Shown here: in pieces, positions 1 through 64,000 of the stretch
Position numbering within the stretch: the stretch's first letter is position 1
Layout of the letters: every line of letters begins with the position of its first letter
Assembly: GCA_001796335.1 (NCBI GenBank)
Contig: MGMF01000018.1
Span: forward strand, 1-64,000
DNA: 64,000 nucleotides
From: Chloroflexi bacterium GWB2_49_20
Lineage (GTDB): Bacteria; Chloroflexota; Anaerolineae; Anaerolineales; Villigracilaceae
Direction of reading: 5' to 3'
Made by a program: the position numbers and the translations under genes
The notes under the pieces: model-generated
Seen by the model: only the letters and a program-made list of their open reading frames with translations
What the model was told of the DNA's origin: nothing
Database searches by the model: none

Positions 1-153
1 GAAGCAGCAGCAGTCGTGAAACGATCTCCTTCTGTATCTGATTCTGGTTCTGATTCTGGTTCTGGTTCTGAATCTGGTAGTGGTGGTAGTAGTTTAATTA
101 TGGATCAAAAAGAAAAGATTCTACTACTACCACTACTACTAATACTAGAAAAA

Positions 154-269
154 TCGGAAATATTCCGACTTTATAAAGCAAGATCGGAAATATTCCGACT
201 CTGCCGCCCTGCCCACCCGGGAGCCTGTGGAAAACCTGTGGATAAAAAGTCGGAAAAATTCCGACTTTT
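154..269. repeat. three copies of the palindrome TCGGAA-N3-TTCCGA
   Basis: Copies lie at 154-168, 184-198 and 250-264. The third extends to a perfect 11-bp inverted repeat with a 3-base centre (245-269). The copies are spaced 30 and 66 bp apart, and the first and third are followed by a similar TTNTAAAGC/TTTCAAAGC tail. They may be operator sites or a REP-like family. Two copies lie between the DnaA boxes and the TAG runs; the third abuts the second DnaA box. Confidence 0.8.
226..245 (-). other. pair of DnaA boxes
   Basis: The minus strand reads TTATCCACA (245-237), the perfect consensus, and TTTTCCACA (234-226), a common variant, in the same orientation two bases apart. The only other consensus box I noticed in the window (44520-44528) is isolated inside a coding region. 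Confidence 0.7.
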
Positions 270-373
270 CAAAGCCGGCATCCGTGATCCAGATCATCGT
301 TGAATGTTGTTCCCAAACTACATGGGGATCTCTGCTGCGCTGCGAAACGTGTAACGGGCAACGTGCTTTACGG

Positions 374-379
374 TATAAT
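374..379 (+). promoter_or_regulatory. putative -10 box for glyQS
   Basis: A perfect TATAAT lies about 42 bases before the start codon. The expected -35 position (near 351-356) shows no good match, so only the -10 is supported. Confidence 0.4.
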
Positions 380-420
380 CTTCTCGAAACACAAAAATCT
401 CATAAAATTCTGGACTCCCC

Positions 421-3417
421 ATGACCGAACCTCTCAACTTTCAATCCATCATCCTCAAGCTGCAGGAATTCTGGGCGGCGCAAGGCTGCGTGATCTGGCA
501 GCCCTATTACACCCAGGTGGGCGCCGGCACCATGAACCCCGCCACCTTTTTGCGCGTGCTCGGCCCTGAACCCTGGCATGTGGGTTACGTGGAGCCTTCC
601 GTACGCCCGGACGATGGGCGCTATGGCGAGAACCCCAACCGTTTCCAGCAGCACACCCAGTTCCAGGTCATCCTCAAACCTGACCCCGGCAACCCGGTCG
701 AACTGTACATCCAATCCCTCGAAGCGCTGGGCATTGACCCGCGCCAGCATGACATCCGCCTGGTGGAAGATAACTGGGAGCAGCCAGCCATCTCGGCCTG
801 GGGTCTGGGCTGGGAGATCTGGCTGGATGGGCAGGAGATCACCCAGTTCACTTACTTCCAGCAGGTCGGCGGGCAAACCCTGGACCCGGTGGCGGTGGAG
901 ATCACCTACGGCCTGGAACGCATCCTGATCGCCTTGCGGGATGCACCCGCCATCTGGGATGAGCCCTGGAATGAGACCGTCACCTACGGGGAGGTGCGCC
1001 AGCGGGAAGAATATGAACATAGCAAATATTACTTTGAGATCGGGGATGTGACCCGCCTGCGCCAGATGTATGACCTGTTTGAAGCGGAAGCCAATGCCTG
1101 CCTGGAGCAGGGTTTGCTGATCCCGGCGCATGATTACGTGCTCAAATGCTCGCATACCTTCAATGTCCTGGATACGCGCGGCGCCATCGGCGTGACCGAG
1201 CGCCAGGCATTCTTTGGGCGCATGCGCGGCATGGCGCGCCGGGTGGCTGAAGCCTACCTGGTCCAGCGCAAGGAGTTGGAATACCCGCTCATCAAAGAGG
1301 GGGCAGACAGGCAGCCCGCAAAAGCAGCCAGCCCCAAACGGATGGAGGTTGCAGGCTCCCAGTCTTTCCTGCTGGAGATCGGCGTGGAAGAGCTGCCCGC
1401 GGCCGACCTGGACTCAGCCCTGGCGCAGTTGCGAGCACGTGTCCCGGTCCTGTTGGCGGAGTTGCACCTGGAGCATGGTGAGGTAAAAGTCTGCGGTACA
1501 CCGCGCCGCCTGGTTGTGACCATTGCAGAACTGGCAGCCCGCCAGCCTGATATTGAAGAAGAAGTCAAAGGGCCGCCAGCCGAACGCGCTTTTGACCCTG
1601 CCGGCAACCCCACCAAAGCCGCCGAAGGTTTTGCACGCGGCAAAGGGGTGAATGTAAAAGACCTGCAGGTGCAGGAAGTGGACGGGGGGCGCTACGTGGT
1701 GGCGCTGGTCAGACAGGCCGGGCGTCCCACCCCCGAAGTTTTGCTCGAGGTTCTGCCCGGGTTGGTGGCGGGCATCAAGTTTGAAAAGTCCATGCGCTGG
1801 CTGCCCTCATCTGGGATGGCTGGAAAAGACAATAGTGTAACTTTTTCGCGCCCGCTGCGCTGGCTGGTGGCATTACTGGGCGAGGCAGTGATCCCATTTG
1901 CGTATGCCGGCTTGGTGGCGGGCAACCTGTCGCTCGGCCTGCGCCCCTATGGCTCTCCCCAGATTGTGATCGCTTCCGCCCAAGCCTATGCACAGACCAT
2001 GCAGCAAAACGGCATCCTGCTGGAGGTGGAAGAGCGCAAAGGATTGATCGAGGCTGGAGCCAAAAAACTGGCTGCCTCGGTGGGCGGGGAAGCGCTCATC
2101 ACGCCTGAACTGCTGGCGGAGGTTGCCAACCTGGTGGAGAAGCCCCTGCCATTTTTGGGTGGTTTCGAGTCTGAATACCTGGCCCTGCCCAAAGAGGTAC
2201 TGATCTCGGTAATGAAGAGACACCAGCGCTATTTCCCGGTGGAGAAGGATGGCAAATTACTGCCCTACTTTGTGGTGGTACGCAATGGAGACGGGCAGGG
2301 TTTGGAGTTGGTGCGTTCGGGGAATGAGCATGTGGTGCGGGCGCGTTTTGCAGATGCCAATTTCTTTGTACGCGAAGACTTAAAACACAATTTGGACGAC
2401 TTCCGCCCGAAACTGGCAAGCCTGATCTTTCAAAAGGCGCTGGGTTCCATGCTGGACAAAACGGATCGGATCGAAAAGTTGGTGGCTGGCTTGAGCCCCA
2501 TGCTGGGGTTGGACGCACATGAAGCCATCTATGCCCGCCGGGCTGCGCACCTGTGCAAGGCGGACCTGGTGACCCGCATGGTGGTGGAGATGACTTCCCT
2601 GCAAGGCATTATGGGGGCTGAATATGCCCGGCGCAATAACGAGCACCCTGCGGTGGTTGCGGCCATAGGCGGGCAATACCAGCCTGTGCCCCAAACACTC
2701 CCCGGGTTGGCGGTAGCCCTGGCAGACCGTCTGGATTCGTTAACCGGCCTGTTTGCAGCCGGGTTACTGCCCAGCGCCACCAAAGATCCATTTGGCCTGC
2801 GGCGTGCAGCCCTGGGCGTGGTGCAGCCGTTGATCGAACACGGGATCTCGTTTAACCTGCAATCTGCCATCCAGGCATCGGCTGACCTGCAACCCATTCA
2901 AGTCAGCCCGGCGATCTGTGAACAGGTATTGGAATTCATCACCGGGCGTATGCGGGTAATGTTGTTGGATTCGGGCTTCCGCCATGACGTGGTGGATGCT
3001 GTTCTGGCTCAACAGGGGCATAACCCTGCCCTGGCAAAACGTGCCATCCAGCAGCTCAGCGCCTGGGTGCAGCGAGCGGATTGGAGCACCATTCTGCCGG
3101 GCTATGCCCGCTGCGTGCGTATCACCCGTGATCAGGAGACAACCTTTGACCTGCATGTAGAAGCCTGTGTTGAACCAGCCGAAAAGGAATTACTGGATGC
3201 CCTGCAAACTGCGCAGCAAACAGAATGCCGTATTGGGAGCGTGGACGATTTCCTGAATGTATTTCTGCCCATGCTGCCGGTTGTCAATAAATTCTTTGAG
3301 TCGGTCATGGTAATGGCTGAAGATAAAACCATTCGTGAGAACCGCCTGGCTCTTCTGCAGCGCATCGCTCACCTGGCGGATGGTGTGGCGGATCTAAGCA
3401 GGCTGGAAGGTTTTTAA
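421..3417 (+). CDS. glyQS: glycyl-tRNA synthetase, fused alpha and beta subunits
   Basis: This enzyme charges tRNA-Gly with glycine in the cytoplasm. The 998-residue protein joins both subunits of the bacterial alpha2-beta2 enzyme. Residues 1 to about 295 are the catalytic alpha subunit (GlyQ), with the typical start and the [15 protein letters not shown] stretch. A short basic linker follows, and from about residue 316 ([12 protein letters not shown]) it is the beta subunit (GlyS), ending in the DALR-type anticodon-binding domain with [13 protein letters not shown]. The two are usually separate genes; fusions are known in a few lineages such as Chlamydia. The reading frame runs through without a break. 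A bidirectional terminator follows. Confidence 0.96.
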
Positions 3418-3438
3418 TTACTTCATGGATAATTAAAA

Positions 3439-3477
3439 GGCAAGGTCTGTTTTTAGACAGACCTTGCCATGCTTTTT
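3439..3477. terminator. bidirectional rho-independent terminator
   Basis: A perfect 12-bp stem (3439-3450 with 3457-3468) and 6-base loop is followed by CTTTTTC on the plus strand and by a TTTTAATT tract on the minus strand. It sits between two convergent genes and can serve both. Confidence 0.85.
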
Positions 3478-3493
3478 CAAAGGTTGGATATGT

Positions 3494-4216
3494 TTACGGT
3501 TTTAACACGAGAAAATTGTCGAACAGCATGTCCACACCGCCTTCATCAAATGTGCCCACCTGCAGGCCGACATCTCCGCTCGAGAATGAGCTGTCGTTGG
3601 CAGTTGCCACCTGTTTGCTATTGGCATACAGGGATAGTTCGCCATTGTTGCATTCGAACCGGATGTGATTGGTGGCTGAGCCTGGGTTGATGCCATCAAC
3701 AGGTTCCATCTGTTCAGAGGAGAGATAGGTTGTAGTGCCAGCCTCAACTTTACTGATCACAGCATAGCCATCACTGCTGATCAGCCCAACATAGAAGTTT
3801 TCAACATCCTGGTAATTGCAGATGATGCCAAAGTCGTTATTATCCGGACCTGCAGTCTTGGTGGCATCCACTTCAATACTTACCGGGCCAGAAAATGACT
3901 TGCCCGGATTGGCCCAGATATCATACTGTGTTTCGGTTAACCACATGCGGTAACCGCCATTGGCATAATCCGTGATCTTGTAATCCTCGTTCACCTGGTC
4001 CCAGCCGCTGCCGGAGTTTGCAAAATCGTCTGAGAAAAGTATATTGTTTTGAAACTGAACGGTGGGCTGGATTTGGCCGGCAGTGGGTTGAACCTGGGCT
4101 GACGTGGGCTGGATCTCGACCGGTGGGTTGTTGGTTGGGCTTACTTTGGGTGATAGCAGGCTGCAGGCCAGTGAGGCTGCCACTAACATAACAATTACTA
4201 AGAGCGCTTTTTTCAT
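3494..4216 (-). CDS. secreted lipoprotein with a concanavalin-like domain
   Basis: The 240-residue protein starts at the ATG at 4216, which has a GGAGGA ribosome site; longer upstream starts have none. It begins with a lipoprotein signal (MKKALLVIVMLVAASLAC), so it should be anchored outside the membrane. A P/T/Q-rich linker with QPTSAQVQPTAGQIQPT repeats follows. Residues about 75-240 look like a beta-sandwich of the DUF1080/LamG type (FSDDFANSGSGW near the start, VDMLFDNFLVLKP at the end), a fold that often binds sugars. No catalytic residues are recognisable, so its ligand is unknown. It has its own promoter. Confidence 0.8.
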   Translation of the reverse strand: MKKALLVIVMLVAASLACSLLSPKVSPTNNPPVEIQPTSAQVQPTAGQIQPTVQFQNNILFSDDFANSGSGWDQVNEDYKITDYANGGYRMWLTETQYDIWANPGKSFSGPVSIEVDATKTAGPDNNDFGIICNYQDVENFYVGLISSDGYAVISKVEAGTTTYLSSEQMEPVDGINPGSATNHIRFECNNGELSLYANSKQVATANDSSFSSGDVGLQVGTFDEGGVDMLFDNFLVLKP

Positions 4217-4255
4217 GATTTCCTCCAAGAAGATATAAAATAAAATATTCCCAAC

Positions 4256-4284
4256 AGTATACATCTTTAATATTGGGAATGCAA
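4256..4284 (-). promoter_or_regulatory. promoter of the lipoprotein gene
   Basis: The minus strand shows TTGCAT (4284-4279), a 17-base spacer and TATACT (4261-4256). Transcription would start about 35 bases before the ATG at 4216. Confidence 0.6.
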
Positions 4285-4362
4285 ATCATCCGGTTTCCCC
4301 CCAGGATGCCTAATATTACTTTTGTATATGTGCAACTCTTGCGGTTGGGCAAGACTTCAGAT

Positions 4363-4430
4363 CTCACTGGACAAAAAAACTCTGGGCTTTTGTCCTTATC
4401 AAAAGGATAAGTAGCAAAAAGTCCGGTGAG
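4363..4430 (-). other. structured intergenic element with mutually exclusive stems
   Basis: An outer 10-bp stem (4363-4372 with 4421-4430, one G-T pair on the plus strand) encloses a 6-bp hairpin (4395-4400 with 4406-4411). The GTCC arm of the outer stem can instead close an 8-bp hairpin (4369-4376 with 4388-4395). It lies just behind dnaN and before the lipoprotein promoter. It may be a complex dnaN terminator or a small structured RNA; the sequence alone does not decide. Confidence 0.4.
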
Positions 4431-4450
4431 GGCTTGAAATTTAAAGGTAC

Positions 4451-5581
4451 CTAACCCAAATGCATGGGCATGATGACGTGCAGAAAATCATCTGACCCCA
4501 CCGGCCGGATGACACCCGGGCTGTTGGCCGCACTGGTCTCGAGGGCGACATTGGGTGATCTGACCACCTCCAGCACCTCGCGCAGGAAGCGCACGTTAAA
4601 GGCGATCAACAACCCGACCCCATCAATGGTGGCAGAAACGATGGTCTCGTTTGACCCGGTCTCCTCGGATTGGGCAGAGATCTCGACAGAGCCGGGTTCC
4701 AGATCACCGCTGGATTTGATGTTGAAACGGGCTACATTTGAGCCCTCGCGTGCAAAGATCTCGGCCTGTTTGCAGGCTTTAAGCAGTGACTGGGTGGAAA
4801 GGATGGTGCGGGACTTGTATGCCCGTGGAATGATCTGCTGGTAATCCGGGAAAACGCCATCGATCAATTGGGAGACCAATTCGGCATCCTTCACGCGGAA
4901 AACCACCTGGCCCCGGCCTTTGGGTAGAACCATTGAGATCATTTCACCACCCTCTGCCGTGATGCGTGCCAGTTCATTCAGAGCGCGGGCCGGGATGATG
5001 GCGGAAAGTGCTTGCGGGGCAGATGTGGATAGGGTGGCGTGCCGCACTGACAGCCGGAATCCATCCGCAGCCGCCATAGTCAGTTTGTCCCCTTCCACAT
5101 TCATCAATACACCCATCAATACCGGGCGGGCTTCATCCGTGGAGGCTGCAAAGGCCACCTGCTGGATGATCTCCTTGAAGTCAGCCACATTGATCTGGAA
5201 GGCAGAATCCATTTCGGGTACCGGCATGGGTGGAAACTCCTGGGAATCGATGCACTTGATATCCGTATTCGAGGCCCCGGCGCGCACGTTCAAGCTCTGG
5301 GTGGTGGTGTTCAGGTTCAAGCTGACCTGTTCAGCGGGTAGCGTCCCCACCAGGTCCACAAAGGTGCGCGCTGGCACAGTCGTGGAGCCCTCCTCCTCGA
5401 TTTTTGCTCCGATCCAGCAGGTAATGCCCAGTTCCAGGTTGGTTGCTGAAAGACGCAAGCGGCCCTCATCTGTGGCAACCAGTACATTGGAGAGTACGGG
5501 CAGGGTGCTGCGCGGGGAGACCGCGCGTGATACGATGCTTAATCCATGTGCCAGGGTTTCTTGCAGTACGGTAACTTTCAT
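4451..5581 (-). CDS. dnaN: DNA polymerase III beta subunit (sliding clamp)
   Basis: The sliding clamp is a ring-shaped dimer that holds DNA polymerase III on DNA. The 376-residue protein starts at MKVTVLQETLAHGL and ends in MPMHLG, the expected clamp C-terminus. LPVLSNVL near residue 30 and the three-domain length fit the family. I chose the ATG at 5581 because homologues begin there; the open frame reaches 53 codons further upstream without any clamp sequence. Neither dnaA nor recF flanks it here: its neighbours are a lipoprotein gene and icd. Confidence 0.96.
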   Translation of the reverse strand: MKVTVLQETLAHGLSIVSRAVSPRSTLPVLSNVLVATDEGRLRLSATNLELGITCWIGAKIEEEGSTTVPARTFVDLVGTLPAEQVSLNLNTTTQSLNVRAGASNTDIKCIDSQEFPPMPVPEMDSAFQINVADFKEIIQQVAFAASTDEARPVLMGVLMNVEGDKLTMAAADGFRLSVRHATLSTSAPQALSAIIPARALNELARITAEGGEMISMVLPKGRGQVVFRVKDAELVSQLIDGVFPDYQQIIPRAYKSRTILSTQSLLKACKQAEIFAREGSNVARFNIKSSGDLEPGSVEISAQSEETGSNETIVSATIDGVGLLIAFNVRFLREVLEVVRSPNVALETSAANSPGVIRPVGSDDFLHVIMPMHLG

Positions 5582-5646
5582 GGCTTCGATCCTCTCATCT
5601 ATAATTGTGTCAATCCTCATTGGGGGATGACGTCCAGCCTTCATAA

Positions 5647-5675
5647 AGTATATCCTGAGACATGCAAAGTGAAAA
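5647..5675 (-). promoter_or_regulatory. putative dnaN promoter
   Basis: The minus strand reads TTTTCA (5675-5670), a 17-base spacer and TATACT (5652-5647). The leader to the dnaN ATG would be about 60 bases. Confidence 0.45.
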
Positions 5676-5806
5676 GGCAATTTAATAGCAATTCGCAAAG
5701 ACATCCCGCAAAAGTCAACCTTGAAGGATGCCTGACACACTTTTCAGTAACCTGGCCACTTCGCGCGACATTGACCGGGGTTCTGCATCCAATAATAGTC
5801 CTGATT

Positions 5807-5815
5807 TGATATAAT
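5807..5815 (+). promoter_or_regulatory. extended -10 promoter of icd
   Basis: TGATATAAT is a perfect extended -10 element. No convincing -35 lies 17 bases upstream, as is usual for extended -10 promoters. The leader would be about 90 bases. The rest of the 330-base divergent spacer shows no gene; a weak relative of the dispersed repeat lies near 5825-5870. Confidence 0.55.
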
Positions 5816-5913
5816 CTAACCGACATATCTAAAAGAAGTGGGGCAACTTTTCCCTAGAATTATGGGAAGAACCATCCAATTGAATAAATTGTTACGCAAT
5901 AAGGAGAGTATGA

Positions 5914-7320
5914 ATGGAATACACACAAGTTAAAGTTCCCGCAGGTGGTGCCAAGATTGGGATCAAGGATGGAAAACTGCAAGTCCCCAATCATCCCATC
6001 ATTCCATTTGTGGAAGGGGATGGCACCGGTCGTGACATCTGGCGGGCTGCTGTAAGAGTTTTCGATGCGGCTGTCCAAAAAGCCTACGGCGGCAAACGCC
6101 AGGTACATTGGATGGAAGTATACGCGGGTGAGAAGTCGTTTAAAATGTTCAATTCCTGGCTCCCGGATGAAACCGTGGAAGCTTTCAAAGAATTTTTGGT
6201 GGGCATCAAGGGCCCCTTGACCACACCCATCGGCGGTGGATTCACTTCGTTGAATGTGGCTCTGCGCAAATTGCTGGACTTGTACGTCTGCCTGCGCCCG
6301 GTGCGCTACTACAAAGGTGTGCCTTCGCCGGTCAAACATCCCGAATATGTGGACATGGTCATTTTCCGTGAGAACACCGAGGATATCTATACCGGGATTG
6401 AATTCCAAAATGGCACGGAAGATAATAAAAAATTCAAGGAACTATTCAAACAAAATTTCCCGAAGCAATACGCCAAGATGCGCTTCCCGGATAGCTCTGG
6501 CATCGGTATCAAACCGGTCTCAAAGGAAGGCACCGAACGGCTGGTGCGGGCTGCCCTGCAGTGGTCATTGGATAATAAGCGCAAGAGCATCAATTTTGTT
6601 CACAAAGGTAACATTATGAAGTTTACTGAGGGCGCCTTTAAGGATTGGGGTTATGCCCTGGCCAAACGTGAATTCCGTGATCAGATCGTCACTGAGCGTG
6701 AAACCTGGATTTTGGGAAACAAGGAACAAAACCCGCACCTGAGCCTGGAAGACAATGCCAGATTGATAGACCCTGGTTTTGTTATGATGTCACCTGACCA
6801 GCAGAATGGCATAAAGCAGGAAGTGGAAGAAGCCCTCAAGTTGTGGGATATCCACGGTGACGGCAAGTGGAAATCCAAGCTGCTGATCAAAGATTCAATT
6901 GCGGATGTTTCCCTGCAGTTCACCATCATCCGCCCAAAAGATTACGATGTGATCGCCACCTTGAACTTGAATGGAGATTATCTCTCGGATGCACTGGCAG
7001 CCCAGGTGGGAGGCATTGGCATTGCGCCGGGCGCCAACATCAACTATGTCACCGGGCACGCTATTTTTGAAGCCACCCACGGAACCGCCCCCAAGTATGC
7101 CGACCTGGACAAAGTCAACCCCGGCTCGGTCATCCTCTCGGGGGAAATGATGTTCCGCTACCTGGGTTGGAACGAGGTCGCTGACCTGATCGTGAAGGGA
7201 ATGGAGGCTGCCATTGCTGCCAAGACCGTCACTTATGATTTCGAACGCCTGATGGAAGGTGCCACCCTGCTGAAATGCTCCGAGTTTGGAGACGCCATTA
7301 TTGATAAGATGGATGATTAA
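5914..7320 (+). CDS. icd: NADP-dependent isocitrate dehydrogenase
   Basis: The enzyme converts isocitrate to 2-oxoglutarate in the TCA cycle, making NADPH. The 468-residue protein closely follows the E. coli-type enzyme. [13 protein letters not shown] holds the serine that is phosphorylated in E. coli, followed by LRPVRYY and [18 protein letters not shown] carries the Lys-Tyr pair that marks NADP preference, and the C-terminal [19 protein letters not shown] is typical. It is about 50 residues longer than E. coli Icd because of an insertion near residues 270-320. AAGGAG seven bases before the ATG supports this start; a second ATG four bases upstream is out of frame. Confidence 0.95.
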
Positions 7321-7396
7321 ATATTGGAGATTGATACCATAGGGAGCATATTGGGGTGGATATTTATGATTTTTAAATGCACATGTGATAAACAAT

Positions 7397-7425
7397 GAGC
7401 GGCTGAAGCCGCTCCTTTGATTTAA
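7397..7425 (+). terminator. terminator after icd
   Basis: A 7-bp GC-rich stem (GAGCGGC with GCCGCTC) and TGAA loop is followed by CCTTTGATTT. The T-tract is imperfect. Confidence 0.6.
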
Positions 7426-7440
7426 TTTATAAACCACTTT

Positions 7441-7470
7441 GTATCTTCCCCCGATTTATTGAGAAGATAC
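7441..7470. repeat. short inverted repeat related to the dispersed element
   Basis: GTATCTTC (7441-7448) and GAAGATAC (7463-7470) are perfect inverted repeats. They resemble the terminal TATCTT/AAGATA sequences of the dispersed palindromic element described below, and ACCACTTT repeats nearby (7432-7440, 7471-7479, 7489-7497) resemble its interior. It is likely a decayed copy. Confidence 0.4.
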
Positions 7471-7555
7471 ACCACTTTCTAATTAATAAACCACTTTTCT
7501 TATTCCAGCCTGCAAAAATGCCCGGCAGATCGGTAGCATAGAGACGATCTGCTGC

Positions 7556-8278
7556 TTAGCGCACCTTCTTGAAGCGGATCATGACCAGGTTTTTGGTGCA
7601 GTCATTGTAGGTGGTCAGCTTAATCTGCTCTGTCAGCGGCAGGTTTTGTTGATCCAGCAATTGGATCCAGAGCGTATTGGAGGATGCAATGGCTTTGTCA
7701 CCCAGCATAAATTCGAACCCGGCTTGCCCATAGTTGGGGGCTGTACCTGTCAGACTGTAGTAATCGAGGAATTTTCCGCCCAATGTACCGCTGATGTGAA
7801 TGGTCAGGTATAGAATCGGGCTGTTATTGATATCCACAGCCTGTCCGGCTACTCCCATCCAATTGCAGCCGGCATCCGGGTGATAATAAGTGCTGCCCAC
7901 ATGGGTCAGGGTTGCTTCGAATGGCATCCCCGAGCTGCTGGTTGCCTGAGTTCCCGGTGGAGTTATGGCCGACTCTATTAGGAAAGGTGTGAAGGATGGG
8001 ATGGCTGTCCAGGTAGGCAATTGGGTTTCAGTTGCACTGGGCTGAATGGTTATAGTGGGGGTATATGTGGCCGGCAAGGGTAGTGGCGTGATGGTGGCGG
8101 TTGGATAGGTTTGTAAGGTGGGCAGCGGGGCGGGTGGGAAAGGATTCAGAGCACTATAGGGATTGAAGAAAATGATCCCAAAGAAACCCACCACTCCAAT
8201 GATAGTCACCACAACCAGAATGGACACGATATTCCATATCATGCCGGATCTGTTGGGTGTTGGTTCAAAATTATCCAT
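7556..8278 (-). CDS. membrane-anchored protein of unknown function
   Basis: I do not recognise a family. The 240-residue protein has a short cytoplasmic N-terminus, one membrane segment (about residues 14-36) and a P/T-rich stalk (about 45-110) typical of exported Anaerolineae proteins. An extracytoplasmic domain of about 120 residues follows, with two cysteines (CNWMG and NDCTKN) that could form a disulfide. The start has GGGAGAAG upstream. It lies 62 bases behind the PpiC-type foldase gene and is probably co-transcribed with it. Confidence 0.7.
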   Translation of the reverse strand: MDNFEPTPNRSGMIWNIVSILVVVTIIGVVGFFGIIFFNPYSALNPFPPAPLPTLQTYPTATITPLPLPATYTPTITIQPSATETQLPTWTAIPSFTPFLIESAITPPGTQATSSSGMPFEATLTHVGSTYYHPDAGCNWMGVAGQAVDINNSPILYLTIHISGTLGGKFLDYYSLTGTAPNYGQAGFEFMLGDKAIASSNTLWIQLLDQQNLPLTEQIKLTTYNDCTKNLVMIRFKKVR

Positions 8279-8340
8279 CGCAACTTCTCCCGTTAATTTG
8301 CCTGTTTGTTTTCAGGCTGGCTGTTTCCTGTGAGTTCTTC

Positions 8341-9285
8341 TCAGGGGGTCAGCTTGATGGTGCTGTTTTGACGTTTGTCTTCCAGCCAGTTTTCAAGAGC
8401 CAGGGTTTGCAGCGTCAGCAGGGCGTCAGGTGAAAGAATGTGGTCAGGTTCTCGTTCCAATACCATCAGTATGGAATAACCTGCCAGGGTCTCAATTACA
8501 TTGCTATACTGCCCGGGCTGAAGGGCAAATGCGGCTTCTTCGATCTCCACATCCGGCAGGTAATTGCGCGGGAACCACCCCAACTCACCCTTTGTGACCG
8601 GATCGTATTCAGCAGCCAGAGTGGCAAAGTCAGCACCGGCGTTCAGTTCATTCCAGGCTGCCTGGGCCTTATCTGAATTATAGAGCAAAATTTGCTGAAC
8701 GTGTACCTGTTCTGAAGTACTGGGTACGGCTGAGATGATCTGGTCACGCATCCAGGCGGCGGCTATTTGCCGGCGCAGGGATTGTCGCAGGGATTCGTCG
8801 GTGTAGCCATGTCCTTCTTGCCAGGTTGTCAGCGCCTGCACACTACCGAGCTGTGCAACCAGGTTGTCAATGCGGGTTTGCAGCATGACATCATCGACGG
8901 TAAAACCAGCCGATTGCGCACCCTGTTCCAGCAACATCTGATTGGTCAGGTCATCTGCCACCCACTGGGTGGCTTCTTCGAGCGATATTGTATTTCCCAG
9001 AGCGCTTTGAGCAGATTGAAACCGGGTCAATTCGGCCTCAAATTCGGCCTGGGTGATGCCGCTGCCGTTGATAAGGATCGCCATTGGCACCAGGGTTAAG
9101 GTTGGAGGTGGTGGGGATGTTGGGGATGGAGTGAGCGGGGTCGGGGAGGCCGGCTGGCAAGCTGCCAGGCCTGTAATGACCAGTACCAACGTCCATAGTA
9201 AAAATATCTTTTTAATAATTCGGGGTGACACCCCACTTTTTTGAGATGTTACACGTAATAGTTTTCTGGGCTGGAATGTGGACAT
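8341..9285 (-). CDS. PpiC/SurA-type peptidyl-prolyl isomerase lipoprotein
   Basis: This is a likely extracytoplasmic foldase (PrsA/SurA type). The 314-residue protein has a signal peptide ending in the lipobox LAAC (residues 40-43), a P/T-rich linker, a helical SurA-N-like region (about 75-185) and a parvulin domain (about 190-280) with VHVQQILLYN, GELGWFPR and VIETLAGYSILMVLERE. The first 30 residues are unusual: codons for RVTSQKSGVSPRIIKKIF lie inside a copy of the dispersed repeat (9204-9252). A TATAAT box ends seven bases before the ATG, so the mRNA is probably leaderless and this start is likely right. Confidence 0.88.
   Translation of the reverse strand: MSTFQPRKLLRVTSQKSGVSPRIIKKIFLLWTLVLVITGLAACQPASPTPLTPSPTSPPPPTLTLVPMAILINGSGITQAEFEAELTRFQSAQSALGNTISLEEATQWVADDLTNQMLLEQGAQSAGFTVDDVMLQTRIDNLVAQLGSVQALTTWQEGHGYTDESLRQSLRRQIAAAWMRDQIISAVPSTSEQVHVQQILLYNSDKAQAAWNELNAGADFATLAAEYDPVTKGELGWFPRNYLPDVEIEEAAFALQPGQYSNVIETLAGYSILMVLEREPDHILSPDALLTLQTLALENWLEDKRQNSTIKLTP
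9204..9252 (-). repeat. dispersed palindromic element, copy inside a coding region
   Basis: The plus strand reads ATATCTTTTTAATAATTC, then GGGGTG-ACACCCC, CACTTTTTT and GAGATGTTAC. This matches the ends and core of the intergenic copies. This copy is translated on the minus strand as part of the foldase N-terminus. Confidence 0.65.
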
Positions 9286-9292
9286 CTGAATG

Positions 9293-9298
9293 ATTATA
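9293..9298 (-). promoter_or_regulatory. -10 box of a leaderless foldase transcript
   Basis: The minus strand reads TATAAT, then CATTCAG, then ATG. Transcription should begin at or next to the start codon. The -35 position falls inside the groEL terminator stem. Confidence 0.6.
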
Positions 9299-9303
9299 CC
9301 TGA

Positions 9304-9340
9304 ATTAAAAAATCAGGGCGCAGCATGTGCTGCGCCCTGA
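9304..9340 (-). terminator. groESL terminator
   Basis: A perfect 13-bp stem (9313-9325 with 9328-9340) and 2-base loop is followed on the minus strand by TTTTTTAATT. Confidence 0.92.
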
Positions 9341-9358
9341 AAAGAGGATCGTTCTGGT

Positions 9359-10999
9359 TTAGTAATCCATCCCGCCGCCGGGGGGCATGGGGGCTGGTTT
9401 GTCTTTTTCAGGAAGGTCAGTGACCAGGCATTCTGTGGTCAGGATCATGGCAGCGATGGAGGCTGCATTCTCGAGGGCGCCACGCACGACCTTAAGCGGG
9501 TCAATGATGCCAGCCTTGAGCATGTCCACATATTCACCGGTGATGACGTTGTAACCCAGGTTCTTGTTATGCTGTTCCTTGGAAAGTCGGCGGACGGTCT
9601 CGATAATGACCGCGCCGTCCTGGCCGGCATTTTCAGCCAGCTTGCGGATGGGGGCTTCCATGGCACGCCGGACAATGGAGACGCCGATGGCTTCTTCGTC
9701 GCCGGTCATTTTGACTTTGTCCAGGGCGGAGATGGCATTGATGAAGGTGATCTCACCGCCAGGGACGATGCCTTCTTCAATGGCAGCACGTGTAGCTGAA
9801 AGAGCGTCTTCCACGCGGTGCTTCTTCTCTTTAAGTTCGGTTTCGGTTGCAGCACCAACACGGATGATGGCTACGCCGCCGGAGAGCTTGGCCAGGCGTT
9901 CCTGGAGTTTTTCCTTGTCGTAATCGCTGGTGCTCTTGTCGATCTCAACGCGGATCTGGTCGATGCGGCCTTTGATTTCTTTGCTATCGCCTTTGCCGCC
10001 CACCAGGGTGGTGTTGTCTTTGTCAGCCACGACCTTCTCGGCACGACCCAGGTCTTGCAGGGTGGTGGTTTCGAGCTTGCGGCCGGTCTCTTCGGAGATG
10101 ACCTGTCCACCGGTCAAGGTGGCAATATCCTGCATCATGGCCTTGCGGCGATCACCAAAGCCTGGGGCTTTAATGGCCAGCACATTCAGCATACCGCGCA
10201 GTTTGTTCAGAACGAGGGTGGCCAGGGCTTCGCCGTCAATATCTTCGGCGATGATGACCAGTTCGCGCTTGCCAAGCTGGACGAGTTTCTCAAGCACGGG
10301 CACAATATCCTGGGCTGCAGAGATCTTCTTGTCGTAGATCAGGATATAGGGTTCGGGGATGACGGCTTCCATGTGCTCTGTATCGGTGATGAAGTATGCT
10401 GAAATATAGCCGCGATCAAACTGCATGCCTTCTACATACTCGGTCTCGAATTGCATAGATTTGGATTCTTCCACGGTGATGACGCCATCTTTGCCGACTT
10501 TGTCCATCACATCCGCGATCAGGTTGCCAATTTCGACGTCTGCGGCTGAGTTGGTGGCTACCGAGGCAATTTCTTCCTTGGTTTCAATTTTCTGAGCCAT
10601 CTTGCGCAGTGAGGCAACTATTGCATCGGTGGCCTGTTCAATGCCCAGTTTCAGGCGCATCGGGTTGGACCCTGCAGCCAGATTCTTAAGGCCTTCGGTG
10701 ACAATGGCGTGTGCCAGTACGGTTGAAGTAGTGGTGCCATCACCAGCGATGTCATTGGTCTTTGTGGCGGCTTCCTTGATAAGCTGGGCGCCCATATTCT
10801 CAAATGGATCGTCGAGTTCGATTTCCTTGGCTACGGTTACACCATCATGGGTGATGGTGGGGGAGCCGAATTTGCGGTCCAGGGCTACGTTGCGTCCCTT
10901 GGGACCGAGGGTGGTTCCTACCGCGTTCGCGACGATATCAATACCGTTCTTGAGTCGCCGGCGGGCATCTTCTGAAAAAACAAGTTGTTTGGCTGCCAT
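9359..10999 (-). CDS. groL: chaperonin GroEL (60 kDa subunit)
   Basis: GroEL forms the 14-mer barrel that folds proteins with GroES and ATP. The 546-residue protein is full length, with [11 protein letters not shown], the nucleotide-site [11 protein letters not shown] near residue 86, and the apical and equatorial domains intact. The C-terminus ends PPGGGMDY, with little of the usual GGM repeat tail. GGAGGA before the ATG supports the start. It lies 29 bases behind groES and shares its CIRCE-controlled promoter. Confidence 0.98.
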
Positions 11000-11028
11000 A
11001 TTATTATTCCTCCGTTACAGATTTGTGG

Positions 11029-11328
11029 TTATTTTCCTAAAACAATGGCCAGCAGGTCGCTCTCGCGCAGCACGAGTAACTTTTTGCCGTCCAATTTCAT
11101 TTCGGTCCCGGAATACTTTGCAAACAGGACCTTGTCGCCGACTTTTACATCCATGGGGATGCGGTCGCCATCTTCATCACGTTCGCCTGGTCCGACTGCC
11201 AGAACCATGCCCTGTTGGGGTTTCTCTTTTGCGGTTTCGGGTAGTACAATGCCACCAGCGGTGATTTCTTCCTGTTCGATGGGTTCAACCACGATACGGT
11301 TACCGAGGGGTTTTAAAGAAAGTTTCAT
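11029..11328 (-). CDS. groS: co-chaperonin GroES (10 kDa subunit)
   Basis: GroES caps the GroEL barrel. The 99-residue protein starts at [17 protein letters not shown], the usual start, with AGGAGC upstream. It contains the mobile-loop region [19 protein letters not shown] and the [25 protein letters not shown] end. It is the first gene of the groESL operon. Confidence 0.97.
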
Positions 11329-11357
11329 ATTCGCTCCTGGGAAAAAACTTGAATTTT

Positions 11358-11384
11358 TTAGCACTCACACGGTGCGAGTGCTAA
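11358..11384. promoter_or_regulatory. CIRCE element (HrcA operator)
   Basis: TTAGCACTC, a 9-base spacer and GAGTGCTAA match the CIRCE consensus perfectly. It lies between the promoter and groES, so HrcA should repress groESL at normal temperature. Confidence 0.97.
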
Positions 11385-11389
11385 ATACA

Positions 11390-11418
11390 ATAATACTTGT
11401 CTTAATGGGGTAAGTCAA
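11390..11418 (-). promoter_or_regulatory. groESL promoter
   Basis: The minus strand shows TTGACT (11418-11413), a 17-base spacer and TATTAT (11395-11390), directly upstream of CIRCE. Confidence 0.88.
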
Positions 11419-11466
11419 GGGATATTGACAGATATTAATAAAATATTTATATATGCTGTAGATATC

Positions 11467-11530
11467 GTTTCTATAATTCAGGGGCAGGTCGGGGTGTGCC
11501 TCAACACCATAATCTTTTGAGATGTTTCTG
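11467..11530. repeat. dispersed palindromic element, degenerate copy
   Basis: GTTTCTATAATTCAGGGG, CAGGTCGGGGTGTG, CAACACC and TTTTGAGATGTTTC occur in the same order as in the better copies. The 412-base stretch 11329-11740 holds only the groES leader, operator and promoter, this copy and AT-rich DNA; I see no gene in it. Confidence 0.5.
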
Positions 11531-11740
11531 TTGTAGTCATAAAAAAACTTTTCACACGCAATCATAAAATTTCCATATAAAGAATCTTTGTGCCCAGGTG
11601 GTGAAAAGAGAATTCATGGTGGCATTTCTTCGCTGGGATTACAACCAGTCAGCCTGACCTTTGGCTCCTGGCTTTTTGGGTAGGTTTTCCTGGAAAGAGA
11701 AGCGTTTTTTACCGTTCTGAAAAATAGAAATGCGAGTTTT

Positions 11741-13162
11741 TTAGGGCTTGGGAGTGGGTATGGGTGTGGAGGTTGGCAAAGGTATGGGGGTTTGGACGAT
11801 GTCCTGTGTAAGTGACTGGCAGATCTGTTCACCGGCATTAACGATACCGATAATGTTGGCATCCGCGGAGAAGGAGGCGCGCACTTCGCTGAGAACTTTC
11901 ATAGCTTCCGGACAGTAATTTCGTTGGGGAATGCTCAGGGCTGCCAACACAGAACCGTAAGTATAGTAATACACCACAGTGGTGTTTGAAAGAGGCAGAC
12001 CGATGACTTCTGAGCTTTGTTCATTTTGCGTACATTCCCGTCCGTAACGCGCCAGGCAGGAATCCGCGGCTGTGCAACCGCGCACCGCACATTGGAGCGC
12101 AGGGATGGAGCCTTCATAATTTCGCGACTTGAAATATATAATTCCCAGTTGACCATGGATATCCGCGTTGGAGATGTCAAATGAGAGCGCCTTTTTGATG
12201 TTCAGGGCAGCAGCAAAAAAATCACCTTTTTGGGAGTAGGTTTTGGCAATGGCGATATATGGGATAGGGTCCTTGATCTGCAGCTGGGTATTCAACCTGG
12301 CTGCTTTTGAAAAATATTCCAGGGCCTGGTCATACAGGGCATTTCTTTCAGGGGGGATGGTGCTGTCAAATGCCAGGCGACGGTAATTGGCTCCCACGGA
12401 TATGTACAAGAAGGTCAGGTTGGGGGTGATCTGTATGGCTTTTTGATATTCTTCAATGGCTTGCTTATAATAACTGGTGGATTCGAGCACGTAGGCGTAA
12501 ACACGGTGAACATCCATGAGCTCAGGTCCACGCTCAATAGCCTGTTGAATAATCTTTTCGGCCGAGGTCCATTTTTGCTGGTCTATCATGATCTCAGCAT
12601 AATAAGCCATTCCGAGGATGTTTTGACCATCCAACTGCAAAGCCCGCGTGGCTTCCTGTTCTGCTTCGTTAAGCAGGGTTTTTGGGTCCTGTCCTGCCAG
12701 GGTGGTTGCACTCCACAACCAGTCCAGTACAAAAGCACGCGTGGCATGCACCATGCTGTCGTCCGGAGCCAGGATTACAGCCTGGTCAATGGAAGCAAGC
12801 GCTGCCTGCAAGCGCTCTATGCGCTGTGCGTCTGTGGTCAGCAGGTTGGATGAGTAAGCCTGGATACGAGCCAGCTTGACCCATACTTCGGTATCGTTTG
12901 GATTGATCCTGGTTGCTTCAATATAAGCACTGATGGCGTCATTAAGCTGTCCGGCGGAAAAAGATGCGTCCCCTTCCATGGAATAGGATTGAATACTGCG
13001 GGTTGGGGTCGGGGATGGTTGAAATGGGCGCTGGATTGCACCGATATCAACTTGATTTACCAGCCAGATGCCAGCCAGGATCAGGCAAACCCATAGGAAG
13101 ATTCTGTAAAAATTGGAATGTCGTTTCTGGTAAAAGAGGGGACGTCTGGATCTAACGATCAT
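11741..13162 (-). CDS. membrane-anchored TPR-repeat protein
   Basis: The 473-residue protein has one N-terminal membrane segment (about residues 19-37), a short P/T linker, then tetratricopeptide-like helical repeats across most of its length (for example SAGQLNDAISAYIEATRINPNDTEVWVKLARI), and a P/T-rich tail. TPR domains bind other proteins; the partner is unknown. A Cys-rich stretch (CAVRGCTAADSC..C, near residue 355) is unusual. Its ATG overlaps the stop of the upstream paralogue (ATGA), so the two are co-translated and may form a pair outside the membrane. Confidence 0.75.
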   Translation of the reverse strand: MIVRSRRPLFYQKRHSNFYRIFLWVCLILAGIWLVNQVDIGAIQRPFQPSPTPTRSIQSYSMEGDASFSAGQLNDAISAYIEATRINPNDTEVWVKLARIQAYSSNLLTTDAQRIERLQAALASIDQAVILAPDDSMVHATRAFVLDWLWSATTLAGQDPKTLLNEAEQEATRALQLDGQNILGMAYYAEIMIDQQKWTSAEKIIQQAIERGPELMDVHRVYAYVLESTSYYKQAIEEYQKAIQITPNLTFLYISVGANYRRLAFDSTIPPERNALYDQALEYFSKAARLNTQLQIKDPIPYIAIAKTYSQKGDFFAAALNIKKALSFDISNADIHGQLGIIYFKSRNYEGSIPALQCAVRGCTAADSCLARYGRECTQNEQSSEVIGLPLSNTTVVYYYTYGSVLAALSIPQRNYCPEAMKVLSEVRASFSADANIIGIVNAGEQICQSLTQDIVQTPIPLPTSTPIPTPKP

Positions 13163-14433
13163 GGTGTGGGGGTGGCTTGCGGTGTCAAGATGGGCGCTGT
13201 GGTTGGGGAGGGAGTCAGCAGACTGTTTTCACATAGTCTCAGGGCTTCATTGGCATTGTAAATTGCGTCCTCATCGTTGACCACTTTTTCGAGGATGGTC
13301 TTGGCAACATCCAAAACCTCGCTGCAATGATCGGTGTATGCCAAAACCAGTGCATAAGTGTAAAAGTATTGTGTGATGTACAAGTCGTCCCCTGTTAGAT
13401 TTACTGGTTCGATCACCTGCCCATCGGCAGTGCTGCCTCCATTGATCGCCAGCGAAAATTGGGTGACGGAATCCGGCCACTCGAAATTGCGGTAGAGCAT
13501 CAGACCCAGGTTGCCAATCATATAGGCGTCTGTGGGAGCATTACTTACAGCCAGCTCGGCAGATTGGATTGCCTTGGCAAAATCTCCATAAGCTGCATAA
13601 GCGCGTGATGTATATAGATCTGGTATTGGGTCGGATGGGTTGAGCGTATTGGCCAGGGTATATTCGTCTATGGCGTTTCCAATGGCTCCTAACACCTTGT
13701 AAATGCGCCCCAGCGCCAGGTGAATCTCGGGGATGTTCGGATTGATGTTAATGGCTGCCAGGTAAGCCTGAACGGCCTGCTCCCGGTTATCCGTGATCTC
13801 CAGGATAAAGCCGCGCGCAATATTGGCTTCGATGGTATTGCCTGCCAGGGAGGTTGCCACACGGGATTCCTCGATGGCAAGGTCTAGGGCGCCAAAGGGT
13901 CCGGTATCGGCCAGGTACATTTCTCCCAGCAGTTCGGCATAATAAGCATGTGCCTGACCATTGTTGGCATCAATGTTGATGGCTTTCAAGATGGCAGTCT
14001 CTGCGGATGGGAAATCACCCTTCTTCGTTAATGCCCAGCCACGTATGGCATAGGCCATGGAACTGTTGTTGGACAACAGCAGCGAATTTTCTGCGTTGGT
14101 TAATGCGGCATCATATTGACCTGCAAAGATCTGTACACGTGCCAGAGCCAGGTAATTAGCCGGGTTGTTGGGTTGAATGCTGATGGCTTCCTGGTACACG
14201 GAGATGGCCTGCAATAATTTACCATCGGAAAAAAGCCCCTCCGCTTCGCTCAGGTAAGACTCGGGTAGGCGCGTCGCAGTGGGGGTTGCCACAAAGGGGG
14301 TTGGTATGGTCGGAATGACCACCTGGTTGAAATAGATTGCAATTGCAATCAGAATAAGCAGGAACAGGATGCGGAAGGGGTGGATCTGCTTGCGCCTTTT
14401 GTTCATGCTCCATTTTGAACCTTTTAGATACAT
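13159..14433 (-). CDS. membrane-anchored TPR-repeat protein (paralogue)
   Basis: The 424-residue protein has the same plan as its downstream neighbour: basic N-terminus, one membrane segment (about 22-42), P/T linker, TPR-like repeats (SDGKLLQAISVYQEAISIQPNNPANYLALARVQ) and a P/T-rich end. The similar repeats and the matching C-terminal YYTYGSVLA/FYTYALVLA stretches show a tandem duplication. Two starts are possible. The ATG at 14433 has TAAGAT six bases upstream and would be leaderless; the ATG at 14406 has GGAG too close to work well. I chose the first. Confidence 0.72.
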   Translation of the reverse strand: MYLKGSKWSMNKRRKQIHPFRILFLLILIAIAIYFNQVVIPTIPTPFVATPTATRLPESYLSEAEGLFSDGKLLQAISVYQEAISIQPNNPANYLALARVQIFAGQYDAALTNAENSLLLSNNSSMAYAIRGWALTKKGDFPSAETAILKAINIDANNGQAHAYYAELLGEMYLADTGPFGALDLAIEESRVATSLAGNTIEANIARGFILEITDNREQAVQAYLAAININPNIPEIHLALGRIYKVLGAIGNAIDEYTLANTLNPSDPIPDLYTSRAYAAYGDFAKAIQSAELAVSNAPTDAYMIGNLGLMLYRNFEWPDSVTQFSLAINGGSTADGQVIEPVNLTGDDLYITQYFYTYALVLAYTDHCSEVLDVAKTILEKVVNDEDAIYNANEALRLCENSLLTPSPTTAPILTPQATPTP

Positions 14434-14484
14434 GACTTCATCTTACCATCGGCAATCAAAGGGCGTCAAGATGGATTGTTTTTG

Positions 14485-14725
14485 TTAAAAACTCATCCGG
14501 GGCGTCATTCTCCCGAATGCTATCTCGCCCTGGAGGGCTCCCCGCCCGAACGGGGACACACCTGCACTGCGTTCTGGCGCAAGTGTCGGGACGATGTGAG
14601 CTGCTGACGTTCTCCAGCGGCGAAGAATCTCTCGTAACCTGGGCTGAGATGCTTTGCTATGCACACTTGCCCAGGCATGCAAGTGCCAGGGAAGAACTCT
14701 CCGCTCAGCGTGAAATGTCTGAGTA
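14485..14725. repeat. decayed repetitive non-coding DNA
   Basis: This stretch resembles the widespread repeat that reads like GCGAAGAATCTC ... GCTGAGATGCTTTGC in many bacterial genomes. Frames through it are short and have no ribosome sites. I see no gene in 14434-14829. Confidence 0.35.
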
Positions 14726-14775
14726 GTTACGTTATTTATTAACGCGCTTTACCTGCAGTTATTGATAGAAACAAT

Positions 14776-14810
14776 TCCCACGGCGTTTGTCAGATTAGAG
14801 CGCCGTGGGA
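14776..14810. other. intergenic hairpin
   Basis: TCCCACGGCG (14776-14785) and CGCCGTGGGA (14801-14810) form a perfect 10-bp stem with a 15-base loop just outside the MITE. There is no T-tract, so it is not a clear terminator. Confidence 0.5.
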
Positions 14811-14829
14811 GATATACGATTCTTTATAT

Positions 14830-15039
14830 GTATCTACTCACGTCCATAATTGCGATTAATTCCACAGTGGCAGAACGCTGCTGTTCAATGCAAAAAAGCT
14901 CTATCTTCTGTCTTTGCGAGGAGCATCCTCCCAGCGACGCCGAAGACCCCGATGCTTTTTGGGGTGGCAATCCCCATGCCGGAGAGGAGACTGCCACGCT
15001 GCGCTCGCAGTGACAAAATCTGATATGGTGAGTAGAAGC
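14830..15039 (+). mobile_element. 210-bp MITE, copy 1
   Basis: The element starts GTATCTACTCAC and ends GTGAGTAGAAGC, near-perfect inverted ends. It is flanked by the 8-bp direct repeat CTTTATAT (14822-14829 and 15040-15047). The second copy (49318-49527) has the same length, opposite orientation and a different 8-bp flank. It encodes no protein. It lies just behind thrS. Confidence 0.88.
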
Positions 15040-15052
15040 CTTTATATAATGA

Positions 15053-16849
15053 TCAATTCCCCTGCTGGATGTCTTTTTGGGCCAGGGATATAAAATCTGC
15101 CAGCGACATGGCACCGGGGTTGTCCCCGCTGCGCAGGCGCAAGGCAACCTGTCCGGCTTCGGCCTCCTGGTCGCCGATCACCAGCATGTAAGGGATCTTT
15201 TGCTTCTGGGCATCGCGGATCTTGGAATTCATGCGCTCGGTGCGACCATCCACTTCGACGCGCAAACCGGCAGCCTTCAACTTTTCTGCCACCTGCCCGG
15301 AATATTCCAGGTGGCGGTCGGCAATTGGGATGATCATAACCTGCTGGGGTGCCAACCAGACCGGGAAAGCACCTGCAAAATGCTCAATGATCACACCCAT
15401 AAATCGCTCGGTGGTGCCTGTCACCGCCCGGTGCAATACCACGGGGGTGTGTTCGGCGCCATCTTCTGCGATGTAAATGAGTCCCAGGCGGGCTGGTTGG
15501 ATGAAATCCACCTGGATGGTGGAGAGCTGCCATTCGCGACCGAGCACATCCCGGGCCAGGAAATCTGCTTTTGGCCCGTAGAAGGCGGCTTCACCGCTGG
15601 CCTCAAAATATTCGACGTTATTGGCATCCAGGGAGGCGCGCAGGGCGGTTTCGGCTTTGGCCCATTTCTCGTCATCCTGAACATATTTGCCGCCTTCGCC
15701 GCGCAGAGACAGGCGCACCTTGTAATCTATAAAGCGGTAACGCTCGAGCACTTCCTGGATCAATTTCAGCGCCAGGGTGAACTCCTGCTGGATCTGGTCT
15801 TCTGTGCAAAAGATGTGGCAGTCATCCTGGGTCAGGGCGCGCACACGCGTCAGGCCGGTCAATTCACCGGTTTTTTCGTAGCGGTAAAGCGTGGCAAATT
15901 CACCGAAGCGCATGGGCAGCTCGCGGTAAGAGTGGCGACCCATTTCCTTGTAGAGGGTCATGTGGCTGGGGCAGTTCATCGGCTTGAGGCGGAAGGTTAT
16001 ATTTTCGTCCACCATGGGCGGGAACATCGAGTCCACATAGTTATCGTAGTGACCGGAGCGTTTGTACAGGTCTTCCTTGACCAGGTGACCGGTCCAGACG
16101 TGGGAATAGCCATACCGGGTCTGAAGATCACGCACATAAGTTTCCATCAGGTGTCGCAACATCTCGCCTTTGGGGGTAAATAGCGGCAATCCGGGGCCGA
16201 CGTCGTCGGAGAAATGGAACAGACCGAGTTCCTTGCCCAGGCGGCGGTGATCGCGTTTCTTGGCTTCTTCCAACTGCCACAGGTATTCTTCCAGTTCCTT
16301 CGGAGTACGCCAGGCTGTGCCATAGATGCGTTGCAGCATGGCATTCTTCTCATCACCGCGCCAGTAAGCACCAGCCACGGACATGAGCTTGACAGCTGCC
16401 GGGTTGATCTGTCCGGTATTTTCCACATGCGGGCCGCGGCACAGGTCTACAAACTTGTCGTGGGAGTAAATGGAAATATCCGGTTTTTCCTTCAAAGGGT
16501 TGCCGTATTCATCGAACCCGCCTTGTTCCAGACCGGCGATCAATTCCAGTTTGTAGGGCTGCTGTGCAAAGACCTGGCGCGCCTCATCCGCTGAAATTAC
16601 TTTCTTTTGAAAAACATGCCTGCCTGCCAGCACCTGGCGCATGCGTTTTTCCAGGGCTTTCAGGTCATCAGGAGTCAAAGGGCGCGGCAGATCGAAGTCA
16701 TAATAAAAACCATTCTCGATGGGCGGCCCGATGGTGTATTTCGCCTCGGGGAACATCTCGAGCACCGCTTGTGCCATGACGTGGGCTGTGGAGTGACGGA
16801 TGCGGTACAGGTCACTGTCTTCGTATCTTTCCTGGATCTTTTCGGCCAT
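15053..16849 (-). CDS. thrS: threonyl-tRNA synthetase
   Basis: The enzyme charges tRNA-Thr. The 598-residue protein lacks the N-terminal TGS domain of the E. coli enzyme and begins directly at the editing domain, with HSTAHVMAQAV (HxxxH) and DLCRGPHV. The class II catalytic core follows (motif 2 RYEKTGELTGLTRVRALTQDD, motif 3 near VLHRAVTGTTERFMGVIIEH), then the anticodon-binding domain (QVMIIPIADRH). Length fits TGS-less ThrRS. AGGAGG before the ATG supports the start. A threonine T-box leader controls it. Confidence 0.96.
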   Translation of the reverse strand: MAEKIQERYEDSDLYRIRHSTAHVMAQAVLEMFPEAKYTIGPPIENGFYYDFDLPRPLTPDDLKALEKRMRQVLAGRHVFQKKVISADEARQVFAQQPYKLELIAGLEQGGFDEYGNPLKEKPDISIYSHDKFVDLCRGPHVENTGQINPAAVKLMSVAGAYWRGDEKNAMLQRIYGTAWRTPKELEEYLWQLEEAKKRDHRRLGKELGLFHFSDDVGPGLPLFTPKGEMLRHLMETYVRDLQTRYGYSHVWTGHLVKEDLYKRSGHYDNYVDSMFPPMVDENITFRLKPMNCPSHMTLYKEMGRHSYRELPMRFGEFATLYRYEKTGELTGLTRVRALTQDDCHIFCTEDQIQQEFTLALKLIQEVLERYRFIDYKVRLSLRGEGGKYVQDDEKWAKAETALRASLDANNVEYFEASGEAAFYGPKADFLARDVLGREWQLSTIQVDFIQPARLGLIYIAEDGAEHTPVVLHRAVTGTTERFMGVIIEHFAGAFPVWLAPQQVMIIPIADRHLEYSGQVAEKLKAAGLRVEVDGRTERMNSKIRDAQKQKIPYMLVIGDQEAEAGQVALRLRSGDNPGAMSLADFISLAQKDIQQGN

Positions 16850-16866
16850 TTCTGCCTCCTATAATT

Positions 16867-16906
16867 ATCTTCTCAAAAATCTGGAAGTGGGGTGTTTTTG
16901 AGAAGA
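16867..16906. repeat. dispersed palindromic element inserted in the thrS leader
   Basis: TCTTCTCAAAAA and TTTTTGAGAAGA (16868-16879 and 16895-16906) are perfect inverted repeats around TGGAAGTGGGGTG, which matches the core of the family. The copy lies between the T-box terminator and the thrS ribosome site. Confidence 0.7.
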
Positions 16907-16920
16907 AAACTCCTATAAAA

Positions 16921-17206
16921 TAAAAAACTCTCGTCCGTTTCCGGGACGAGAGCGCGCATGCGTTCACGTGGTTCCACCCGGATTTGTCTCTGAATTACTG
17001 CCGGATCAATGCGGCGATCGAGACATCTCCTTGGGGCTGCTAACGGGGCCAACCGCTCATCTTACTTGCCGGATGGTGTTCAGATTCAGGCTCGCGGGGG
17101 GTTTTCAACTCTGGCTGCTTGAGCAGGCTTTCAGTCCACGGCCTGTGCTCTCCCTGTCAGCAGCCGGTGCGTTTACTCGTCCCGGTCATAGCTATTTCTA
17201 TATTAA
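16921..17206 (-). promoter_or_regulatory. T-box riboswitch controlling thrS
   Basis: On the minus strand the leader contains an AGTA box near its 5' end, the T-box core GGGTGGAACCACG (16979-16967) and a terminator hairpin with 9-bp stem CTCTCGTCC/GGACGAGAG followed by TTTTTT (16952-16921). Uncharged tRNA pairs with TGGA in the T-box bulge, which fits a tRNA with U at the discriminator position, and favours the antiterminator. Low threonine charging should thus switch thrS on. I could not fix the specifier codon by eye. Confidence 0.93.
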
Positions 17207-17213
17207 TAAGGTG

Positions 17214-17241
17214 ATTATATACTGCTTTACAGGTCTGTCAA
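17214..17241 (-). promoter_or_regulatory. thrS promoter
   Basis: The minus strand shows TTGACA (17241-17236), a 16-base spacer and TATAAT (17219-17214), both perfect. Confidence 0.9.
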
Positions 17242-17267
17242 GCTGAAAATTTTTTTGCGTCCCGTGC

Positions 17268-17296
17268 TTGACGGATGGGCGGGTTGTCTCTATACT
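17268..17296 (+). promoter_or_regulatory. amidase gene promoter
   Basis: TTGACG (17268-17273), a 17-base spacer and TATACT (17291-17296) lie about 50 bases before the amidase ATG, divergent from the thrS promoter. Confidence 0.8.
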
Positions 17297-17345
17297 GTAT
17301 GAAGTTATTCCCCTATTTTCATTCCATAATTCCGAGGAGTAAATA

Positions 17346-19052
17346 ATGGATCACCAGCCCACCCGTGACAACGTGTATGATCTGAAGTCAGTCAAGTTAC
17401 CCTACCTGGCAGGCGCAGTTTTGCGGCTGTTCGTAAAACTGGTGGAAGGTCCCCTGCGTGGTCTGTTGATCCCCAGCTTGTTCAAGAGCAGCGGCATCAC
17501 CTGGCTGCGGGAGCAAAAATTTGATGAGGCACCCACCACCCAGCCGCTCAATTATACGGGCACTCTGGCGCACAAATCCCAGGCTGTGCCCGAGCAGGAG
17601 TGGCCCTCCAAACCGACTCCGGCCGCGCCCGGATTCCACTTTGCCAGTGTGCAGGATTATGCGCTTGCCTACCGGGAGGGCAGCCTGACGCCTGAAGATG
17701 TGGCCCGGCGTGCCCTGGATGCGATCGAAGCCAGTAATTCCGCCCAGCCGCCTCTGCGTGCCATTATTGCCGTGAACCGGGAGGATGTGCTTGAGCAGGC
17801 CCGCCAGGCAAGCGAGCGTATTAAAGCCCGCAAGCCCTTAAGTATTTTTGATGGGGTTCCGGTGGCAGTTAAAGATGAAGTGGACATGCGCCCCTTCCCA
17901 ACCACCGTGGGTACCCGCTTCCTGGGCAAGACTCCCTGCAAGGAGGATTCAACGGTAGTGGCGCGCATGCGCGCGGCCGGTGCCCTGTTGATCGGAAAAG
18001 CCAACATGCACGAGATTGGCATCGGTGTGACCGGATTGAATCCCAACACCGGCACCACGCGTAATCCTTACGAACCAGATCATTTCACCGGGGGCAGCTC
18101 CAGCGGACCTGCCACGGCAGTGGCGGCAGGTCTCTGCCCGGTGGCCATCGGCGCAGATGGTGGCGGTTCCATTCGCATCCCGGCCTCGTTCTGCGGTATG
18201 GTTGGGCTTAAACCCACTTTTGGCCGCATCAGTGAATATGGCGCCTTTCCCTTGTGCTGGAGTGTGGCTCACCTGGGTCCTCTGGCAGACAGTGCCACCG
18301 ATGCCGCCCTGGCATACGCAGTCATGGCCGGTCCGGATCTCAAGGACCCAAATTCGCTGCACCAGCCCGAACCCACACTAAAAGACTGGGACAAGTTAAA
18401 CATGCGCGGCCTGCGCCTGGGCATCTTCTGGCCCTGGTTTCGGCATGCCAGCGATGAGGTGGTCTCCGCCTGTGAAACCATGCTCAGGGAGTTTGAAAAA
18501 ATGGGCGCCAGTTTGCATGAGGTCTCCATTCCAGACATGGAAGCTGCACGCGTGGCTCACCTGATCACCATTGCAGGTGAGATGATGCAATCCATGAGCG
18601 CCACATATGCAGAGCATCACAAAGAACATGGCCTGGATGTGCGTACCAACCTGGCTCTGGCCAAGGCTTTTACCGCCAGTGACTACGTCCAGGCTCAGCG
18701 AGTGCGGACGCGTTTGATCGCTAATTTTAATAACGCCATGGAAAATGTGGATATGATCTTGACCCCATCCACCGGACTGGTTGCACCTGCCATTCCTACA
18801 GGCGCGCTGCCGGACGGCAATTCCGACCTGACCACCGTGATCGAGATCTTGCGTTTTACCACCCCCGCCAACCTGACCGGCCAGCCAGCCATCTCCTTCC
18901 CGGTTGGCTATAACCCGCATGGTCTGCCGATCGGTATGCAGGCCATTGGTCACGCCTGGCAGGAAGCCAGCCTGCTGGGTCTGGCACTGGTTGCTGAGCA
19001 GTTGGTGGTACGGCGTGAACCCCGGGTGCACTATAATTTGATGCAAGAATAA
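17346..19052 (+). CDS. amidase-signature hydrolase resembling plant fatty acid amide hydrolase
   Basis: The 568-residue protein is an amidase-signature serine hydrolase. The Ser-Ser-Lys triad is complete: Lys176 (VAVKDEVD), Ser251 (GGSSSG) and Ser275 ([13 protein letters not shown]), with the same 75 and 24 residue spacings as mammalian FAAH. The first 90 residues ([20 protein letters not shown] and beyond) are not found in ordinary GatA-like amidases. They recall, from memory, the N-terminal region of plant FAAH, as do [14 protein letters not shown] and the C-terminus. A lipid-amide substrate at the membrane is therefore possible but unproven. GAGGAG lies before the ATG. Confidence 0.85.
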
Positions 19053-19067
19053 CAAAAAGATAATGAG

Positions 19068-19156
19068 TTTCTTTTCAATAATTCAGGGGAAGGCTGGGTG
19101 TGAAAGCATACGAAGCTCGTTCCCAATCCCCAACATTCCATTTATTTGAGAGGTAA
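19068..19156. repeat. dispersed palindromic element, copy behind the amidase
   Basis: TTTCTTTTCAATAATTCAGG, AAGGCTGGGTGTGAAAGC, CCCCAACA and TTTATTTGAGAGGTAA occur in family order. The central hairpin is decayed compared with the 34.5 and 52.0 kb copies. Its end supplies the purine-rich sequence before the next gene. Confidence 0.65.
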
Positions 19157-19166
19157 TGATAAAAGG

Positions 19167-19694
19167 ATGACACGAAAACAAATATCCATCGATACCTTCA
19201 CTTTTAAACCCATGGCGAATTGGGATGGTCAGGGATTGCTGCTTACCAGTGGTGACTGGAAGACCGGTCACTTTAACGCCATGACAGTCGGTTGGGGCAG
19301 CCTGGGCGTCATGTGGGGACTCCCTTTTGTGCAGGTGGTTGTCCGCCCGGTACGCTACACCTACCAGTTCATGGAAAAATACGACACCTTCACCGTGTGC
19401 GCTTTCCCAGAAGCCTACGCTCCTGCGCTGGATCTGCTTGGCAACAAATCCGGGCGGGATGGCGACAAAATAAGCGAGGCCGGGCTGACCCCGATCGCCT
19501 CCACGCGTGTGGCGGCACCGGGTTATGCCCAGGCTGTCTTGATCCTGGAGTGCCGCAAGATCTATTGGAATGATATGGAGAAAGCCAATTTTCTGGACCC
19601 ACGCCTGGAGAAAAAATATCCCGGCAAGGATTATCACCGCATGTACTACGGCGAGGTCCTGTCCATATTTGGCGAAGACCTGTATCAGGCCTGA
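19167..19694 (+). CDS. flavin reductase-like FMN-binding protein
   Basis: The 175-residue protein resembles the flavin reductase/FMN-binding split-barrel family. MTVGWGSLGVMWGLPFVQVVVRPVRYTYQFM is the characteristic region, where most family members bind FMN, and YDTFTVCAFPEAY follows. Related small proteins reduce flavins or serve as hydroxylase partners, but no partner gene is nearby. The ATG at 19167 gives the family's usual start; GAGAGG lies 12 bases upstream, rather far. The gene converges on the acetyltransferase gene. Confidence 0.8.
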   Translation: MTRKQISIDTFTFKPMANWDGQGLLLTSGDWKTGHFNAMTVGWGSLGVMWGLPFVQVVVRPVRYTYQFMEKYDTFTVCAFPEAYAPALDLLGNKSGRDGDKISEAGLTPIASTRVAAPGYAQAVLILECRKIYWNDMEKANFLDPRLEKKYPGKDYHRMYYGEVLSIFGEDLYQA

Positions 19695-19723
19695 TATTCT
19701 CTTTCCCCGATCATTATGGTTGG

Positions 19724-20743
19724 TTAGCGCTTCACCTGCACATGCTCCACAAAATGCCGCACCCCCCCAAATTTAAACTTGTAGGCCTCATCACCGCGCA
19801 TGAAATCAAACTCAGTGCGGCCATGTTCATTGGCCCACTGCAACAGGTGACCCAGCAGCACCCAACCGGGTGAAAGTTCCAGGTAGCGTTGATCCAATCC
19901 CGAGTTGTATACCCAGATATGCCCATTGTAATCAAAGTTCAGATACCCGGCGGCTTTTTGTCCAGCCACTTCCAGAAATGCCAGTTGCAACCAGCCGGAT
20001 TTCCAGGCTGCCCAGGCTGCGTTTTTCATCTGTGGCCGCATGGCCGGGCTAAGAAAAAAAGCCTTCTCGGGGTCATTTGACATGAGGTTGAGAAAGGCAT
20101 CCATGTCGTCATCCAACCGGGTCTCGTCTTCCAGGATATACCAGCTCACCGGCAGGTCATATTCGGCTGCCCGGCGCATCTTGCGCCGGATCTCGTGACG
20201 CTGTTTTTTATCGATACCTGCCAGGTAGCTCTCAAAATTTCCCGTCAATGATACCGAAATGACCGGGCGAAATGACTCCTGCTGATATTTCCAGCCATGT
20301 TTTTCGGCTGCATTTTGCAGAGCAGCCAAACTGGCAGAAGCCTCGGGCAGGTTGAACCAATCCAGGCAGTGCCACACAGCAGGTGTGCTGTCAGCCAGGA
20401 AATCGAGCAAACCTGATAAAAATTCCGCCAGATCTCGTTCCCGGACGATCACATCCAGGTAGTCGGATATCTCGATGCTGCCCATCAGCAGCAAGGCTGG
20501 TACGCCATCATGATTGTCTGCCAGGAATAAGGGCGCAATCCCGGTCAGAATACCATCCTGGCGGCCAGTAACCACTGCCAGTTCGGCATTTTCCCACTCT
20601 CCCCCGCCGCGTGTCTGCCACCAGGCGCTCAGATACTCATGGCGTAAAAAGGGCACATTGGTTATGCTCTCCGCCAGCAGTGAGTTCCACTCTTCTGCCA
20701 GGGCTTCCAGTTCAGATGTTGTTTTAATAAAGCTAAATTCCAT
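19724..20743 (-). CDS. GNAT-fold acetyltransferase of the BioF2-like / CelD type
   Basis: The 339-residue protein matches the plan of the Acetyltransf_6 (CelD/BcsL-like) family: two tandem GNAT-like halves, with the IDKKQRHEIRRKMRRA segment in the middle and AGYLNFDYNGHIWVYNSGLD plus ELSPGWVLLGHLLQWANEHG in the C-terminal half. Family members transfer acyl or amino-acyl groups to cell-surface polysaccharide or peptidoglycan precursors. The substrate cannot be told here. No clear ribosome site precedes the ATG. Confidence 0.82.
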   Translation of the reverse strand: MEFSFIKTTSELEALAEEWNSLLAESITNVPFLRHEYLSAWWQTRGGGEWENAELAVVTGRQDGILTGIAPLFLADNHDGVPALLLMGSIEISDYLDVIVRERDLAEFLSGLLDFLADSTPAVWHCLDWFNLPEASASLAALQNAAEKHGWKYQQESFRPVISVSLTGNFESYLAGIDKKQRHEIRRKMRRAAEYDLPVSWYILEDETRLDDDMDAFLNLMSNDPEKAFFLSPAMRPQMKNAAWAAWKSGWLQLAFLEVAGQKAAGYLNFDYNGHIWVYNSGLDQRYLELSPGWVLLGHLLQWANEHGRTEFDFMRGDEAYKFKFGGVRHFVEHVQVKR

Positions 20744-20938
20744 TGATTATCTATCCTATGTTTAATTTAAACTATGTTACGCGCAAATCTTATTGCCCGG
20801 GTGTCCACCTTATGATGCCATCACCCTGATTCTCTTATACCCTGTTAGGAATGAGTGAAAGAGGGGTAAGAAAATAGGGGTTATCTGACCTTGTGAAAGC
20901 CCTGATTCTGCCATTACCCAATGAATTGGATTTTAACG

Positions 20939-20944
20939 TATAAT
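20939..20944 (+). promoter_or_regulatory. -10 box of a leaderless transcript
   Basis: TATAAT, then GATGAC, then ATG at 20951. Transcription would begin at the start codon. No ribosome site precedes the gene. Confidence 0.6.
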
Positions 20945-20950
20945 GATGAC

Positions 20951-23470
20951 ATGACAGTTGAATTTGACCTCATCTTCCTTCCATTTCATCGAATCGACGG
21001 TAAGGATTGGCCTTCTCTTCCCGGGCTGATGACAGCTTCTCCACCACGGAGGGTTGCACGCGGCCGGGAGGGGGATCATCTGTTCATCTACCTTGCATTG
21101 GCGGGCAATACACCCTTTTCATCAGATGAGTATACCAAAATCATTGCACAAATGACCGCTGGTTTTTTTGAAACCGCCGGTTCGCTGACGTCTGCCTTGC
21201 GTATCACGGCGGATATCCTCAACCTAACCCTGCTCAACCGCAACCTGGGCACAACCGGCCGGGGCCAATATATTGTTGGTCGCCTGATTTTGGGTGTGCT
21301 GCGCGGTAGTCAGCTTGTAGTGGTGCAAAGTGGTCCGACCCATATATTCAGTGTTGGCAAGGATGATGTACAGCATATCCACGACCCGGAACTCTCAGGA
21401 CGCGGATTGGGTTTCAGCCAAACCGCACCCTTGTATTACTCGCAACTGGATCTTAATCCAGGCGATCAACTTGTGATGTGCGCCCAACTTCCAGATGGAT
21501 GGGAAGCAGCGCTGATGAGTGAGCGTGGTGTTACTTCTCTTGAAGCCTTGCGCCGTAAACTCCAATCCATCCCGAATGAAAATATCAACGCAGCCATCAT
21601 CCAGGCGCAAACCGGAAAAGGTCTAATGACCTTGTTAAGTGCAGCACGGCTACAGGCAGTTCAAACCCCTGTGGCAGCCCTGCAGGAAACTCCTGCCTCC
21701 ATGCTTGTATCTGAACTAGATGTGGAACTGGATATGGAAGAGCTGCGCGCCCAGGAGGAACAAAGCAGGCAAAGCCTGCCGCCTCTTTCGGGACCGGTGG
21801 CCAAAGCTCCTGCAGAACTTGAGAATACGCCTGCTCCAGAGGCTGCCATCCTTACATCTGCACCTGTTCCGGCAGATGAATCCATCCGGATTCCCAGTCA
21901 TTATTCGCAGCTTCTCAAAGACTCGACTCCAGAAGACAGCTCAGCGGATGAAATGCTGCCCGAATCAGAATTGGATGGATCTGCAGGCGTCTCACCTGCA
22001 ATCCGGCAGATGGCTCAGAGCCAAATCTTCAGTTCAAATAATACCAGCGAACTTCCCGAAATTAAACGCACGGATTTATCCCGCCGCGTTGAGATCATGG
22101 GCAGGCTTTTAACAGGTCTGCAAGGCGTTCGCAAATTTGGACGGTCAGTGAGCACTGGTTTTCAAACTCTAATAAAGCGGACGCTGCCCGGAGTGCCGGA
22201 AGACCGCTCACCTGCCATGCAGGGCTCGACCATGGCTTTTATCGCCGTTATCGTTCCCCTGATATTGGTGGTTATAGCCAGTACGGTATATTTGCGGTTT
22301 GGGCGTTCTGCACAGTACGATGAAAATTACAAGCTGGCCATCAGCGAAGCTGTGGGGGCAATAGGGCAAAGTGACTCTGCCATTGTGCGCAGGGCCTGGG
22401 AAAGCACGCTCTACTATCTCGACCGGGCCGAGGGCTACCAGATCACCCAGGATTCTTATGCCTTGCGCCAGCAGGCCCAAAGCGTTCTGGATGCCATGGA
22501 TCAGATCATCCGCCTTGATTTCCGCCCGGCCATCTACGGCGGTTTGAGTAAAACAATTCAGGTCGGGCACATGGCTGCCAGCGAAACGGACCTGTACTTG
22601 TTGAACGTTGCCCAGGGGAATGTCATGCGCACTTTCATGACCAGCCAGGGTTACGAAGTTGATACGAATTTTAAATGCGGACCCGGCAGCTATCAATCCA
22701 TTAATGTAAAATCCGAATCAACCTATGACGTAGGCATTATTTTGGATATGGTGGCTTTGCCCAGGGTTAATCTTTTTGGTGCAGCCACCCTGGTGGGTAT
22801 GGACAACACAGGTACCCTGGTGTTCTGCAGTCCCAATAAAGAACCGCTGGCCTGGAAGTTGGAAGAACCCGACATCCGTTGGAAAAATCTGGCCGGGTTT
22901 GCACTGGGCGCAGATGATTACTCCCTTTACGTTCTCGACCCGGCTGGTAACGCCGTCTGGGTGTTTGGACTGGATGAGGACACCCGATATGGTCTGCCGC
23001 CTGACCTGTTCTTTTCCGGCGATTTTGTGCCGAAGAATTTGGGTCAGGCTACTGATATTACCATCTCAGGTAACGATCTGTACCTGTTATTTAGCGATGG
23101 ACATGTCACCAACTGCACGCCGGGAATACTGGGAGATGTGGTGCCCATCCGTTGCAATGATCCGGAGACGATGACAGATACGCGCAGTGGGCACCAGAGC
23201 GGAGCGGTCCTTTCGGATGCGCAGTTCACCGAAATGACATTCACCTCTCCTCCCGACCCATCCCTGTATGTGCTGGCGCCGGTTACCGCTGCCATCTACC
23301 GTTTCAGCCCGCGCCCTGAAGCACTTTTTCTGCAAAACCAGTTCCGTGCGGCTGTAGACCAGGATAAGACCCTGTTCACCTCACCCATTTCCGCCATGGC
23401 GATCAGTCCCAATCGATACATTTTCCTGAGTGTGGGCAGCCAGATCTATTTTGCTACGGATGTGCCCTGA
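20951..23470 (+). CDS. PP2C-like domain, membrane segment and beta-propeller-like protein
   Basis: The 839-residue protein has three parts. Residues 1 to about 200 look like a PP2C phosphatase fold (ILGVLRGSQLVVVQSGPTHIFSV, then LNPGDQLVMCAQL), but the metal-binding Asp-Gly pairs are not visible, so it may be a pseudophosphatase. An acidic, P/A/S-rich linker follows. One membrane segment lies at about 428-448, and residues 460-839 form an extracytoplasmic region with repeated strands (YSLYVLDPAGNAVWVF, NDLYLLFSDGHV) suggesting a beta-propeller. It could pass information across the membrane. I chose the ATG at 20951 over one at 20921 because of the leaderless promoter. Confidence 0.75.
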   Translation: MTVEFDLIFLPFHRIDGKDWPSLPGLMTASPPRRVARGREGDHLFIYLALAGNTPFSSDEYTKIIAQMTAGFFETAGSLTSALRITADILNLTLLNRNLGTTGRGQYIVGRLILGVLRGSQLVVVQSGPTHIFSVGKDDVQHIHDPELSGRGLGFSQTAPLYYSQLDLNPGDQLVMCAQLPDGWEAALMSERGVTSLEALRRKLQSIPNENINAAIIQAQTGKGLMTLLSAARLQAVQTPVAALQETPASMLVSELDVELDMEELRAQEEQSRQSLPPLSGPVAKAPAELENTPAPEAAILTSAPVPADESIRIPSHYSQLLKDSTPEDSSADEMLPESELDGSAGVSPAIRQMAQSQIFSSNNTSELPEIKRTDLSRRVEIMGRLLTGLQGVRKFGRSVSTGFQTLIKRTLPGVPEDRSPAMQGSTMAFIAVIVPLILVVIASTVYLRFGRSAQYDENYKLAISEAVGAIGQSDSAIVRRAWESTLYYLDRAEGYQITQDSYALRQQAQSVLDAMDQIIRLDFRPAIYGGLSKTIQVGHMAASETDLYLLNVAQGNVMRTFMTSQGYEVDTNFKCGPGSYQSINVKSESTYDVGIILDMVALPRVNLFGAATLVGMDNTGTLVFCSPNKEPLAWKLEEPDIRWKNLAGFALGADDYSLYVLDPAGNAVWVFGLDEDTRYGLPPDLFFSGDFVPKNLGQATDITISGNDLYLLFSDGHVTNCTPGILGDVVPIRCNDPETMTDTRSGHQSGAVLSDAQFTEMTFTSPPDPSLYVLAPVTAAIYRFSPRPEALFLQNQFRAAVDQDKTLFTSPISAMAISPNRYIFLSVGSQIYFATDVP

Positions 23471-23530
23471 TGAAGAAAACCCTGGCACATCAGCGATCTT
23501 GTAGGACGGTTAGGCTTATAAGATCATGAT

Positions 23531-24574
23531 ATGAGTAAAACAACGGGCAGCCTTGGTAATCTGATTAATTCTGCTTTTGGAAGTTTATTAAAACTCTTTG
23601 GGGTATCCAAAGCGCCGGTTACACCACCAGCCCCGCAGCCTGTTTCCCATCCAGACAGCAGCACTGAACCGGCACGCATCGTAACCGCGCGTGTCCTGTT
23701 GGTGATCTATGACCCGGTCATGGATACAGTTACTGGAGAAAAGTTATCCAGCAAGATGAACTGGCAGCGTGTGGATGCTCTGATGACGGGTTTCATCACT
23801 GATATTGCCACAACCAGTGGCGGATTGGCACGTTACCAGGTGGTGAAGCGCGTTGAATTAAACGAATTCCCTGCCAAGACAGATGGTTTCCGTTATACTC
23901 CCACCAGTTACATGGCAGTATTGCGGGGAGGTAATCCGCATACCCCTAGCATGGCAGATTACCAGACCCTATTGACGCAATTGAATATTTTGCAGCAAGT
24001 TAACAATCGTGAAATTGATGAAGTCTGGCTGTTTGCTTTTCCGCATGCCGGGTTTTACGAATCGCGCATGGCCGGGAAGGGAGCCTTCTGGTGCAATTCT
24101 CCGGCGATGGAAAATACTTCGAGTTGCAGTCGCAAATTTGTGATCATGGGTTTCTCTTATGAACGCCAGGTGGGAGAGATGCTCGAATCGTTTGGGCACC
24201 GCAGTGAATCCATTTTGATCAAGACTTTTCAAAAAGCCCCACCTGGCAAGAACCCGTATGAACGTTTTTCAAGATACGATAAACAAAATCCTGGGCAGGC
24301 TGAGGTGGGAAACATTCACTTTGCACCGAACAGTGAAAGTGACTATGATTGGAATAACCCGCGCCTGGTCTCCAGTCACTGTGACGACTGGTTAAATTTT
24401 CCCAGGCTTCCCGGTCCAGCCAGGCAGGTGAACGCAGATGAATGGGGTAATGGGAATATTCGCCTGCATCACAAGTGGTGGCTGCGCCACTTGCCCAAAG
24501 TGTCCGGGCGAACGGGGAGTGTTGCCAACAACTGGTGGCAATACCTCATTGATCCAAACCTGATAGATTTGTAA
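23531..24574 (+). CDS. conserved-looking protein of unknown function
   Basis: I recognise no named family in this 347-residue protein. It starts with a hydrophobic but not clearly signal-like stretch and a P-rich linker, then a domain from about residue 50. Striking segments are DEVWLFAFPHAGFYESRMAG, GAFWCNSP followed by CSRKFVIMGFSYERQVGEMLESFGHR, and a Trp/His-rich end (LHHKWWLRHLPK, NNWWQYL). Several His, Glu and Asp residues could bind metal. It follows the PP2C-like gene on the same strand by 60 bases; TATAAG eight bases before the ATG may give it its own leaderless start. Confidence 0.75.
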   Translation: MSKTTGSLGNLINSAFGSLLKLFGVSKAPVTPPAPQPVSHPDSSTEPARIVTARVLLVIYDPVMDTVTGEKLSSKMNWQRVDALMTGFITDIATTSGGLARYQVVKRVELNEFPAKTDGFRYTPTSYMAVLRGGNPHTPSMADYQTLLTQLNILQQVNNREIDEVWLFAFPHAGFYESRMAGKGAFWCNSPAMENTSSCSRKFVIMGFSYERQVGEMLESFGHRSESILIKTFQKAPPGKNPYERFSRYDKQNPGQAEVGNIHFAPNSESDYDWNNPRLVSSHCDDWLNFPRLPGPARQVNADEWGNGNIRLHHKWWLRHLPKVSGRTGSVANNWWQYLIDPNLIDL

Positions 24575-24667
24575 AGTTGGTGTAAATACTTCAATCAGTG
24601 ATATGTGTGTTGCTAGTATTTAGTTATCGTTTCATGGAAATATTCGTTCAGAAAACGCATTCGCTAA

Positions 24668-27625
24668 ATGGACATTATGCTATTTAATAAGTCTCAATCA
24701 CCTAAGGTGCGCTGGTTGATTGCCATGTGTATATGGGGAATCTTTGTGGCAGTCTCCTTGCTGCTCAGAAAAGCCATCGGTCCTTCTGTAGAAATGCTCC
24801 TTTTAATTCCGGCAATTCTCGTTTCATGGAGCCTGGGAATGTGGCGGGGAGGCCTGCTGGCATTTGTCGGTCATTTTGCCTATCTGTTGATACAGGTACT
24901 CCAGCAGGTGGAAGATCTGGCCGGGATTTTACAACATGGTGAGCTGGTTGGTTTAATTGCTACCATTCTGGTTGCTGGAATCGTTGGAAAATTTGGATTG
25001 ATGTCTCGCAGCAATAGAAAAGAGATCCTTGCCCGTGACCAGGTGATTGAGCAGCGTCGTGCTCAAGCCAGCTTCCTCGCCTTGTTAAATGACATCGTAC
25101 GAGCCTCCCTGGAAGTCAATGATATGCCCGGCATGTTGAAGATTTTAGTCAGCCGGATGGGTGAATTGTTTGTGGCTGACGATTGCTTTATCACCTTCTG
25201 GGATGAGGTAAAAAAGCTGTCCATACCCATGGCGGCATATGGTCCATATAGTGATATGTATCAATCGGTTATCGCCAAACCTGGTGAGCTTACCCTGACC
25301 TCATCTGTTCTGGAAGCAGGTCATGCCCTGGTGATTGAAAATCCTAGAAATTCACCCTTTGTAGATCCCGAGGTGATGATTCCATTTCCTGAAATCCGCT
25401 GCTCATTGGTGTTGCCACTGATCTCTGGTGAAAAGAAGCAGGGAGCCATTATTCTAAGTTTTCATTCTCCACGTAAATTTTCGGATGCGGAGATTGCTTG
25501 GGGAGAACTTGCAGCCCGGCAGGTTTCTCTGGCAATGACCAAGATATTGCTTTTGGAAGAAGCTGGAAAAAGTGTGCGTGAATTTACAGGTCTTCATGAA
25601 ATTTCCCGGGTTCTTCATTTTCCGGATGACTCTCGAAATATGTTTGGCCAGCTCACTGAAATCATGGCGCAGCTCGTGGACGCTCAAATATGCATGATTT
25701 GTTTGTACGATCCTGAAACCGATGAAATCAATGCCCAGGTTTCTGCGTACGGGATGAGTGATGACCAGGTTGGCTTCTACCATTACACCAATAGTGTGGG
25801 TGAACAGATTTGGAATTTAACAGAAAAAGGAATTTTTTGCACCAATGCAATCTCTGATATCCCACCTGAGTTCATGGAATTTGCCCGGGCGCTTCATATC
25901 GAATCGGTCATGGCTGCCCCAATGCAGCGTACAGACCAGGGTTTGTTTGGAATGGTGTTTACCATCAATAAACCAGGCGGGTTTGATCAGGATGATACCC
26001 GCTTGTTGGGTATTTTTGCTTCCCAGGCTTCTTTTGTGATCCAAAACATCCAATTGCTTGCATCCGAACGCAGGCGCAACGAGGAATTATCTGTGTTAAA
26101 TGCCATTGCCACTGCGGCAACGGGTGCTCATAATGAAGATGAATTGATCGAATTTGTAACGCACATGATCGGTGAAAAACTTTACCCGGATAATTTTGGG
26201 ATCATGATTTTAGATGAAGAAGGGGCGTTGCTGCAATTGCACTCATCCTATCGCCTTGGACTTATGGAAAAACCGGCCAGCATTCCATCTGGGGTGGGAA
26301 TTACCGGTAATGTTGCTCTCACAGGTAAAACCAGGCGTGTGGCTGATGTCAGCCAGGCGGCAGATTACTTGAATGTGGATGACCGAATTCGCTCTGAATT
26401 GTGTGTACCCCTCAAACTGGGTGAACGGGTGATCGGGGTAGTCAATGCTGAGAGTGGAAAACTGAATGCCTTTACCCAAAGAGATGAAGATTTACTGAGC
26501 GTCATCGCCGGACAACTGGCAACGGCGATTGAACGTTTACGCACGATTGATGCACAATATAGGCAAAACAACCAACTGGAGCGGTCCAACGCCATGATCA
26601 AGGTACTGGCCCAGGTGGGCTCGCGGGCTTCGATCGCAGCCGATCCTGAAGGTGTCATGAATACCCTGGGCAATGAATTATCCTTGCTGGGATTAATGTG
26701 TGTAATTGCCCTTCCAGAACCAGACAATCAGAATATGAGCATTGCTTACACGTCCATTCCCAAGCGCGTTATCAAAGTGATTGAACGTGCAGCCGGGCGA
26801 AAAATTAAGGAATTTGTTTTTCCACGCGAGCGCCTGTGGCTGTATTCACAAGAATCCATGGACCCCTTGCTGCTTAGCGATCCGGTCAATGTGGTCAGTA
26901 GCATCCTGGTTGACTTCCCCCGGCAAAGTATTCAAAAAATACTGACTCCCATTGGAGTGACTCCCAATATACCGATCTGCCACCTACCCTTGATCGTGGA
27001 TGGCGAATTCAAAGGAGTCTTCTGGTTATGGGGAGAGGACTTGCGCGAGAGTGACCTGCCCACCATGTCCATCTTTGGCAGTCAGGTGGCTATTGCATTA
27101 CAAAATGCTCACTTGTTGGCCAAAGTACAAAAGATGGCACTCATAGATGACTTGACCGGTATCTTTAACCGCAGGCATTTCTTCGAACTGGCTGAGCACG
27201 AATTCAGTCGGGCCCGGCGTTATGACCTGCCTCTTTCAGCGATTATTCTGGATATCGACCACTTTAAGAAGTTTAATGACCGTTATGGGCATATCGTTGG
27301 GGACCAGGTTTTACACAATGTAGCCCAGGTATTAAACAGGAGTTTGCGGGATAATGATATCCTGGGGCGTTATGGGGGCGAGGAGTTCTCCGTCCTGATG
27401 CCGGTTACGGATATGGAATCCGCCCATAGTGTTGCCCTGCGCTTGAAGAACTGTGTGGCCGAGACCAGTGTTGAAACCGATGCCGGACCGGTCGGGGTTA
27501 AGATCAGCATAGGTGTATCACAACTGGCGGAGGATATGCCCACCCTTTTAAACCTGATCAACCGTGCTGACCAGGCCATGTATATAGCCAAGAGCACGGG
27601 GGGGAACATTGTGGCAACAAAATGA
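24668..27625 (+). CDS. multi-GAF diguanylate cyclase (GGDEF)
   Basis: The 985-residue protein should make cyclic di-GMP. About four membrane segments (15-115) are followed by a short coiled region and several GAF-type sensor domains (about 135-295, 305-460, 475-625 and a weaker one 640-800). The C-terminal GGDEF domain starts at DDLTGIFNRRHFF (about 827). Its active-site motif is GGEEF (about 903), and RDND five residues before it is a complete inhibitory RxxD site, so product feedback is expected. No EAL or HD-GYP domain is attached. The signal sensed by the GAF domains is unknown. Confidence 0.92.
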   Translation: MDIMLFNKSQSPKVRWLIAMCIWGIFVAVSLLLRKAIGPSVEMLLLIPAILVSWSLGMWRGGLLAFVGHFAYLLIQVLQQVEDLAGILQHGELVGLIATILVAGIVGKFGLMSRSNRKEILARDQVIEQRRAQASFLALLNDIVRASLEVNDMPGMLKILVSRMGELFVADDCFITFWDEVKKLSIPMAAYGPYSDMYQSVIAKPGELTLTSSVLEAGHALVIENPRNSPFVDPEVMIPFPEIRCSLVLPLISGEKKQGAIILSFHSPRKFSDAEIAWGELAARQVSLAMTKILLLEEAGKSVREFTGLHEISRVLHFPDDSRNMFGQLTEIMAQLVDAQICMICLYDPETDEINAQVSAYGMSDDQVGFYHYTNSVGEQIWNLTEKGIFCTNAISDIPPEFMEFARALHIESVMAAPMQRTDQGLFGMVFTINKPGGFDQDDTRLLGIFASQASFVIQNIQLLASERRRNEELSVLNAIATAATGAHNEDELIEFVTHMIGEKLYPDNFGIMILDEEGALLQLHSSYRLGLMEKPASIPSGVGITGNVALTGKTRRVADVSQAADYLNVDDRIRSELCVPLKLGERVIGVVNAESGKLNAFTQRDEDLLSVIAGQLATAIERLRTIDAQYRQNNQLERSNAMIKVLAQVGSRASIAADPEGVMNTLGNELSLLGLMCVIALPEPDNQNMSIAYTSIPKRVIKVIERAAGRKIKEFVFPRERLWLYSQESMDPLLLSDPVNVVSSILVDFPRQSIQKILTPIGVTPNIPICHLPLIVDGEFKGVFWLWGEDLRESDLPTMSIFGSQVAIALQNAHLLAKVQKMALIDDLTGIFNRRHFFELAEHEFSRARRYDLPLSAIILDIDHFKKFNDRYGHIVGDQVLHNVAQVLNRSLRDNDILGRYGGEEFSVLMPVTDMESAHSVALRLKNCVAETSVETDAGPVGVKISIGVSQLAEDMPTLLNLINRADQAMYIAKSTGGNIVATK

Positions 27626-27649
27626 ATCGGGTCAACCCTGGTTGGTTCT

Positions 27650-28414
27650 CTATGCTGTAAAGATCAATGAACAGCAGGTCAGAGCGCCTTCGGCTTTGCC
27701 CAGTTCCGAAGCATCCACCAGCTTCAATTTCAGACCGGCTGCCTCCAGGCGTTGACCAGTGCAGGGAAAACCTGGCTGATAGAGCAGTATCTGATTGACC
27801 CGCACAGCATTGGCACCATATATTTCCAATGGATGCACTTCGATCAGTTTATAACCATCAAATTCCTCTTTATCTATCCAGGCAGGGTTGATCAAAAGGG
27901 CATCTTCGGCCACTTGTGTAACCGCTGATTTCAAGTGCAGGCAGCCTGTCACCTTGACTCCTTTTACCTGGTATCCGAATGGCTTGAGGCAGGTTTCCAT
28001 TTGCTGGATGGCAGAAACATTACTGCGGGTTGAAATACCAACGTAGATATTCTTACCGACCTGCAGAATATCTCCGCCATCCAGGCTGCCGGGTGACTGG
28101 ATCGTGATTAGCTGGCGGTAGGAGCTGAGCGACCGGCTTATGCTTTCTACCTCCGGCTTGCGCGAATCCGCGCCAGGATGGGTGAGGAGCGCCAGTTCAT
28201 CCAGCACCAGGGCAGCATCTTCAACGAATACTGAATCCGGTAGATCTGGCTCGGCTGGCAGGGAAATGACCTCAACCCCCAGGGATTGCAGCGCTTGCTC
28301 ATATTGGACATGCTGGGCAATGGCTGTTTGCAGGTCGATGGACTGGCGTTCCAGGTGGGTCAATTCGCACCGGGTGATGGCCGGACTAACTTTGCGGGTG
28401 ATGGCGATCAACAT
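27650..28414 (-). CDS. dimethylarginine dimethylaminohydrolase-type amidinotransferase
   Basis: The 254-residue protein belongs to the guanidino-modifying superfamily (DDAH / arginine deiminase). FVEDAALV, GSLDGGDIL, the His in GCLHLKS and the nucleophilic Cys in GALTCCSL are in the expected order for a DDAH, which hydrolyses methylated arginines to citrulline. The ATG at 28414 has TTGAGG seven bases upstream; an in-frame TTG further upstream lies in that ribosome site. It is downstream of amn and probably co-transcribed. Confidence 0.88.
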   Translation of the reverse strand: MLIAITRKVSPAITRCELTHLERQSIDLQTAIAQHVQYEQALQSLGVEVISLPAEPDLPDSVFVEDAALVLDELALLTHPGADSRKPEVESISRSLSSYRQLITIQSPGSLDGGDILQVGKNIYVGISTRSNVSAIQQMETCLKPFGYQVKGVKVTGCLHLKSAVTQVAEDALLINPAWIDKEEFDGYKLIEVHPLEIYGANAVRVNQILLYQPGFPCTGQRLEAAGLKLKLVDASELGKAEGALTCCSLIFTA

Positions 28415-28463
28415 TTTCAGCCTCAATATTCAATGGTTCATGCTTATTTAGCGGGAGAACCAT

Positions 28464-29234
28464 TTAGAAACGCAGGTGTTTGACGGTCAGACCGTCGTTG
28501 ATGATCTCTTGCAGCGAGTCGATTCCAATGCGCAGGTGCAGGTCGGCAAATTCCTGGGTCACCTTTTTATCGCTTTTGGCGGTCTTGATACCCTCCGGGA
28601 TCATGGGTTGGTCTGATACCAACAGCAGGGCTCCGGCAGGGATCCGATTGGCAAAGCCTGTCATAAAAATGGTGGCTGTTTCCATATCCACTGCCATGAC
28701 GCGAATACGCTGCAGGTAGGTTTTAAATTCTTCGTCGTGCTCCCAGACGCGCCGGTTGGTGGAATACACTGTGCCGGTCCAGTAATCCCGCTGGGCATTG
28801 CGGATTGTTGTGGAGACGGCTTTTTGCAAGTTAAAGGCTGGCAAGGCGGGCACTTCCGGTGGAAAATAATCGTTGGATGTACCTTCGCCTCGTATGGCAG
28901 CGATCGGCAGGATCAGGTCACCGAGCTGGTTCTTGGATTTCAATCCCCCGCATTTGCCCAGAAACAAGGCTGCTTTGGGTTTTATGGCAGACAACAGATC
29001 CATGACCGTGGCGGCATTGGCGCTGCCCATGCCAAAGTTGATCATGGTGATGCCGTTGGCAGTGGCGTTTGGCATCGGCATTTTCTGTCCGTGGATGGGC
29101 ACATTATGCCATTCGGAAAACATGCTGAGATAATTTTTAAAATTAACCAGCAAGATGTACTGGCCAAAATCCGTCAAGGGCGTGCCGGTATAACGCGGCA
29201 GCCAGTCAGAAACGATTTCGTTCTTAGTGGTCAT
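28464..29234 (-). CDS. amn: AMP nucleosidase-like nucleoside phosphorylase family protein
   Basis: The 256-residue protein belongs to the PNP/MTAP superfamily and resembles the short AMP nucleosidases, which split AMP to adenine and ribose 5-phosphate. Supporting segments are INFGMGSANAATVMDLL, ALFLGKCGG, the AVDMETATIFMTGF region that contacts ribose, and LLVSDQPM. It lacks the extra N-terminal domain of the E. coli enzyme. The ATG at 29234 has GGGAGTT upstream and overlaps the methyltransferase stop (ATGA). Substrate assignment within the superfamily is tentative. Confidence 0.78.
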   Translation of the reverse strand: MTTKNEIVSDWLPRYTGTPLTDFGQYILLVNFKNYLSMFSEWHNVPIHGQKMPMPNATANGITMINFGMGSANAATVMDLLSAIKPKAALFLGKCGGLKSKNQLGDLILPIAAIRGEGTSNDYFPPEVPALPAFNLQKAVSTTIRNAQRDYWTGTVYSTNRRVWEHDEEFKTYLQRIRVMAVDMETATIFMTGFANRIPAGALLLVSDQPMIPEGIKTAKSDKKVTQEFADLHLRIGIDSLQEIINDGLTVKHLRF

Positions 29235-29950
29235 AATAACTCCCAAATCTGGTATATACCCAATCTGCCCCCCTGCCCATCCGAATGGAAGGTTTCACAA
29301 ACACGGAAACCGGCAGCTTTGGCCAGCCTGGATAGTTCTGCATCATCAAAATGGTGCACATAGCGCAGCCCAAGGCCACCATGCCGCCAATCCAGCAGGT
29401 AGTCACCCGGGTCAAGGTCTTCTGGGTTTAATCCGGCTGCCTGCCAGGGTTGGATACGATTTTGCAGGCGAGGACTGTTCAGAAATTGCCAGTTCGAATG
29501 GATGAACTTGCCTGCACTACTCAACAGGCGGGCGATCTTCGCCATTATTTGAAAGCGCAGTTGCTCGGAAGGGATGTGATGAAGAGATGCAAATGCAAAC
29601 ACCAGGTCATACCCGCCAGCAGGCAAACCCGTGTCCCAATCAGCGCTGGTCAGGTCTGCCCGGATAAAATTTACCGGGAAGAGATCTGGCTGCCGCCGGG
29701 CAGCAGCCAGGAGCGGCGGGCTGAAATCCAGCCCAGTATAACTGCCCTGGTGTCCGGTTCTGGCAAGCTGGCGTGCCAGTTCACCATTCCCGCAACCCAG
29801 GTCCAGGATGTTCTCACGGCCTTCCAGGCGATCCAGGATCGTGCGCATACCGGGTTGTATTCGTCCGCGTGTGGCTGAAAAATCTGCGCCAAAGCTCTGG
29901 TAGAATTGATAATTAATATCCAATAATTGCTTGAGAGTGGTGAGCTGCAT
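29231..29950 (-). CDS. class I SAM-dependent methyltransferase
   Basis: The 239-residue protein has the SAM-binding motif ILDLGCGNGELA (about residue 48), an acidic residue after it in GLDFSP, and YDLVFAFASLHHIP as motif IV. The substrate is not evident. The start at 29950 follows TATAAT by six bases on the minus strand, so the transcript is probably leaderless; there is no ribosome site. It is the first gene of a three-gene run with amn and the DDAH-like gene. Confidence 0.85.
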   Translation of the reverse strand: MQLTTLKQLLDINYQFYQSFGADFSATRGRIQPGMRTILDRLEGRENILDLGCGNGELARQLARTGHQGSYTGLDFSPPLLAAARRQPDLFPVNFIRADLTSADWDTGLPAGGYDLVFAFASLHHIPSEQLRFQIMAKIARLLSSAGKFIHSNWQFLNSPRLQNRIQPWQAAGLNPEDLDPGDYLLDWRHGGLGLRYVHHFDDAELSRLAKAAGFRVCETFHSDGQGGRLGIYQIWELL

Positions 29951-29956
29951 ACATTC

Positions 29957-29962
29957 ATTATA
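29957..29962 (-). promoter_or_regulatory. -10 box of a leaderless methyltransferase transcript
   Basis: The minus strand reads TATAAT, then GAATGT, then ATG at 29950. Confidence 0.6.
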
Positions 29963-30106
29963 CTCACCCACCGGCTTGTAATGGTAGAATATTTAAGAGA
30001 AATTGTCTGACTTCCACAAAATCTGAAAGTTCTTTGTCCTCTCTCTGTCCCTACTCCAGATTTTCAGAAATCCTGACCGAAAGGGCCTCCAGGAATGGAG
30101 ATGGCT

Positions 30107-30112
30107 TATAGT
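30107..30112 (+). promoter_or_regulatory. putative -10 box close to the elp3 start
   Basis: TATAGT is followed by AAAGAAG and then ATG. The purine run could also be a weak ribosome site, so leaderless initiation is less certain here. Confidence 0.4.
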
Positions 30113-30119
30113 AAAGAAG

Positions 30120-31712
30120 ATGACCAAGAATAAAACCTGGACCCAAACCCACCGGCTGACACTCGAAAAATTGAGCCATGCCCGGCTTATCCTGGAGGAA
30201 GTGCGCCTGGGTCTGCCTGTATTGGAGGCGATCCACCGGCACCCGGGTGTTGATGGGCATGTCAGCAAATCTGTTCTCGTGGCGGCTTACAATCATCTGG
30301 TGGAAAGCGGGGAATGGCAGCCCAATCCGGGTTTGCAGGCGCGTATCCGTATGAAACCGGTGCGCACTCTTTCAGGTGTGACGACTGTCACTGTGCTGAC
30401 CAAGCCTTATCCCTGCCCGGCGCAATGTATTTTTTGCCCGGATGATGCCCGCATGCCCAAGAGTTACCTGCCCGACGAGCCGGGTGCCATGCGGGCGGTT
30501 GAACACGATTTTGATCCTTTTGACCAGGTATATTCCCGTCTTGAATCGCTGGAGGCGGTTGGGCATCCCACCGATAAAGTGGAATTGCTCATCCTGGGGG
30601 GAACCTGGTCGGCTTACCGCAGGGATTACCAGGAATGGTTTGTGCGCCGCTGCCTGGATGCTCTCAATGGGAAAACCGCCGGATCATTGTTGGAAGCGCA
30701 TTCTCTCAATGAAACTGCCATGCACCGCAACGTTGGTCTGGTCATCGAAACCCGCCCGGATGAGATCACCCCCAAAGAGATCGCCTGGTTGCGTCAACTG
30801 GGTGTCACCAAGCTCCAGATGGGAGCCCAAAGCCTGAATGATCGTATTCTGGCGCTCAACCAGCGCGGCCATACAGTTGCTGAAACCGGTCGGGCGGTGG
30901 CGTTGCTAAGGGCGGCTGGTTTCAAAATTGTTCTGCATTGGATGCCCAACCTGCTCGGGGCAACCCCGGATTCCGACCGGATGGATTTCAAGCGTTTGTG
31001 GGAAGACCTTTGCCCTGACGAGATCAAGATCTACCCATGCCAGTTGCTGGAAAATGCACCCTTATATGCCTTTTGGCAACGAGGAGAATACCAACCCTAC
31101 AGCCAGGAACAACTAGTCTCGCTTCTGGCGGACATTAAACCAGGTATTCCACGTTACTGCCGGGTTAACCGTGTCATCCGCGATATCCCTTCCACGCATG
31201 TGGTGGCAGGCAACAAACGCACCAGTCTGCGCCAGGATGCACAGGCTGAAATGACCCGGCGGGGTAGCCACTGTGAGTGTATTCGTTGTCGTGAAGTGCG
31301 CGGCAGCAGCGTGGTCAACTCGGATCTGATTCTACAAGACCAGGTTTACACGGCAGGCGGGGCGGAGGAGCATTTCCTGTCTTTCACAACCCCGGATGAT
31401 AAAATTGCCGGTTTCATCCGCCTATCCCTGCCCGGGAAGAATTCTCCACACACTGGCCTTAAAGACCTGGAGGCGGCTGCCATTATCCGGGAGGTGCATG
31501 TGTATGGTCAGTCTTTGGCAGTAGGCCAGGATGCAAATGGAGCAGCCCAGCATAGTGGTTTGGGCACCCGTTTGTTGGAAGAAGCGGATGCAATTACCCG
31601 AAAATATGGATTTAAGCGCTTGGTGGTAATTTCCGCAATAGGTACGCGCAGGTATTACCTGGAACGTGGCTTTAAGCGTGGCGAGACTTACCTTATCAAG
31701 ATATTGACCTGA
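30120..31712 (+). CDS. elp3: Elp3-type tRNA U34-modifying radical SAM/acetyltransferase
   Basis: The 530-residue protein is a bacterial Elp3. It has an N-terminal helical/tRNA-contact part, a radical SAM core with the cluster cysteines 99, 103 and 106 (CPAQCIFC), and a C-terminal GNAT acetyltransferase domain (GLGTRLLEEADAI and ISAIGTRRYYLERGF). Elp3 attaches a carboxymethyl-type group to wobble uridine using acetyl-CoA. Eukaryotic Elp3 works with Elp1/2/4-6; none of those occur here, as expected for the single-subunit prokaryotic form. Confidence 0.93.
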   Translation: MTKNKTWTQTHRLTLEKLSHARLILEEVRLGLPVLEAIHRHPGVDGHVSKSVLVAAYNHLVESGEWQPNPGLQARIRMKPVRTLSGVTTVTVLTKPYPCPAQCIFCPDDARMPKSYLPDEPGAMRAVEHDFDPFDQVYSRLESLEAVGHPTDKVELLILGGTWSAYRRDYQEWFVRRCLDALNGKTAGSLLEAHSLNETAMHRNVGLVIETRPDEITPKEIAWLRQLGVTKLQMGAQSLNDRILALNQRGHTVAETGRAVALLRAAGFKIVLHWMPNLLGATPDSDRMDFKRLWEDLCPDEIKIYPCQLLENAPLYAFWQRGEYQPYSQEQLVSLLADIKPGIPRYCRVNRVIRDIPSTHVVAGNKRTSLRQDAQAEMTRRGSHCECIRCREVRGSSVVNSDLILQDQVYTAGGAEEHFLSFTTPDDKIAGFIRLSLPGKNSPHTGLKDLEAAAIIREVHVYGQSLAVGQDANGAAQHSGLGTRLLEEADAITRKYGFKRLVVISAIGTRRYYLERGFKRGETYLIKILT

Positions 31713-31872
31713 TTCTCCACCAGGGTCAACAGCGCGTCTGCATCAATAAAGTTGGTATTTTTTACGTACCGTCTCGAAGGTTTGATTGGTAAAACAAAGT
31801 TTTTCAAGGAATCCTTCGGGACGTTCGGTGTAAGATGAGTTAATAATGGCTGCTCAAAAAGGTTATTGATTC

Positions 31873-32391
31873 ATGCAACCGTTTATTCAATTGTTCTGGC
31901 TTTTCATAAAAGTAAACCTGTTGACGACTTCCGGCCCGGCTTCGGTGGGGCTTTTATACAAAGAATCCGTGGGTATTTTGATGACCAATGCGGATTTTGT
32001 CCAGGCGGTTAGCTTTTCGAGCATCCTGCCAGGTAGCGATGCATTGCAGTTGGCCATGTTCATTGGATATTCAGTCGGGGGTATTCCCGGGGCATTGGTG
32101 GCCTTGTTGGGCTCCATTTTGCCTCCCACGGTGTTGATGCTGGGCGTGATCTTGATCCTGCATCGCCTGCACCGGGAGGCCTGGGTAGCACGCTTTGTAT
32201 CCGGCCTTTCTCCCGCGGTTTCAATCCTGATGGTTTTCGTGGCCTGGCAGGTTTTTCAAGATGGCAATAACGGGGCAATAGGCTGGCAAACCTTGCTGAT
32301 TGCGGCTGGAACCCTGGTTGCTTTGGTATTGGAGGCACCCGTGCCGCTTGTTCTGCTGGCAGCCGGATTGCTGGGAGTATTCATTTACTGA
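31873..32391 (+). CDS. chromate transporter-family protein, first half
   Basis: This 172-residue protein has about five membrane segments and is a short-chain member of the CHR (ChrA) family. SGPASVGLLYKESVG and LPGSDALQLAMFIGYSVGGIPGALVALLGSILPP are the family signature. Short CHR proteins occur as tandem pairs whose halves insert in opposite orientation and work together. The next gene is its pair, overlapping by one base (TGATG). Chromate or sulfate transport is inferred from the family only. Confidence 0.85.
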   Translation: MQPFIQLFWLFIKVNLLTTSGPASVGLLYKESVGILMTNADFVQAVSFSSILPGSDALQLAMFIGYSVGGIPGALVALLGSILPPTVLMLGVILILHRLHREAWVARFVSGLSPAVSILMVFVAWQVFQDGNNGAIGWQTLLIAAGTLVALVLEAPVPLVLLAAGLLGVFIY

Positions 32392-32921
32392 TGAAATCAC
32401 CAAAAACAACTCTCAGGCTGAAATTGTTCTGGATGTTTCTAAAGATCAACCTCCTTTCCACATCCGGGCCGTCTTCTGTTGGGCTTTTGTTTAAGGAATC
32501 CGTGGGAAAGATCATGACAGAAACCCAGTTCATTGAAGCCGTTGGTTTTTCCAATCTTCTGCCTGGCAGCGATGCTTTGCAATTGGCCATGTTCGTAGGA
32601 TATTCGGTTGGGGGTATACCGGGTTCTCTGGTGGCTCTGCTGGGTTCCATTTTGCCTACCACCGTGATAATGTTGGCGGTTGTATCCCTGTTGCAACGCA
32701 TTAAAGGTGAAGTGTGGATGCAGGGTTTTGTTCATGGTTTAAGCCCGGCTGTTGCCATGGTCATTATGGTCGTAGCCTGGAATTTATTCAGAAGTGAGAA
32801 GAATCTTCCGAGACAGGTGCTCTTGATAGCTGCTTTGAGCCTCCTGGCTTTTCTCTTGGCTGTTCCCTCGCCCATTGTCCTGGTGGGTGCGGGGTTATTG
32901 GGAGTGATGTTAATCCGATGA
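32391..32921 (+). CDS. chromate transporter-family protein, second half
   Basis: This 176-residue protein is strongly similar to the gene just upstream: SGPSSVGLLFKESVG and LPGSDALQLAMFVGYSVGGIPGSLVALLGSILPT match almost residue for residue. The pair is a tandem duplication that should make one heteromeric transporter. The stop overlaps the ATG of the stress-protein gene (ATGA), so the three genes form one operon. Confidence 0.85.
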   Translation: MKSPKTTLRLKLFWMFLKINLLSTSGPSSVGLLFKESVGKIMTETQFIEAVGFSNLLPGSDALQLAMFVGYSVGGIPGSLVALLGSILPTTVIMLAVVSLLQRIKGEVWMQGFVHGLSPAVAMVIMVVAWNLFRSEKNLPRQVLLIAALSLLAFLLAVPSPIVLVGAGLLGVMLIR

Positions 32922-33760
32922 ATACACATACAAATCATCTTGTTTTGGTTACCAATGGCCGGCAGGAAACCCGCCCTTCCCTTGAATACGGCATCTGGTT
33001 GGCGGATAAGCTGAAACTACCCGTGCATGTTTTGGGTGTGCGCGAATCAGGTGATCAGGCTCACCCGGTGGCATCCCTGGTGGAGGAGATGCTTCCGTCT
33101 CTACAATCCGCCGGGATCCCATTCCAGGTGGAATATCAGACTGGTCCGGCGGAGGAGGTTGTCAATCAATCCGTTCAACTGGCTGGTGCGCTGGTAGTGC
33201 TTGGCCCTCTGGGCAGGCCTCCGCTGCACAATTTTCTCCTGGGGCACTCCTTCCGCCATTTTATGGAAGAACTGCCCATGCCTATTCTCTATGTACCCAG
33301 ATCCCGGCTGCCAGTCAGGAAAATTTTGGTCTGTATGGGCGGTCTGGGATATACCATGAATGTATTTCATGAAGCCCTGGCAATTGCCAATCTCTTGCCT
33401 GCCTCGCTGACATTCTTGCATGTTGTTGAGCCGGTAACCCTGGATTACCCCCTGGCACATGAGGTGGAAGCCCATTGGCAGGACCTAATGAATACAAATA
33501 CTCCACAGGGTCGTATCTTAAGGCAGGTATTAAGTGAAACGCAAGGGTTGGAGATACAATCCGAGGTCAGGCTGCGCCATGGGCATATTGTTCCCGGGAT
33601 ATTAAAGGAAATAGAGACAGGAAATTATGATCTAGTCTGCATGGGGTCAATGTATAGTTCTCAAAGCTTACGGCATTTAACCCTCCCGAATATTACCGCC
33701 GAAATTGCAGAAACTGCTGGATGCCCGATCTTGACTGTGCGTACTATTCAGACTGAATAA
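32918..33760 (+). CDS. tandem universal stress protein (UspA family)
   Basis: The 280-residue protein holds two Usp domains: the first (about 8-128) is degenerate, the second starts at RKILVCMGGLGYTMNVFHEALAIANLL (about 131). It ends YDLVCMGSMYSSQSLRHLTLPNITAEIAETAGCPILTV, where many Usp proteins have an ATP-binding GxxGxxxxS loop; that loop is not well kept here. It overlaps the transporter gene and may tune it or respond to the same stress. Confidence 0.85.
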   Translation: MNTHTNHLVLVTNGRQETRPSLEYGIWLADKLKLPVHVLGVRESGDQAHPVASLVEEMLPSLQSAGIPFQVEYQTGPAEEVVNQSVQLAGALVVLGPLGRPPLHNFLLGHSFRHFMEELPMPILYVPRSRLPVRKILVCMGGLGYTMNVFHEALAIANLLPASLTFLHVVEPVTLDYPLAHEVEAHWQDLMNTNTPQGRILRQVLSETQGLEIQSEVRLRHGHIVPGILKEIETGNYDLVCMGSMYSSQSLRHLTLPNITAEIAETAGCPILTVRTIQTE

Positions 33761-33764
33761 CTTA

Positions 33765-34421
33765 TTACTGTTTTTCCCACTCCGCCACCGCCTGCCGGAT
33801 GAAGGCCTTGATCTCGGGGTTTGGAACGGAATCGATACCTTCGTATTTGTTCAGGCCAATGTACACGAGTACACCCCCTGTGGGTGCTTCCAGCAGCCGG
33901 ATGCCCAGGTTGGATAGGGGCGAAGCAACCAGGCGGGCTTGCAGTACTGAGTCGATTTGGGAAACGATGCTGCCGGTTGGTTTGACAGGTGGGCTCTGCG
34001 CAGGTGGGACGGAAAGGGGCGGGGTGACCGGGGGGACAACTTGAGGTTTGACTTTTGGAGGCTCTGGTTGAGATTCAAAGGGCGGGGTAACGGGAGTAGC
34101 TGGAGAACTTTCCAGCCAGGGGCGCATTTCGACCAGGAGATCAACCAGTGTGTGCCTGTTTTCCGGTGTAAGCTCATCTTTATTGGTGATGGTTTGACCA
34201 CCCAGCTCTAATACCAGGTCATTGGACTGGTTGCGGTTGATGCTGAGCAGGTTTGGCTGCTTCACCGGTGTAGGGGGAAGTTCTATTTTTTCTTTCTCTT
34301 CTTCCCGGGCTTTCTTTTTATCTTTGTTTTTTTGTTTGATGGCGGCTTCCACCAGACCGATGATATAGCCAATGAAGAATAAGGCAGTGATGATCCCTAT
34401 GGTTTTTAGATCCCATTCCAT
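33765..34421 (-). CDS. membrane-anchored protein of unknown function
   Basis: The 218-residue protein has one N-terminal membrane segment (about 8-26), a highly charged Lys/Glu stretch (KQKNKDKKKAREEEKEK), a domain of about 60 residues, a long Pro-rich linker (about 105-150) and a C-terminal domain of about 70 residues (LEAPTGGVLVYIGLNKYEGIDSVP) that recurs in other hypothetical Chloroflexi proteins as far as I recall. Start codons at 34430 and 34421 are both possible; the second has AAGGATGG at a workable distance. Confidence 0.65.
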   Translation of the reverse strand: MEWDLKTIGIITALFFIGYIIGLVEAAIKQKNKDKKKAREEEKEKIELPPTPVKQPNLLSINRNQSNDLVLELGGQTITNKDELTPENRHTLVDLLVEMRPWLESSPATPVTPPFESQPEPPKVKPQVVPPVTPPLSVPPAQSPPVKPTGSIVSQIDSVLQARLVASPLSNLGIRLLEAPTGGVLVYIGLNKYEGIDSVPNPEIKAFIRQAVAEWEKQ

Positions 34422-34455
34422 TTTATCCATCCTTAGTATCAAGTATCTAAGCAAA

Positions 34456-34532
34456 AAAGTTGGGTGTGTGGGTGTGAAAGCGAGTGAAACTCGCTTTCAC
34501 ACCCACACCTTCATCTAAATTATGAGAAGATA
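34456..34532. repeat. dispersed palindromic element with a 20-bp hairpin
   Basis: A perfect 20-bp stem (34466-34485 with 34489-34508) and GAA loop is flanked by AGATGAAGG-type sequence and TATGAGAAGATAAC. Compared with the 52.0 kb copy, base changes in one arm are matched in the other, so the hairpin itself is kept. The end of this copy forms the last codons and stop of mutM. Confidence 0.85.
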
Positions 34533-35338
34533 ACATCCTTATCTGATTGGCAGACAGGGCAAAAGTGGGTGCCACGCTGCCCGACGATCATTTTTTCAAT
34601 CTTTGTTCCACATACCGGGCAGGCTTCCCCTTCCCTTCCATAAACCCGAAAGTGATTCTGAAAATCACCACCGCGATACACCCAGTCGATGCTGGCTCCA
34701 TTGCGGAGAATGCCTTCCTGTAATACATCCCGGATGGCCCGCCAAAGTCCAACCCCTTGTTGTTCTGTCAGGCTGTCTGAGAGCCTGCGGGGATGCAGCC
34801 TGGCAATGTGCAAGGCCTCATCAGTGTAGATGTTTCCCAGCCCGGCCAGGAAGGTCTGGTCAAGAAGCAGTGGCTTGAGCTGTCTATGCCGGTTGCGCAG
34901 CCGGGCAACAAGAATTTCAGATGTAAAGTCATCCGCCAGTGGTTCGGGTCCGAGCGTGCCCAAAACCTGGTCTGGGTCGGAAGTCAGCCAGACCCTCCCA
35001 AACTTGCGGGTATCGTTGAAAACCAGCGATAAGTCTCCTGTCAGCCCAAGGATCAGGCGGTCATGTTTTTCGGGGATGCAGGTGCCTTCCCTTATATCCA
35101 GGTCTCCGCTCATGCGCAGATGGATCAGAAGCTGATCTTGCGATAGACGCAAGCGCAGAAATTTCCCCCGCCGTAAGATGCCCTGGATGGTTTGTCCAAC
35201 CAGCCGCCAGTTGAATTCCGCAGGAGTTGGAGCTGCCAGGCTGCGTTTCCAGCGTAAATCCACTGCCTGGATCTCTCTGCCGGTCAGGATAGGGGCGAGC
35301 TTTCTCGCAATGGTTTCCACTTCAGGTAATTCAGGCAT
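34520..35338 (-). CDS. mutM: formamidopyrimidine-DNA glycosylase (Fpg/MutM)
   Basis: The enzyme removes 8-oxoguanine and ring-opened purines from DNA and nicks the strand. The 272-residue protein begins MPELPEVET with catalytic Pro2 and Glu3. It has the conserved Lys in GKFLRLRL, the H2TH region (FLAGLGNIYTDEALHIARLHP) and a C-terminal zinc finger (CPVCGTKIEKMIVGQRGTHFCPVCQ split as Cx2C and Cx2C). The final VIFS and the stop codon are encoded by the end of a dispersed repeat. No clear ribosome site precedes the ATG. Confidence 0.96.
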   Translation of the reverse strand: MPELPEVETIARKLAPILTGREIQAVDLRWKRSLAAPTPAEFNWRLVGQTIQGILRRGKFLRLRLSQDQLLIHLRMSGDLDIREGTCIPEKHDRLILGLTGDLSLVFNDTRKFGRVWLTSDPDQVLGTLGPEPLADDFTSEILVARLRNRHRQLKPLLLDQTFLAGLGNIYTDEALHIARLHPRRLSDSLTEQQGVGLWRAIRDVLQEGILRNGASIDWVYRGGDFQNHFRVYGREGEACPVCGTKIEKMIVGQRGTHFCPVCQSDKDVIFS

Positions 35339-35359
35339 TAGATAGATTCGATATCAATA

Positions 35360-35426
35360 TATACTTTCTCAAAGAAGTGGGGTGTTGGGCACACCCCAAC
35401 CTTCCCGCGAATTATTGAAAAGATAC
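35360..35426. repeat. dispersed palindromic element, short-hairpin copy
   Basis: Outer ends TATACTTTCTCAA and TTGAAAAGATAC are inverted. The centre is an 8-bp stem TGGGGTGT/ACACCCCA (35378-35385 and 35391-35398). It lacks the GAAAGCGAG part of the longer hairpins. It lies between bfr and mutM. Confidence 0.8.
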
Positions 35427-35461
35427 ATTAAGATTTTACATCAAAAACTGCCGGATTGGAA

Positions 35462-35492
35462 ACAAATCCCGGCAGCGGATTGGGCTGCCGGG
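35462..35492 (-). terminator. terminator after bfr
   Basis: On the minus strand CCCGGCAG pairs with CTGCCGGG (35492-35485 and 35475-35468), followed by ATTTGTTT. Confidence 0.65.
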
Positions 35493-35514
35493 AAAAAGGA
35501 TGGTTGACCGGGGT

Positions 35515-35982
35515 TTAGCTCATTTGTTGAGCCAGATAATTCTGGATGCCCATCTGTTTGATCTGGTCGAGCTGGGCTTCGATCCAGTCGATATGTTCTT
35601 CTTCATCTTCAAGGATCTCTTCCAACATGTCCCGGGTTCCGTTGTCGCCCAGGCTGACAGCCAGCTTGATGGCCGTGTTGTAAGCCTTGATGGCGCCTTC
35701 TTCGGCGGCCCAGTCATTTTTGTGCTGGGTTTCCACGTTCTGACCGATGTTGATCGGGTTCAGATTGCTGACAACCGGATGCCCCTCCAGGAAAATGATC
35801 CGCCCGATAAGTTTTTCAGCATGCTTCATTTCGTCAATGGCACGTTTTTCGATCACTTCGGCAAGGTGGGTATAACCCCAATTTGCGCACATTTCGGCCT
35901 GAACCATGTACTGGCTGATGGCAGTCAATTCATCTGCGAGCAGAAAATTCAGTTTTTCAATGATCTTATCGTTGCCTTTCAT
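35515..35982 (-). CDS. bfr: bacterioferritin
   Basis: The protein stores iron in a 24-mer shell. The 155-residue sequence has all ferroxidase ligands (Glu18, Glu51, His54, Glu94, Glu127, His130) and Met52, the haem ligand that separates bacterioferritin from plain ferritin. AAAGGAG before the ATG supports the start. It lies 30 bases behind prs on the same strand, so it may be co-transcribed or have its own promoter within prs; no bacterioferritin-associated ferredoxin gene is adjacent. Confidence 0.95.
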   Translation of the reverse strand: MKGNDKIIEKLNFLLADELTAISQYMVQAEMCANWGYTHLAEVIEKRAIDEMKHAEKLIGRIIFLEGHPVVSNLNPINIGQNVETQHKNDWAAEEGAIKAYNTAIKLAVSLGDNGTRDMLEEILEDEEEHIDWIEAQLDQIKQMGIQNYLAQQMS

Positions 35983-36012
35983 ATAGTTCTCCTTTACTAA
36001 TGGTTAAAGAAA

Positions 36013-37002
36013 CTACTCGTTGAACATTTCACCGACGCTGCGGCCTTCATGTGCCCGCCGGATGACTTCTCCCAGCAGCGGCGCAATGGATAACACTGTC
36101 AGGCGCTCCCCCAGCAGAGCGCAATTTTCGGGTGAAATTTGGATGGAATCAGTTGTGATGAATTCGGTAACGGGCAGGGCTGCCAATCGTTTGGTGGCAT
36201 CGGTGGATAAAACCGGATGAACAAAGGCAATGTAGATCCGGCGTGCTCCCCCTTCTTTTACCAGGTTTACGGCCTGGACGATGGATCCGCCGGTGTCAAT
36301 TTCGTCATCCACCAGGAAGACATCCCGGTCTTTAACGTCACCGATGATGGTCAGAGCTTCAGCCTTGGCATCATTGGCGACGCGGCGCTTTTCAATGAAG
36401 GCGATGGGGGTATCAATGCTGGCTGCAAAGTTGCGGCCTTTCTTGGCATATCCCAGATCCACTGTGACCACCACCGGATCTTTCAGGTATTGGCGCAAAT
36501 TGGTATTGACGTAATTGGTCATTAGATGAGAGGCGGTCAGCACATCTCCCGGGATGGAAAAGAAGCCCTGGATCTGACCGGAATGCGGGTCGAGGGTCAT
36601 GTACCGGTCTGCCCCTGCCACTTCGATCAGGTCTGCCACTAGACGTCCTGTGATGGGCACCCGGGGCTGGTCTTTTCGGTCTGACCGGGCATAGCATAAA
36701 TAGGGCACAACTGCCGTGATGCGGGCAGCTGAATCCAGGCGCAGGGTTTGCAGCAGGATCAAGAGCTCCATTAGGTTGCGCTGGACCGGTGCGGCTGTGG
36801 TTTGGATGACATACACATCCTGGCCGCGCACGCTTCCATGCAGTTTCGTGAAGAGGTTGTCATTGGGGAACAGGATAATATCCCGGCCGCACAGGGTCGT
36901 CTGGAGATAATCAGCGATTTTTTGAGCCAGGTCTGGAGAAGCTGTCCCCGCGAATAGTTTGATCTCACCATACATTTTTATTTCATGGGAGTGTACCGGC
37001 AT
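36013..37002 (-). CDS. prs: ribose-phosphate pyrophosphokinase (PRPP synthetase)
   Basis: The enzyme makes PRPP from ribose 5-phosphate and ATP for nucleotide, His and Trp synthesis. The protein has MYGEIKLFAGTASPDLA, the ATP-site SDRKDQPRVPITGRLVADLI, SGQIQGFFSIPGD, and the PRPP-binding loop DVFLVDDEIDTGGS, ending GEMFNE. Two adjacent ATGs (37005 and 37002) overlap the stop of the acetyltransferase gene behind a GGAGG; a third in-frame ATG (36975) matches the usual family start but has no ribosome site. The catalytic-loop region is somewhat divergent from the E. coli enzyme. Confidence 0.92.
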   Translation of the reverse strand: MPVHSHEIKMYGEIKLFAGTASPDLAQKIADYLQTTLCGRDIILFPNDNLFTKLHGSVRGQDVYVIQTTAAPVQRNLMELLILLQTLRLDSAARITAVVPYLCYARSDRKDQPRVPITGRLVADLIEVAGADRYMTLDPHSGQIQGFFSIPGDVLTASHLMTNYVNTNLRQYLKDPVVVTVDLGYAKKGRNFAASIDTPIAFIEKRRVANDAKAEALTIIGDVKDRDVFLVDDEIDTGGSIVQAVNLVKEGGARRIYIAFVHPVLSTDATKRLAALPVTEFITTDSIQISPENCALLGERLTVLSIAPLLGEVIRRAHEGRSVGEMFNE

Positions 37003-37553
37003 CATTCCTCCAATAAATGTTTCGCATCCCACTCGGAACGCAGAACGCTCATAATAAGTTCATCGCCATATCTGCCTTGCTTGAATTTGGCTTGTCTCAT
37101 ACGACCTTCTTGCACAAAACCAGCTTTTTCATAACAGCGGATGGCACGCGGGTTATCGTCGTACACTACCAGCATGATGCGGTTGAGGTTGAGGGTTTCA
37201 AAACCGTGCTTGAGAAGCAGTTGCATGGTCTCGGTGCCATAGCCGTGGTTCCAGAGTGACTTGTCGCCGATGAAAATGCCCAAATCAGCGCTGCGGTTGG
37301 TCTGCGAAATATTATGGAATTCACAATTTCCGATGATGCGCCAGGCATCTCCATCCCGGATCTCGATGGCCAGGGGACGTTCAGCAGGAGAGTGGTCTGC
37401 CAGCTTCTCAAACCAACGTTTTTCGTCTTCCAAAGATAGCGGTGCCAGGAAGAGCAATCCCTCGATCACTTCCGGATCGTTCAGCCACTGCACGAAGAAG
37501 GGCAGGTCTTCCGGCTCCACTCCGCGCAGGCGAATATGCTTGCCAAAGATCAT
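37002..37553 (-). CDS. GNAT acetyltransferase (RimJ/RimL/SpeG type)
   Basis: The 183-residue protein starts IRLRGVEPEDLPFFVQWLNDPEV, a typical RimJ/RimL-like opening. It has the acetyl-CoA pyrophosphate loop near LWNHGYGTETMQLLLKHGF and the C-terminal NPRAIRCYEKAGFVQEGRMRQ. Such enzymes acetylate ribosomal proteins, polyamines or small amines; the substrate is not evident. GGGAGG precedes the ATG, which overlaps the meaB stop (ATGA). The gene is translationally coupled to prs downstream. Confidence 0.87.
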   Translation of the reverse strand: MIFGKHIRLRGVEPEDLPFFVQWLNDPEVIEGLLFLAPLSLEDEKRWFEKLADHSPAERPLAIEIRDGDAWRIIGNCEFHNISQTNRSADLGIFIGDKSLWNHGYGTETMQLLLKHGFETLNLNRIMLVVYDDNPRAIRCYEKAGFVQEGRMRQAKFKQGRYGDELIMSVLRSEWDAKHLLEE

Positions 37554-38563
37554 ATTTTCCTCCCATTCATTAAAGCCTTAACAGCTTCCCATGGGGAAAG
37601 TTTGCGTTCAAGGATTAAGACCAGGGCCCGGTCATATTTTTCTTCGGGGAGGCTGGAACGAAATTGAGTTGTCAGGGTATCCTGAATGAGGGCATCCAAT
37701 TCGGTCTCCAGGCGGGAGCGCTCGCGCAGATTCCAGTCCCCGCTGCTTTCAAGGTAGCGGACATGCTTGTCGATGCTTTCTGCCAGTTCCGGGATACCGG
37801 TCCCATCATTGGCGATGGTTTTCTGAATTGGGGGCACCCAAAACTGGGCGGTGTTCTCCTGTGCTCCAATTGGTGATTCGACCACTTCAATTTTGCCGTG
37901 GTGTTGAAAGACATGTTTGACTGGATGCGCCATCTCCAGCATACCGCGCAGGGCACGCTCAGTATGTTCCAATCCGGGCCGGTCGGCTTTATTGATAACC
38001 AGGACATCTGCGATCTCCAAAATGCCGGCTTTGATGGCTTGAATATCATCCCCCATGCCGGGCGCTTCCACCACCAGGGTGGTGTGGGCCAGCCTGGCAA
38101 TATCCACTTCCGCCTGCCCGGCGCCCACCGTTTCAATGAGCACAATATCAAATCCGGCTGCATCAAACACTTGGGTTACGGCTGCTGTGGCATGTGCCAG
38201 ACCACCCAGTGTGCCGCGTGAAGCCATCGAGCGGATGAAGACCCCGGCATCTCCAGCCAGGTCACGCATGCGCACGCGGTCTCCGAGAACAGCCCCGCCG
38301 GTAAAAGGGCTGGTTGGGTCAACCGCGATAATTGCAATGGATTTATTGGTTTGTTTGCGGTAATGCAGGGCAAGTTGATTGACGAGGGATGATTTCCCGA
38401 CACCTGGCGCACCGGTCACACCCACCAGGTGGGCTTTGCCGGTATGGGTAAATAGCTCATTCAGGGCAGAGCGCCCTTCCTGTGTATCGTTTTCCACCTG
38501 GGTTAGCAGACGGGAGAGAGCCAGACGGTCACCAGCGAGTAGGGCTTCTACCAGGTTCATCAT
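37550..38563 (-). CDS. meaB: MeaB/ArgK-type G3E GTPase
   Basis: MeaB protects and reloads B12-dependent methylmalonyl-CoA mutase. The 337-residue protein has the P-loop GAPGVGKSS (51-59), a Walker-B-like IVLIETVGAGQAEVDI, the base-specific NKAD, and the C-terminal dimerisation arm. It directly follows a B12-binding mutase domain gene, which supports this role over the old ArgK (arginine transport) label. Two consecutive ATGs open the frame. The large catalytic mutase subunit is not in the window. Confidence 0.93.
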   Translation of the reverse strand: MMNLVEALLAGDRLALSRLLTQVENDTQEGRSALNELFTHTGKAHLVGVTGAPGVGKSSLVNQLALHYRKQTNKSIAIIAVDPTSPFTGGAVLGDRVRMRDLAGDAGVFIRSMASRGTLGGLAHATAAVTQVFDAAGFDIVLIETVGAGQAEVDIARLAHTTLVVEAPGMGDDIQAIKAGILEIADVLVINKADRPGLEHTERALRGMLEMAHPVKHVFQHHGKIEVVESPIGAQENTAQFWVPPIQKTIANDGTGIPELAESIDKHVRYLESSGDWNLRERSRLETELDALIQDTLTTQFRSSLPEEKYDRALVLILERKLSPWEAVKALMNGRKI

Positions 38564-38679
38564 GGTTTACTGCTGCTTGCATAAATAATCGAATTTTTCG
38601 TTGTCATATTTCTCATAAATGATAGAAATGTGGTTCCGTTATTTACGCAGTACACTGTAATAACTTTCAGATTGGCGCT

Positions 38680-39090
38680 TCAGACAGCCGGCTCTCCGAG
38701 CACGGATGTGCGCACATCACGCACAATATCTTCGGTGGAGGTGCCGGGGCCATAGATGCCGGTGATGCCCAATGTTTTCAATTGGGGCACATCTTCATCC
38801 GGGATGATGCCACCCAGGAAGACCTTGACATTGCCCTGCCCGTTGGCTTTGAGCAGTTCAAGGATGCGCGGCGCCAGGGCCATGTGTGCACCCGACAGGA
38901 TGGATAATCCGACTGCGTCCACATCCTCCTGCAGGGCAGCTTCAGCGATCATTTCGGGTGTCTGGCGCAGGCCGGTATAAATGACTTCCATACCGGCATC
39001 CCGCAGGGCGCGCGCAACCACCTTCGCACCGCGATCGTGACCATCCAGGCCTGGTTTGGCGACTAAAACACGGATCTTTTTTTCGGTCAT
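38680..39090 (-). CDS. B12-binding subunit of an acyl-CoA mutase (McmB-like)
   Basis: The 136-residue protein is a stand-alone cobalamin-binding domain. Asp16, His18 and Gly21 (DGHDRG) form the DxHxxG motif whose His replaces dimethylbenzimidazole as cobalt ligand; LSILSGAH and GGIIPDED complete the B12 fold. It matches the C-terminal domain of methylmalonyl-CoA mutase and the small subunit of split mutases, whose large subunit must be elsewhere. GAGG lies before the ATG. It heads the run with meaB. Confidence 0.9.
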
Positions 39091-39120
39091 TTTTTCCTCG
39101 GGTTGTGGGATCTTAATTTC

Positions 39121-39126
39121 ATTATA
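39121..39126 (-). promoter_or_regulatory. putative -10 box for the mcmB-like gene
   Basis: The minus strand reads TATAAT about 31 bases before the ATG. No good -35 is seen at the right distance. Confidence 0.35.
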
Positions 39127-39188
39127 CTATAAGCGTTCAAGTTAAAGATTTTTCTGAGGTGGAATGACCAACTTTAAAGGAAACTGGA

Positions 39189-39216
39189 CCGGCCTGGCGA
39201 TAATTTGACAGGCCGG
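39189..39216 (-). terminator. hairpin behind the DUF91 gene
   Basis: CCGGCCTG (39189-39196) pairs with CAGGCCGG (39209-39216). On the minus strand CAGTTTCCTTT follows, a weak terminator tail. The rest of 39127-39410 holds a short frame rich in Pro, Arg and His that I judge non-coding. Confidence 0.4.
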
Positions 39217-39410
39217 GATTATTGATGGTTTTTATTACTTTTGGCATAAGCCCCGAATGTTTTCTGCGAGATAAGCGGTGGTGGGGCGACCGTGGATTCT
39301 GTTTGGGAGCAGGATTCTGTCGAGGTGTAGAAAATACTAAAAAATGCCGCACGTGAAGCGCCCAGCCGTCCACTGCACGCGGTATTCGGTGGCTTGTTGC
39401 GCCAAGAACT

Positions 39411-40481
39411 TTATGTGTGATTTTCACCTTGACCTTTAAGACCATTCTTTTCAATGGCTTTTGAAAGTGTTACAAGCCAAGATATTAACAAATTTACGTC
39501 TTTTTCAGAGAATTTTCGGACAATTAAACACTTTAATTCTCTGCCAGCAGGCTGAAAAAAACCAGAACTCTTTGCTTCTGCGGCTAAACCTTGTATCTCT
39601 TGCTCTGAAATACCCGTTTTACTTAATAGGCCGCCACGTCCGACAAGAGCCGTATAAAGCGATTGCCGATAAACCGAATTAGGCGGATACCCAAAACAAA
39701 AGGCTACATGCGTTCCAGATAAATCAACATTTAGAGAAAAACCCTTTGTACCCCAATGAATAGGAAATGAATTTATTTTTGCCCATTCCAAGATTTTCTC
39801 AAAAACGAATTTTCCATTTTCATTCAGTGATGCAAGAAAACTACCTTCTGAAACTATTGGCAATGAACCTGATGTTACTTTGACAATAGCATTAGATTCA
39901 TTTCCAACCACAATACTTGTTGAAAGTAAACGTAAACCGCCATCGGCTTTGAAAAAGGTAAATTCCAGACAAGTTACTCTTACGCCCTTGTTTCTTAAAA
40001 AAGATGACGTTTGGCGAATTTCTGGCGTGATTTGCTGCCCTACAATAACAATTCTCTGGTCATTATTGAATACCACTGCTTCATCAGAGACTAAGTTGAA
40101 ATATTCCCTGTGGTATTGGGCGAGATTTAAAGCTTCATCATCTGCATAATTTCTCAAAATGTCCTCGAGTTGTTCATACCCCAATTTCTCAACAAAAGAA
40201 GCGTATTCGAGTGCCTGAGCAAGCGTTTCGCGAGGGGTGCGGTCTCGCTTTAACTCAATAACCGCCAAATCACCTTGTCTATCAATAGCAAGAAGATCAA
40301 TAAAACTACCAAAATTCGTTGTAACCTGCCGCCCAACGATAAGCAATGAACCATTTTCGATAATCTTATCGGGATTATTTTCCAACCAAGACTCTAAAAT
40401 CATTTCCTGATGTTCATGTTGAAAGCCAATTTCAGCGTATTCCTTGAATTTGTTTTCAGGTGTGATGCTGTAGATTTTCAT
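39411..40481 (-). CDS. DUF91/NucS-like PD-(D/E)XK endonuclease-family protein
   Basis: The 356-residue protein has a PD-(D/E)XK nuclease core: Glu29 region, Asp62 (IDLLAID), then Glu76-x-Lys78 (VIELKR). This is the pattern of DUF91 / NucS-related nucleases. The rest (about 150-356) is of unknown function. The gene and its flanks are visibly richer in A+T than the neighbourhood, and the codon use differs, which suggests transfer. AAGGA lies nine bases before the ATG. Nothing links it to the flanking operons. Its role may be defence or repair; that is a guess. Confidence 0.8.
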   Translation of the reverse strand: MKIYSITPENKFKEYAEIGFQHEHQEMILESWLENNPDKIIENGSLLIVGRQVTTNFGSFIDLLAIDRQGDLAVIELKRDRTPRETLAQALEYASFVEKLGYEQLEDILRNYADDEALNLAQYHREYFNLVSDEAVVFNNDQRIVIVGQQITPEIRQTSSFLRNKGVRVTCLEFTFFKADGGLRLLSTSIVVGNESNAIVKVTSGSLPIVSEGSFLASLNENGKFVFEKILEWAKINSFPIHWGTKGFSLNVDLSGTHVAFCFGYPPNSVYRQSLYTALVGRGGLLSKTGISEQEIQGLAAEAKSSGFFQPAGRELKCLIVRKFSEKDVNLLISWLVTLSKAIEKNGLKGQGENHT

Positions 40482-40806
40482 GATGTTTTTCCTTCAAACC
40501 GCTGATTATCAAAGATAGCCATCCAACTCGCGTATAAGCGGATTGTATAACGGCTTATAGGCGAACCGTATAAAAACCCAGCCGTTCAAGATTTCATCCC
40601 CATTGGACTGGATTTATGTTTAGCCCCAGGTTGATGGTCTCAATGTCGCAACTTTCACTCTCATTATACATAAAATTCATTATTCCCGCCCGTTGCTCGC
40701 GCGGAAAAAGCTCTCTTTTCACCCTGGATCTTAGTATCCCCTTTCTGCACGATCTTTACTCAATTATAGGGTAACAAAGCTGCCGGTATTACCCTCATTG
40801 CACTAC
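40482..40806. other. non-coding spacer with inverted repeats
   Basis: I see no gene here. TATAAGC (40533-40539) and GCTTATA (40553-40559) are inverted repeats, and CGG/CCGTATA sequences around them add further symmetry. This looks like the edge of the AT-rich insert that carries the DUF91 gene, but no clear attachment site can be defined. Confidence 0.4.
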
Positions 40807-40835
40807 TTGACCTGCCGTGTGAGTGATTATAAAAT
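40807..40835 (+). promoter_or_regulatory. candidate promoter of the eight-gene membrane operon
   Basis: TTGACC (40807-40812), a 17-base spacer and TAAAAT (40830-40835). A second -10-like TATACT lies at 40849-40854, so either could serve. Confidence 0.45.
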
Positions 40836-40880
40836 GGTTTAATTGTGCTATACTGGTATCTATAGCGTGTAGGCGAAGCG

Positions 40881-41150
40881 ATGCATATACACACCAACTC
40901 TGAAATGCGCTCTTCTTGGCCCGCCTGGGCAGGTTTTTTACGCCGCCGCGGGTTGGAAGGTTTGGTAGCCTGGTTGTTGGAAGCTGCCGGTCCGCTCACC
41001 ATCCTGGGGGCACAGGCTTTGCATTTTGGACAACCCTTCCTTCGTCCGGCCATACCGGTCAATCAACTTGAAGAGTTGGCTCACCTGTTGGAAGAAACCG
41101 ATGAAGGGCAGGCTTTTGTTTCTTATTTGAGGGAGAAAGGGACTGCATGA
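40881..41150 (+). CDS. small protein, first gene of the membrane operon
   Basis: I do not recognise this 89-residue protein. It has a basic, Trp-rich start (RSSWPAWAGFLRRRGLEGLVAWLLEAAGPLTILGAQALHF split by no charged residues for about 20 positions) that may be an amphipathic or re-entrant membrane helix, then an acidic helical end (NQLEELAHLLEETDEGQAF). Its stop overlaps the next ATG (ATGA), which ties it to the operon. An internal ATG at 40905 is an alternative start. Confidence 0.65.
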   Translation: MHIHTNSEMRSSWPAWAGFLRRRGLEGLVAWLLEAAGPLTILGAQALHFGQPFLRPAIPVNQLEELAHLLEETDEGQAFVSYLREKGTA

Positions 41151-41893
41151 ATTGGTCAGCAATGATTGCTTTTGTCCTGGTGGCTGGCAGCGCAGGTTTG
41201 CTGCTTGGTTTTGCCATCCTCAGGCGCAAGTCTTCCCCGGCGTTTCGGGAGATCCCTGCATTTATCCGGCTTCGTAAGGCGATTGGCCGGGCAGTGGAGG
41301 ATGGCAGCCGCCTGCATGTATCCCTGGGGCGCGGCAGCCTGACATCTCCCCAGGGGGCTGCCGGACTGGCTGGCTTGAGTGCCTTGCGGCGCCTGGCTGA
41401 CCTGACCTCCACCAGTGACCTGACCCCCATTGCCACGTCTGGAGAACCCAGCCTGGCTGTTCTCTCCCAGGATGTCTTGCAGGCCTCCTACCAGGAAGCA
41501 ACCGCAGGCGGCCACTTTGATACCTCCGGGGCACGCCTGACCGGTTTGACCCCCTTCTCCTATGCCTCCGGCACACTGCCGACATTGCGCGATGAGCATA
41601 TTTCAGCCAATATCCTGCTTGGCAGCTTTGGGGTGGAGGCCGGTTTATTAACGGATGCAGCCGAACGGCAGAACAGTTTCTTGCTGGCTGCCAGTGATTA
41701 TTTGCCTGCGCAGGCGGTCTTGTATGCCAGTGCACAGGAACCGCTGATAGGCGAAGAACTCTATGCAGTCAGCGAATATATACATCATTCCCCCATGCAC
41801 GCGGCCAGCCTGAGTGTTCAAGATATTCTGCGCTGGGTGTTGATCGTCTGTTTGCTGCTGGGTGCGCTTCTTAAACTGGCAGGTCTGCTGTGA
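41147..41893 (+). CDS. bitopic membrane protein of unknown function
   Basis: The 248-residue protein has a membrane segment at each end (about 5-24 and 226-246) and a soluble domain between them. The domain starts FREIPAFIRLRKAIGRAVEDGSRLHVSLGRGSL and contains small-residue-rich stretches (GAAGLAGLSALRRL). I recall an uncharacterised domain family (DUF6754) with this kind of opening but cannot verify it. Overlaps of both ends with neighbours (ATGA and GTGA) imply co-translation. Confidence 0.75.
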   Translation: MNWSAMIAFVLVAGSAGLLLGFAILRRKSSPAFREIPAFIRLRKAIGRAVEDGSRLHVSLGRGSLTSPQGAAGLAGLSALRRLADLTSTSDLTPIATSGEPSLAVLSQDVLQASYQEATAGGHFDTSGARLTGLTPFSYASGTLPTLRDEHISANILLGSFGVEAGLLTDAAERQNSFLLAASDYLPAQAVLYASAQEPLIGEELYAVSEYIHHSPMHAASLSVQDILRWVLIVCLLLGALLKLAGLL

Positions 41894-42510
41894 AAGGTCT
41901 GATCTCAACCTCGGTTGCCATCATGGCAGGTCTGATCGTCCTGGTGGGGTATTTCTTTCAAATACCCATCCTTTCTGATATTCGCAACCTGATCCTGGAT
42001 TGGGCGGTCACCCTGGCTGCCATCATGGTTTTCATCGGGGTGCTTAACCTGTTGTCCATCAACAATTCCCGTATCCAAACCAAACAAAAGGGAGGTTTTT
42101 ACAGCCTGATCCTGGTCATTTCTCTGCTGATTACCCTGATCCTGGGTTTATTGTTTAAGCCTGGGCATCCAGTTATGAATTTTATTTTTTATTCAGTGCA
42201 ACTGCCAGTGGAAAGAAGCCTGATGGCATTGCTGGCGGTAACCCTTCTTCTGGCCAGCATCCATTTGTTGCGCAGACAGCCCAACCTTTTTTCAGTTATA
42301 TTCCTGGTGACAACTTTGCTCATCCTTCTGGGAACAGCGCCGTTGCCATTTGGTGTACTGCCATTCTTCAGCGATATATTGCGGCCATTTGTTGCCCAAG
42401 TATTGGCTGCGGCAGGCGCACGCGGTATTTTGCTTGGGATTGCCCTGGCCACGCTGACAACCGGCTTACGGGTTTTATTTGGCGTTGACCGCCCCTATGG
42501 AGGTCAATAA
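41890..42510 (+). CDS. polytopic membrane protein of unknown function
   Basis: This 206-residue protein is almost entirely hydrophobic, with about six membrane segments. It probably starts at the GTG overlapping the previous stop. No family is recognisable. A short polar loop (SINNSRIQTKQKGG) follows the second segment. The stop shares a base with the next ATG (TAATG). Confidence 0.7.
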   Translation: MKGLISTSVAIMAGLIVLVGYFFQIPILSDIRNLILDWAVTLAAIMVFIGVLNLLSINNSRIQTKQKGGFYSLILVISLLITLILGLLFKPGHPVMNFIFYSVQLPVERSLMALLAVTLLLASIHLLRRQPNLFSVIFLVTTLLILLGTAPLPFGVLPFFSDILRPFVAQVLAAAGARGILLGIALATLTTGLRVLFGVDRPYGGQ

Positions 42511-45098
42511 TGGCTGACATCCGCTGTCCGATGTGCGGGGAATCCGCCTCCCAAGAGCTGGATATCTGTCCGTTTTGCCAGGCACGTCTTAAACCTTTGG
42601 TTAATTCTTCGACCGGTGATGATGGATCTATTCGCCAGGAAGAAGAGCCCATTCAGCCCGAAGAAGCCGACACCAGGGAGAATACTGCTGAGTTGGAGTC
42701 AGCGCTGCCGGCCTGGTTGCGTAATCTGCGCAAGCAGAGTGAAGATAAACTGCCGGCTGATGAACCTGATAAACCCGAAGAGTCGCTTCCCGGGATCTTG
42801 GAAACAAATGAATTATCTGAACCCTCTGATGCAAACCTGCCTGTCAGATCTACTGAAGAAGAAGCAGCTGATTGGCTTTCAGGTTTGGAGCAGACTGCAC
42901 AGAAAGAGGACGAAACCCCGGCCTGGTTGTCCAACATTAAAGATTTGCCCAAAAAACAACAGCTGCCTGCTGAAGAAACCATTGAGAACGCGAACGTGGG
43001 TGAAGGCAATTGGCTGGACCGCTTGCGGGGAGATGCTCCAGAACAGGAACTAACACAAGATGAGCAGCCACCAGAAACTCCGCAGGAAGAACCTGTTTTT
43101 AAAGAAGACTTACCGGATTGGATGAAGAAACTTCAAGCCGAAGTCGATTCGCAGACAGAAGCCTTCAATCCGGAAGAAGAAAGTCAGACCGAAGATGGAA
43201 AAACAGGATCACCAGATTGGCTGACCCGCTTACAAGCCGAGACTCAATCCTATGCAGCGGAAAATGAAAACTCTGTCTCAGGGCAGGCTGAAGAAACACC
43301 AGATTGGTTGGAGAAGATGAGTGTCGAAACTCCGGTTTCTTCTGAAGAGAATACTCCTTCCGAAATCGAGACTCCCGATTGGCTTTTAAATTTACAGACA
43401 GAAACTCAGGCTTTTGCAGAAGATGGATTACCTCTTCAGGCTGAACCACAGGTTTTTGCTGAAGGAGATCTAACCACTGGATCTGAAACTCCCAATTTGT
43501 TTAAAGAATTAGATTCGGAACTCCAGAACTTTTCTGAAGTGGACAGCCTGGCTGAAACAACTGGGGAGTTTTCAAATATTCAATCCAATCTGCCTCTTTC
43601 TGAGTCTGACGAGTTGGAGAAGTTGACTTTCACTGATAATGAACCTGACTGGTTATCAAATCTGGAGGTCGCAGGACAGATCAGCCAACCCGAGGCTGGT
43701 GAGCAGTTGCAGACTGGCTTTACGAACCAACCACCAGATTCAGAATTAATACCTGTTTGGTTGCAGAATATTGATAATACCGAAACTATTCCAAACAACA
43801 CACCTGCCCAGATCTCGGGTGACCAGTTTTTAAATGAAAACGAATCTGGTGCTCTGCCCCCTGCTGAATTTCCAGATTTGTTACTTAAACTGAAAGCGGA
43901 CACACCAGTTCCTCAACCAGAGGAAGAGAATCTGGAAACCGAACCAGCAGATGGCGACATTGCCCCGGCTAAATTACCCTCCTGGGTACAGGCCATGCGG
44001 CCGGTTGAATCGATGATTGCCGAGGTGGGTGTTCCCGACAACCAACTGGAACAAATTACCGAGAAAGCTGGGCCACTGGCAGGTTTGTCTGGTGTTCTGC
44101 CTGCTACGCCTGGTTTGGGTAATGTGCGTAAACCTCTCAATATTTCGATCAAACTGCGGGTGACAGATGAACAAAACCAGCAAGCCACCCAGTTGAAGCA
44201 GATGCTGGGTATTGAAACCCAGTCCACACAACTAACCCAGGTGGTAAAGAAACAGTCGCAGCGGGTCTTGCGTTGGGTGGTGGCATTGTTAATGATCCTT
44301 GCAGTAGGTTTACCCGCTTTCAGTAATATTCAGATTATCTCCACTCCCTCGATTTATCCACCGGAATTGGTGGCAGCCAGGGATGTGTTGCTTGGGCTGC
44401 CCCCTGCCTCACCGGTTCTATTGGTTTTTGATTACGAGCCCGCATATTCGGGTGAGTTGGAAGCCACCGCGGCACCACTGGTGGATAACCTGCTCTTTTC
44501 CGGCGCGCGCCTGGCCATTTTATCCACATCTCCCACCGGGCCTACCCTGGCAGAGCATTTCTTGAAAACCACCCAGGGCAAGCATGATTATCAGAGCGGT
44601 CAGCAATATGCCAACCTTGGGTATCTGGCTGGTGGCGCTTCGGGAGTATTGAGTTTTGCTTTGAATCCATCTCAAACCATACCCTATGCATTGGATGGCA
44701 GCCTGCCATGGCAAACCCCATTGTTACAGGATATTCATACGCTGGCTGATTTTGACATGGTGATCATTCTCACCGATAATTCTGATACCGCAAGAATCTG
44801 GGTTGAACAGACTGGCTCGATCCTGGGACAGAAACCCATGTTGATGGCGATCAGTGCGCAAGCTGAACCCATGATTCGGCCTTATTATGATTCAAAACAG
44901 ATCAAGGGGTTGGTGACGGGACTGGCTGGAGGAAAAGCCTATGAGCAAGCGCAGCAATCCTCAGGCCTGGGACAGCAATATTGGGACTCTTTTAGCTCCG
45001 GGTTATTCATAGCAGAATTGATCATCATTTTGGGTAGTGTCTGGAGTATCATCTCTGTCTGGCGCAAGCGCAAGTCTGCAAATGAGGAGGAGGCCTAA
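42510..45098 (+). CDS. zinc-ribbon protein with PDWL-type repeats and two membrane segments
   Basis: The 862-residue protein begins with a zinc ribbon (Cys6, 9, 20, 23). Residues about 65-500 are acidic and disordered, carrying about twelve copies of a short motif like P-D-W-L-x-x-L, often followed by Q-x-E-T (between about 42709 and 44000). One membrane segment lies at about 585-605, an extracytoplasmic domain of about 220 residues follows, and a second segment near 833-852 leaves a short basic tail inside. The repeated motif should be a docking site for many copies of one partner. GGAGG precedes the ATG. No family name is known to me. Confidence 0.8.
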   Translation: MADIRCPMCGESASQELDICPFCQARLKPLVNSSTGDDGSIRQEEEPIQPEEADTRENTAELESALPAWLRNLRKQSEDKLPADEPDKPEESLPGILETNELSEPSDANLPVRSTEEEAADWLSGLEQTAQKEDETPAWLSNIKDLPKKQQLPAEETIENANVGEGNWLDRLRGDAPEQELTQDEQPPETPQEEPVFKEDLPDWMKKLQAEVDSQTEAFNPEEESQTEDGKTGSPDWLTRLQAETQSYAAENENSVSGQAEETPDWLEKMSVETPVSSEENTPSEIETPDWLLNLQTETQAFAEDGLPLQAEPQVFAEGDLTTGSETPNLFKELDSELQNFSEVDSLAETTGEFSNIQSNLPLSESDELEKLTFTDNEPDWLSNLEVAGQISQPEAGEQLQTGFTNQPPDSELIPVWLQNIDNTETIPNNTPAQISGDQFLNENESGALPPAEFPDLLLKLKADTPVPQPEEENLETEPADGDIAPAKLPSWVQAMRPVESMIAEVGVPDNQLEQITEKAGPLAGLSGVLPATPGLGNVRKPLNISIKLRVTDEQNQQATQLKQMLGIETQSTQLTQVVKKQSQRVLRWVVALLMILAVGLPAFSNIQIISTPSIYPPELVAARDVLLGLPPASPVLLVFDYEPAYSGELEATAAPLVDNLLFSGARLAILSTSPTGPTLAEHFLKTTQGKHDYQSGQQYANLGYLAGGASGVLSFALNPSQTIPYALDGSLPWQTPLLQDIHTLADFDMVIILTDNSDTARIWVEQTGSILGQKPMLMAISAQAEPMIRPYYDSKQIKGLVTGLAGGKAYEQAQQSSGLGQQYWDSFSSGLFIAELIIILGSVWSIISVWRKRKSANEEEA

Positions 45099-45100
45099 GC

Positions 45101-45775
45101 ATGCTTTCCAATTCAGTCTTGGACTTGATTACCGGATTTTTGAGCTTTATTTTCACGCTCATGATATTAAGTTACCTGATTGGGGATAACCCCCTCTTCC
45201 GTGTGGCCATTTATATATTTGTAGGTGTCTCAGCTGGTTATGCTGCTTCGGTGGCCTGGCAGCATGTACTCTGGCCAAAATTGTTCCAACCTCTAATATT
45301 CGGGACCATGCAGCAGCGTCTGCTCCTGGTGGTTCCATTACTGCTTGGGTTTTTGCTGCTTGCCAAACTATCACCACGCTCGGCGCGTTTGGGTAATCCG
45401 GCCATGGCTTTCCTGGTAGGGACAGGAGCCGCTGTGGCCATAGGGGGTGCCGTCTTTGGAACCATCTTCCCGCAAACACTGGCCTCGATCAACCTCTTTG
45501 ATACAGGCGCCGGGGGCAGCCTGGTGGAACGCCTTTTTGAAGGCAGCATATTTTTGATTGGAACAGTCAGTACACTGGTTTATTTCCAATTCAGTGCCCG
45601 GGCAACGCCTGCCGGTCCGCAGCGCAGCCGCCTGGTAAATGGAGTTGCCTTGGTCGGCAAATTGTTCATCGCCGTCACTTTTGGTGTATTGTTTGCCGGT
45701 GCCTACGCCGCTGCAATGACCGCATTGATCGAGCGTATGTTTTCCTTATGGGCTTTTCTCACATCTTTCTTTTAG
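45101..45775 (+). CDS. polytopic membrane protein of unknown function
   Basis: The 224-residue protein has about six membrane segments and few charged residues. The loop TFLFDTGAGGSLVERLFEG-like stretch near residue 130-145 (LASINLFDTGAGGSLVERLF) is the longest polar part. GAGGAGG lies before the ATG. It starts two bases after the previous stop. No family recognised. Confidence 0.72.
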   Translation: MLSNSVLDLITGFLSFIFTLMILSYLIGDNPLFRVAIYIFVGVSAGYAASVAWQHVLWPKLFQPLIFGTMQQRLLLVVPLLLGFLLLAKLSPRSARLGNPAMAFLVGTGAAVAIGGAVFGTIFPQTLASINLFDTGAGGSLVERLFEGSIFLIGTVSTLVYFQFSARATPAGPQRSRLVNGVALVGKLFIAVTFGVLFAGAYAAAMTALIERMFSLWAFLTSFF

Positions 45776-45781
45776 GTGCTT

Positions 45782-47533
45782 ATGCCTTCATCTTTGATTG
45801 ACGCAGATTCCGTACTGGCAGTGGACGTGGGTTCTTGCACCACACGCGCAACGCTTTTTGATGTGGTGGAAAGCAGTTATCGATTCATTGCCATTGGACA
45901 ATCGCCCACCTCTGCTGCAGCACCCTTTAAGGATGTTGGTGAGGGAGTTGTGCAGGCTATTGAAAATCTGCAGGAGATCACAGGCCGGACATTCTTAAAC
46001 AAGGATCGGTGCTTGATCATTCCTTCCCAGGAGGGCGTTGGAATTGATAGTTTTGTAGCCACCATCTCAGCAGGGCCCGCTGTAAAAACGGTTATAGTTG
46101 GTTTATTAAATGATGTTTCCCTTCAGAGTGTCCAACGGCTGGCGCACTCAACTTATGCCAGTGTGATGGAAAGCATTGGCGTGAATGATCGCCGCAAACC
46201 GGAAGAACTGATTGATGGCATTTTGCGCCTGGAACCGGATCTTATCTTGATTGCCGGTGGAACGAATGGTGGTGCAACCCGGTCGGTGCAAAAGATCATC
46301 GATATCATTGGGCTGGCTTGTTACCTCATGCCTGCTGAAAAACGCCCCTCGGTGCTGTTTGCCGGTAATCAGGATGTGGCCAAAGATGTAAATGCTTCTT
46401 TGACGCCGATGACATCCTCAATGCATATCAGTTCCAACATTCGTCCTTCCCTGGATGTGGAGGATATCCAACCTGCCTCCCGTGAACTGGCCGATGTGTA
46501 TCTGCAAATACGTAGGAATCATTTGGGAGGCGTGGAAGAATTATACTCCTGGTCAGAAGGTAATCTGCTTCCGACAGCCTATGCCCAGGGACGCTTGATC
46601 CGCTTCATGAGCCAGGCTTATAAATCCAATAAAAATATCCTGGGGGTGGATATTGGCGCCTCTGCCACCACGATAGCAGCCGGTTTCAATGGAGAACTTA
46701 CCCTGGGGGTTTACCCGCAGTTTGGGCTGGGTGAGGGTCTGTCTGGTTTGCTGCGCCATACCAGCCTGGATGATATCATGCGCTGGCTCCCGTTGGATAT
46801 ACCGACCAATAATGTGCGTGATTACCTTTATCAAAAATCCACTTATCCCGAAAGTATGCCGGCCACCCTTGAGGATATGGCTATCGAGCAGGCCATCACC
46901 CGCCAGGTGTTGCGCCTGGCAATTGGTGCTACCATAAAAGATATACCCGTCACTGTTCGCCGGCCATTTGCAGGAGGGCTTCCATATTTCGAACCGATCC
47001 TGGTGGGAGGCAGTGCCATAACCAACGCACCTACCATGGGACAGGGTTTGCTGATGTTGCTTGATTCCATCCAACCGGTTGGGATTACTACATTTATTTT
47101 GGATCAAAACCATCTGTTGCCCGGTTTAGGTGCGGCAGCCGCAAACAACCCGATCCTGCCGGTGCAAATCATTGAATCGGGTGCATTTATGGGATTGGCC
47201 AGTGTGGTTGTACCTGTGTCCAATGCCCGGGTGGGTTCAACCATCCTGCACGGACGCCTGGTGACCAGGGATGAAAACGAAACTCGTTTTGAAATCAAAC
47301 AAGGAACTCTGGATGTTCTCCCCTTGCCCAGCGGGCAGACCGGTCATCTTTTCCTTGAACCTCTTCATGGTGTTGATGCCGGTTTTGGTCCCGGACGTTC
47401 CGGCGATGTACAGTTCAGCGGCACTCAGTTGGGTGTGGTCATCGATGCACGCGGCCGTCCTTTGCAACTACCCAGCGAAAATGGGCGCAGACGTGAATTG
47501 CTTAAAAAGTGGATTTGGACTTTAGGAGGCTAG
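45782..47533 (+). CDS. MutL/GlmL-family actin-fold ATPase
   Basis: The 583-residue protein belongs to the glutamate mutase MutL family of ASKHA (actin/Hsp70-like) ATPases. Phosphate loops are seen in VLAVDVGSCTTRATLFDV and again in NILGVDIGASATTIAAGF, with LILIAGGTNGGATRSVQ and ILVGGSAITNAPTMGQG. Named members sit beside glutamate mutase and may reactivate it. No B12 enzyme lies in this operon, so here the ATPase more likely powers or gates the membrane proteins around it. The ATG at 45782 is preferred; a GTG at 45776 lies in the ribosome-site region. Confidence 0.85.
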   Translation: MPSSLIDADSVLAVDVGSCTTRATLFDVVESSYRFIAIGQSPTSAAAPFKDVGEGVVQAIENLQEITGRTFLNKDRCLIIPSQEGVGIDSFVATISAGPAVKTVIVGLLNDVSLQSVQRLAHSTYASVMESIGVNDRRKPEELIDGILRLEPDLILIAGGTNGGATRSVQKIIDIIGLACYLMPAEKRPSVLFAGNQDVAKDVNASLTPMTSSMHISSNIRPSLDVEDIQPASRELADVYLQIRRNHLGGVEELYSWSEGNLLPTAYAQGRLIRFMSQAYKSNKNILGVDIGASATTIAAGFNGELTLGVYPQFGLGEGLSGLLRHTSLDDIMRWLPLDIPTNNVRDYLYQKSTYPESMPATLEDMAIEQAITRQVLRLAIGATIKDIPVTVRRPFAGGLPYFEPILVGGSAITNAPTMGQGLLMLLDSIQPVGITTFILDQNHLLPGLGAAAANNPILPVQIIESGAFMGLASVVVPVSNARVGSTILHGRLVTRDENETRFEIKQGTLDVLPLPSGQTGHLFLEPLHGVDAGFGPGRSGDVQFSGTQLGVVIDARGRPLQLPSENGRRRELLKKWIWTLGG

Positions 47534-47540
47534 ACTAATA

Positions 47541-48602
47541 ATGCTGGCTCCCGTTGTACACATTTTGCCATTGACTACCATCCGGCGCGAACGGCTACTT
47601 CCCGTTTCCGGGCGGGTTGTCGCGCGACTGGATCAAAAAGTTTCACCTGTGGATGTGGTTGCAGATGCCAACCTCGGACAACATCACATCCTGGTGGACG
47701 TAGCCCGCTTGCTGGGAATCACCCCGGACAAAGCGGATGGGTTGATCCAATGCAAGATTGGTGAACGCCTGACAACCAATCAGTTGATCGCACAAATTCC
47801 TGGTCTTATTTCCCACCCCGTACAATCGCCAAACGATGGGCGGGTAGTGGCGGTGGGAGGCGGGCAGGTCTTGATGGAGATAGGGGACATTATTTTTGAA
47901 CTGCGTGCCAGTATCCCGGGAATCGTAACCAGATTGATCCCGGATCGTGGCGTGGAGATCACCGCCAATGGCACCCTGATCCAGGGAGTCTGGGGCAATG
48001 ATCGTGTGGATCTTGGGTTGTTGCTGCCGGCACCACAATTAAATTCCCCAGGAGATGTCCTGGAAGCTAGCCAGTTGGATATAAGCCTGCGCGGTGCCAT
48101 CCTGTTAGCCGGACATTGCAGCGATCCTAACACTCTGCAAGCGGCTGACGAATTGCCTTTGCGTGGACTGATCCTGGGAAGCATATCACCGGATTTGTTG
48201 CCACTTGCCACCCAGGCGCGCTTTCCGATCGTCGTGACGGATGGATTTGGGAATCACCCGATGAACCCAATGGCTTACAAATTATTAATTACCAATACCA
48301 AGCGGGAAGTGGCTCTCAACAGCGCTCCTTACAACCACTACTCTGGCACCCGGCCGGAAATAATCATACCTTTGCCGCTCTCACAACCGCTACCGCAAGC
48401 CAGGGACACAGATGTTTTTTCCAGTGGTCAACAGGTACGCATTTGCCGAAATCCAAATATTTTTGAAGTAGGTACGTTAACGAATCTCCTGTCCGGGTTG
48501 ACCGTATTCCCCAGTGGGTTAAGCCTTCCAGCGGCTGATGTTCTCCTCGAAAGTGGTCAGAAAGTTGTCGTCCCGTTGGTTAACCTGGAAGTGCTTGGGT
48601 GA
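47541..48602 (+). CDS. conserved protein with a barrel-sandwich-like segment
   Basis: I recognise no named family. The 353-residue protein has VSGRVVARLDQKVSPVDVVADA near the start and SPNDGRVVAVGGGQVLMEIGD near residue 95, which resemble the hinge strands of biotinyl/lipoyl-like barrel-sandwich domains, though no lysine attachment site is visible. The later half (about 180-353) has an alternating alpha/beta look (GAILLAGHCSDPNTLQAADELPLRGLILG). It has no signal peptide and is probably cytoplasmic. It always seems tied to the ATPase by position: seven bases separate them. Confidence 0.7.
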   Translation: MLAPVVHILPLTTIRRERLLPVSGRVVARLDQKVSPVDVVADANLGQHHILVDVARLLGITPDKADGLIQCKIGERLTTNQLIAQIPGLISHPVQSPNDGRVVAVGGGQVLMEIGDIIFELRASIPGIVTRLIPDRGVEITANGTLIQGVWGNDRVDLGLLLPAPQLNSPGDVLEASQLDISLRGAILLAGHCSDPNTLQAADELPLRGLILGSISPDLLPLATQARFPIVVTDGFGNHPMNPMAYKLLITNTKREVALNSAPYNHYSGTRPEIIIPLPLSQPLPQARDTDVFSSGQQVRICRNPNIFEVGTLTNLLSGLTVFPSGLSLPAADVLLESGQKVVVPLVNLEVLG

Positions 48603-48626
48603 TTTAATTGATGCAAGGAGGAACTT

Positions 48627-49184
48627 ATGTTCGAACAAGGCGATGATATCGAAATGGATATGGCTGCTCCCCCGCCACCTGAACAATCCAACCGGACGTT
48701 CGGAATAATTGCCGGCCTTCTGGCCGCTGTTGTCTTTCTTTCGATCGTCTGTATGGCTTTGTATGCGCTGGTTTATCTACCCCGGCAAAAGGCTGGACAA
48801 TCAGCACAACAGGCAACCATAGAGGCACAAAATGCATTGATAGCCCGGGCTATGACCCAGACGATGCAGGCGTTCGCGGCTGGTGCACAGGCCTCGCCCA
48901 CCAGTGTGGCAACCTCCGTGCCAACCCACCCTCTTGCCAGTCCAACCCCACTCTTGGCAGTTGCTTCCCAGCCGCCGGTGAATGCAGCGATGACTGCCAC
49001 GTGGTCGGCTTTGAACACACAGGTAGCAGTAGGCTTACTGACACCCACCGCCACCCAGGGGGCAGGCATGCCAACCAGCGGTTTTGCTGATGATGTGGGT
49101 TTGCCAGGCTTGGTGGTCATGGCATTTGCGCTTATCATAGTGATCCTCCTTGCCAGACGCTTGCGCGCAGTGCCAACACAATAA
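48627..49184 (+). CDS. small surface protein with an LPxTG-like C-terminal anchor
   Basis: The 185-residue protein has a cytoplasmic acidic start, one membrane segment (about 25-50), a P/T/A-rich exported stretch, and a C-terminus made of MPTSG, a hydrophobic span and RRLR. This is the layout of a sortase signal, although the motif is not canonical LPxTG and the protein also has an upstream membrane span, so it may simply be a hairpin-anchored protein. AAGGAGG before the ATG is strong. It ends the operon. Confidence 0.72.
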   Translation: MFEQGDDIEMDMAAPPPPEQSNRTFGIIAGLLAAVVFLSIVCMALYALVYLPRQKAGQSAQQATIEAQNALIARAMTQTMQAFAAGAQASPTSVATSVPTHPLASPTPLLAVASQPPVNAAMTATWSALNTQVAVGLLTPTATQGAGMPTSGFADDVGLPGLVVMAFALIIVILLARRLRAVPTQ

Positions 49185-49205
49185 GCAAAGTTCAATTTAA
49201 ACCAG

Positions 49206-49270
49206 CGTCCCGCAACTGCTTCAGGATCAGTTTATGTTCCTGTTTGCTGCTTGCGGGACGTTCTCTATTT
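49206..49270 (+). terminator. terminator of the membrane operon
   Basis: A perfect 10-bp outer stem (CGTCCCGCAA with TTGCGGGACG, 49206-49215 and 49251-49260), with inner CAGGA/TCCTG pairing, is followed by TTCTCTATTT. Confidence 0.75.
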
Positions 49271-49317
49271 AATGTAAATCTATTAAATCCGCGCTATCCG
49301 CGTTCTATTTTCCAATT

Positions 49318-49527
49318 GTATCTACTCACCATATCAGATTTTGTCACTGCGAGAGCAGCGTGGCAGTCTCCTCTCCGGCATGGGGATTGCCACCCCAAAA
49401 AGCACCGGGGTCTTCGGCGTCGCTGGGAGGATGCTCCTCGCAAAGACAGAAGATAGAGCTTTTTTGCATTGAACAGCAGCGTTCTGCCACTGTGGAATTA
49501 ATCGCAATTATGGACGTGAGTAAATAC
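49318..49527 (-). mobile_element. 210-bp MITE, copy 2
   Basis: It is the inverted second copy of the element at 14830-15039, of equal length. Ends are GTATCTACTCAC and GTGAGTAAATAC. The flanking 8-bp direct repeat is TTCCAATT (49310-49317 and 49528-49535), different from copy 1, so both inserted independently. The right repeat overlaps the stop codon of the transporter gene. Confidence 0.88.
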
Positions 49528-49533
49528 TTCCAA

Positions 49534-50439
49534 TTATTCCGGAGCGGTACCTGCTGTATCTTTTGGATAGTCCCGGCGTTGAACCAACCCTACTCCAACG
49601 ATCACCACGACCATACCGATGAACTGCAGGGCAGTCAGGTGCTCGTTGAGAAAGAACCACCCCATTACCGCAGTCCCTATGGGTGCAAGGTTAAGTAAAA
49701 CATTCATCTGGAAGGCTGTTAATACCTGCAGGGAGTGGTTGTAGAGCATATATGCCAGGGATGTATTAATGGCTGCCAGCCAGATCACAAGTCCCCAGGT
49801 TTGAGGGGATGCATGTGGGATCCCTTCAATGGGAATGGCGATCAACAGAAGCAGCCCTCCGCCAATTGCCAACGGGTATGCGGTTAGAGACAGAGTATCC
49901 ACAGTTTGCGCCCGGGCAGTATTACGCCCCAGGATGCCAAAAACGGTGAAACAAAGCAGCGCCAAACCCATCAGGATAATTCCCATGGGCTCACCTGGTT
50001 TAAACCCTGTGGAAAAGAACATACCTGTCCCCAGCAGGGTGATGATGATCCCAACCATCTGAAAGCGATTGGGGACTTCCTTTAACCAGATCACACCTCC
50101 AAAAAAGACCAACAGGGTGGTCAATCCCATCAGGAAGGAAACCGTGGTGGCAGGCAGGTAGATCAATGACCAGAACATGGCGCTGTTGGCAACGGTGTAG
50201 GAACTGAAGCCAATAATGAAAAGCTGCAACCAGGCCGCTCGCGAGAAACTCGGGCGTTTTTTGGATTTCAAAATGAAAGGAAGCAGGATCAAAAATCCAA
50301 GGAAATAACGCAGTCCCCCAATTGTCAACGGGCCCAGGTCTTTGAGAGCCATCTTGACAAATATGAATGAGGATGCCCAGATGATATTGATAAAGATGGC
50401 CTCTACTAAAGCCAGGCGGTAGGATGGGGTGGATGCCAT
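49534..50439 (-). CDS. EamA/DMT-family transporter
   Basis: The 301-residue inner-membrane protein has ten predicted membrane segments in two EamA repeats, with the usual openings IIWASSFIFVKMAL and LVIWLAAINTSLAYMLYNHSLQ. Family members export amino acids and other metabolites; the substrate cannot be predicted. A MITE has inserted directly behind the stop codon. It lies 31 bases behind the phosphohexomutase gene and may be co-transcribed. Confidence 0.9.
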   Translation of the reverse strand: MASTPSYRLALVEAIFINIIWASSFIFVKMALKDLGPLTIGGLRYFLGFLILLPFILKSKKRPSFSRAAWLQLFIIGFSSYTVANSAMFWSLIYLPATTVSFLMGLTTLLVFFGGVIWLKEVPNRFQMVGIIITLLGTGMFFSTGFKPGEPMGIILMGLALLCFTVFGILGRNTARAQTVDTLSLTAYPLAIGGGLLLLIAIPIEGIPHASPQTWGLVIWLAAINTSLAYMLYNHSLQVLTAFQMNVLLNLAPIGTAVMGWFFLNEHLTALQFIGMVVVIVGVGLVQRRDYPKDTAGTAPE

Positions 50440-50470
50440 ACGATCAGATTTTTGAATACAGGGAGTTGGA

Positions 50471-51931
50471 TTAGACCACGTTCTGTGCGACTACTTCGCC
50501 ATAAGCCAAAAGGTCTTTTACCATTTGCGGGGTGCGGCCCTCTGCATACACTCTTAACACAGGCTCGGTACCCGATGGCCGGATGAGCAGCCAGGAATCA
50601 TCTGCAAGAATGTACTTCACGCCATCCATGCTGCTTACCTCGTTGATCATTTCACCGCCGATCTCGGTCGGCACATGTTGGGTAAGGTATTGAGACATGG
50701 CAACCTTGGATACCGGATGGCTGAGCCGAATGTCCTTGCGTTCATACACTGCCGGGCCCACCTCAACCAGCAGGTTTTCAACCATTTCATAAAGCGTACT
50801 TTGATAAGCTGCGATCATCTCAACCAGCAGCAATCCCATCAATGGACCATCTCCTTCGGGGATGTGTCCTTTGAAAGAAATTCCGCCAGACTCTTCTCCG
50901 CCAATCAGTACATCTTCACTCATCATGTAGTCAGCGATATGGTTGAATCCAACCGGCGTTTCATATATTTTCAGACCATAGCGCTTTGCCAGGCGATCAA
51001 CCATGCGTGTAGTGGAAACCGTGCGCACCACGGCACCGCTCATGTTGCGTTTTTCCACCAGGTACTTCAAAGCCAGTGCCATGATCTTGTGTGGGTCGAT
51101 GAAGTTGCCGCGTTCGTCCATGGCTCCGATCCGGTCCGCATCCCCATCGGTAGCCAATCCAAAATTGCCCATGCCTGTGCTGATGGCACCCGCCAGAGGT
51201 CCCAAGTAGCGGGCGATCGGTTCCGGGTGGACGCCTCCAAACCCGGGATTCATCTCGCCGCGGATCTCATTGATCTCGCAGCCAGTGCCATGCAGGAAGG
51301 TTTTGATGACACCACGGCCGGAACCGTACATAGAATCAACTACAAAACGCTGGGGGTTTTCTGCAATCACATCACTGTTGATCAGCGTGTGCAGATGAGT
51401 GAAATAGGCTTCCAGCGGATTAAAGCGTTGGATCAACCCAACCTCGCGGGCCTGGTCATAATCCATCAGGTTTGGTCCACGGGCGCGTTCTTCATTGTCA
51501 TTAATATATACTTCCACACGCCGGCATTGTTCCGGCAAAGCAGAATTGCCCAACATGGATTTCAGCTTGAGACCGTTGTAGCGGGGCGCATTATGCGAAG
51601 CAGTGATCATCACCCCGGCAATGGAGTTGCTATGGCGTACTGCGTAAGAGATGGCGGGTGTGGGGGAGTCTGAGTGTGCCAGGAAAACAGTAAAACCATT
51701 GGCAGCCAGAACACGTGCCACTTCCTGGGCATACCGGTCAGACAGGAAGCGGGTGTCATAACCCACCACCATCCTGCGCAAATTGGGTTGAGTATCGCTT
51801 TTGACCTGTTTCACCCAATATTCAGAGACAACTGCATCTGCAATGGCCTGTGTAACCACCCGCAAATTATTGAATGTAAAAGTGTCCGAAATAACCGCGC
51901 GCCAGCCATCGGTTCCAAAATGAATTGTCAT
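50471..51931 (-). CDS. phosphoglucomutase/phosphomannomutase family protein
   Basis: The 486-residue enzyme interconverts hexose 1- and 6-phosphates. The phosphoserine loop TASHNAPRYNG, the metal loop DGDADR, the sugar loop GGEESGG and the phosphate-binding RPSGTEP are all present and in order. It begins MTIHFGTDGWRAVISDTF. Whether glucose, mannose or glucosamine is preferred cannot be told. GGAG about nine bases upstream marks the start. Confidence 0.94.
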   Translation of the reverse strand: MTIHFGTDGWRAVISDTFTFNNLRVVTQAIADAVVSEYWVKQVKSDTQPNLRRMVVGYDTRFLSDRYAQEVARVLAANGFTVFLAHSDSPTPAISYAVRHSNSIAGVMITASHNAPRYNGLKLKSMLGNSALPEQCRRVEVYINDNEERARGPNLMDYDQAREVGLIQRFNPLEAYFTHLHTLINSDVIAENPQRFVVDSMYGSGRGVIKTFLHGTGCEINEIRGEMNPGFGGVHPEPIARYLGPLAGAISTGMGNFGLATDGDADRIGAMDERGNFIDPHKIMALALKYLVEKRNMSGAVVRTVSTTRMVDRLAKRYGLKIYETPVGFNHIADYMMSEDVLIGGEESGGISFKGHIPEGDGPLMGLLLVEMIAAYQSTLYEMVENLLVEVGPAVYERKDIRLSHPVSKVAMSQYLTQHVPTEIGGEMINEVSSMDGVKYILADDSWLLIRPSGTEPVLRVYAEGRTPQMVKDLLAYGEVVAQNVV

Positions 51932-51956
51932 TGTATGTATAGCTCCAAGAATTAGT

Positions 51957-52046
51957 GTCTTTTCAAAAATTCAGACGAAGGTTGGGGTGTGAAAGCGAGC
52001 TTCGCTCGCTTTCACACCCCAACACCCACTTAAAATGAGAAGTTAT
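51957..52046. repeat. dispersed palindromic element with a 20-bp hairpin
   Basis: This is the best preserved copy. A perfect 20-bp stem (51981-52000 with 52004-52023) and TTC loop is flanked by GTCTTTTCAAAAATTCAG on the left and AAATGAGAAGTTAT on the right, which are inverted ends. It lies between the phosphohexomutase start and the end of the DUF389-like gene. Confidence 0.88.
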
Positions 52047-52061
52047 AAAAAAAACAGGATA

Positions 52062-53264
52062 TTACCAACCAGTTGCAGGTGTGGCCGTGATTACCAGGGT
52101 CTGAAGGATCCAACCCTCAATCCCGGCTGCAGTACGGATGTGCAGCCAGGTAATGCCGTTCAGGATCTGGACTTCCGGTAAAATTTCCACCAACGAATCG
52201 TTTATCAATGAAACCAGGATGGTATCGCTGCCCGGGGTGGCACGTACATTGGCCCCCTGCCCGGCTGCTGAATTAACGCGGGCATAAACGGGTGTCGCTT
52301 CGGGTGTGGGTGTGCTGGTGAGGTTTTGAGCCGTCGGGATTTTCAGGGTGGGCGTGCGGGTTGACTCAAGGTTTGCGGGAGGGCTGGACTCGGCCGCGGT
52401 TAAACTGGTCATGATGGTTTGGATAACCGCTGGTGTCTCAGAGCCGGACGCTGTAATTGAAGGGATTTTCAGACTGTTCAGGAAGAAACTGTTCAATCCG
52501 CTCAACCAAATGAAGACAGCCAGAGCCAGTAAACCAATGATCAGGCTCATCAGGCAGCCTGGAAGCCGGCGCGGGCGGAAGCCCAACATAACCAGAGTAA
52601 GCAGTCCCACCAGGGTTGCCAGCGCCAGGTGCACATAAAAAACCAGAATACCGTTTGGCCAAAAATCGGAAAAACCGCTGCCCAGCCCAAATCCGGCTGC
52701 ACTGAGCGGCAGGAATAATTCATAAGTCAGCATCACACTCGGAAGGATGGGGCGTTTTTCCGAGCGCACAAACGAGATGACCAGCAGGATGGATCCCAGC
52801 ACCAACACGAAAATATTTGCCCACCACAGGTGGGAGTGGATAATTGCCTGTAAAAATGATTGCGGAGGTAAAACGCGGGCTGCTGTGCCTGCCAGCAGGC
52901 TGCTGCCAAATACCAGGCCGGCGCTGATGATAAACCCTGCCAGCGTCTGGAGGAAGAAACGCCCTGATCCGGTCACGGTGGCCAGGACGATGCCCACCCA
53001 CGGAGTTATCAACGGTGCGATCAGGATGCCCAGCAGCAGGATGCTTTGTGAATCGAATATATAACCAGCGCCCAGTACTGCCCCACCCAGCAGTGAGAAT
53101 AAGAAAAATTCAAAAGACGGGAAAGCCCGCCGGGCCAGGTTCTCCAGCACTTCGGCACGGGCATCGTTGCTGGCAGGGATCAACGATCGTCTTGCCCTGC
53201 GGCGACGGGCTGGGGGCAGTTGTGAGGGTTGTTCGGGAAGTGGATATTCCTGATCGAAGCTCAT
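52062..53264 (-). CDS. DUF389-like membrane protein with a C-terminal SH3 domain
   Basis: The 400-residue protein has a basic N-terminus and about six to seven membrane segments (50-270). SQSILLLGILIAPLITPWVGIVLATVTG resembles DUF389, an uncharacterised membrane domain. A P/T-rich linker follows and then a bacterial SH3 domain (VNSAAGQGANVRATPGSDT to GWILQTLV), which often binds cell-wall peptide. The combination suggests a membrane protein attached to or sensing the cell wall. Its ATG overlaps the HAD gene stop (ATGA). Confidence 0.82.
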   Translation of the reverse strand: MSFDQEYPLPEQPSQLPPARRRRARRSLIPASNDARAEVLENLARRAFPSFEFFLFSLLGGAVLGAGYIFDSQSILLLGILIAPLITPWVGIVLATVTGSGRFFLQTLAGFIISAGLVFGSSLLAGTAARVLPPQSFLQAIIHSHLWWANIFVLVLGSILLVISFVRSEKRPILPSVMLTYELFLPLSAAGFGLGSGFSDFWPNGILVFYVHLALATLVGLLTLVMLGFRPRRLPGCLMSLIIGLLALAVFIWLSGLNSFFLNSLKIPSITASGSETPAVIQTIMTSLTAAESSPPANLESTRTPTLKIPTAQNLTSTPTPEATPVYARVNSAAGQGANVRATPGSDTILVSLINDSLVEILPEVQILNGITWLHIRTAAGIEGWILQTLVITATPATGW

Positions 53265-53731
53265 TTGCGTAAATCCGCCACAATGCGCTCAGGTTTTTCA
53301 AGCATTTCCAGGGCGCTGAACACATCCGGCACAAGCAGGTCTGCGGCCAGCATGGTTTCCACGGCTGTGCCTTCGGGTGAAAGCACACAAATGCCCAGCC
53401 CGGCTGCCTTGAGCATTTCAGCATCATTGGCGCCCTGACCAAGCGCAACCACACTGTCTGCGCCTAAGCTGCGGACATAATCCGCCTTCTGGCGGGCTTC
53501 ATTACCCGGGGTGACACGCACACCCTGTAAGTTAAGCTGCTGGTCAATGACAGCCTGCCTGCCGTGGGTATCCGCGGTCAGCAGGTGGACTGTCAGGCGG
53601 TCGCGCAACAGGTCGATCTTTCTGGCCAATCCATCCAGCAATACGCCATCCACAGCCAGGGTACCGTTCACATCGCTGACCAGGTGTAAGAGCTGCAGGT
53701 TACTGCATCCCGGGATATTGATTTCAAGCAT
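53261..53731 (-). CDS. small HAD-superfamily phosphatase-like protein
   Basis: The 156-residue protein has HAD motif I as SDVNGTLAVDG (the first Asp is the nucleophile position; the second acid is replaced by Asn), motif II Thr in HLLTADTHG, a Lys region and motif IV GQGANDAEMLKAAG. It resembles the soluble P-type-ATPase-like HAD group. The Asn in motif I could change its chemistry, since the general acid Asp is absent. TATAAT lies six bases before the ATG, so the transcript is probably leaderless. Confidence 0.85.
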   Translation of the reverse strand: MLEINIPGCSNLQLLHLVSDVNGTLAVDGVLLDGLARKIDLLRDRLTVHLLTADTHGRQAVIDQQLNLQGVRVTPGNEARQKADYVRSLGADSVVALGQGANDAEMLKAAGLGICVLSPEGTAVETMLAADLLVPDVFSALEMLEKPERIVADLRK

Positions 53732-53737
53732 GTGTTT

Positions 53738-53743
53738 ATTATA
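53738..53743 (-). promoter_or_regulatory. -10 box of a leaderless HAD-gene transcript
   Basis: The minus strand reads TATAAT, then AAACAC, then ATG. CTGTCA, 17 bases upstream, matches four of six -35 positions and lies in the arm of the neighbouring palindrome. Confidence 0.6.
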
Positions 53744-53755
53744 CTGTAACTATCC

Positions 53756-53788
53756 AGACCTGACAGGTTTTGTAAACCTGTCAGGTCT
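53756..53788. repeat. 15-bp palindromic hairpin (CCTGACAGGTTT family)
   Basis: Arms 53756-53770 and 53774-53788 are perfectly complementary around TGT. As far as I recall, this palindrome type is scattered through many bacterial genomes. It lies behind the alpha-2-macroglobulin gene and has no T-tract. Confidence 0.85.
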
Positions 53789-53799
53789 CGTTCCTTCTA

Positions 53800-56700
53800 T
53801 CAGCGCTTGATCTCAAAGATCTCTCCGGCACTGGTGCCCTGCACCTCGGGGAAATAGGTTTGCCAGGCATGCGCAGGCAGGACGCGGAATTGACCGGCCT
53901 GCAAGGGGATGAGGGTATAAGTCAGTTCATAACTGCCGGCTGGCAGGAAATTTGCCGACCATTGGATGTGATCATCAAATATGCGCGGGGTGTCAAAATA
54001 CCACCAGCCCCAGCCGCGTGCATACGGGTCTTCCGGGTCATAGCTGACACTTACATCCATGCCGCTGCCCTGACCCTGTTGACTGGTTTTCAAGCTGGTA
54101 TCCAATATTTCAGCTCCGGCTGGCAGGAAATCCTCCAGCATCAAGTAATAGACGTCATGCGGCAGGTTCAGGCTGAGACGCACGGTCAGCCGCCCGCCCT
54201 GGGTGAGTTGAATTGAATGCAGCGGTTGGCAGTTCTTTTTGCAATCCGGGCTGAAATAGGAGCGGCTGAGCTGCAAGCCCTTATTTAATGGTTCGGTATC
54301 TTCAACCGGTTGGTAGACCTGCAGGGCGGCGCGGTAGTACAGGCTGCCGCTGCCACTCTGGCGGGTGATCTGCAGGGCATTGGCGGCAGCCGGGTTCAAG
54401 CTGTCCAGCCCCACGGAGGTGGTCACCGGGGTCAGCACGGAAGCTCCAGCAGCCTGGCCCTCAGCCAGTGGCAGGCCGTTTAAGGTGGCATTGAAAGTGA
54501 AATCGGCCGTGTATCCGCCGGTGCCAACCATGTAGGCATTCAAGGCGCGTATAACCCAGGCGGACTCGTAATTTGAACCCCAGGTGCTGCTTACATCCTG
54601 GTGCGCGGCCAGGTAACGCACGGCATCGGCCAGGAGTGGGGAAGCTGGGTCATGCACGGCCAGGGCATAGCCGACCATGGCGCTGGTTACCAGCGTGGAA
54701 CCCGGGTTGTGCCAGCCGCGGGACTGGCTTTCCCAGTGGGCGCCGGTGGCAGAGCGAATGGCGGATGTTTCCAGGTTGGATAACAATTCGGTAACACGCG
54801 CATCCAGGCTGGATACATCTGCAATGGTCAGGGCCAGGAGAGCCTGTGACCAGGGGGAGAGATGTTCGCGCCCGGTATACAGGGTATCCACCACGTTGGT
54901 CTCCACACCGCCGGTTATCTGCAAGACATAGGCTTCAAAGGCCAGCAAATCGAGTTGCCAGTCTTCCAGTGTATTTCCGCCGATGTACGGGCGGTTGATA
55001 TTCAAAAAGCTGCGTGCCTGGTCCAGGATGGCAGCGTCCACCGTAAAGCCAGCCTGCTGTGCCTCGTATAGACCCATAAGGACATAGGCGGTCAGGTAGG
55101 GGTCACTGGTTTGCTGGTTCTCCCACGAGATGAGACTGGCTGACCACCAGCTCCAGCCGCCATCCTGGTTCTTTCCAAGGATCAGGCGCTGCAGGGTGCT
55201 TTTTAGATTGTTTTCATAGCGGGTTTGCAGAGCGGGGAAATTCAGGCCCGAATCCTGCAAGGATTGGTAAACTTCCAGGTTGGGCAGGAAGTAAGACAGC
55301 AGGGTTTCATTGCTGCAACTGGAGGGAGGTTCCTCGATGGCATCCAATCCGCTCAACAGGACGGCAGCCAGGGAGGGTGCCATTTCGAGGTTCAGACTGC
55401 CACTCTGAGGATCAAAAGTGCGCGGCAGGCTGATGGCCTCCAGGCGCGTACCGGCATCGGAAAGAATACCGGCGGTGCTGAAGGTTTGCGGAGCCAGGTA
55501 GCGCAGGATGGGCAGCGCTCCATATTCCGGGTGGGAGGCATCGCTTAATCCGCCACCCTGCACGGAGAATGTAAAATCAGCGCTTTCGGCAGATTGAGCC
55601 GTGCCCCACCAGGTGACGAAACTGCGGCCTCCGGCGGGTACATTCAGGCTCTGACTGGCTTTGGATGGATCATCCAGATTGAAATTGGTGGCCTGCAGGG
55701 ATACATCTACACTCAGGACTGTGGAGGTGTTGTTATTTACCATTGCCCCAAGTTCGACATGGTCACCTGCCACCAGGAAGCGCGGTGTGACCGGACGGAC
55801 CAAAAGCTGCTTGGTGCTGACCACCTGCATATCAGCTTGCCCGACACGCGTGTCTTTGGTCAGGCCGCGCACATCCACCTGCCAGGTGGTCAGGTTATCC
55901 GGCAGTTTTATACTGGCCTGGGCGAGTCCATCGGCATCGGTCACAATGTTTGCGCTCCAGTAAGCCGTATCGGGGAAGTTCTGACGGGCCACTTCCACGA
56001 AGATACCATCGCCACCTCCGCCGCCTTGACCGCCGGATAAGTTAACTCCGCGGCGGCTTTCGGCTGCCAGAGACAAACCGGTAGTGATGCCCAGGGGCTG
56101 GTTTCCGTAAAAGGCAGGTAGAATTTCCAGCGAGTTGGGGTCGGCCAGCGCCAGGGCAGCCAGGTCCACCACGGCCAGGGAGAATTCAGCTTGCACTGGA
56201 GTGCCGTTGGCATCCGTGACGCGCAGACCAAAGGTAACCTCTCCACCCGGTTCACTGCGTTCGGGCTGGCTGGTGAGTTCCACCTTCAGAGTTTGTGCTT
56301 TCGGAGACACGGGCAGGTTGATAAACCCCTGCCGGAAGGTGGAGGCTCCCACCAGGGTGACTGAAACGTAAACATTGGGGGCATCCGCATCGGTCAGTGG
56401 CAGTGAGAAAATACTGCCACCCGCAGCCACGCGGACGATCTGCTGGCTGTGGATGCTGCCGCGCTCCACGCTTACCAGGGCTGGCACGACCTCCCCGATG
56501 GGATTGGGGATGAAAATGTTGGCAATCTGCCCGGGTTGATACTCATCCCGGTCGGCTGTCAGACTGATCTTCTGAAAGGACAGGTTTGGCCAAACGGCCT
56601 GCTCTTGCCCGGCCACCCACACCATGAGCTGCGAGCGAACTCCATCTGCCGAGACATCCAGCATGAAAGTGCCGGGGTTGGGAGCGGTGAATTTAAGCCG

Positions 56701-59649
56701 GGCGGTACCATCTGAACCAGTAGAGAAATTTGAACTGGAGACTGGTGTAAATACAGGTACATAGCTGGGGTATGGGTTGTTGGGGTCGTTTGATTCCTGG
56801 CTTTCCCAGGTGACCTGTTGAAATTCTGCATTCAGGCTGCGGGATGCGGATGGGTTGGACTTCCAATCCACTGTGAGGACATCGAAGCCCATCTCGGTGC
56901 CAGCCTGGCCGACCCACAGGTCAGGGCGCAGACCGATGTAAAAATCAGCGGGGTGACGCCGGGCATTGGCACTTCCGGAAACCTGTTGCCCGCTTTCGTC
57001 CTGGGCAGTTACTTCAAGTGTCAGCTCGTGTATATCTTCAATGGCTGGCAGATCGGAAAAAGTCAGAGTGACGATCCCGTTCGCATCGGTAACAGCCTCG
57101 CCCTGGTCGAGGGCTTCGCCGTAGTAGCCGCCTGGCTGGGTATACCAGAAGCTGTTGTAATTGCCCACCTGGTAGCCCGGCAGGCTGAAGTTATCTGGAT
57201 TGGAATACAGGGTCCACTGCAGGCTCATACCATCCACCGGGGCATCGAAAAAGTAGCGAGCTGAGATGGTGGCTTGCAGTGGCTGGTTGTCATTCACGTC
57301 AGCGGGTTGCAAGTCCACGGACAGGTTGATACCGGGCTTGCGGTAGTTGGCCACATTGAAGTAACCGTAAAAATTGGAGATGTCGGACGAGATGGAATAA
57401 TATCCCGGCACAGCATCTGCTGGCAGTTGAAACTCACCCGAGGCAGTGCCAAAATCGAAGAGCGGCAGGTCAAACTTCCAGCTTGAACCGTAGCTATCCA
57501 GGATGGAAAAAGGCAGGCTTTGCAGATCGACCGGAGTGTAACGCCCGTCAAAGGCCTGGCGCGCCACGATGCGGAAGTAGACTGTTTGACCGGGACGGTA
57601 GATGGGACGGTCGGTATAGAAATATACATGCGGGGCGGGAGGGGTACGATCGGAAGATAAGCCAAAATTCCAGGGTGCGATCTCCTGGCTCCAGTCCGAT
57701 TGCGCCATGCCAAAGGTGGCATCCCCCGGCTGACCGAGCACTGCAAAATAGGAACTGTAATAATTATCCTGGGTGGGCGTGGGAACCGGACCATGCCAGA
57801 GCCCCTGTGCGTCGGTTTGACCGGAGGCCAGCAGGCTGCCGTCATCCCGGTAAAGGCTGAGCGAGGCGTTGGCTACCGGTGTGTTGCTGCGCAGATCCAT
57901 GGCCCACACCAAAGCGTCCTGGCTGCCCATTTTGAAGGTTAGATTGATATCGCTGGCCACAAGAAAAACCTTTTGCTGCCCATAAGACCCACCCTGCATG
58001 GCTTGGAGTGCTGAAAGGGTCAGGTGATACAGGCCGGGTGTCAATTGGTCCCCCAGAGAAATGCCTACCTGCTGGCTGGTGTTGGCGGGCAGGTTGAGCA
58101 TGGCTGTCCAGTTGGTGGAGTTGGCCGGGTCGGGAGTGTAGGCTTGGCGGGCATCGTACCCATTGGGACCCACCAGGGAGAGCAAATCCTCGAAGCTCAG
58201 GGGCGCCAGGTTGACGTCAATACTGGCCAGGTTGGTGGCTTGCACGTAATAGTCCGGCTGGCTGGCGCGCACGAAATAAGTATCCGTGCCCAGGTACAGC
58301 AGGTCCATGCCCGGGGTGGCTGGCGGTGTGGTGAAATGGGTGGTGAAAGGCTGCCCCAGGCTCTGCCCCCAGATATCCTTTAAATTTTTATTGATGGTGA
58401 CGGTGTAGGATGTTTCGGCCTGTAACGAGCCGCTCACATATAGGGCGTTGTCGGAGCCATAAGCGTAAAAGTTGGCAACCGGAGGGTCGATGGAAACCAG
58501 GGATTGATATGCGCTGGTCTGGATCGGAGCGCTGAAATGGATCTCGAGATTGCTATACATGGAAGACAGGCTGCCGGTGTCGTACGGGTCAGTGTATAAG
58601 ACCTTGAAATCCGGATAGGTTTGCACAACAAAACGGTTCTCTGCCCCGATGGCGCTGCCGCCACGAGCCTGCGCCCCGGCGCCCAGCAGCAGGGTGTAAT
58701 TGGTGGAGCGTGCAAGCTGGGCGGAGGGAGTAAAGGTCAGAATGGTGTGATTGGAATTCCAGGAGAAGTTTCCAGCCACCGCTCCGGTGGGGGAGCTAAA
58801 GCTGAAATTTGCTTCAACGCTGGTTGGGTCCATGGGCTGGTTGAAGCTCAATTTGAGGGGCTGGTCGAGCGGGAAGGAGTTTTCACTGGAAGGCTCAAGC
58901 GTGAGCAAGCGTGGCAGACCGACCGTGAAACTCCAGGTCAGATTGGTAGTATCCAACAGACTGCCGGAGCTGGCGGTGAGAGCCGGGTTGAGGCTGGCAG
59001 TGTATTCCACGCCCCCACTCAGGCCGGGGTCAGGGTAAAAGATGTAGGTACTGGTATTGATCCATTCACCCGATCCGTCGGCGGATGGTTGCAGGCTGAA
59101 GCCCTGTGGCAGGCTGGTCGGATCAGCGCCCAGGGGGACGACCGGCTGGTTGAAAGCTGCCACTATAGCGGCAGACGAGGAGACGTCCTGCGTGCCGCTT
59201 TCGGGTAGACTTTGGGTCAGGCGCAGGGCGTCGGAGGTGACGAAATTGACGGTGACGGGCTGTTGGAAGCCAAGTCCATTGCTGGCTTGCAGGCTGGTGT
59301 CGAGTGTGATGTTCAGGCTGGCGTTTACTGCAAAGGCCTGCAGGGGGGTGAATTTGAGGCTGCTGTCATCCAGCCAGTCAAATTTACCGGTGACCTCAAG
59401 CTGGTCTGCCAGGGCAGTCTCCACGGCGGTGCGCTGCATGGGCTGGTTGAAATAGAAAGTCAGCGCCTGCTGCATGGCGATCACGCTGCCGGAGGGTGGG
59501 TCTGTTTCGACCAGGACGGGTGGCAGGGGCGGCAGAGGAATCGTGGTGGGCGATGGGGTGGCTTGTGGTGTCCCCAGGGGAAGATTACACGACGAGAGTG
59601 CCAAAAGAATAACGATGCCAATGCGCCAGTACGGATTGAGTTTGTTCAT
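53800..59649 (-). CDS. alpha-2-macroglobulin-family lipoprotein with altered thioester site
   Basis: The 1949-residue protein should sit on the outer face of the membrane. MNKLNPYWRIGIVILLALSSC is a lipoprotein signal, with GGAGG before the ATG at 59649. Ig-like Big_5 type domains (SGSVIAMQQALTFYFNQPMQ and similar) come first, then macroglobulin domains, a bait-like region, the A2M domain (NFPDTAYWSANIVTDADG near 1230) and the thioester/alpha-barrel domain. The normal CxEQ thioester is replaced: Cys1445 is kept but reads CSNET with one extra residue before FLP, so the trap may not bond its target. No pbpC neighbour is present, unlike many bacterial A2M genes. Confidence 0.92.
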   Translation of the reverse strand: MNKLNPYWRIGIVILLALSSCNLPLGTPQATPSPTTIPLPPLPPVLVETDPPSGSVIAMQQALTFYFNQPMQRTAVETALADQLEVTGKFDWLDDSSLKFTPLQAFAVNASLNITLDTSLQASNGLGFQQPVTVNFVTSDALRLTQSLPESGTQDVSSSAAIVAAFNQPVVPLGADPTSLPQGFSLQPSADGSGEWINTSTYIFYPDPGLSGGVEYTASLNPALTASSGSLLDTTNLTWSFTVGLPRLLTLEPSSENSFPLDQPLKLSFNQPMDPTSVEANFSFSSPTGAVAGNFSWNSNHTILTFTPSAQLARSTNYTLLLGAGAQARGGSAIGAENRFVVQTYPDFKVLYTDPYDTGSLSSMYSNLEIHFSAPIQTSAYQSLVSIDPPVANFYAYGSDNALYVSGSLQAETSYTVTINKNLKDIWGQSLGQPFTTHFTTPPATPGMDLLYLGTDTYFVRASQPDYYVQATNLASIDVNLAPLSFEDLLSLVGPNGYDARQAYTPDPANSTNWTAMLNLPANTSQQVGISLGDQLTPGLYHLTLSALQAMQGGSYGQQKVFLVASDINLTFKMGSQDALVWAMDLRSNTPVANASLSLYRDDGSLLASGQTDAQGLWHGPVPTPTQDNYYSSYFAVLGQPGDATFGMAQSDWSQEIAPWNFGLSSDRTPPAPHVYFYTDRPIYRPGQTVYFRIVARQAFDGRYTPVDLQSLPFSILDSYGSSWKFDLPLFDFGTASGEFQLPADAVPGYYSISSDISNFYGYFNVANYRKPGINLSVDLQPADVNDNQPLQATISARYFFDAPVDGMSLQWTLYSNPDNFSLPGYQVGNYNSFWYTQPGGYYGEALDQGEAVTDANGIVTLTFSDLPAIEDIHELTLEVTAQDESGQQVSGSANARRHPADFYIGLRPDLWVGQAGTEMGFDVLTVDWKSNPSASRSLNAEFQQVTWESQESNDPNNPYPSYVPVFTPVSSSNFSTGSDGTARLKFTAPNPGTFMLDVSADGVRSQLMVWVAGQEQAVWPNLSFQKISLTADRDEYQPGQIANIFIPNPIGEVVPALVSVERGSIHSQQIVRVAAGGSIFSLPLTDADAPNVYVSVTLVGASTFRQGFINLPVSPKAQTLKVELTSQPERSEPGGEVTFGLRVTDANGTPVQAEFSLAVVDLAALALADPNSLEILPAFYGNQPLGITTGLSLAAESRRGVNLSGGQGGGGGDGIFVEVARQNFPDTAYWSANIVTDADGLAQASIKLPDNLTTWQVDVRGLTKDTRVGQADMQVVSTKQLLVRPVTPRFLVAGDHVELGAMVNNNTSTVLSVDVSLQATNFNLDDPSKASQSLNVPAGGRSFVTWWGTAQSAESADFTFSVQGGGLSDASHPEYGALPILRYLAPQTFSTAGILSDAGTRLEAISLPRTFDPQSGSLNLEMAPSLAAVLLSGLDAIEEPPSSCSNETLLSYFLPNLEVYQSLQDSGLNFPALQTRYENNLKSTLQRLILGKNQDGGWSWWSASLISWENQQTSDPYLTAYVLMGLYEAQQAGFTVDAAILDQARSFLNINRPYIGGNTLEDWQLDLLAFEAYVLQITGGVETNVVDTLYTGREHLSPWSQALLALTIADVSSLDARVTELLSNLETSAIRSATGAHWESQSRGWHNPGSTLVTSAMVGYALAVHDPASPLLADAVRYLAAHQDVSSTWGSNYESAWVIRALNAYMVGTGGYTADFTFNATLNGLPLAEGQAAGASVLTPVTTSVGLDSLNPAAANALQITRQSGSGSLYYRAALQVYQPVEDTEPLNKGLQLSRSYFSPDCKKNCQPLHSIQLTQGGRLTVRLSLNLPHDVYYLMLEDFLPAGAEILDTSLKTSQQGQGSGMDVSVSYDPEDPYARGWGWWYFDTPRIFDDHIQWSANFLPAGSYELTYTLIPLQAGQFRVLPAHAWQTYFPEVQGTSAGEIFEIKR

Positions 59650-59677
59650 GTGCAGCCTCCTGAATGGGTACATGCTT

Positions 59678-59711
59678 ATTATACAATGCCCCAAGGTACG
59701 TGGGGTACCTT
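59678..59711 (-). promoter_or_regulatory. alpha-2-macroglobulin promoter with a palindrome over the -35
   Basis: The minus strand has TATAAT (59683-59678) about 30 bases before the ATG. AAGGTAC-N5-GTACCTT (59693-59711) covers the -35 position, where a repressor or activator could bind. Confidence 0.5.
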
Positions 59712-59755
59712 TAGGACGCACAACAGGCCACACTTGTTCCACCTTTAAGAGAAGA

Positions 59756-59781
59756 GGGGGATTATAAGAAGAAAATCCCCC
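59756..59781. other. hairpin in the divergent spacer
   Basis: GGGGGATT (59756-59763) pairs with AATCCCCC (59774-59781). It lies just upstream of the transporter promoter and may be an operator; there is no T-tract. Confidence 0.45.
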
Positions 59782-59782
59782 A

Positions 59783-59812
59783 TTGTTTTATTCGAGAAAA
59801 AAATGATACAAT
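59783..59812 (+). promoter_or_regulatory. promoter of the peptide ABC transporter operon
   Basis: TTGTTT (59783-59788), an 18-base spacer and TACAAT (59807-59812) with a TGA extension. The leader is about 105 bases. Confidence 0.6.
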
Positions 59813-59923
59813 ACCCTTAGTGCTTATGTTCCAATAAGAAAGGAGGCAAATAAAAAAGATAAACAAATGATCCAACAGAATTGTCGCTTTTCACGAATTA
59901 CACAAATGATAGAGGAGAAATCA

Positions 59924-61642
59924 ATGAATAAAAAATCTATTTACACAATTGTAGGGCTGATAGTGATATTAACTATGGTGTTGACAGCCTGCGCACCCAA
60001 GACACCAGCCGTAACCCAAGTCCCGGGTGCTACTGATGCCCCAGCCGCTGAATTGCCCACCACATTCATCTTTGGGCGTGGAGCGGATTCGGTCCAATTG
60101 GACCCTGCGATCGTTACGGATGGTGAATCCTTCCGTGTTACGGGTCAGGTTCTTGAACCGCTCTACGAATATGAACTCGGCAGCACGGTTCCTGTACCGG
60201 CTCTCGCCGAAGAATGCGTACCGAATGCAGATGCTACAGTTTGGAATTGTAAACTACGCGAAGGTGTCAAATTCCATGATGGTACCGATTTCAATGCTGA
60301 TGCAGTAGTCTTCAACTTCGAACGCTGGCGCTTCACCACCGACCCATACCATTTTGCCAGCCAGGTGTTCGAGTATTACGAAGCTATGTTTGGTGGTTTT
60401 GACGATGCAAGTATGATCACCGAAGTCAAGAAAGTTGATGATTACAACGTTCAATTTACACTGAGCGACCCATTGGCTCCCTTTCTGGCCAACCTTGCGA
60501 TGGACATGTTCGCCATCTCCAGCCCGGCCGCAATTGAAGCCGCCGGTGAAGCTTATGGCACCCCAACTGGTGGTGTCGTTGGAACCGGCCCATTCAAATT
60601 CGTTTCCTGGGAAGAGGGCAATCAGATCATCGTGGACGCCAATGCAGATTATTGGGGCGGCGCTCCAACGATCAAACAAATCGTCTTCCGCGTTATTCCG
60701 GATGATTCAGCCCGCTTCCTGGCTCTCAAAGCCGGTGATATCCACGGTTTGGAACAGGCCGTTGTGGAAGATCTTGCATCTGCTGAGGCAGATCCCAATC
60801 TCACCATTATTACCCGCCCGGCTTTAAATACCAGCTACCTGGCCTTCAACTACAATATCCTGGAATTCCAGGATATTCGAGTACGTGAAGCAGTTGCGCA
60901 TGCCATAGACAAAGAAGGTTTGATCTCCAACTTCTTTGGCAAATATGGTGAAGTTGCCAAGAATCTCCTGCCTCCATTGGTCTGGGGTCATAATGACGCA
61001 GTTGTTGATTGGACTTTCGACCCTGCACTTTCCAAACAACTCCTGTCTGATGCCGGTTTCCCCGATGGCTTGAGCGAAGTCACCATTGCTGAGGATATCC
61101 TTAATGCAGATGGTGCTGTAGTTTATAAAGCCGGAGATAAGATTCCTCTGCGCCTTTATTACATGCCGGTTACACGCTTCTACTTCCCGGCAGCCAAGGA
61201 AGTTGGCGAAGCAATGGCAGCCAACCTGACCGCGGCCGGCTTCAATGTTGAGCTGTATCTCGAAGGTGACTGGCCGACTTACCTGGGTTCACGCCGTAAT
61301 GGACTTCTGGTTGGTTTGTACCTGTTGGGATGGGGTGGAGACAACGGTGACCCGGATAACTTTACCGGATATTTCTTCAGCGGTGGAGCAGAGCCCATCA
61401 AGCGTGAAGGTTGGTACCAGAATGCCGAGTTGGCTGATCTGCTTCGTCAGGCCTTGGTCAACCCCGATCGAGCTGCCCGCGAAGCAATCTACCAACAGAC
61501 TGAACAACTGATGCACGATGATGTTATGCGTATCTGGCTTGGTCACAACAACACACCCTTGATCTTCTCATCCAAGGTCACGGGTTACGGAGCACAACCA
61601 GTAGGCGCTGACTACTTTGAGTTCATCGAATTTGTGCCGTAA
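59924..61642 (+). CDS. peptide/nickel-type ABC transporter substrate-binding lipoprotein
   Basis: The 572-residue protein is an SBP_bac_5 family binding protein. The signal peptide ends in LTAC. LREGVKFHDGTDFNADAVVFNFERW and GTGPFKFVSWEEGNQI are family signatures, and GWGGDNGDPDNFTGYFF is typical of oligopeptide/dipeptide binders. GAGGAG before the ATG at 59924 gives the start. The ligand is unknown. A stable hairpin between this gene and the permease gene would let the binding protein be made in excess. Confidence 0.93.
   Translation: MNKKSIYTIVGLIVILTMVLTACAPKTPAVTQVPGATDAPAAELPTTFIFGRGADSVQLDPAIVTDGESFRVTGQVLEPLYEYELGSTVPVPALAEECVPNADATVWNCKLREGVKFHDGTDFNADAVVFNFERWRFTTDPYHFASQVFEYYEAMFGGFDDASMITEVKKVDDYNVQFTLSDPLAPFLANLAMDMFAISSPAAIEAAGEAYGTPTGGVVGTGPFKFVSWEEGNQIIVDANADYWGGAPTIKQIVFRVIPDDSARFLALKAGDIHGLEQAVVEDLASAEADPNLTIITRPALNTSYLAFNYNILEFQDIRVREAVAHAIDKEGLISNFFGKYGEVAKNLLPPLVWGHNDAVVDWTFDPALSKQLLSDAGFPDGLSEVTIAEDILNADGAVVYKAGDKIPLRLYYMPVTRFYFPAAKEVGEAMAANLTAAGFNVELYLEGDWPTYLGSRRNGLLVGLYLLGWGGDNGDPDNFTGYFFSGGAEPIKREGWYQNAELADLLRQALVNPDRAAREAIYQQTEQLMHDDVMRIWLGHNNTPLIFSSKVTGYGAQPVGADYFEFIEFVP
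60854..60877. repeat. perfect 24-bp palindrome inside the binding-protein gene
   Basis: The twelve bases AATATCCTGGAA are followed at once by their exact reverse complement. The codons read YNILEFQDI. Palindromes of this length are rare by chance in coding DNA. Confidence 0.85.
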
Positions 61643-61692
61643 TTCAGTAAAAGTCTGACTATTAATCACGGACCAATCTTGTGACAGTAAAG

Positions 61693-61723
61693 ACAGGGGG
61701 GCGGTGAATATCCGCCCCCCTGT
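61693..61723 (+). other. intercistronic hairpin between binding protein and permease
   Basis: A perfect 12-bp, very GC-rich stem (61693-61704 with 61712-61723) with a 7-base loop. The bases after it are not a T-tract, so it likely stops 3' decay or causes partial termination. Confidence 0.7.
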
Positions 61724-61750
61724 TGTAAAAAAATATCCAGTGAGGTAGTC

Positions 61751-62803
61751 TTGGGCCGATACATTCTTCGAAGATTAATCTCGGTAATCCCCACTTTGAT
61801 TGGTGTAACGCTGATCATTTTTTTGTTTCAGCGATTGATCCCTGGTGATCCGGCTGTTGCCATGCTGGGTGAACACGCCACCCAGGAAAATGTCGAACGC
61901 ATCCGCGAACAGTTCGGATTGAATCGCCCGGCATTTCTGGATCGTGAAGCTCTTGCAGACGGTGACCTGACCGGTTTCTTTGACAGCCAGTACATCAGGT
62001 ATGCCAATCGTTTGCTTCATTTTGATCTTGGCAATTCCATCCACCGCCGCATTCCAGTGGTAGAAACTCTATCAGAACGCTTTCCTGCGACGTTGGAACT
62101 GGCTACACTTTCATTGTTAATTTCCCTCCTTATTGGGCTTCCAGTTGGAATTGCATCCGCTGCCAGAAGAAATTCCGCATTGGATGGCGTGACCATGGTA
62201 GGGTCTTTGATCGGAGTTTCCATGCCCATTTTCTGGTTGGGAATCATGGAAATCATGCTATTTTCGGTATTTCTCAATTGGCTCCCATCCGGTGGCCGCC
62301 TCAGTACTGGGATAGTGATTACACCAATTACCCACCTTCTGCTTTTGGATAGTTTATTGACAGGAAATATCCCAGGCTTTGTTGATGCTTTAAAACATAT
62401 CGCCATGCCTGCTATAGCTTTGGCAACCATCCCGACAGCCATTATTGCCCGCATGACCCGTTCCAGTATGTTGGATGTACTGCAGGAAGATTACATCCGC
62501 ACTGCCACCGCAAAGGGACTGGCGGAACGGGTCGTCCTTTTCCGCCATGCTTTGAAAAATGCCTTTCTGCCCGTGATCACGATCATCGGCATCCAGGCAG
62601 GTACTTTACTGGCAGGTGCTGTACTTACTGAAACCATTTTTTCTTGGCCAGGGATCGGCAAGTGGGTGTACGACTCGATCCTGGGTAGAGATTACCCAAT
62701 TGTGCAAGGTGTAACACTACTAATCGCAATTATTTTCTTATTGGTCAACTTGATTGTGGATATCTCCTACGCAATTCTTGACCCACGAATTTCATACGAT
62801 TAA
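61751..62803 (+). CDS. peptide/nickel ABC transporter permease, DppB type
   Basis: The 350-residue inner-membrane protein starts MGRYILRRLISVIPTLIGVTLIIFLFQRLIPGDPA, the typical DppB opening. It has the EAA cytoplasmic loop (RTATAKGLAERVVLFRHALKNAFLPVI) and GIGKWVYDSILGRDYPIVQG near the end. The start codon is TTG; GAGG lies five to six bases upstream and no better start is available. It forms the channel with the next gene product. Confidence 0.93.
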   Translation: MGRYILRRLISVIPTLIGVTLIIFLFQRLIPGDPAVAMLGEHATQENVERIREQFGLNRPAFLDREALADGDLTGFFDSQYIRYANRLLHFDLGNSIHRRIPVVETLSERFPATLELATLSLLISLLIGLPVGIASAARRNSALDGVTMVGSLIGVSMPIFWLGIMEIMLFSVFLNWLPSGGRLSTGIVITPITHLLLLDSLLTGNIPGFVDALKHIAMPAIALATIPTAIIARMTRSSMLDVLQEDYIRTATAKGLAERVVLFRHALKNAFLPVITIIGIQAGTLLAGAVLTETIFSWPGIGKWVYDSILGRDYPIVQGVTLLIAIIFLLVNLIVDISYAILDPRISYD

Positions 62804-62814
62804 GGGCAGGCTGC

Positions 62815-64000
62815 ATGGCAGAAATCAATCCTCAAGATACCGAAATCGTCGATTTTGCTATACGTGAACACCGCTCATTATGGTTGGATGCCTGGCGTCG
62901 TTTGATTGCAAACAAAATAGCCATGCTTGGCTTATTTGTGGTTGCCTTGTTCATCCTCACAGCCAGCCTGTCTCATTTCTTTTGGAAGTATGACCCCAAA
63001 TCGGATTTGGATTATTCCTCTAAATTGTTTGCACCAAATCTGGTGGTTACCGAAGACGCCCCAGCAGTGCACATTTTTGGTACAGACAAATTGGGAAGGG
63101 ACATTTTCAGACGGGTGGTGCATGGCGGTTGGAATTCTTTGCGAGTAGGTCTGGTGTCGGTCAGCATTTCTCTCGCCATCGGCGGTCTGATGGGATTGCT
63201 GGCAGGTTTTTTTGAGAGCATTGACATGAATTTCTGGGAGCGAGTTACCTTGATGGGGCTTCTTGGCCTCGGGCTGGGCTCGCTGTCTGCCTGGATTGCT
63301 GCACAATTCTTCCAGATATTCCTTTTTTCGGGGCTTGGGATCTTCTCGGTTGTTTTTCAGAGATGGAAGGCTGGTAAAAAAGTTCGCATCCTTGCTTTTG
63401 CCGTCATGGGCATGCTCCTGGGCGGCGTGTCAGGTCTTTTGGTAGGGCCCTTGGTTGGATTGGTCTGTGGATTTTTGGGGTTGGGTGTTGGTATGATCCT
63501 TGCGCGTCCTTTAGGCGGAAAGTTATTTTCCGACGTGACCATGCGCATCATGGATGTGATCCTGTCATTTCCCAGTTACCTGTTGGCTATCGCAATCGTG
63601 GCCTTTCTTGGACCAGGTCTCGAAAAAGGGATGATCGCCATTGGAGTTGTTGGCATTCCGGTCTATGCCCGGCTAGCCCGCTCAGCCGTTCTATCCGTCA
63701 GCCAGAAGGAATATGTTCTTGCAGCCCAGGCTGTAGGTGAATCCCATGGACGGATCCTTTTCAAGCATATTGTTCCAAATATTCTCTCGCCGATCATTGT
63801 TCAATCCACAATGGGTTTGGCGAATGCGATCCTTTCTGCGGCAGCACTGGGCTTTCTTGGTCTAGGTGCAATTCCCCCGGAACCGGAGTGGGGAGCCATG
63901 CTTGGCGATAGCTATAAGTATCTTTCCAGTGGAGCCTGGTGGGCAGTTTTGTTCCCGGGATTGGCGATCATGCTCAGCGTTTTAGGGTTCAATCTTTTGG
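62815..64000 (+). CDS. peptide/nickel ABC transporter permease, DppC type (cut by window end)
   Basis: The gene runs off the window after 395 codons, close to its expected end. FGTDKLGRDIFRRVVHGGWNSLRVGLVSV, DVTMRIMDVILSFPSYLLAIAIV, the EAA loop (EYVLAAQAVGESHGRILFKHIVPN) and AALGFLGLGAIPPEPEWGAML mark DppC. Between residues about 142 and 236 there is an insertion of about 95 hydrophobic, Gly-rich residues with two or three extra membrane segments, where normal DppC has a short GYYGGWVD-type turn. A weak AGGG lies before the ATG. ATPase genes presumably follow outside. Confidence 0.92.
   Translation, partial: MAEINPQDTEIVDFAIREHRSLWLDAWRRLIANKIAMLGLFVVALFILTASLSHFFWKYDPKSDLDYSSKLFAPNLVVTEDAPAVHIFGTDKLGRDIFRRVVHGGWNSLRVGLVSVSISLAIGGLMGLLAGFFESIDMNFWERVTLMGLLGLGLGSLSAWIAAQFFQIFLFSGLGIFSVVFQRWKAGKKVRILAFAVMGMLLGGVSGLLVGPLVGLVCGFLGLGVGMILARPLGGKLFSDVTMRIMDVILSFPSYLLAIAIVAFLGPGLEKGMIAIGVVGIPVYARLARSAVLSVSQKEYVLAAQAVGESHGRILFKHIVPNILSPIIVQSTMGLANAILSAAALGFLGLGAIPPEPEWGAMLGDSYKYLSSGAWWAVLFPGLAIMLSVLGFNLL

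Follow-up and report, generated by a model that had tools for sequence, protein, structure and literature searches.

A probable mobile-element replication origin module, truncated at a contig end of a Chloroflexi genome, with intact relatives inside initiator-like genes

The stretch of DNA analyzed here (the window) comprises 64,000 nucleotides of Chloroflexi bacterium GWB2_49_20, whose genome is assembled into 28 contigs totaling 3.37 Mb. Position 1 of the window is the first base of contig C18 (contigs of this genome are given as C, loci in the comparisons as L). The contig opens with an open reading frame (ORF) remnant, beyond whose stop at 303 glyQS starts at 421. The remnant contains a compact set of sites, which a first-pass annotation had read as a candidate chromosomal origin with convergent DnaA-trio runs:

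1–303, plus strand: putative initiator-gene linker remnant, 100 codons, 5′ open at the contig end, stop at 303
25–78, plus strand: TCTGAT/TCTGGT hexamer repeats, similar to the tandem repeats in the linker of a DnaD-type initiator
77–92, unstranded: left triplet arm GTAGTGGTGGTAGTAG, inverted repeat with the right arm
93–120, unstranded: AT-rich core between the arms, 82% AT
121–147, unstranded: right triplet arm CTACTACTACCACTACTACTAATACTA, inverted repeat with the left arm
154–168, unstranded: palindrome 1, TCGGAAATATTCCGA, putative initiator-binding site
184–198, unstranded: palindrome 2, TCGGAAATATTCCGA, from the inverted-repeat and genome palindrome scans
201–225, unstranded: GC cluster, 84% GC
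226–234, minus strand: DnaA box TTTTCCACA, from the box scan of the window
237–245, minus strand: DnaA box TTATCCACA, from the same scan
250–264, unstranded: palindrome 3, TCGGAAAAATTCCGA, from the inverted-repeat and genome palindrome scans

The physical elements named in that annotation are all present: two perfect DnaA boxes, a GC cluster, TAG/CTA triplet runs facing each other on either side of an AT-rich core, and short palindromes, which amount to three 15-bp copies of TCGGAAWWATTCCGA. The proximity of dnaN was also borne out, the gene (three Pfam domains) lying at 4451–5740, ~4.2 kb from the element. The two triplet arms are 94% complementary to each other over 16 bp, and three further single perfect DnaA boxes occur elsewhere in the window. 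The ORF remnant has no Pfam match and lacks both the N-terminal and the C-terminal initiator domains, while positions 24–63 match C24:5155–5194, inside a DnaD-type initiator gene, at 90%.

The identification of the triplet runs as DnaA-trios did not survive. From the boxes toward the AT core, the box-proximal run reads TAG, not CTA, and it lies 78 bp from the nearest box, compared with the limit of 16 bp used for DnaA-trios in PMC8287927; in Helicobacter pylori, unwinding is inhibited when trio polarity is reversed (PMC8235120). Since polarity and spacing both fail, a strict DnaA-trio reading of the arms was rejected. A search of both window strands under two rules found no CTA (3′-GAT-5′) triplets reading toward an AT core at 16 bp or less from a DnaA box; the laxer rule was allowed to accept CGA units after the site on C12 described below had been read, and does find that site.

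A chromosomal oriC with DnaA-trio elements would account for the two perfect boxes, the GC cluster, the AT core, and dnaN at 4.2 kb, yet we regard it as having next to no likelihood. Apart from the wrong triplet polarity and the 78-bp spacing, the module occurs in several copies per genome, and the same module lies within phage-type initiator-like genes elsewhere. The dnaA gene, expected just upstream of position 1, is instead on C5, the window starting at a contig end, and no TTWTCCACA box was found in 12 kb around dnaA. Judged as a single-copy element conserved in synteny, the module does not qualify, being multicopy, with the syntenic DnaA-box cluster on C12. With the multiple copies, the location of dnaA, and the C12 cluster all against it, the chromosomal reading was rejected. 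A better DnaA-box cluster beside dnaA at another locus had been named in advance as counter-evidence; such a cluster does exist, at C12:48682–48996 (L338:5683–5997), but not beside dnaA. It occupies an intergenic region with four perfect boxes, the tandem ones at C12:48947–48996. On the minus strand, the order is TTATCCACT-TTTTCTACA-4 bp-CTACTACGACTACTA, followed by AT-rich DNA, and this succession of box, box, CTA trio, and AT-rich DNA matches the basal unwinding system in both order and polarity (PMC8287927, PMC8235120). The gene neighboring the cluster is present in 34 of 37 genomes, this one included. At least two TTWTMCACA boxes lie within 1 kb of its 3′ end at 15 of 20 loci (again including this one), with boxes followed by CTACTACTATTACTA in G001 and G019; the cluster is missing from the other five (one box in G004; none in G007, G013, G016, and G049). 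From its sequence, C12:48682–48996 is likely the chromosomal oriC, on another contig than either dnaA (C5) or dnaN (C18). With 28 contigs and the window at a contig end, GC skew is near zero on C12 and gradual on the sampled part of C21; among 2-kb bins of the window, it is highest (0.204) at 58001–60000. For draft genomes in general, DnaA boxes and triplet runs near dnaN are not sufficient for calling oriC.

Besides C18, the same genome carries copies of the module on C4, C21 (in tandem), and C25. The C4 copy is 99% identical over 268 bp, likewise lies at a contig start, and extends a few codons further upstream (TKDVTEAAAVVKRS); the C25 copy is at C25:401–550, and the C21 copies form a tandem array at C21:320363–320885. 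At C21:320339–320909, the array follows a truncated DnaD-type N-domain and contains two DnaA-box pairs ~240 bp apart. At its end, C19 carries part of a related initiator gene. Our reading is that the module is a repeat at which the assembly broke. DNA similarity to it was sought in 60 relatives and found only in its own genome. Allowing up to one mismatch, the palindrome occurs at 14 places in 3.37 Mb, all within the module copies on C18, C4, C21, and C25, and the reversed-pattern control at none.

Direct tandem perfect DnaA boxes within 30 bp form four pairs in the modules and two overlapping pairs on C12 and occur nowhere else in the genome, where the control gave none and no inverted pairs were found. 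Such confinement would be consistent with DnaA-titration sites on a mobile element, the decoy type known as datA, and the C21 array, with its two box pairs, is a possible DnaA sink. Perfect boxes, however, occur in only two of 31 member ORFs (C25 and L046), plus L302, and since the other 29 lack them, they look like an add-on; we consider titration a very improbable explanation of the module.

The C25 copy reveals what an intact version looks like. Here, the module is in frame within a 210-amino-acid ORF, whose AlphaFold model has a confident winged helix-turn-helix (wHTH) at ~residues 11–70 and a confident helical domain at ~131–190, with pLDDT below 50 at residues 79–81 and 83–123, i.e., most of the module-encoded part (~81–131). 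The wHTH fold is ArsR/MarR-like, with Z up to 11 in a fold search that barely covered the C-terminal helical domain, and Foldseek returned no match for the protein at E ≤ 0.001. Palindrome-plus-triplet patterns identified 37 distinct loci in IMG/VR and GTDB contigs, 13 of which have the module in frame after the wHTH of a homologous ORF. The other 24 were set aside by eye, among them L047 and L048, two viral contigs with several CGGAA-type palindromes judged to be without twin arms. In C25 and the 13 loci, a site array lies inside the coding sequence of a DNA-binding protein that is presumably an initiator.

Around the modules of family members, L030 has portal, head protease, and endolysin genes. 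Head, portal, or terminase genes are present on L045, L046, L054, and L239, and ParB-like genes on L112 and L197. For L052 and L060, no packaging match was obtained with the single large ORFs that were tested, and L075, an Anaerolineaceae metagenome-assembled genome, carries a family member. A DnaA_N domain (PF11638) near the C-terminus scored above the cut-off in L050 (1.5e-8) and L090 (1.7e-9) and below it in L160. Six wHTH proteins scanned against Pfam and PHROG gave no good match to a replication family. One wHTH protein used as a query returned three loci, all on contigs already known, while tblastn found no match for three wHTH proteins in 50,697 phage records, nor for one in 72,556 plasmids. 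In the genome itself, C24 encodes a sister initiator that scores E = 5.3e-22 against PHROG 186, a DnaD-like helicase loader; downstream of its gene come two small ORFs and then a terminase gene (TerL). This provirus-like cluster (L013:2562–5613) has an initiator with the palindrome TTGAAACGAAACGTTTCAA and hexamer repeats. Neither close relatives of the C24 initiator nor a DnaD-type N-domain was found in viral contigs. Further TerL relatives lie at C1:232785–234254 and C11:406–2046, with no initiator seen nearby by eye. The phage context of the module consists of such genes (for portal, head protease, endolysin, or terminase) on L030, L045, L046, L054, L239, and C24.

Scans for the triplet arms alone, in both orders, gave at least 240 matches in at least 239 loci. 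Among the arm loci listed, nine have a repeated palindrome flanking the arms (L112, L128, L197, L216, L233, L239, L249, L283, and L302), a tenth, L169, having been set aside as a microsatellite. Likewise, among the arm loci listed, the wHTH profile has matches at E < 1 in eight of 13,185 ORFs (L160, L302, L233, L283, L197, L295, L249, and L239), six of them at 6e-4 or better and L249 and L239 at 0.003–0.004; in all eight, the arms lie inside the matching ORF. The two signs together define at least 11 loci, of which L233 and L283 are near-copies. L112, L128, and L216 have no wHTH profile match, and their ORFs are taken as relatives by layout only; the remaining arm loci listed have neither a flanking repeated palindrome nor a wHTH match.

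The order of the arms is not conserved, TAG..CTA and CTA..TAG both being found among relatives. Even within one clade (support 93/97), L049/L062 differ from L059/L060, in a tree built without L128, L092, and L302 and poorly resolved, with good support on three of 26 inner branches. Among copies that also have perfect DnaA boxes, those on C18, C4, C21, C25, and L046 read TAG..CTA, opposite to a trio on the near side. In L302, the arms run CTA..TAG, but its DnaA box, 48 bp away from the arm, is in reversed orientation. At L302:3409–4032, the palindrome AAAACCGCGAATAACGCGGTTTT flanks the CTA..TAG arms on both sides, accompanied by a perfect DnaA box.

A search by protein alone gave a similar picture. 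The wHTH profile matched in eight of 396 genomes of the class, and a similar profile at a stricter limit, in a 400-genome sample of the phylum, found only this genome. Nine loci outside this genome were recovered (L091 and L092 from one genome), and after the truncated L089 was left out, all eight others have a perfect linker palindrome. Its longest arm was reached by few of 200 synonymous shuffles (11 for L084, 0 for L085, 4 for L086, 1 for L087, 1 for L088, 0 for L090, 5 for L091, and 1 for L092). None of the eight contains the exact TCGGAAWWWTTCCGA, and four share the CGGAA half-site. TAG/CTA arms are present in four (L084, L086, L087, and L090), and L085 has tetranucleotide GATT/AATC arms instead. 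For the best inverted repeat of the linker, two kinds of shuffle (200 each) never reached the observed value in L084, L085, L086, and L090. They did so 13 and 6 times in L087, 16 and 24 in L088, 2 and 1 in L091, and 4 and 11 in L092, four loci in which this repeat does not stand out clearly from synonymous shuffles.

The palindromes differ between members and, to judge from the sequences, tend to vary with the recognition helix. In the members that were not found by palindrome, a [ST]DK helix goes with a CGGAA half-site in four of four cases and other helices in two of 13 (two of 14 with L302), giving a Fisher p of 0.006, or 0.018 with near-copies merged, values that are generous because the rule was chosen after the data were seen and the sequences are related. 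The C18, C4, and C21 copies are tied to a DnaD-type initiator yet carry a wHTH-type palindrome, which calls for a mosaic explanation and weakens the link. This tendency, together with the resemblance of the wHTH to ArsR/MarR repressors, would also suit an alternative in which the palindromes are autorepression operators of the wHTH protein and the triplet arms nothing but low-complexity linker codons. Such an explanation is unlikely, given that the inverted repeats exceed protein-preserving shuffles in four of eight loci, TAG/CTA arms recur alongside unrelated palindromes, the sites are inside the gene rather than at its start, and the DnaA_N domains and the DnaD-like sister type suggest replication.

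One palindrome is read in different frames within a single gene in C25, L045, L052, L062, L084, and L112. In the main wHTH family, the first palindrome is nearly always in one frame (SRNNSD), and in L302, one frame is used twice, so some constraint at the protein level is possible. At the RNA level, positions 30–290 of the window fold 6 standard deviations below 200 shuffles (z −6), a very stable fold that would favor a structure in the initiator mRNA, e.g., an attenuator. On the sense strand, however, the best inverted repeats of the 31 members (L302 excluded), which are arms in some and palindromes in others, have 34 A-C mismatches vs. 13 G-T, with 88 other and 874 paired positions. This bias, to which coding-strand composition may contribute, gives no sign of tolerance for G-U wobble; an mRNA hairpin is not supported, and we rate it as very unlikely.

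What remains of the earlier call of a chromosomal replication origin is the origin, by comparison with the relatives, and not the chromosome. We think it quite probable that the ORF remnant at the contig start carries a truncated copy of a replication origin module from a mobile element (phage-type), whose intact relatives lie in the linker DNA of initiator genes. What the sequences show is the recurrence of the module, its location within initiator-like genes, its constant plan with varying palindromes, and its phage context. The proteins that carry the module are, we infer, initiators, and the most likely arrangement is a lambda-like origin inside its own initiator gene with a symmetrical unwinding element. 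The window copy itself seems mosaic, joining a DnaD-type linker (the hexamer repeats) to a wHTH-type module, and it is probably a dead remnant, because both protein domains are missing and the ORF ends at 303. In an intact origin, the N-terminal winged helix of the initiator would bind the palindromes on both sides, whereby initiator dimers would be brought to the ends of the AT-rich core. The core would then open, and the inverted TAG/CTA arrays would expose equivalent single-strand sites on both strands, which may serve host DnaA and/or a DnaD-like partner, and helicase loading could then proceed in both directions. The copies in this genome additionally have one or two host DnaA boxes next to a palindrome.

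Possible, too, is that single strands on both sides are used in the manner of a trio or a DnaD element. A broader proposal, which we put forward tentatively and with some doubt, is that uncultured phages have self-encoded origins in which two mirror-image triplet arrays act as docking sites of the DnaA-trio/DnaD type. One symmetric element would thereby provide both strands with a helicase, palindromes would replace DnaA boxes, and some initiators would have their own DnaA domain I. In titles and abstract openings of the literature, an arrangement of twin inverted triplet arrays flanked by initiator palindromes was not described. The loading of two helicases, one per strand, at bacterial origins is described as unclear in PMC10201434. 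A compact symmetric origin with many swapped palindromes would make it testable with few parts.

Several known systems share parts of this plan. Like the basal unwinding system of bacterial oriC, the module has TAG/CTA triplets by an AT-rich core and, in some copies, DnaA boxes; unlike it, its box-proximal run has the opposite polarity, the spacing is 78 bp rather than at most 16, the arrays are doubled and inverted, perfect boxes are mostly absent, and the arm order flips. The DnaD recognition element of Bacillus subtilis oriC is comparable in two respects: the CTA runs of the module give TnnT every 3 nt, and one of the related initiator types resembles DnaD. The TnnT repeats bound by B. subtilis DnaD are described in PMC10201434 as lying only on the strand opposite the DnaA-trios, whereas the module has TnnT on both strands. 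Among DnaD-like phage helicase loaders (PHROG 186 and 3926), several relatives have linker palindromes followed by tandem repeats, the type that the hexamer repeats of the window resemble, but their palindromes are AACG-type and their repeats, by eye, apparently one-sided. In L368, L369, L370, L371, and L379, for instance, the linker DNA has AACG-type palindromes and, after them, tandem repeats of GAA/GTA or of hexamers. From their sequences, these DnaD-type linkers are perhaps a second family of in-gene origins, in a comparison made without L372 and L375 (no readable linker) and the short fragments L376 and L380.

A further parallel is phage lambda ori, where iterons lie on one side and an AT region on the other. 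As in the module, the origin is in the middle of the initiator gene, O (PMC3985674, PMC6022878), and the DNA encoding the initiator contains repeated binding sites. There is no clear sequence relation to lambda O: L059 matches the ‘O-like’ PHROG 678 (phrog_678) at only E = 0.062, a second query gave another weak hit, and four of six had none at E ≤ 0.1. Unlike lambda ori, the module has its core framed by palindromes and by two inverted triplet arrays.
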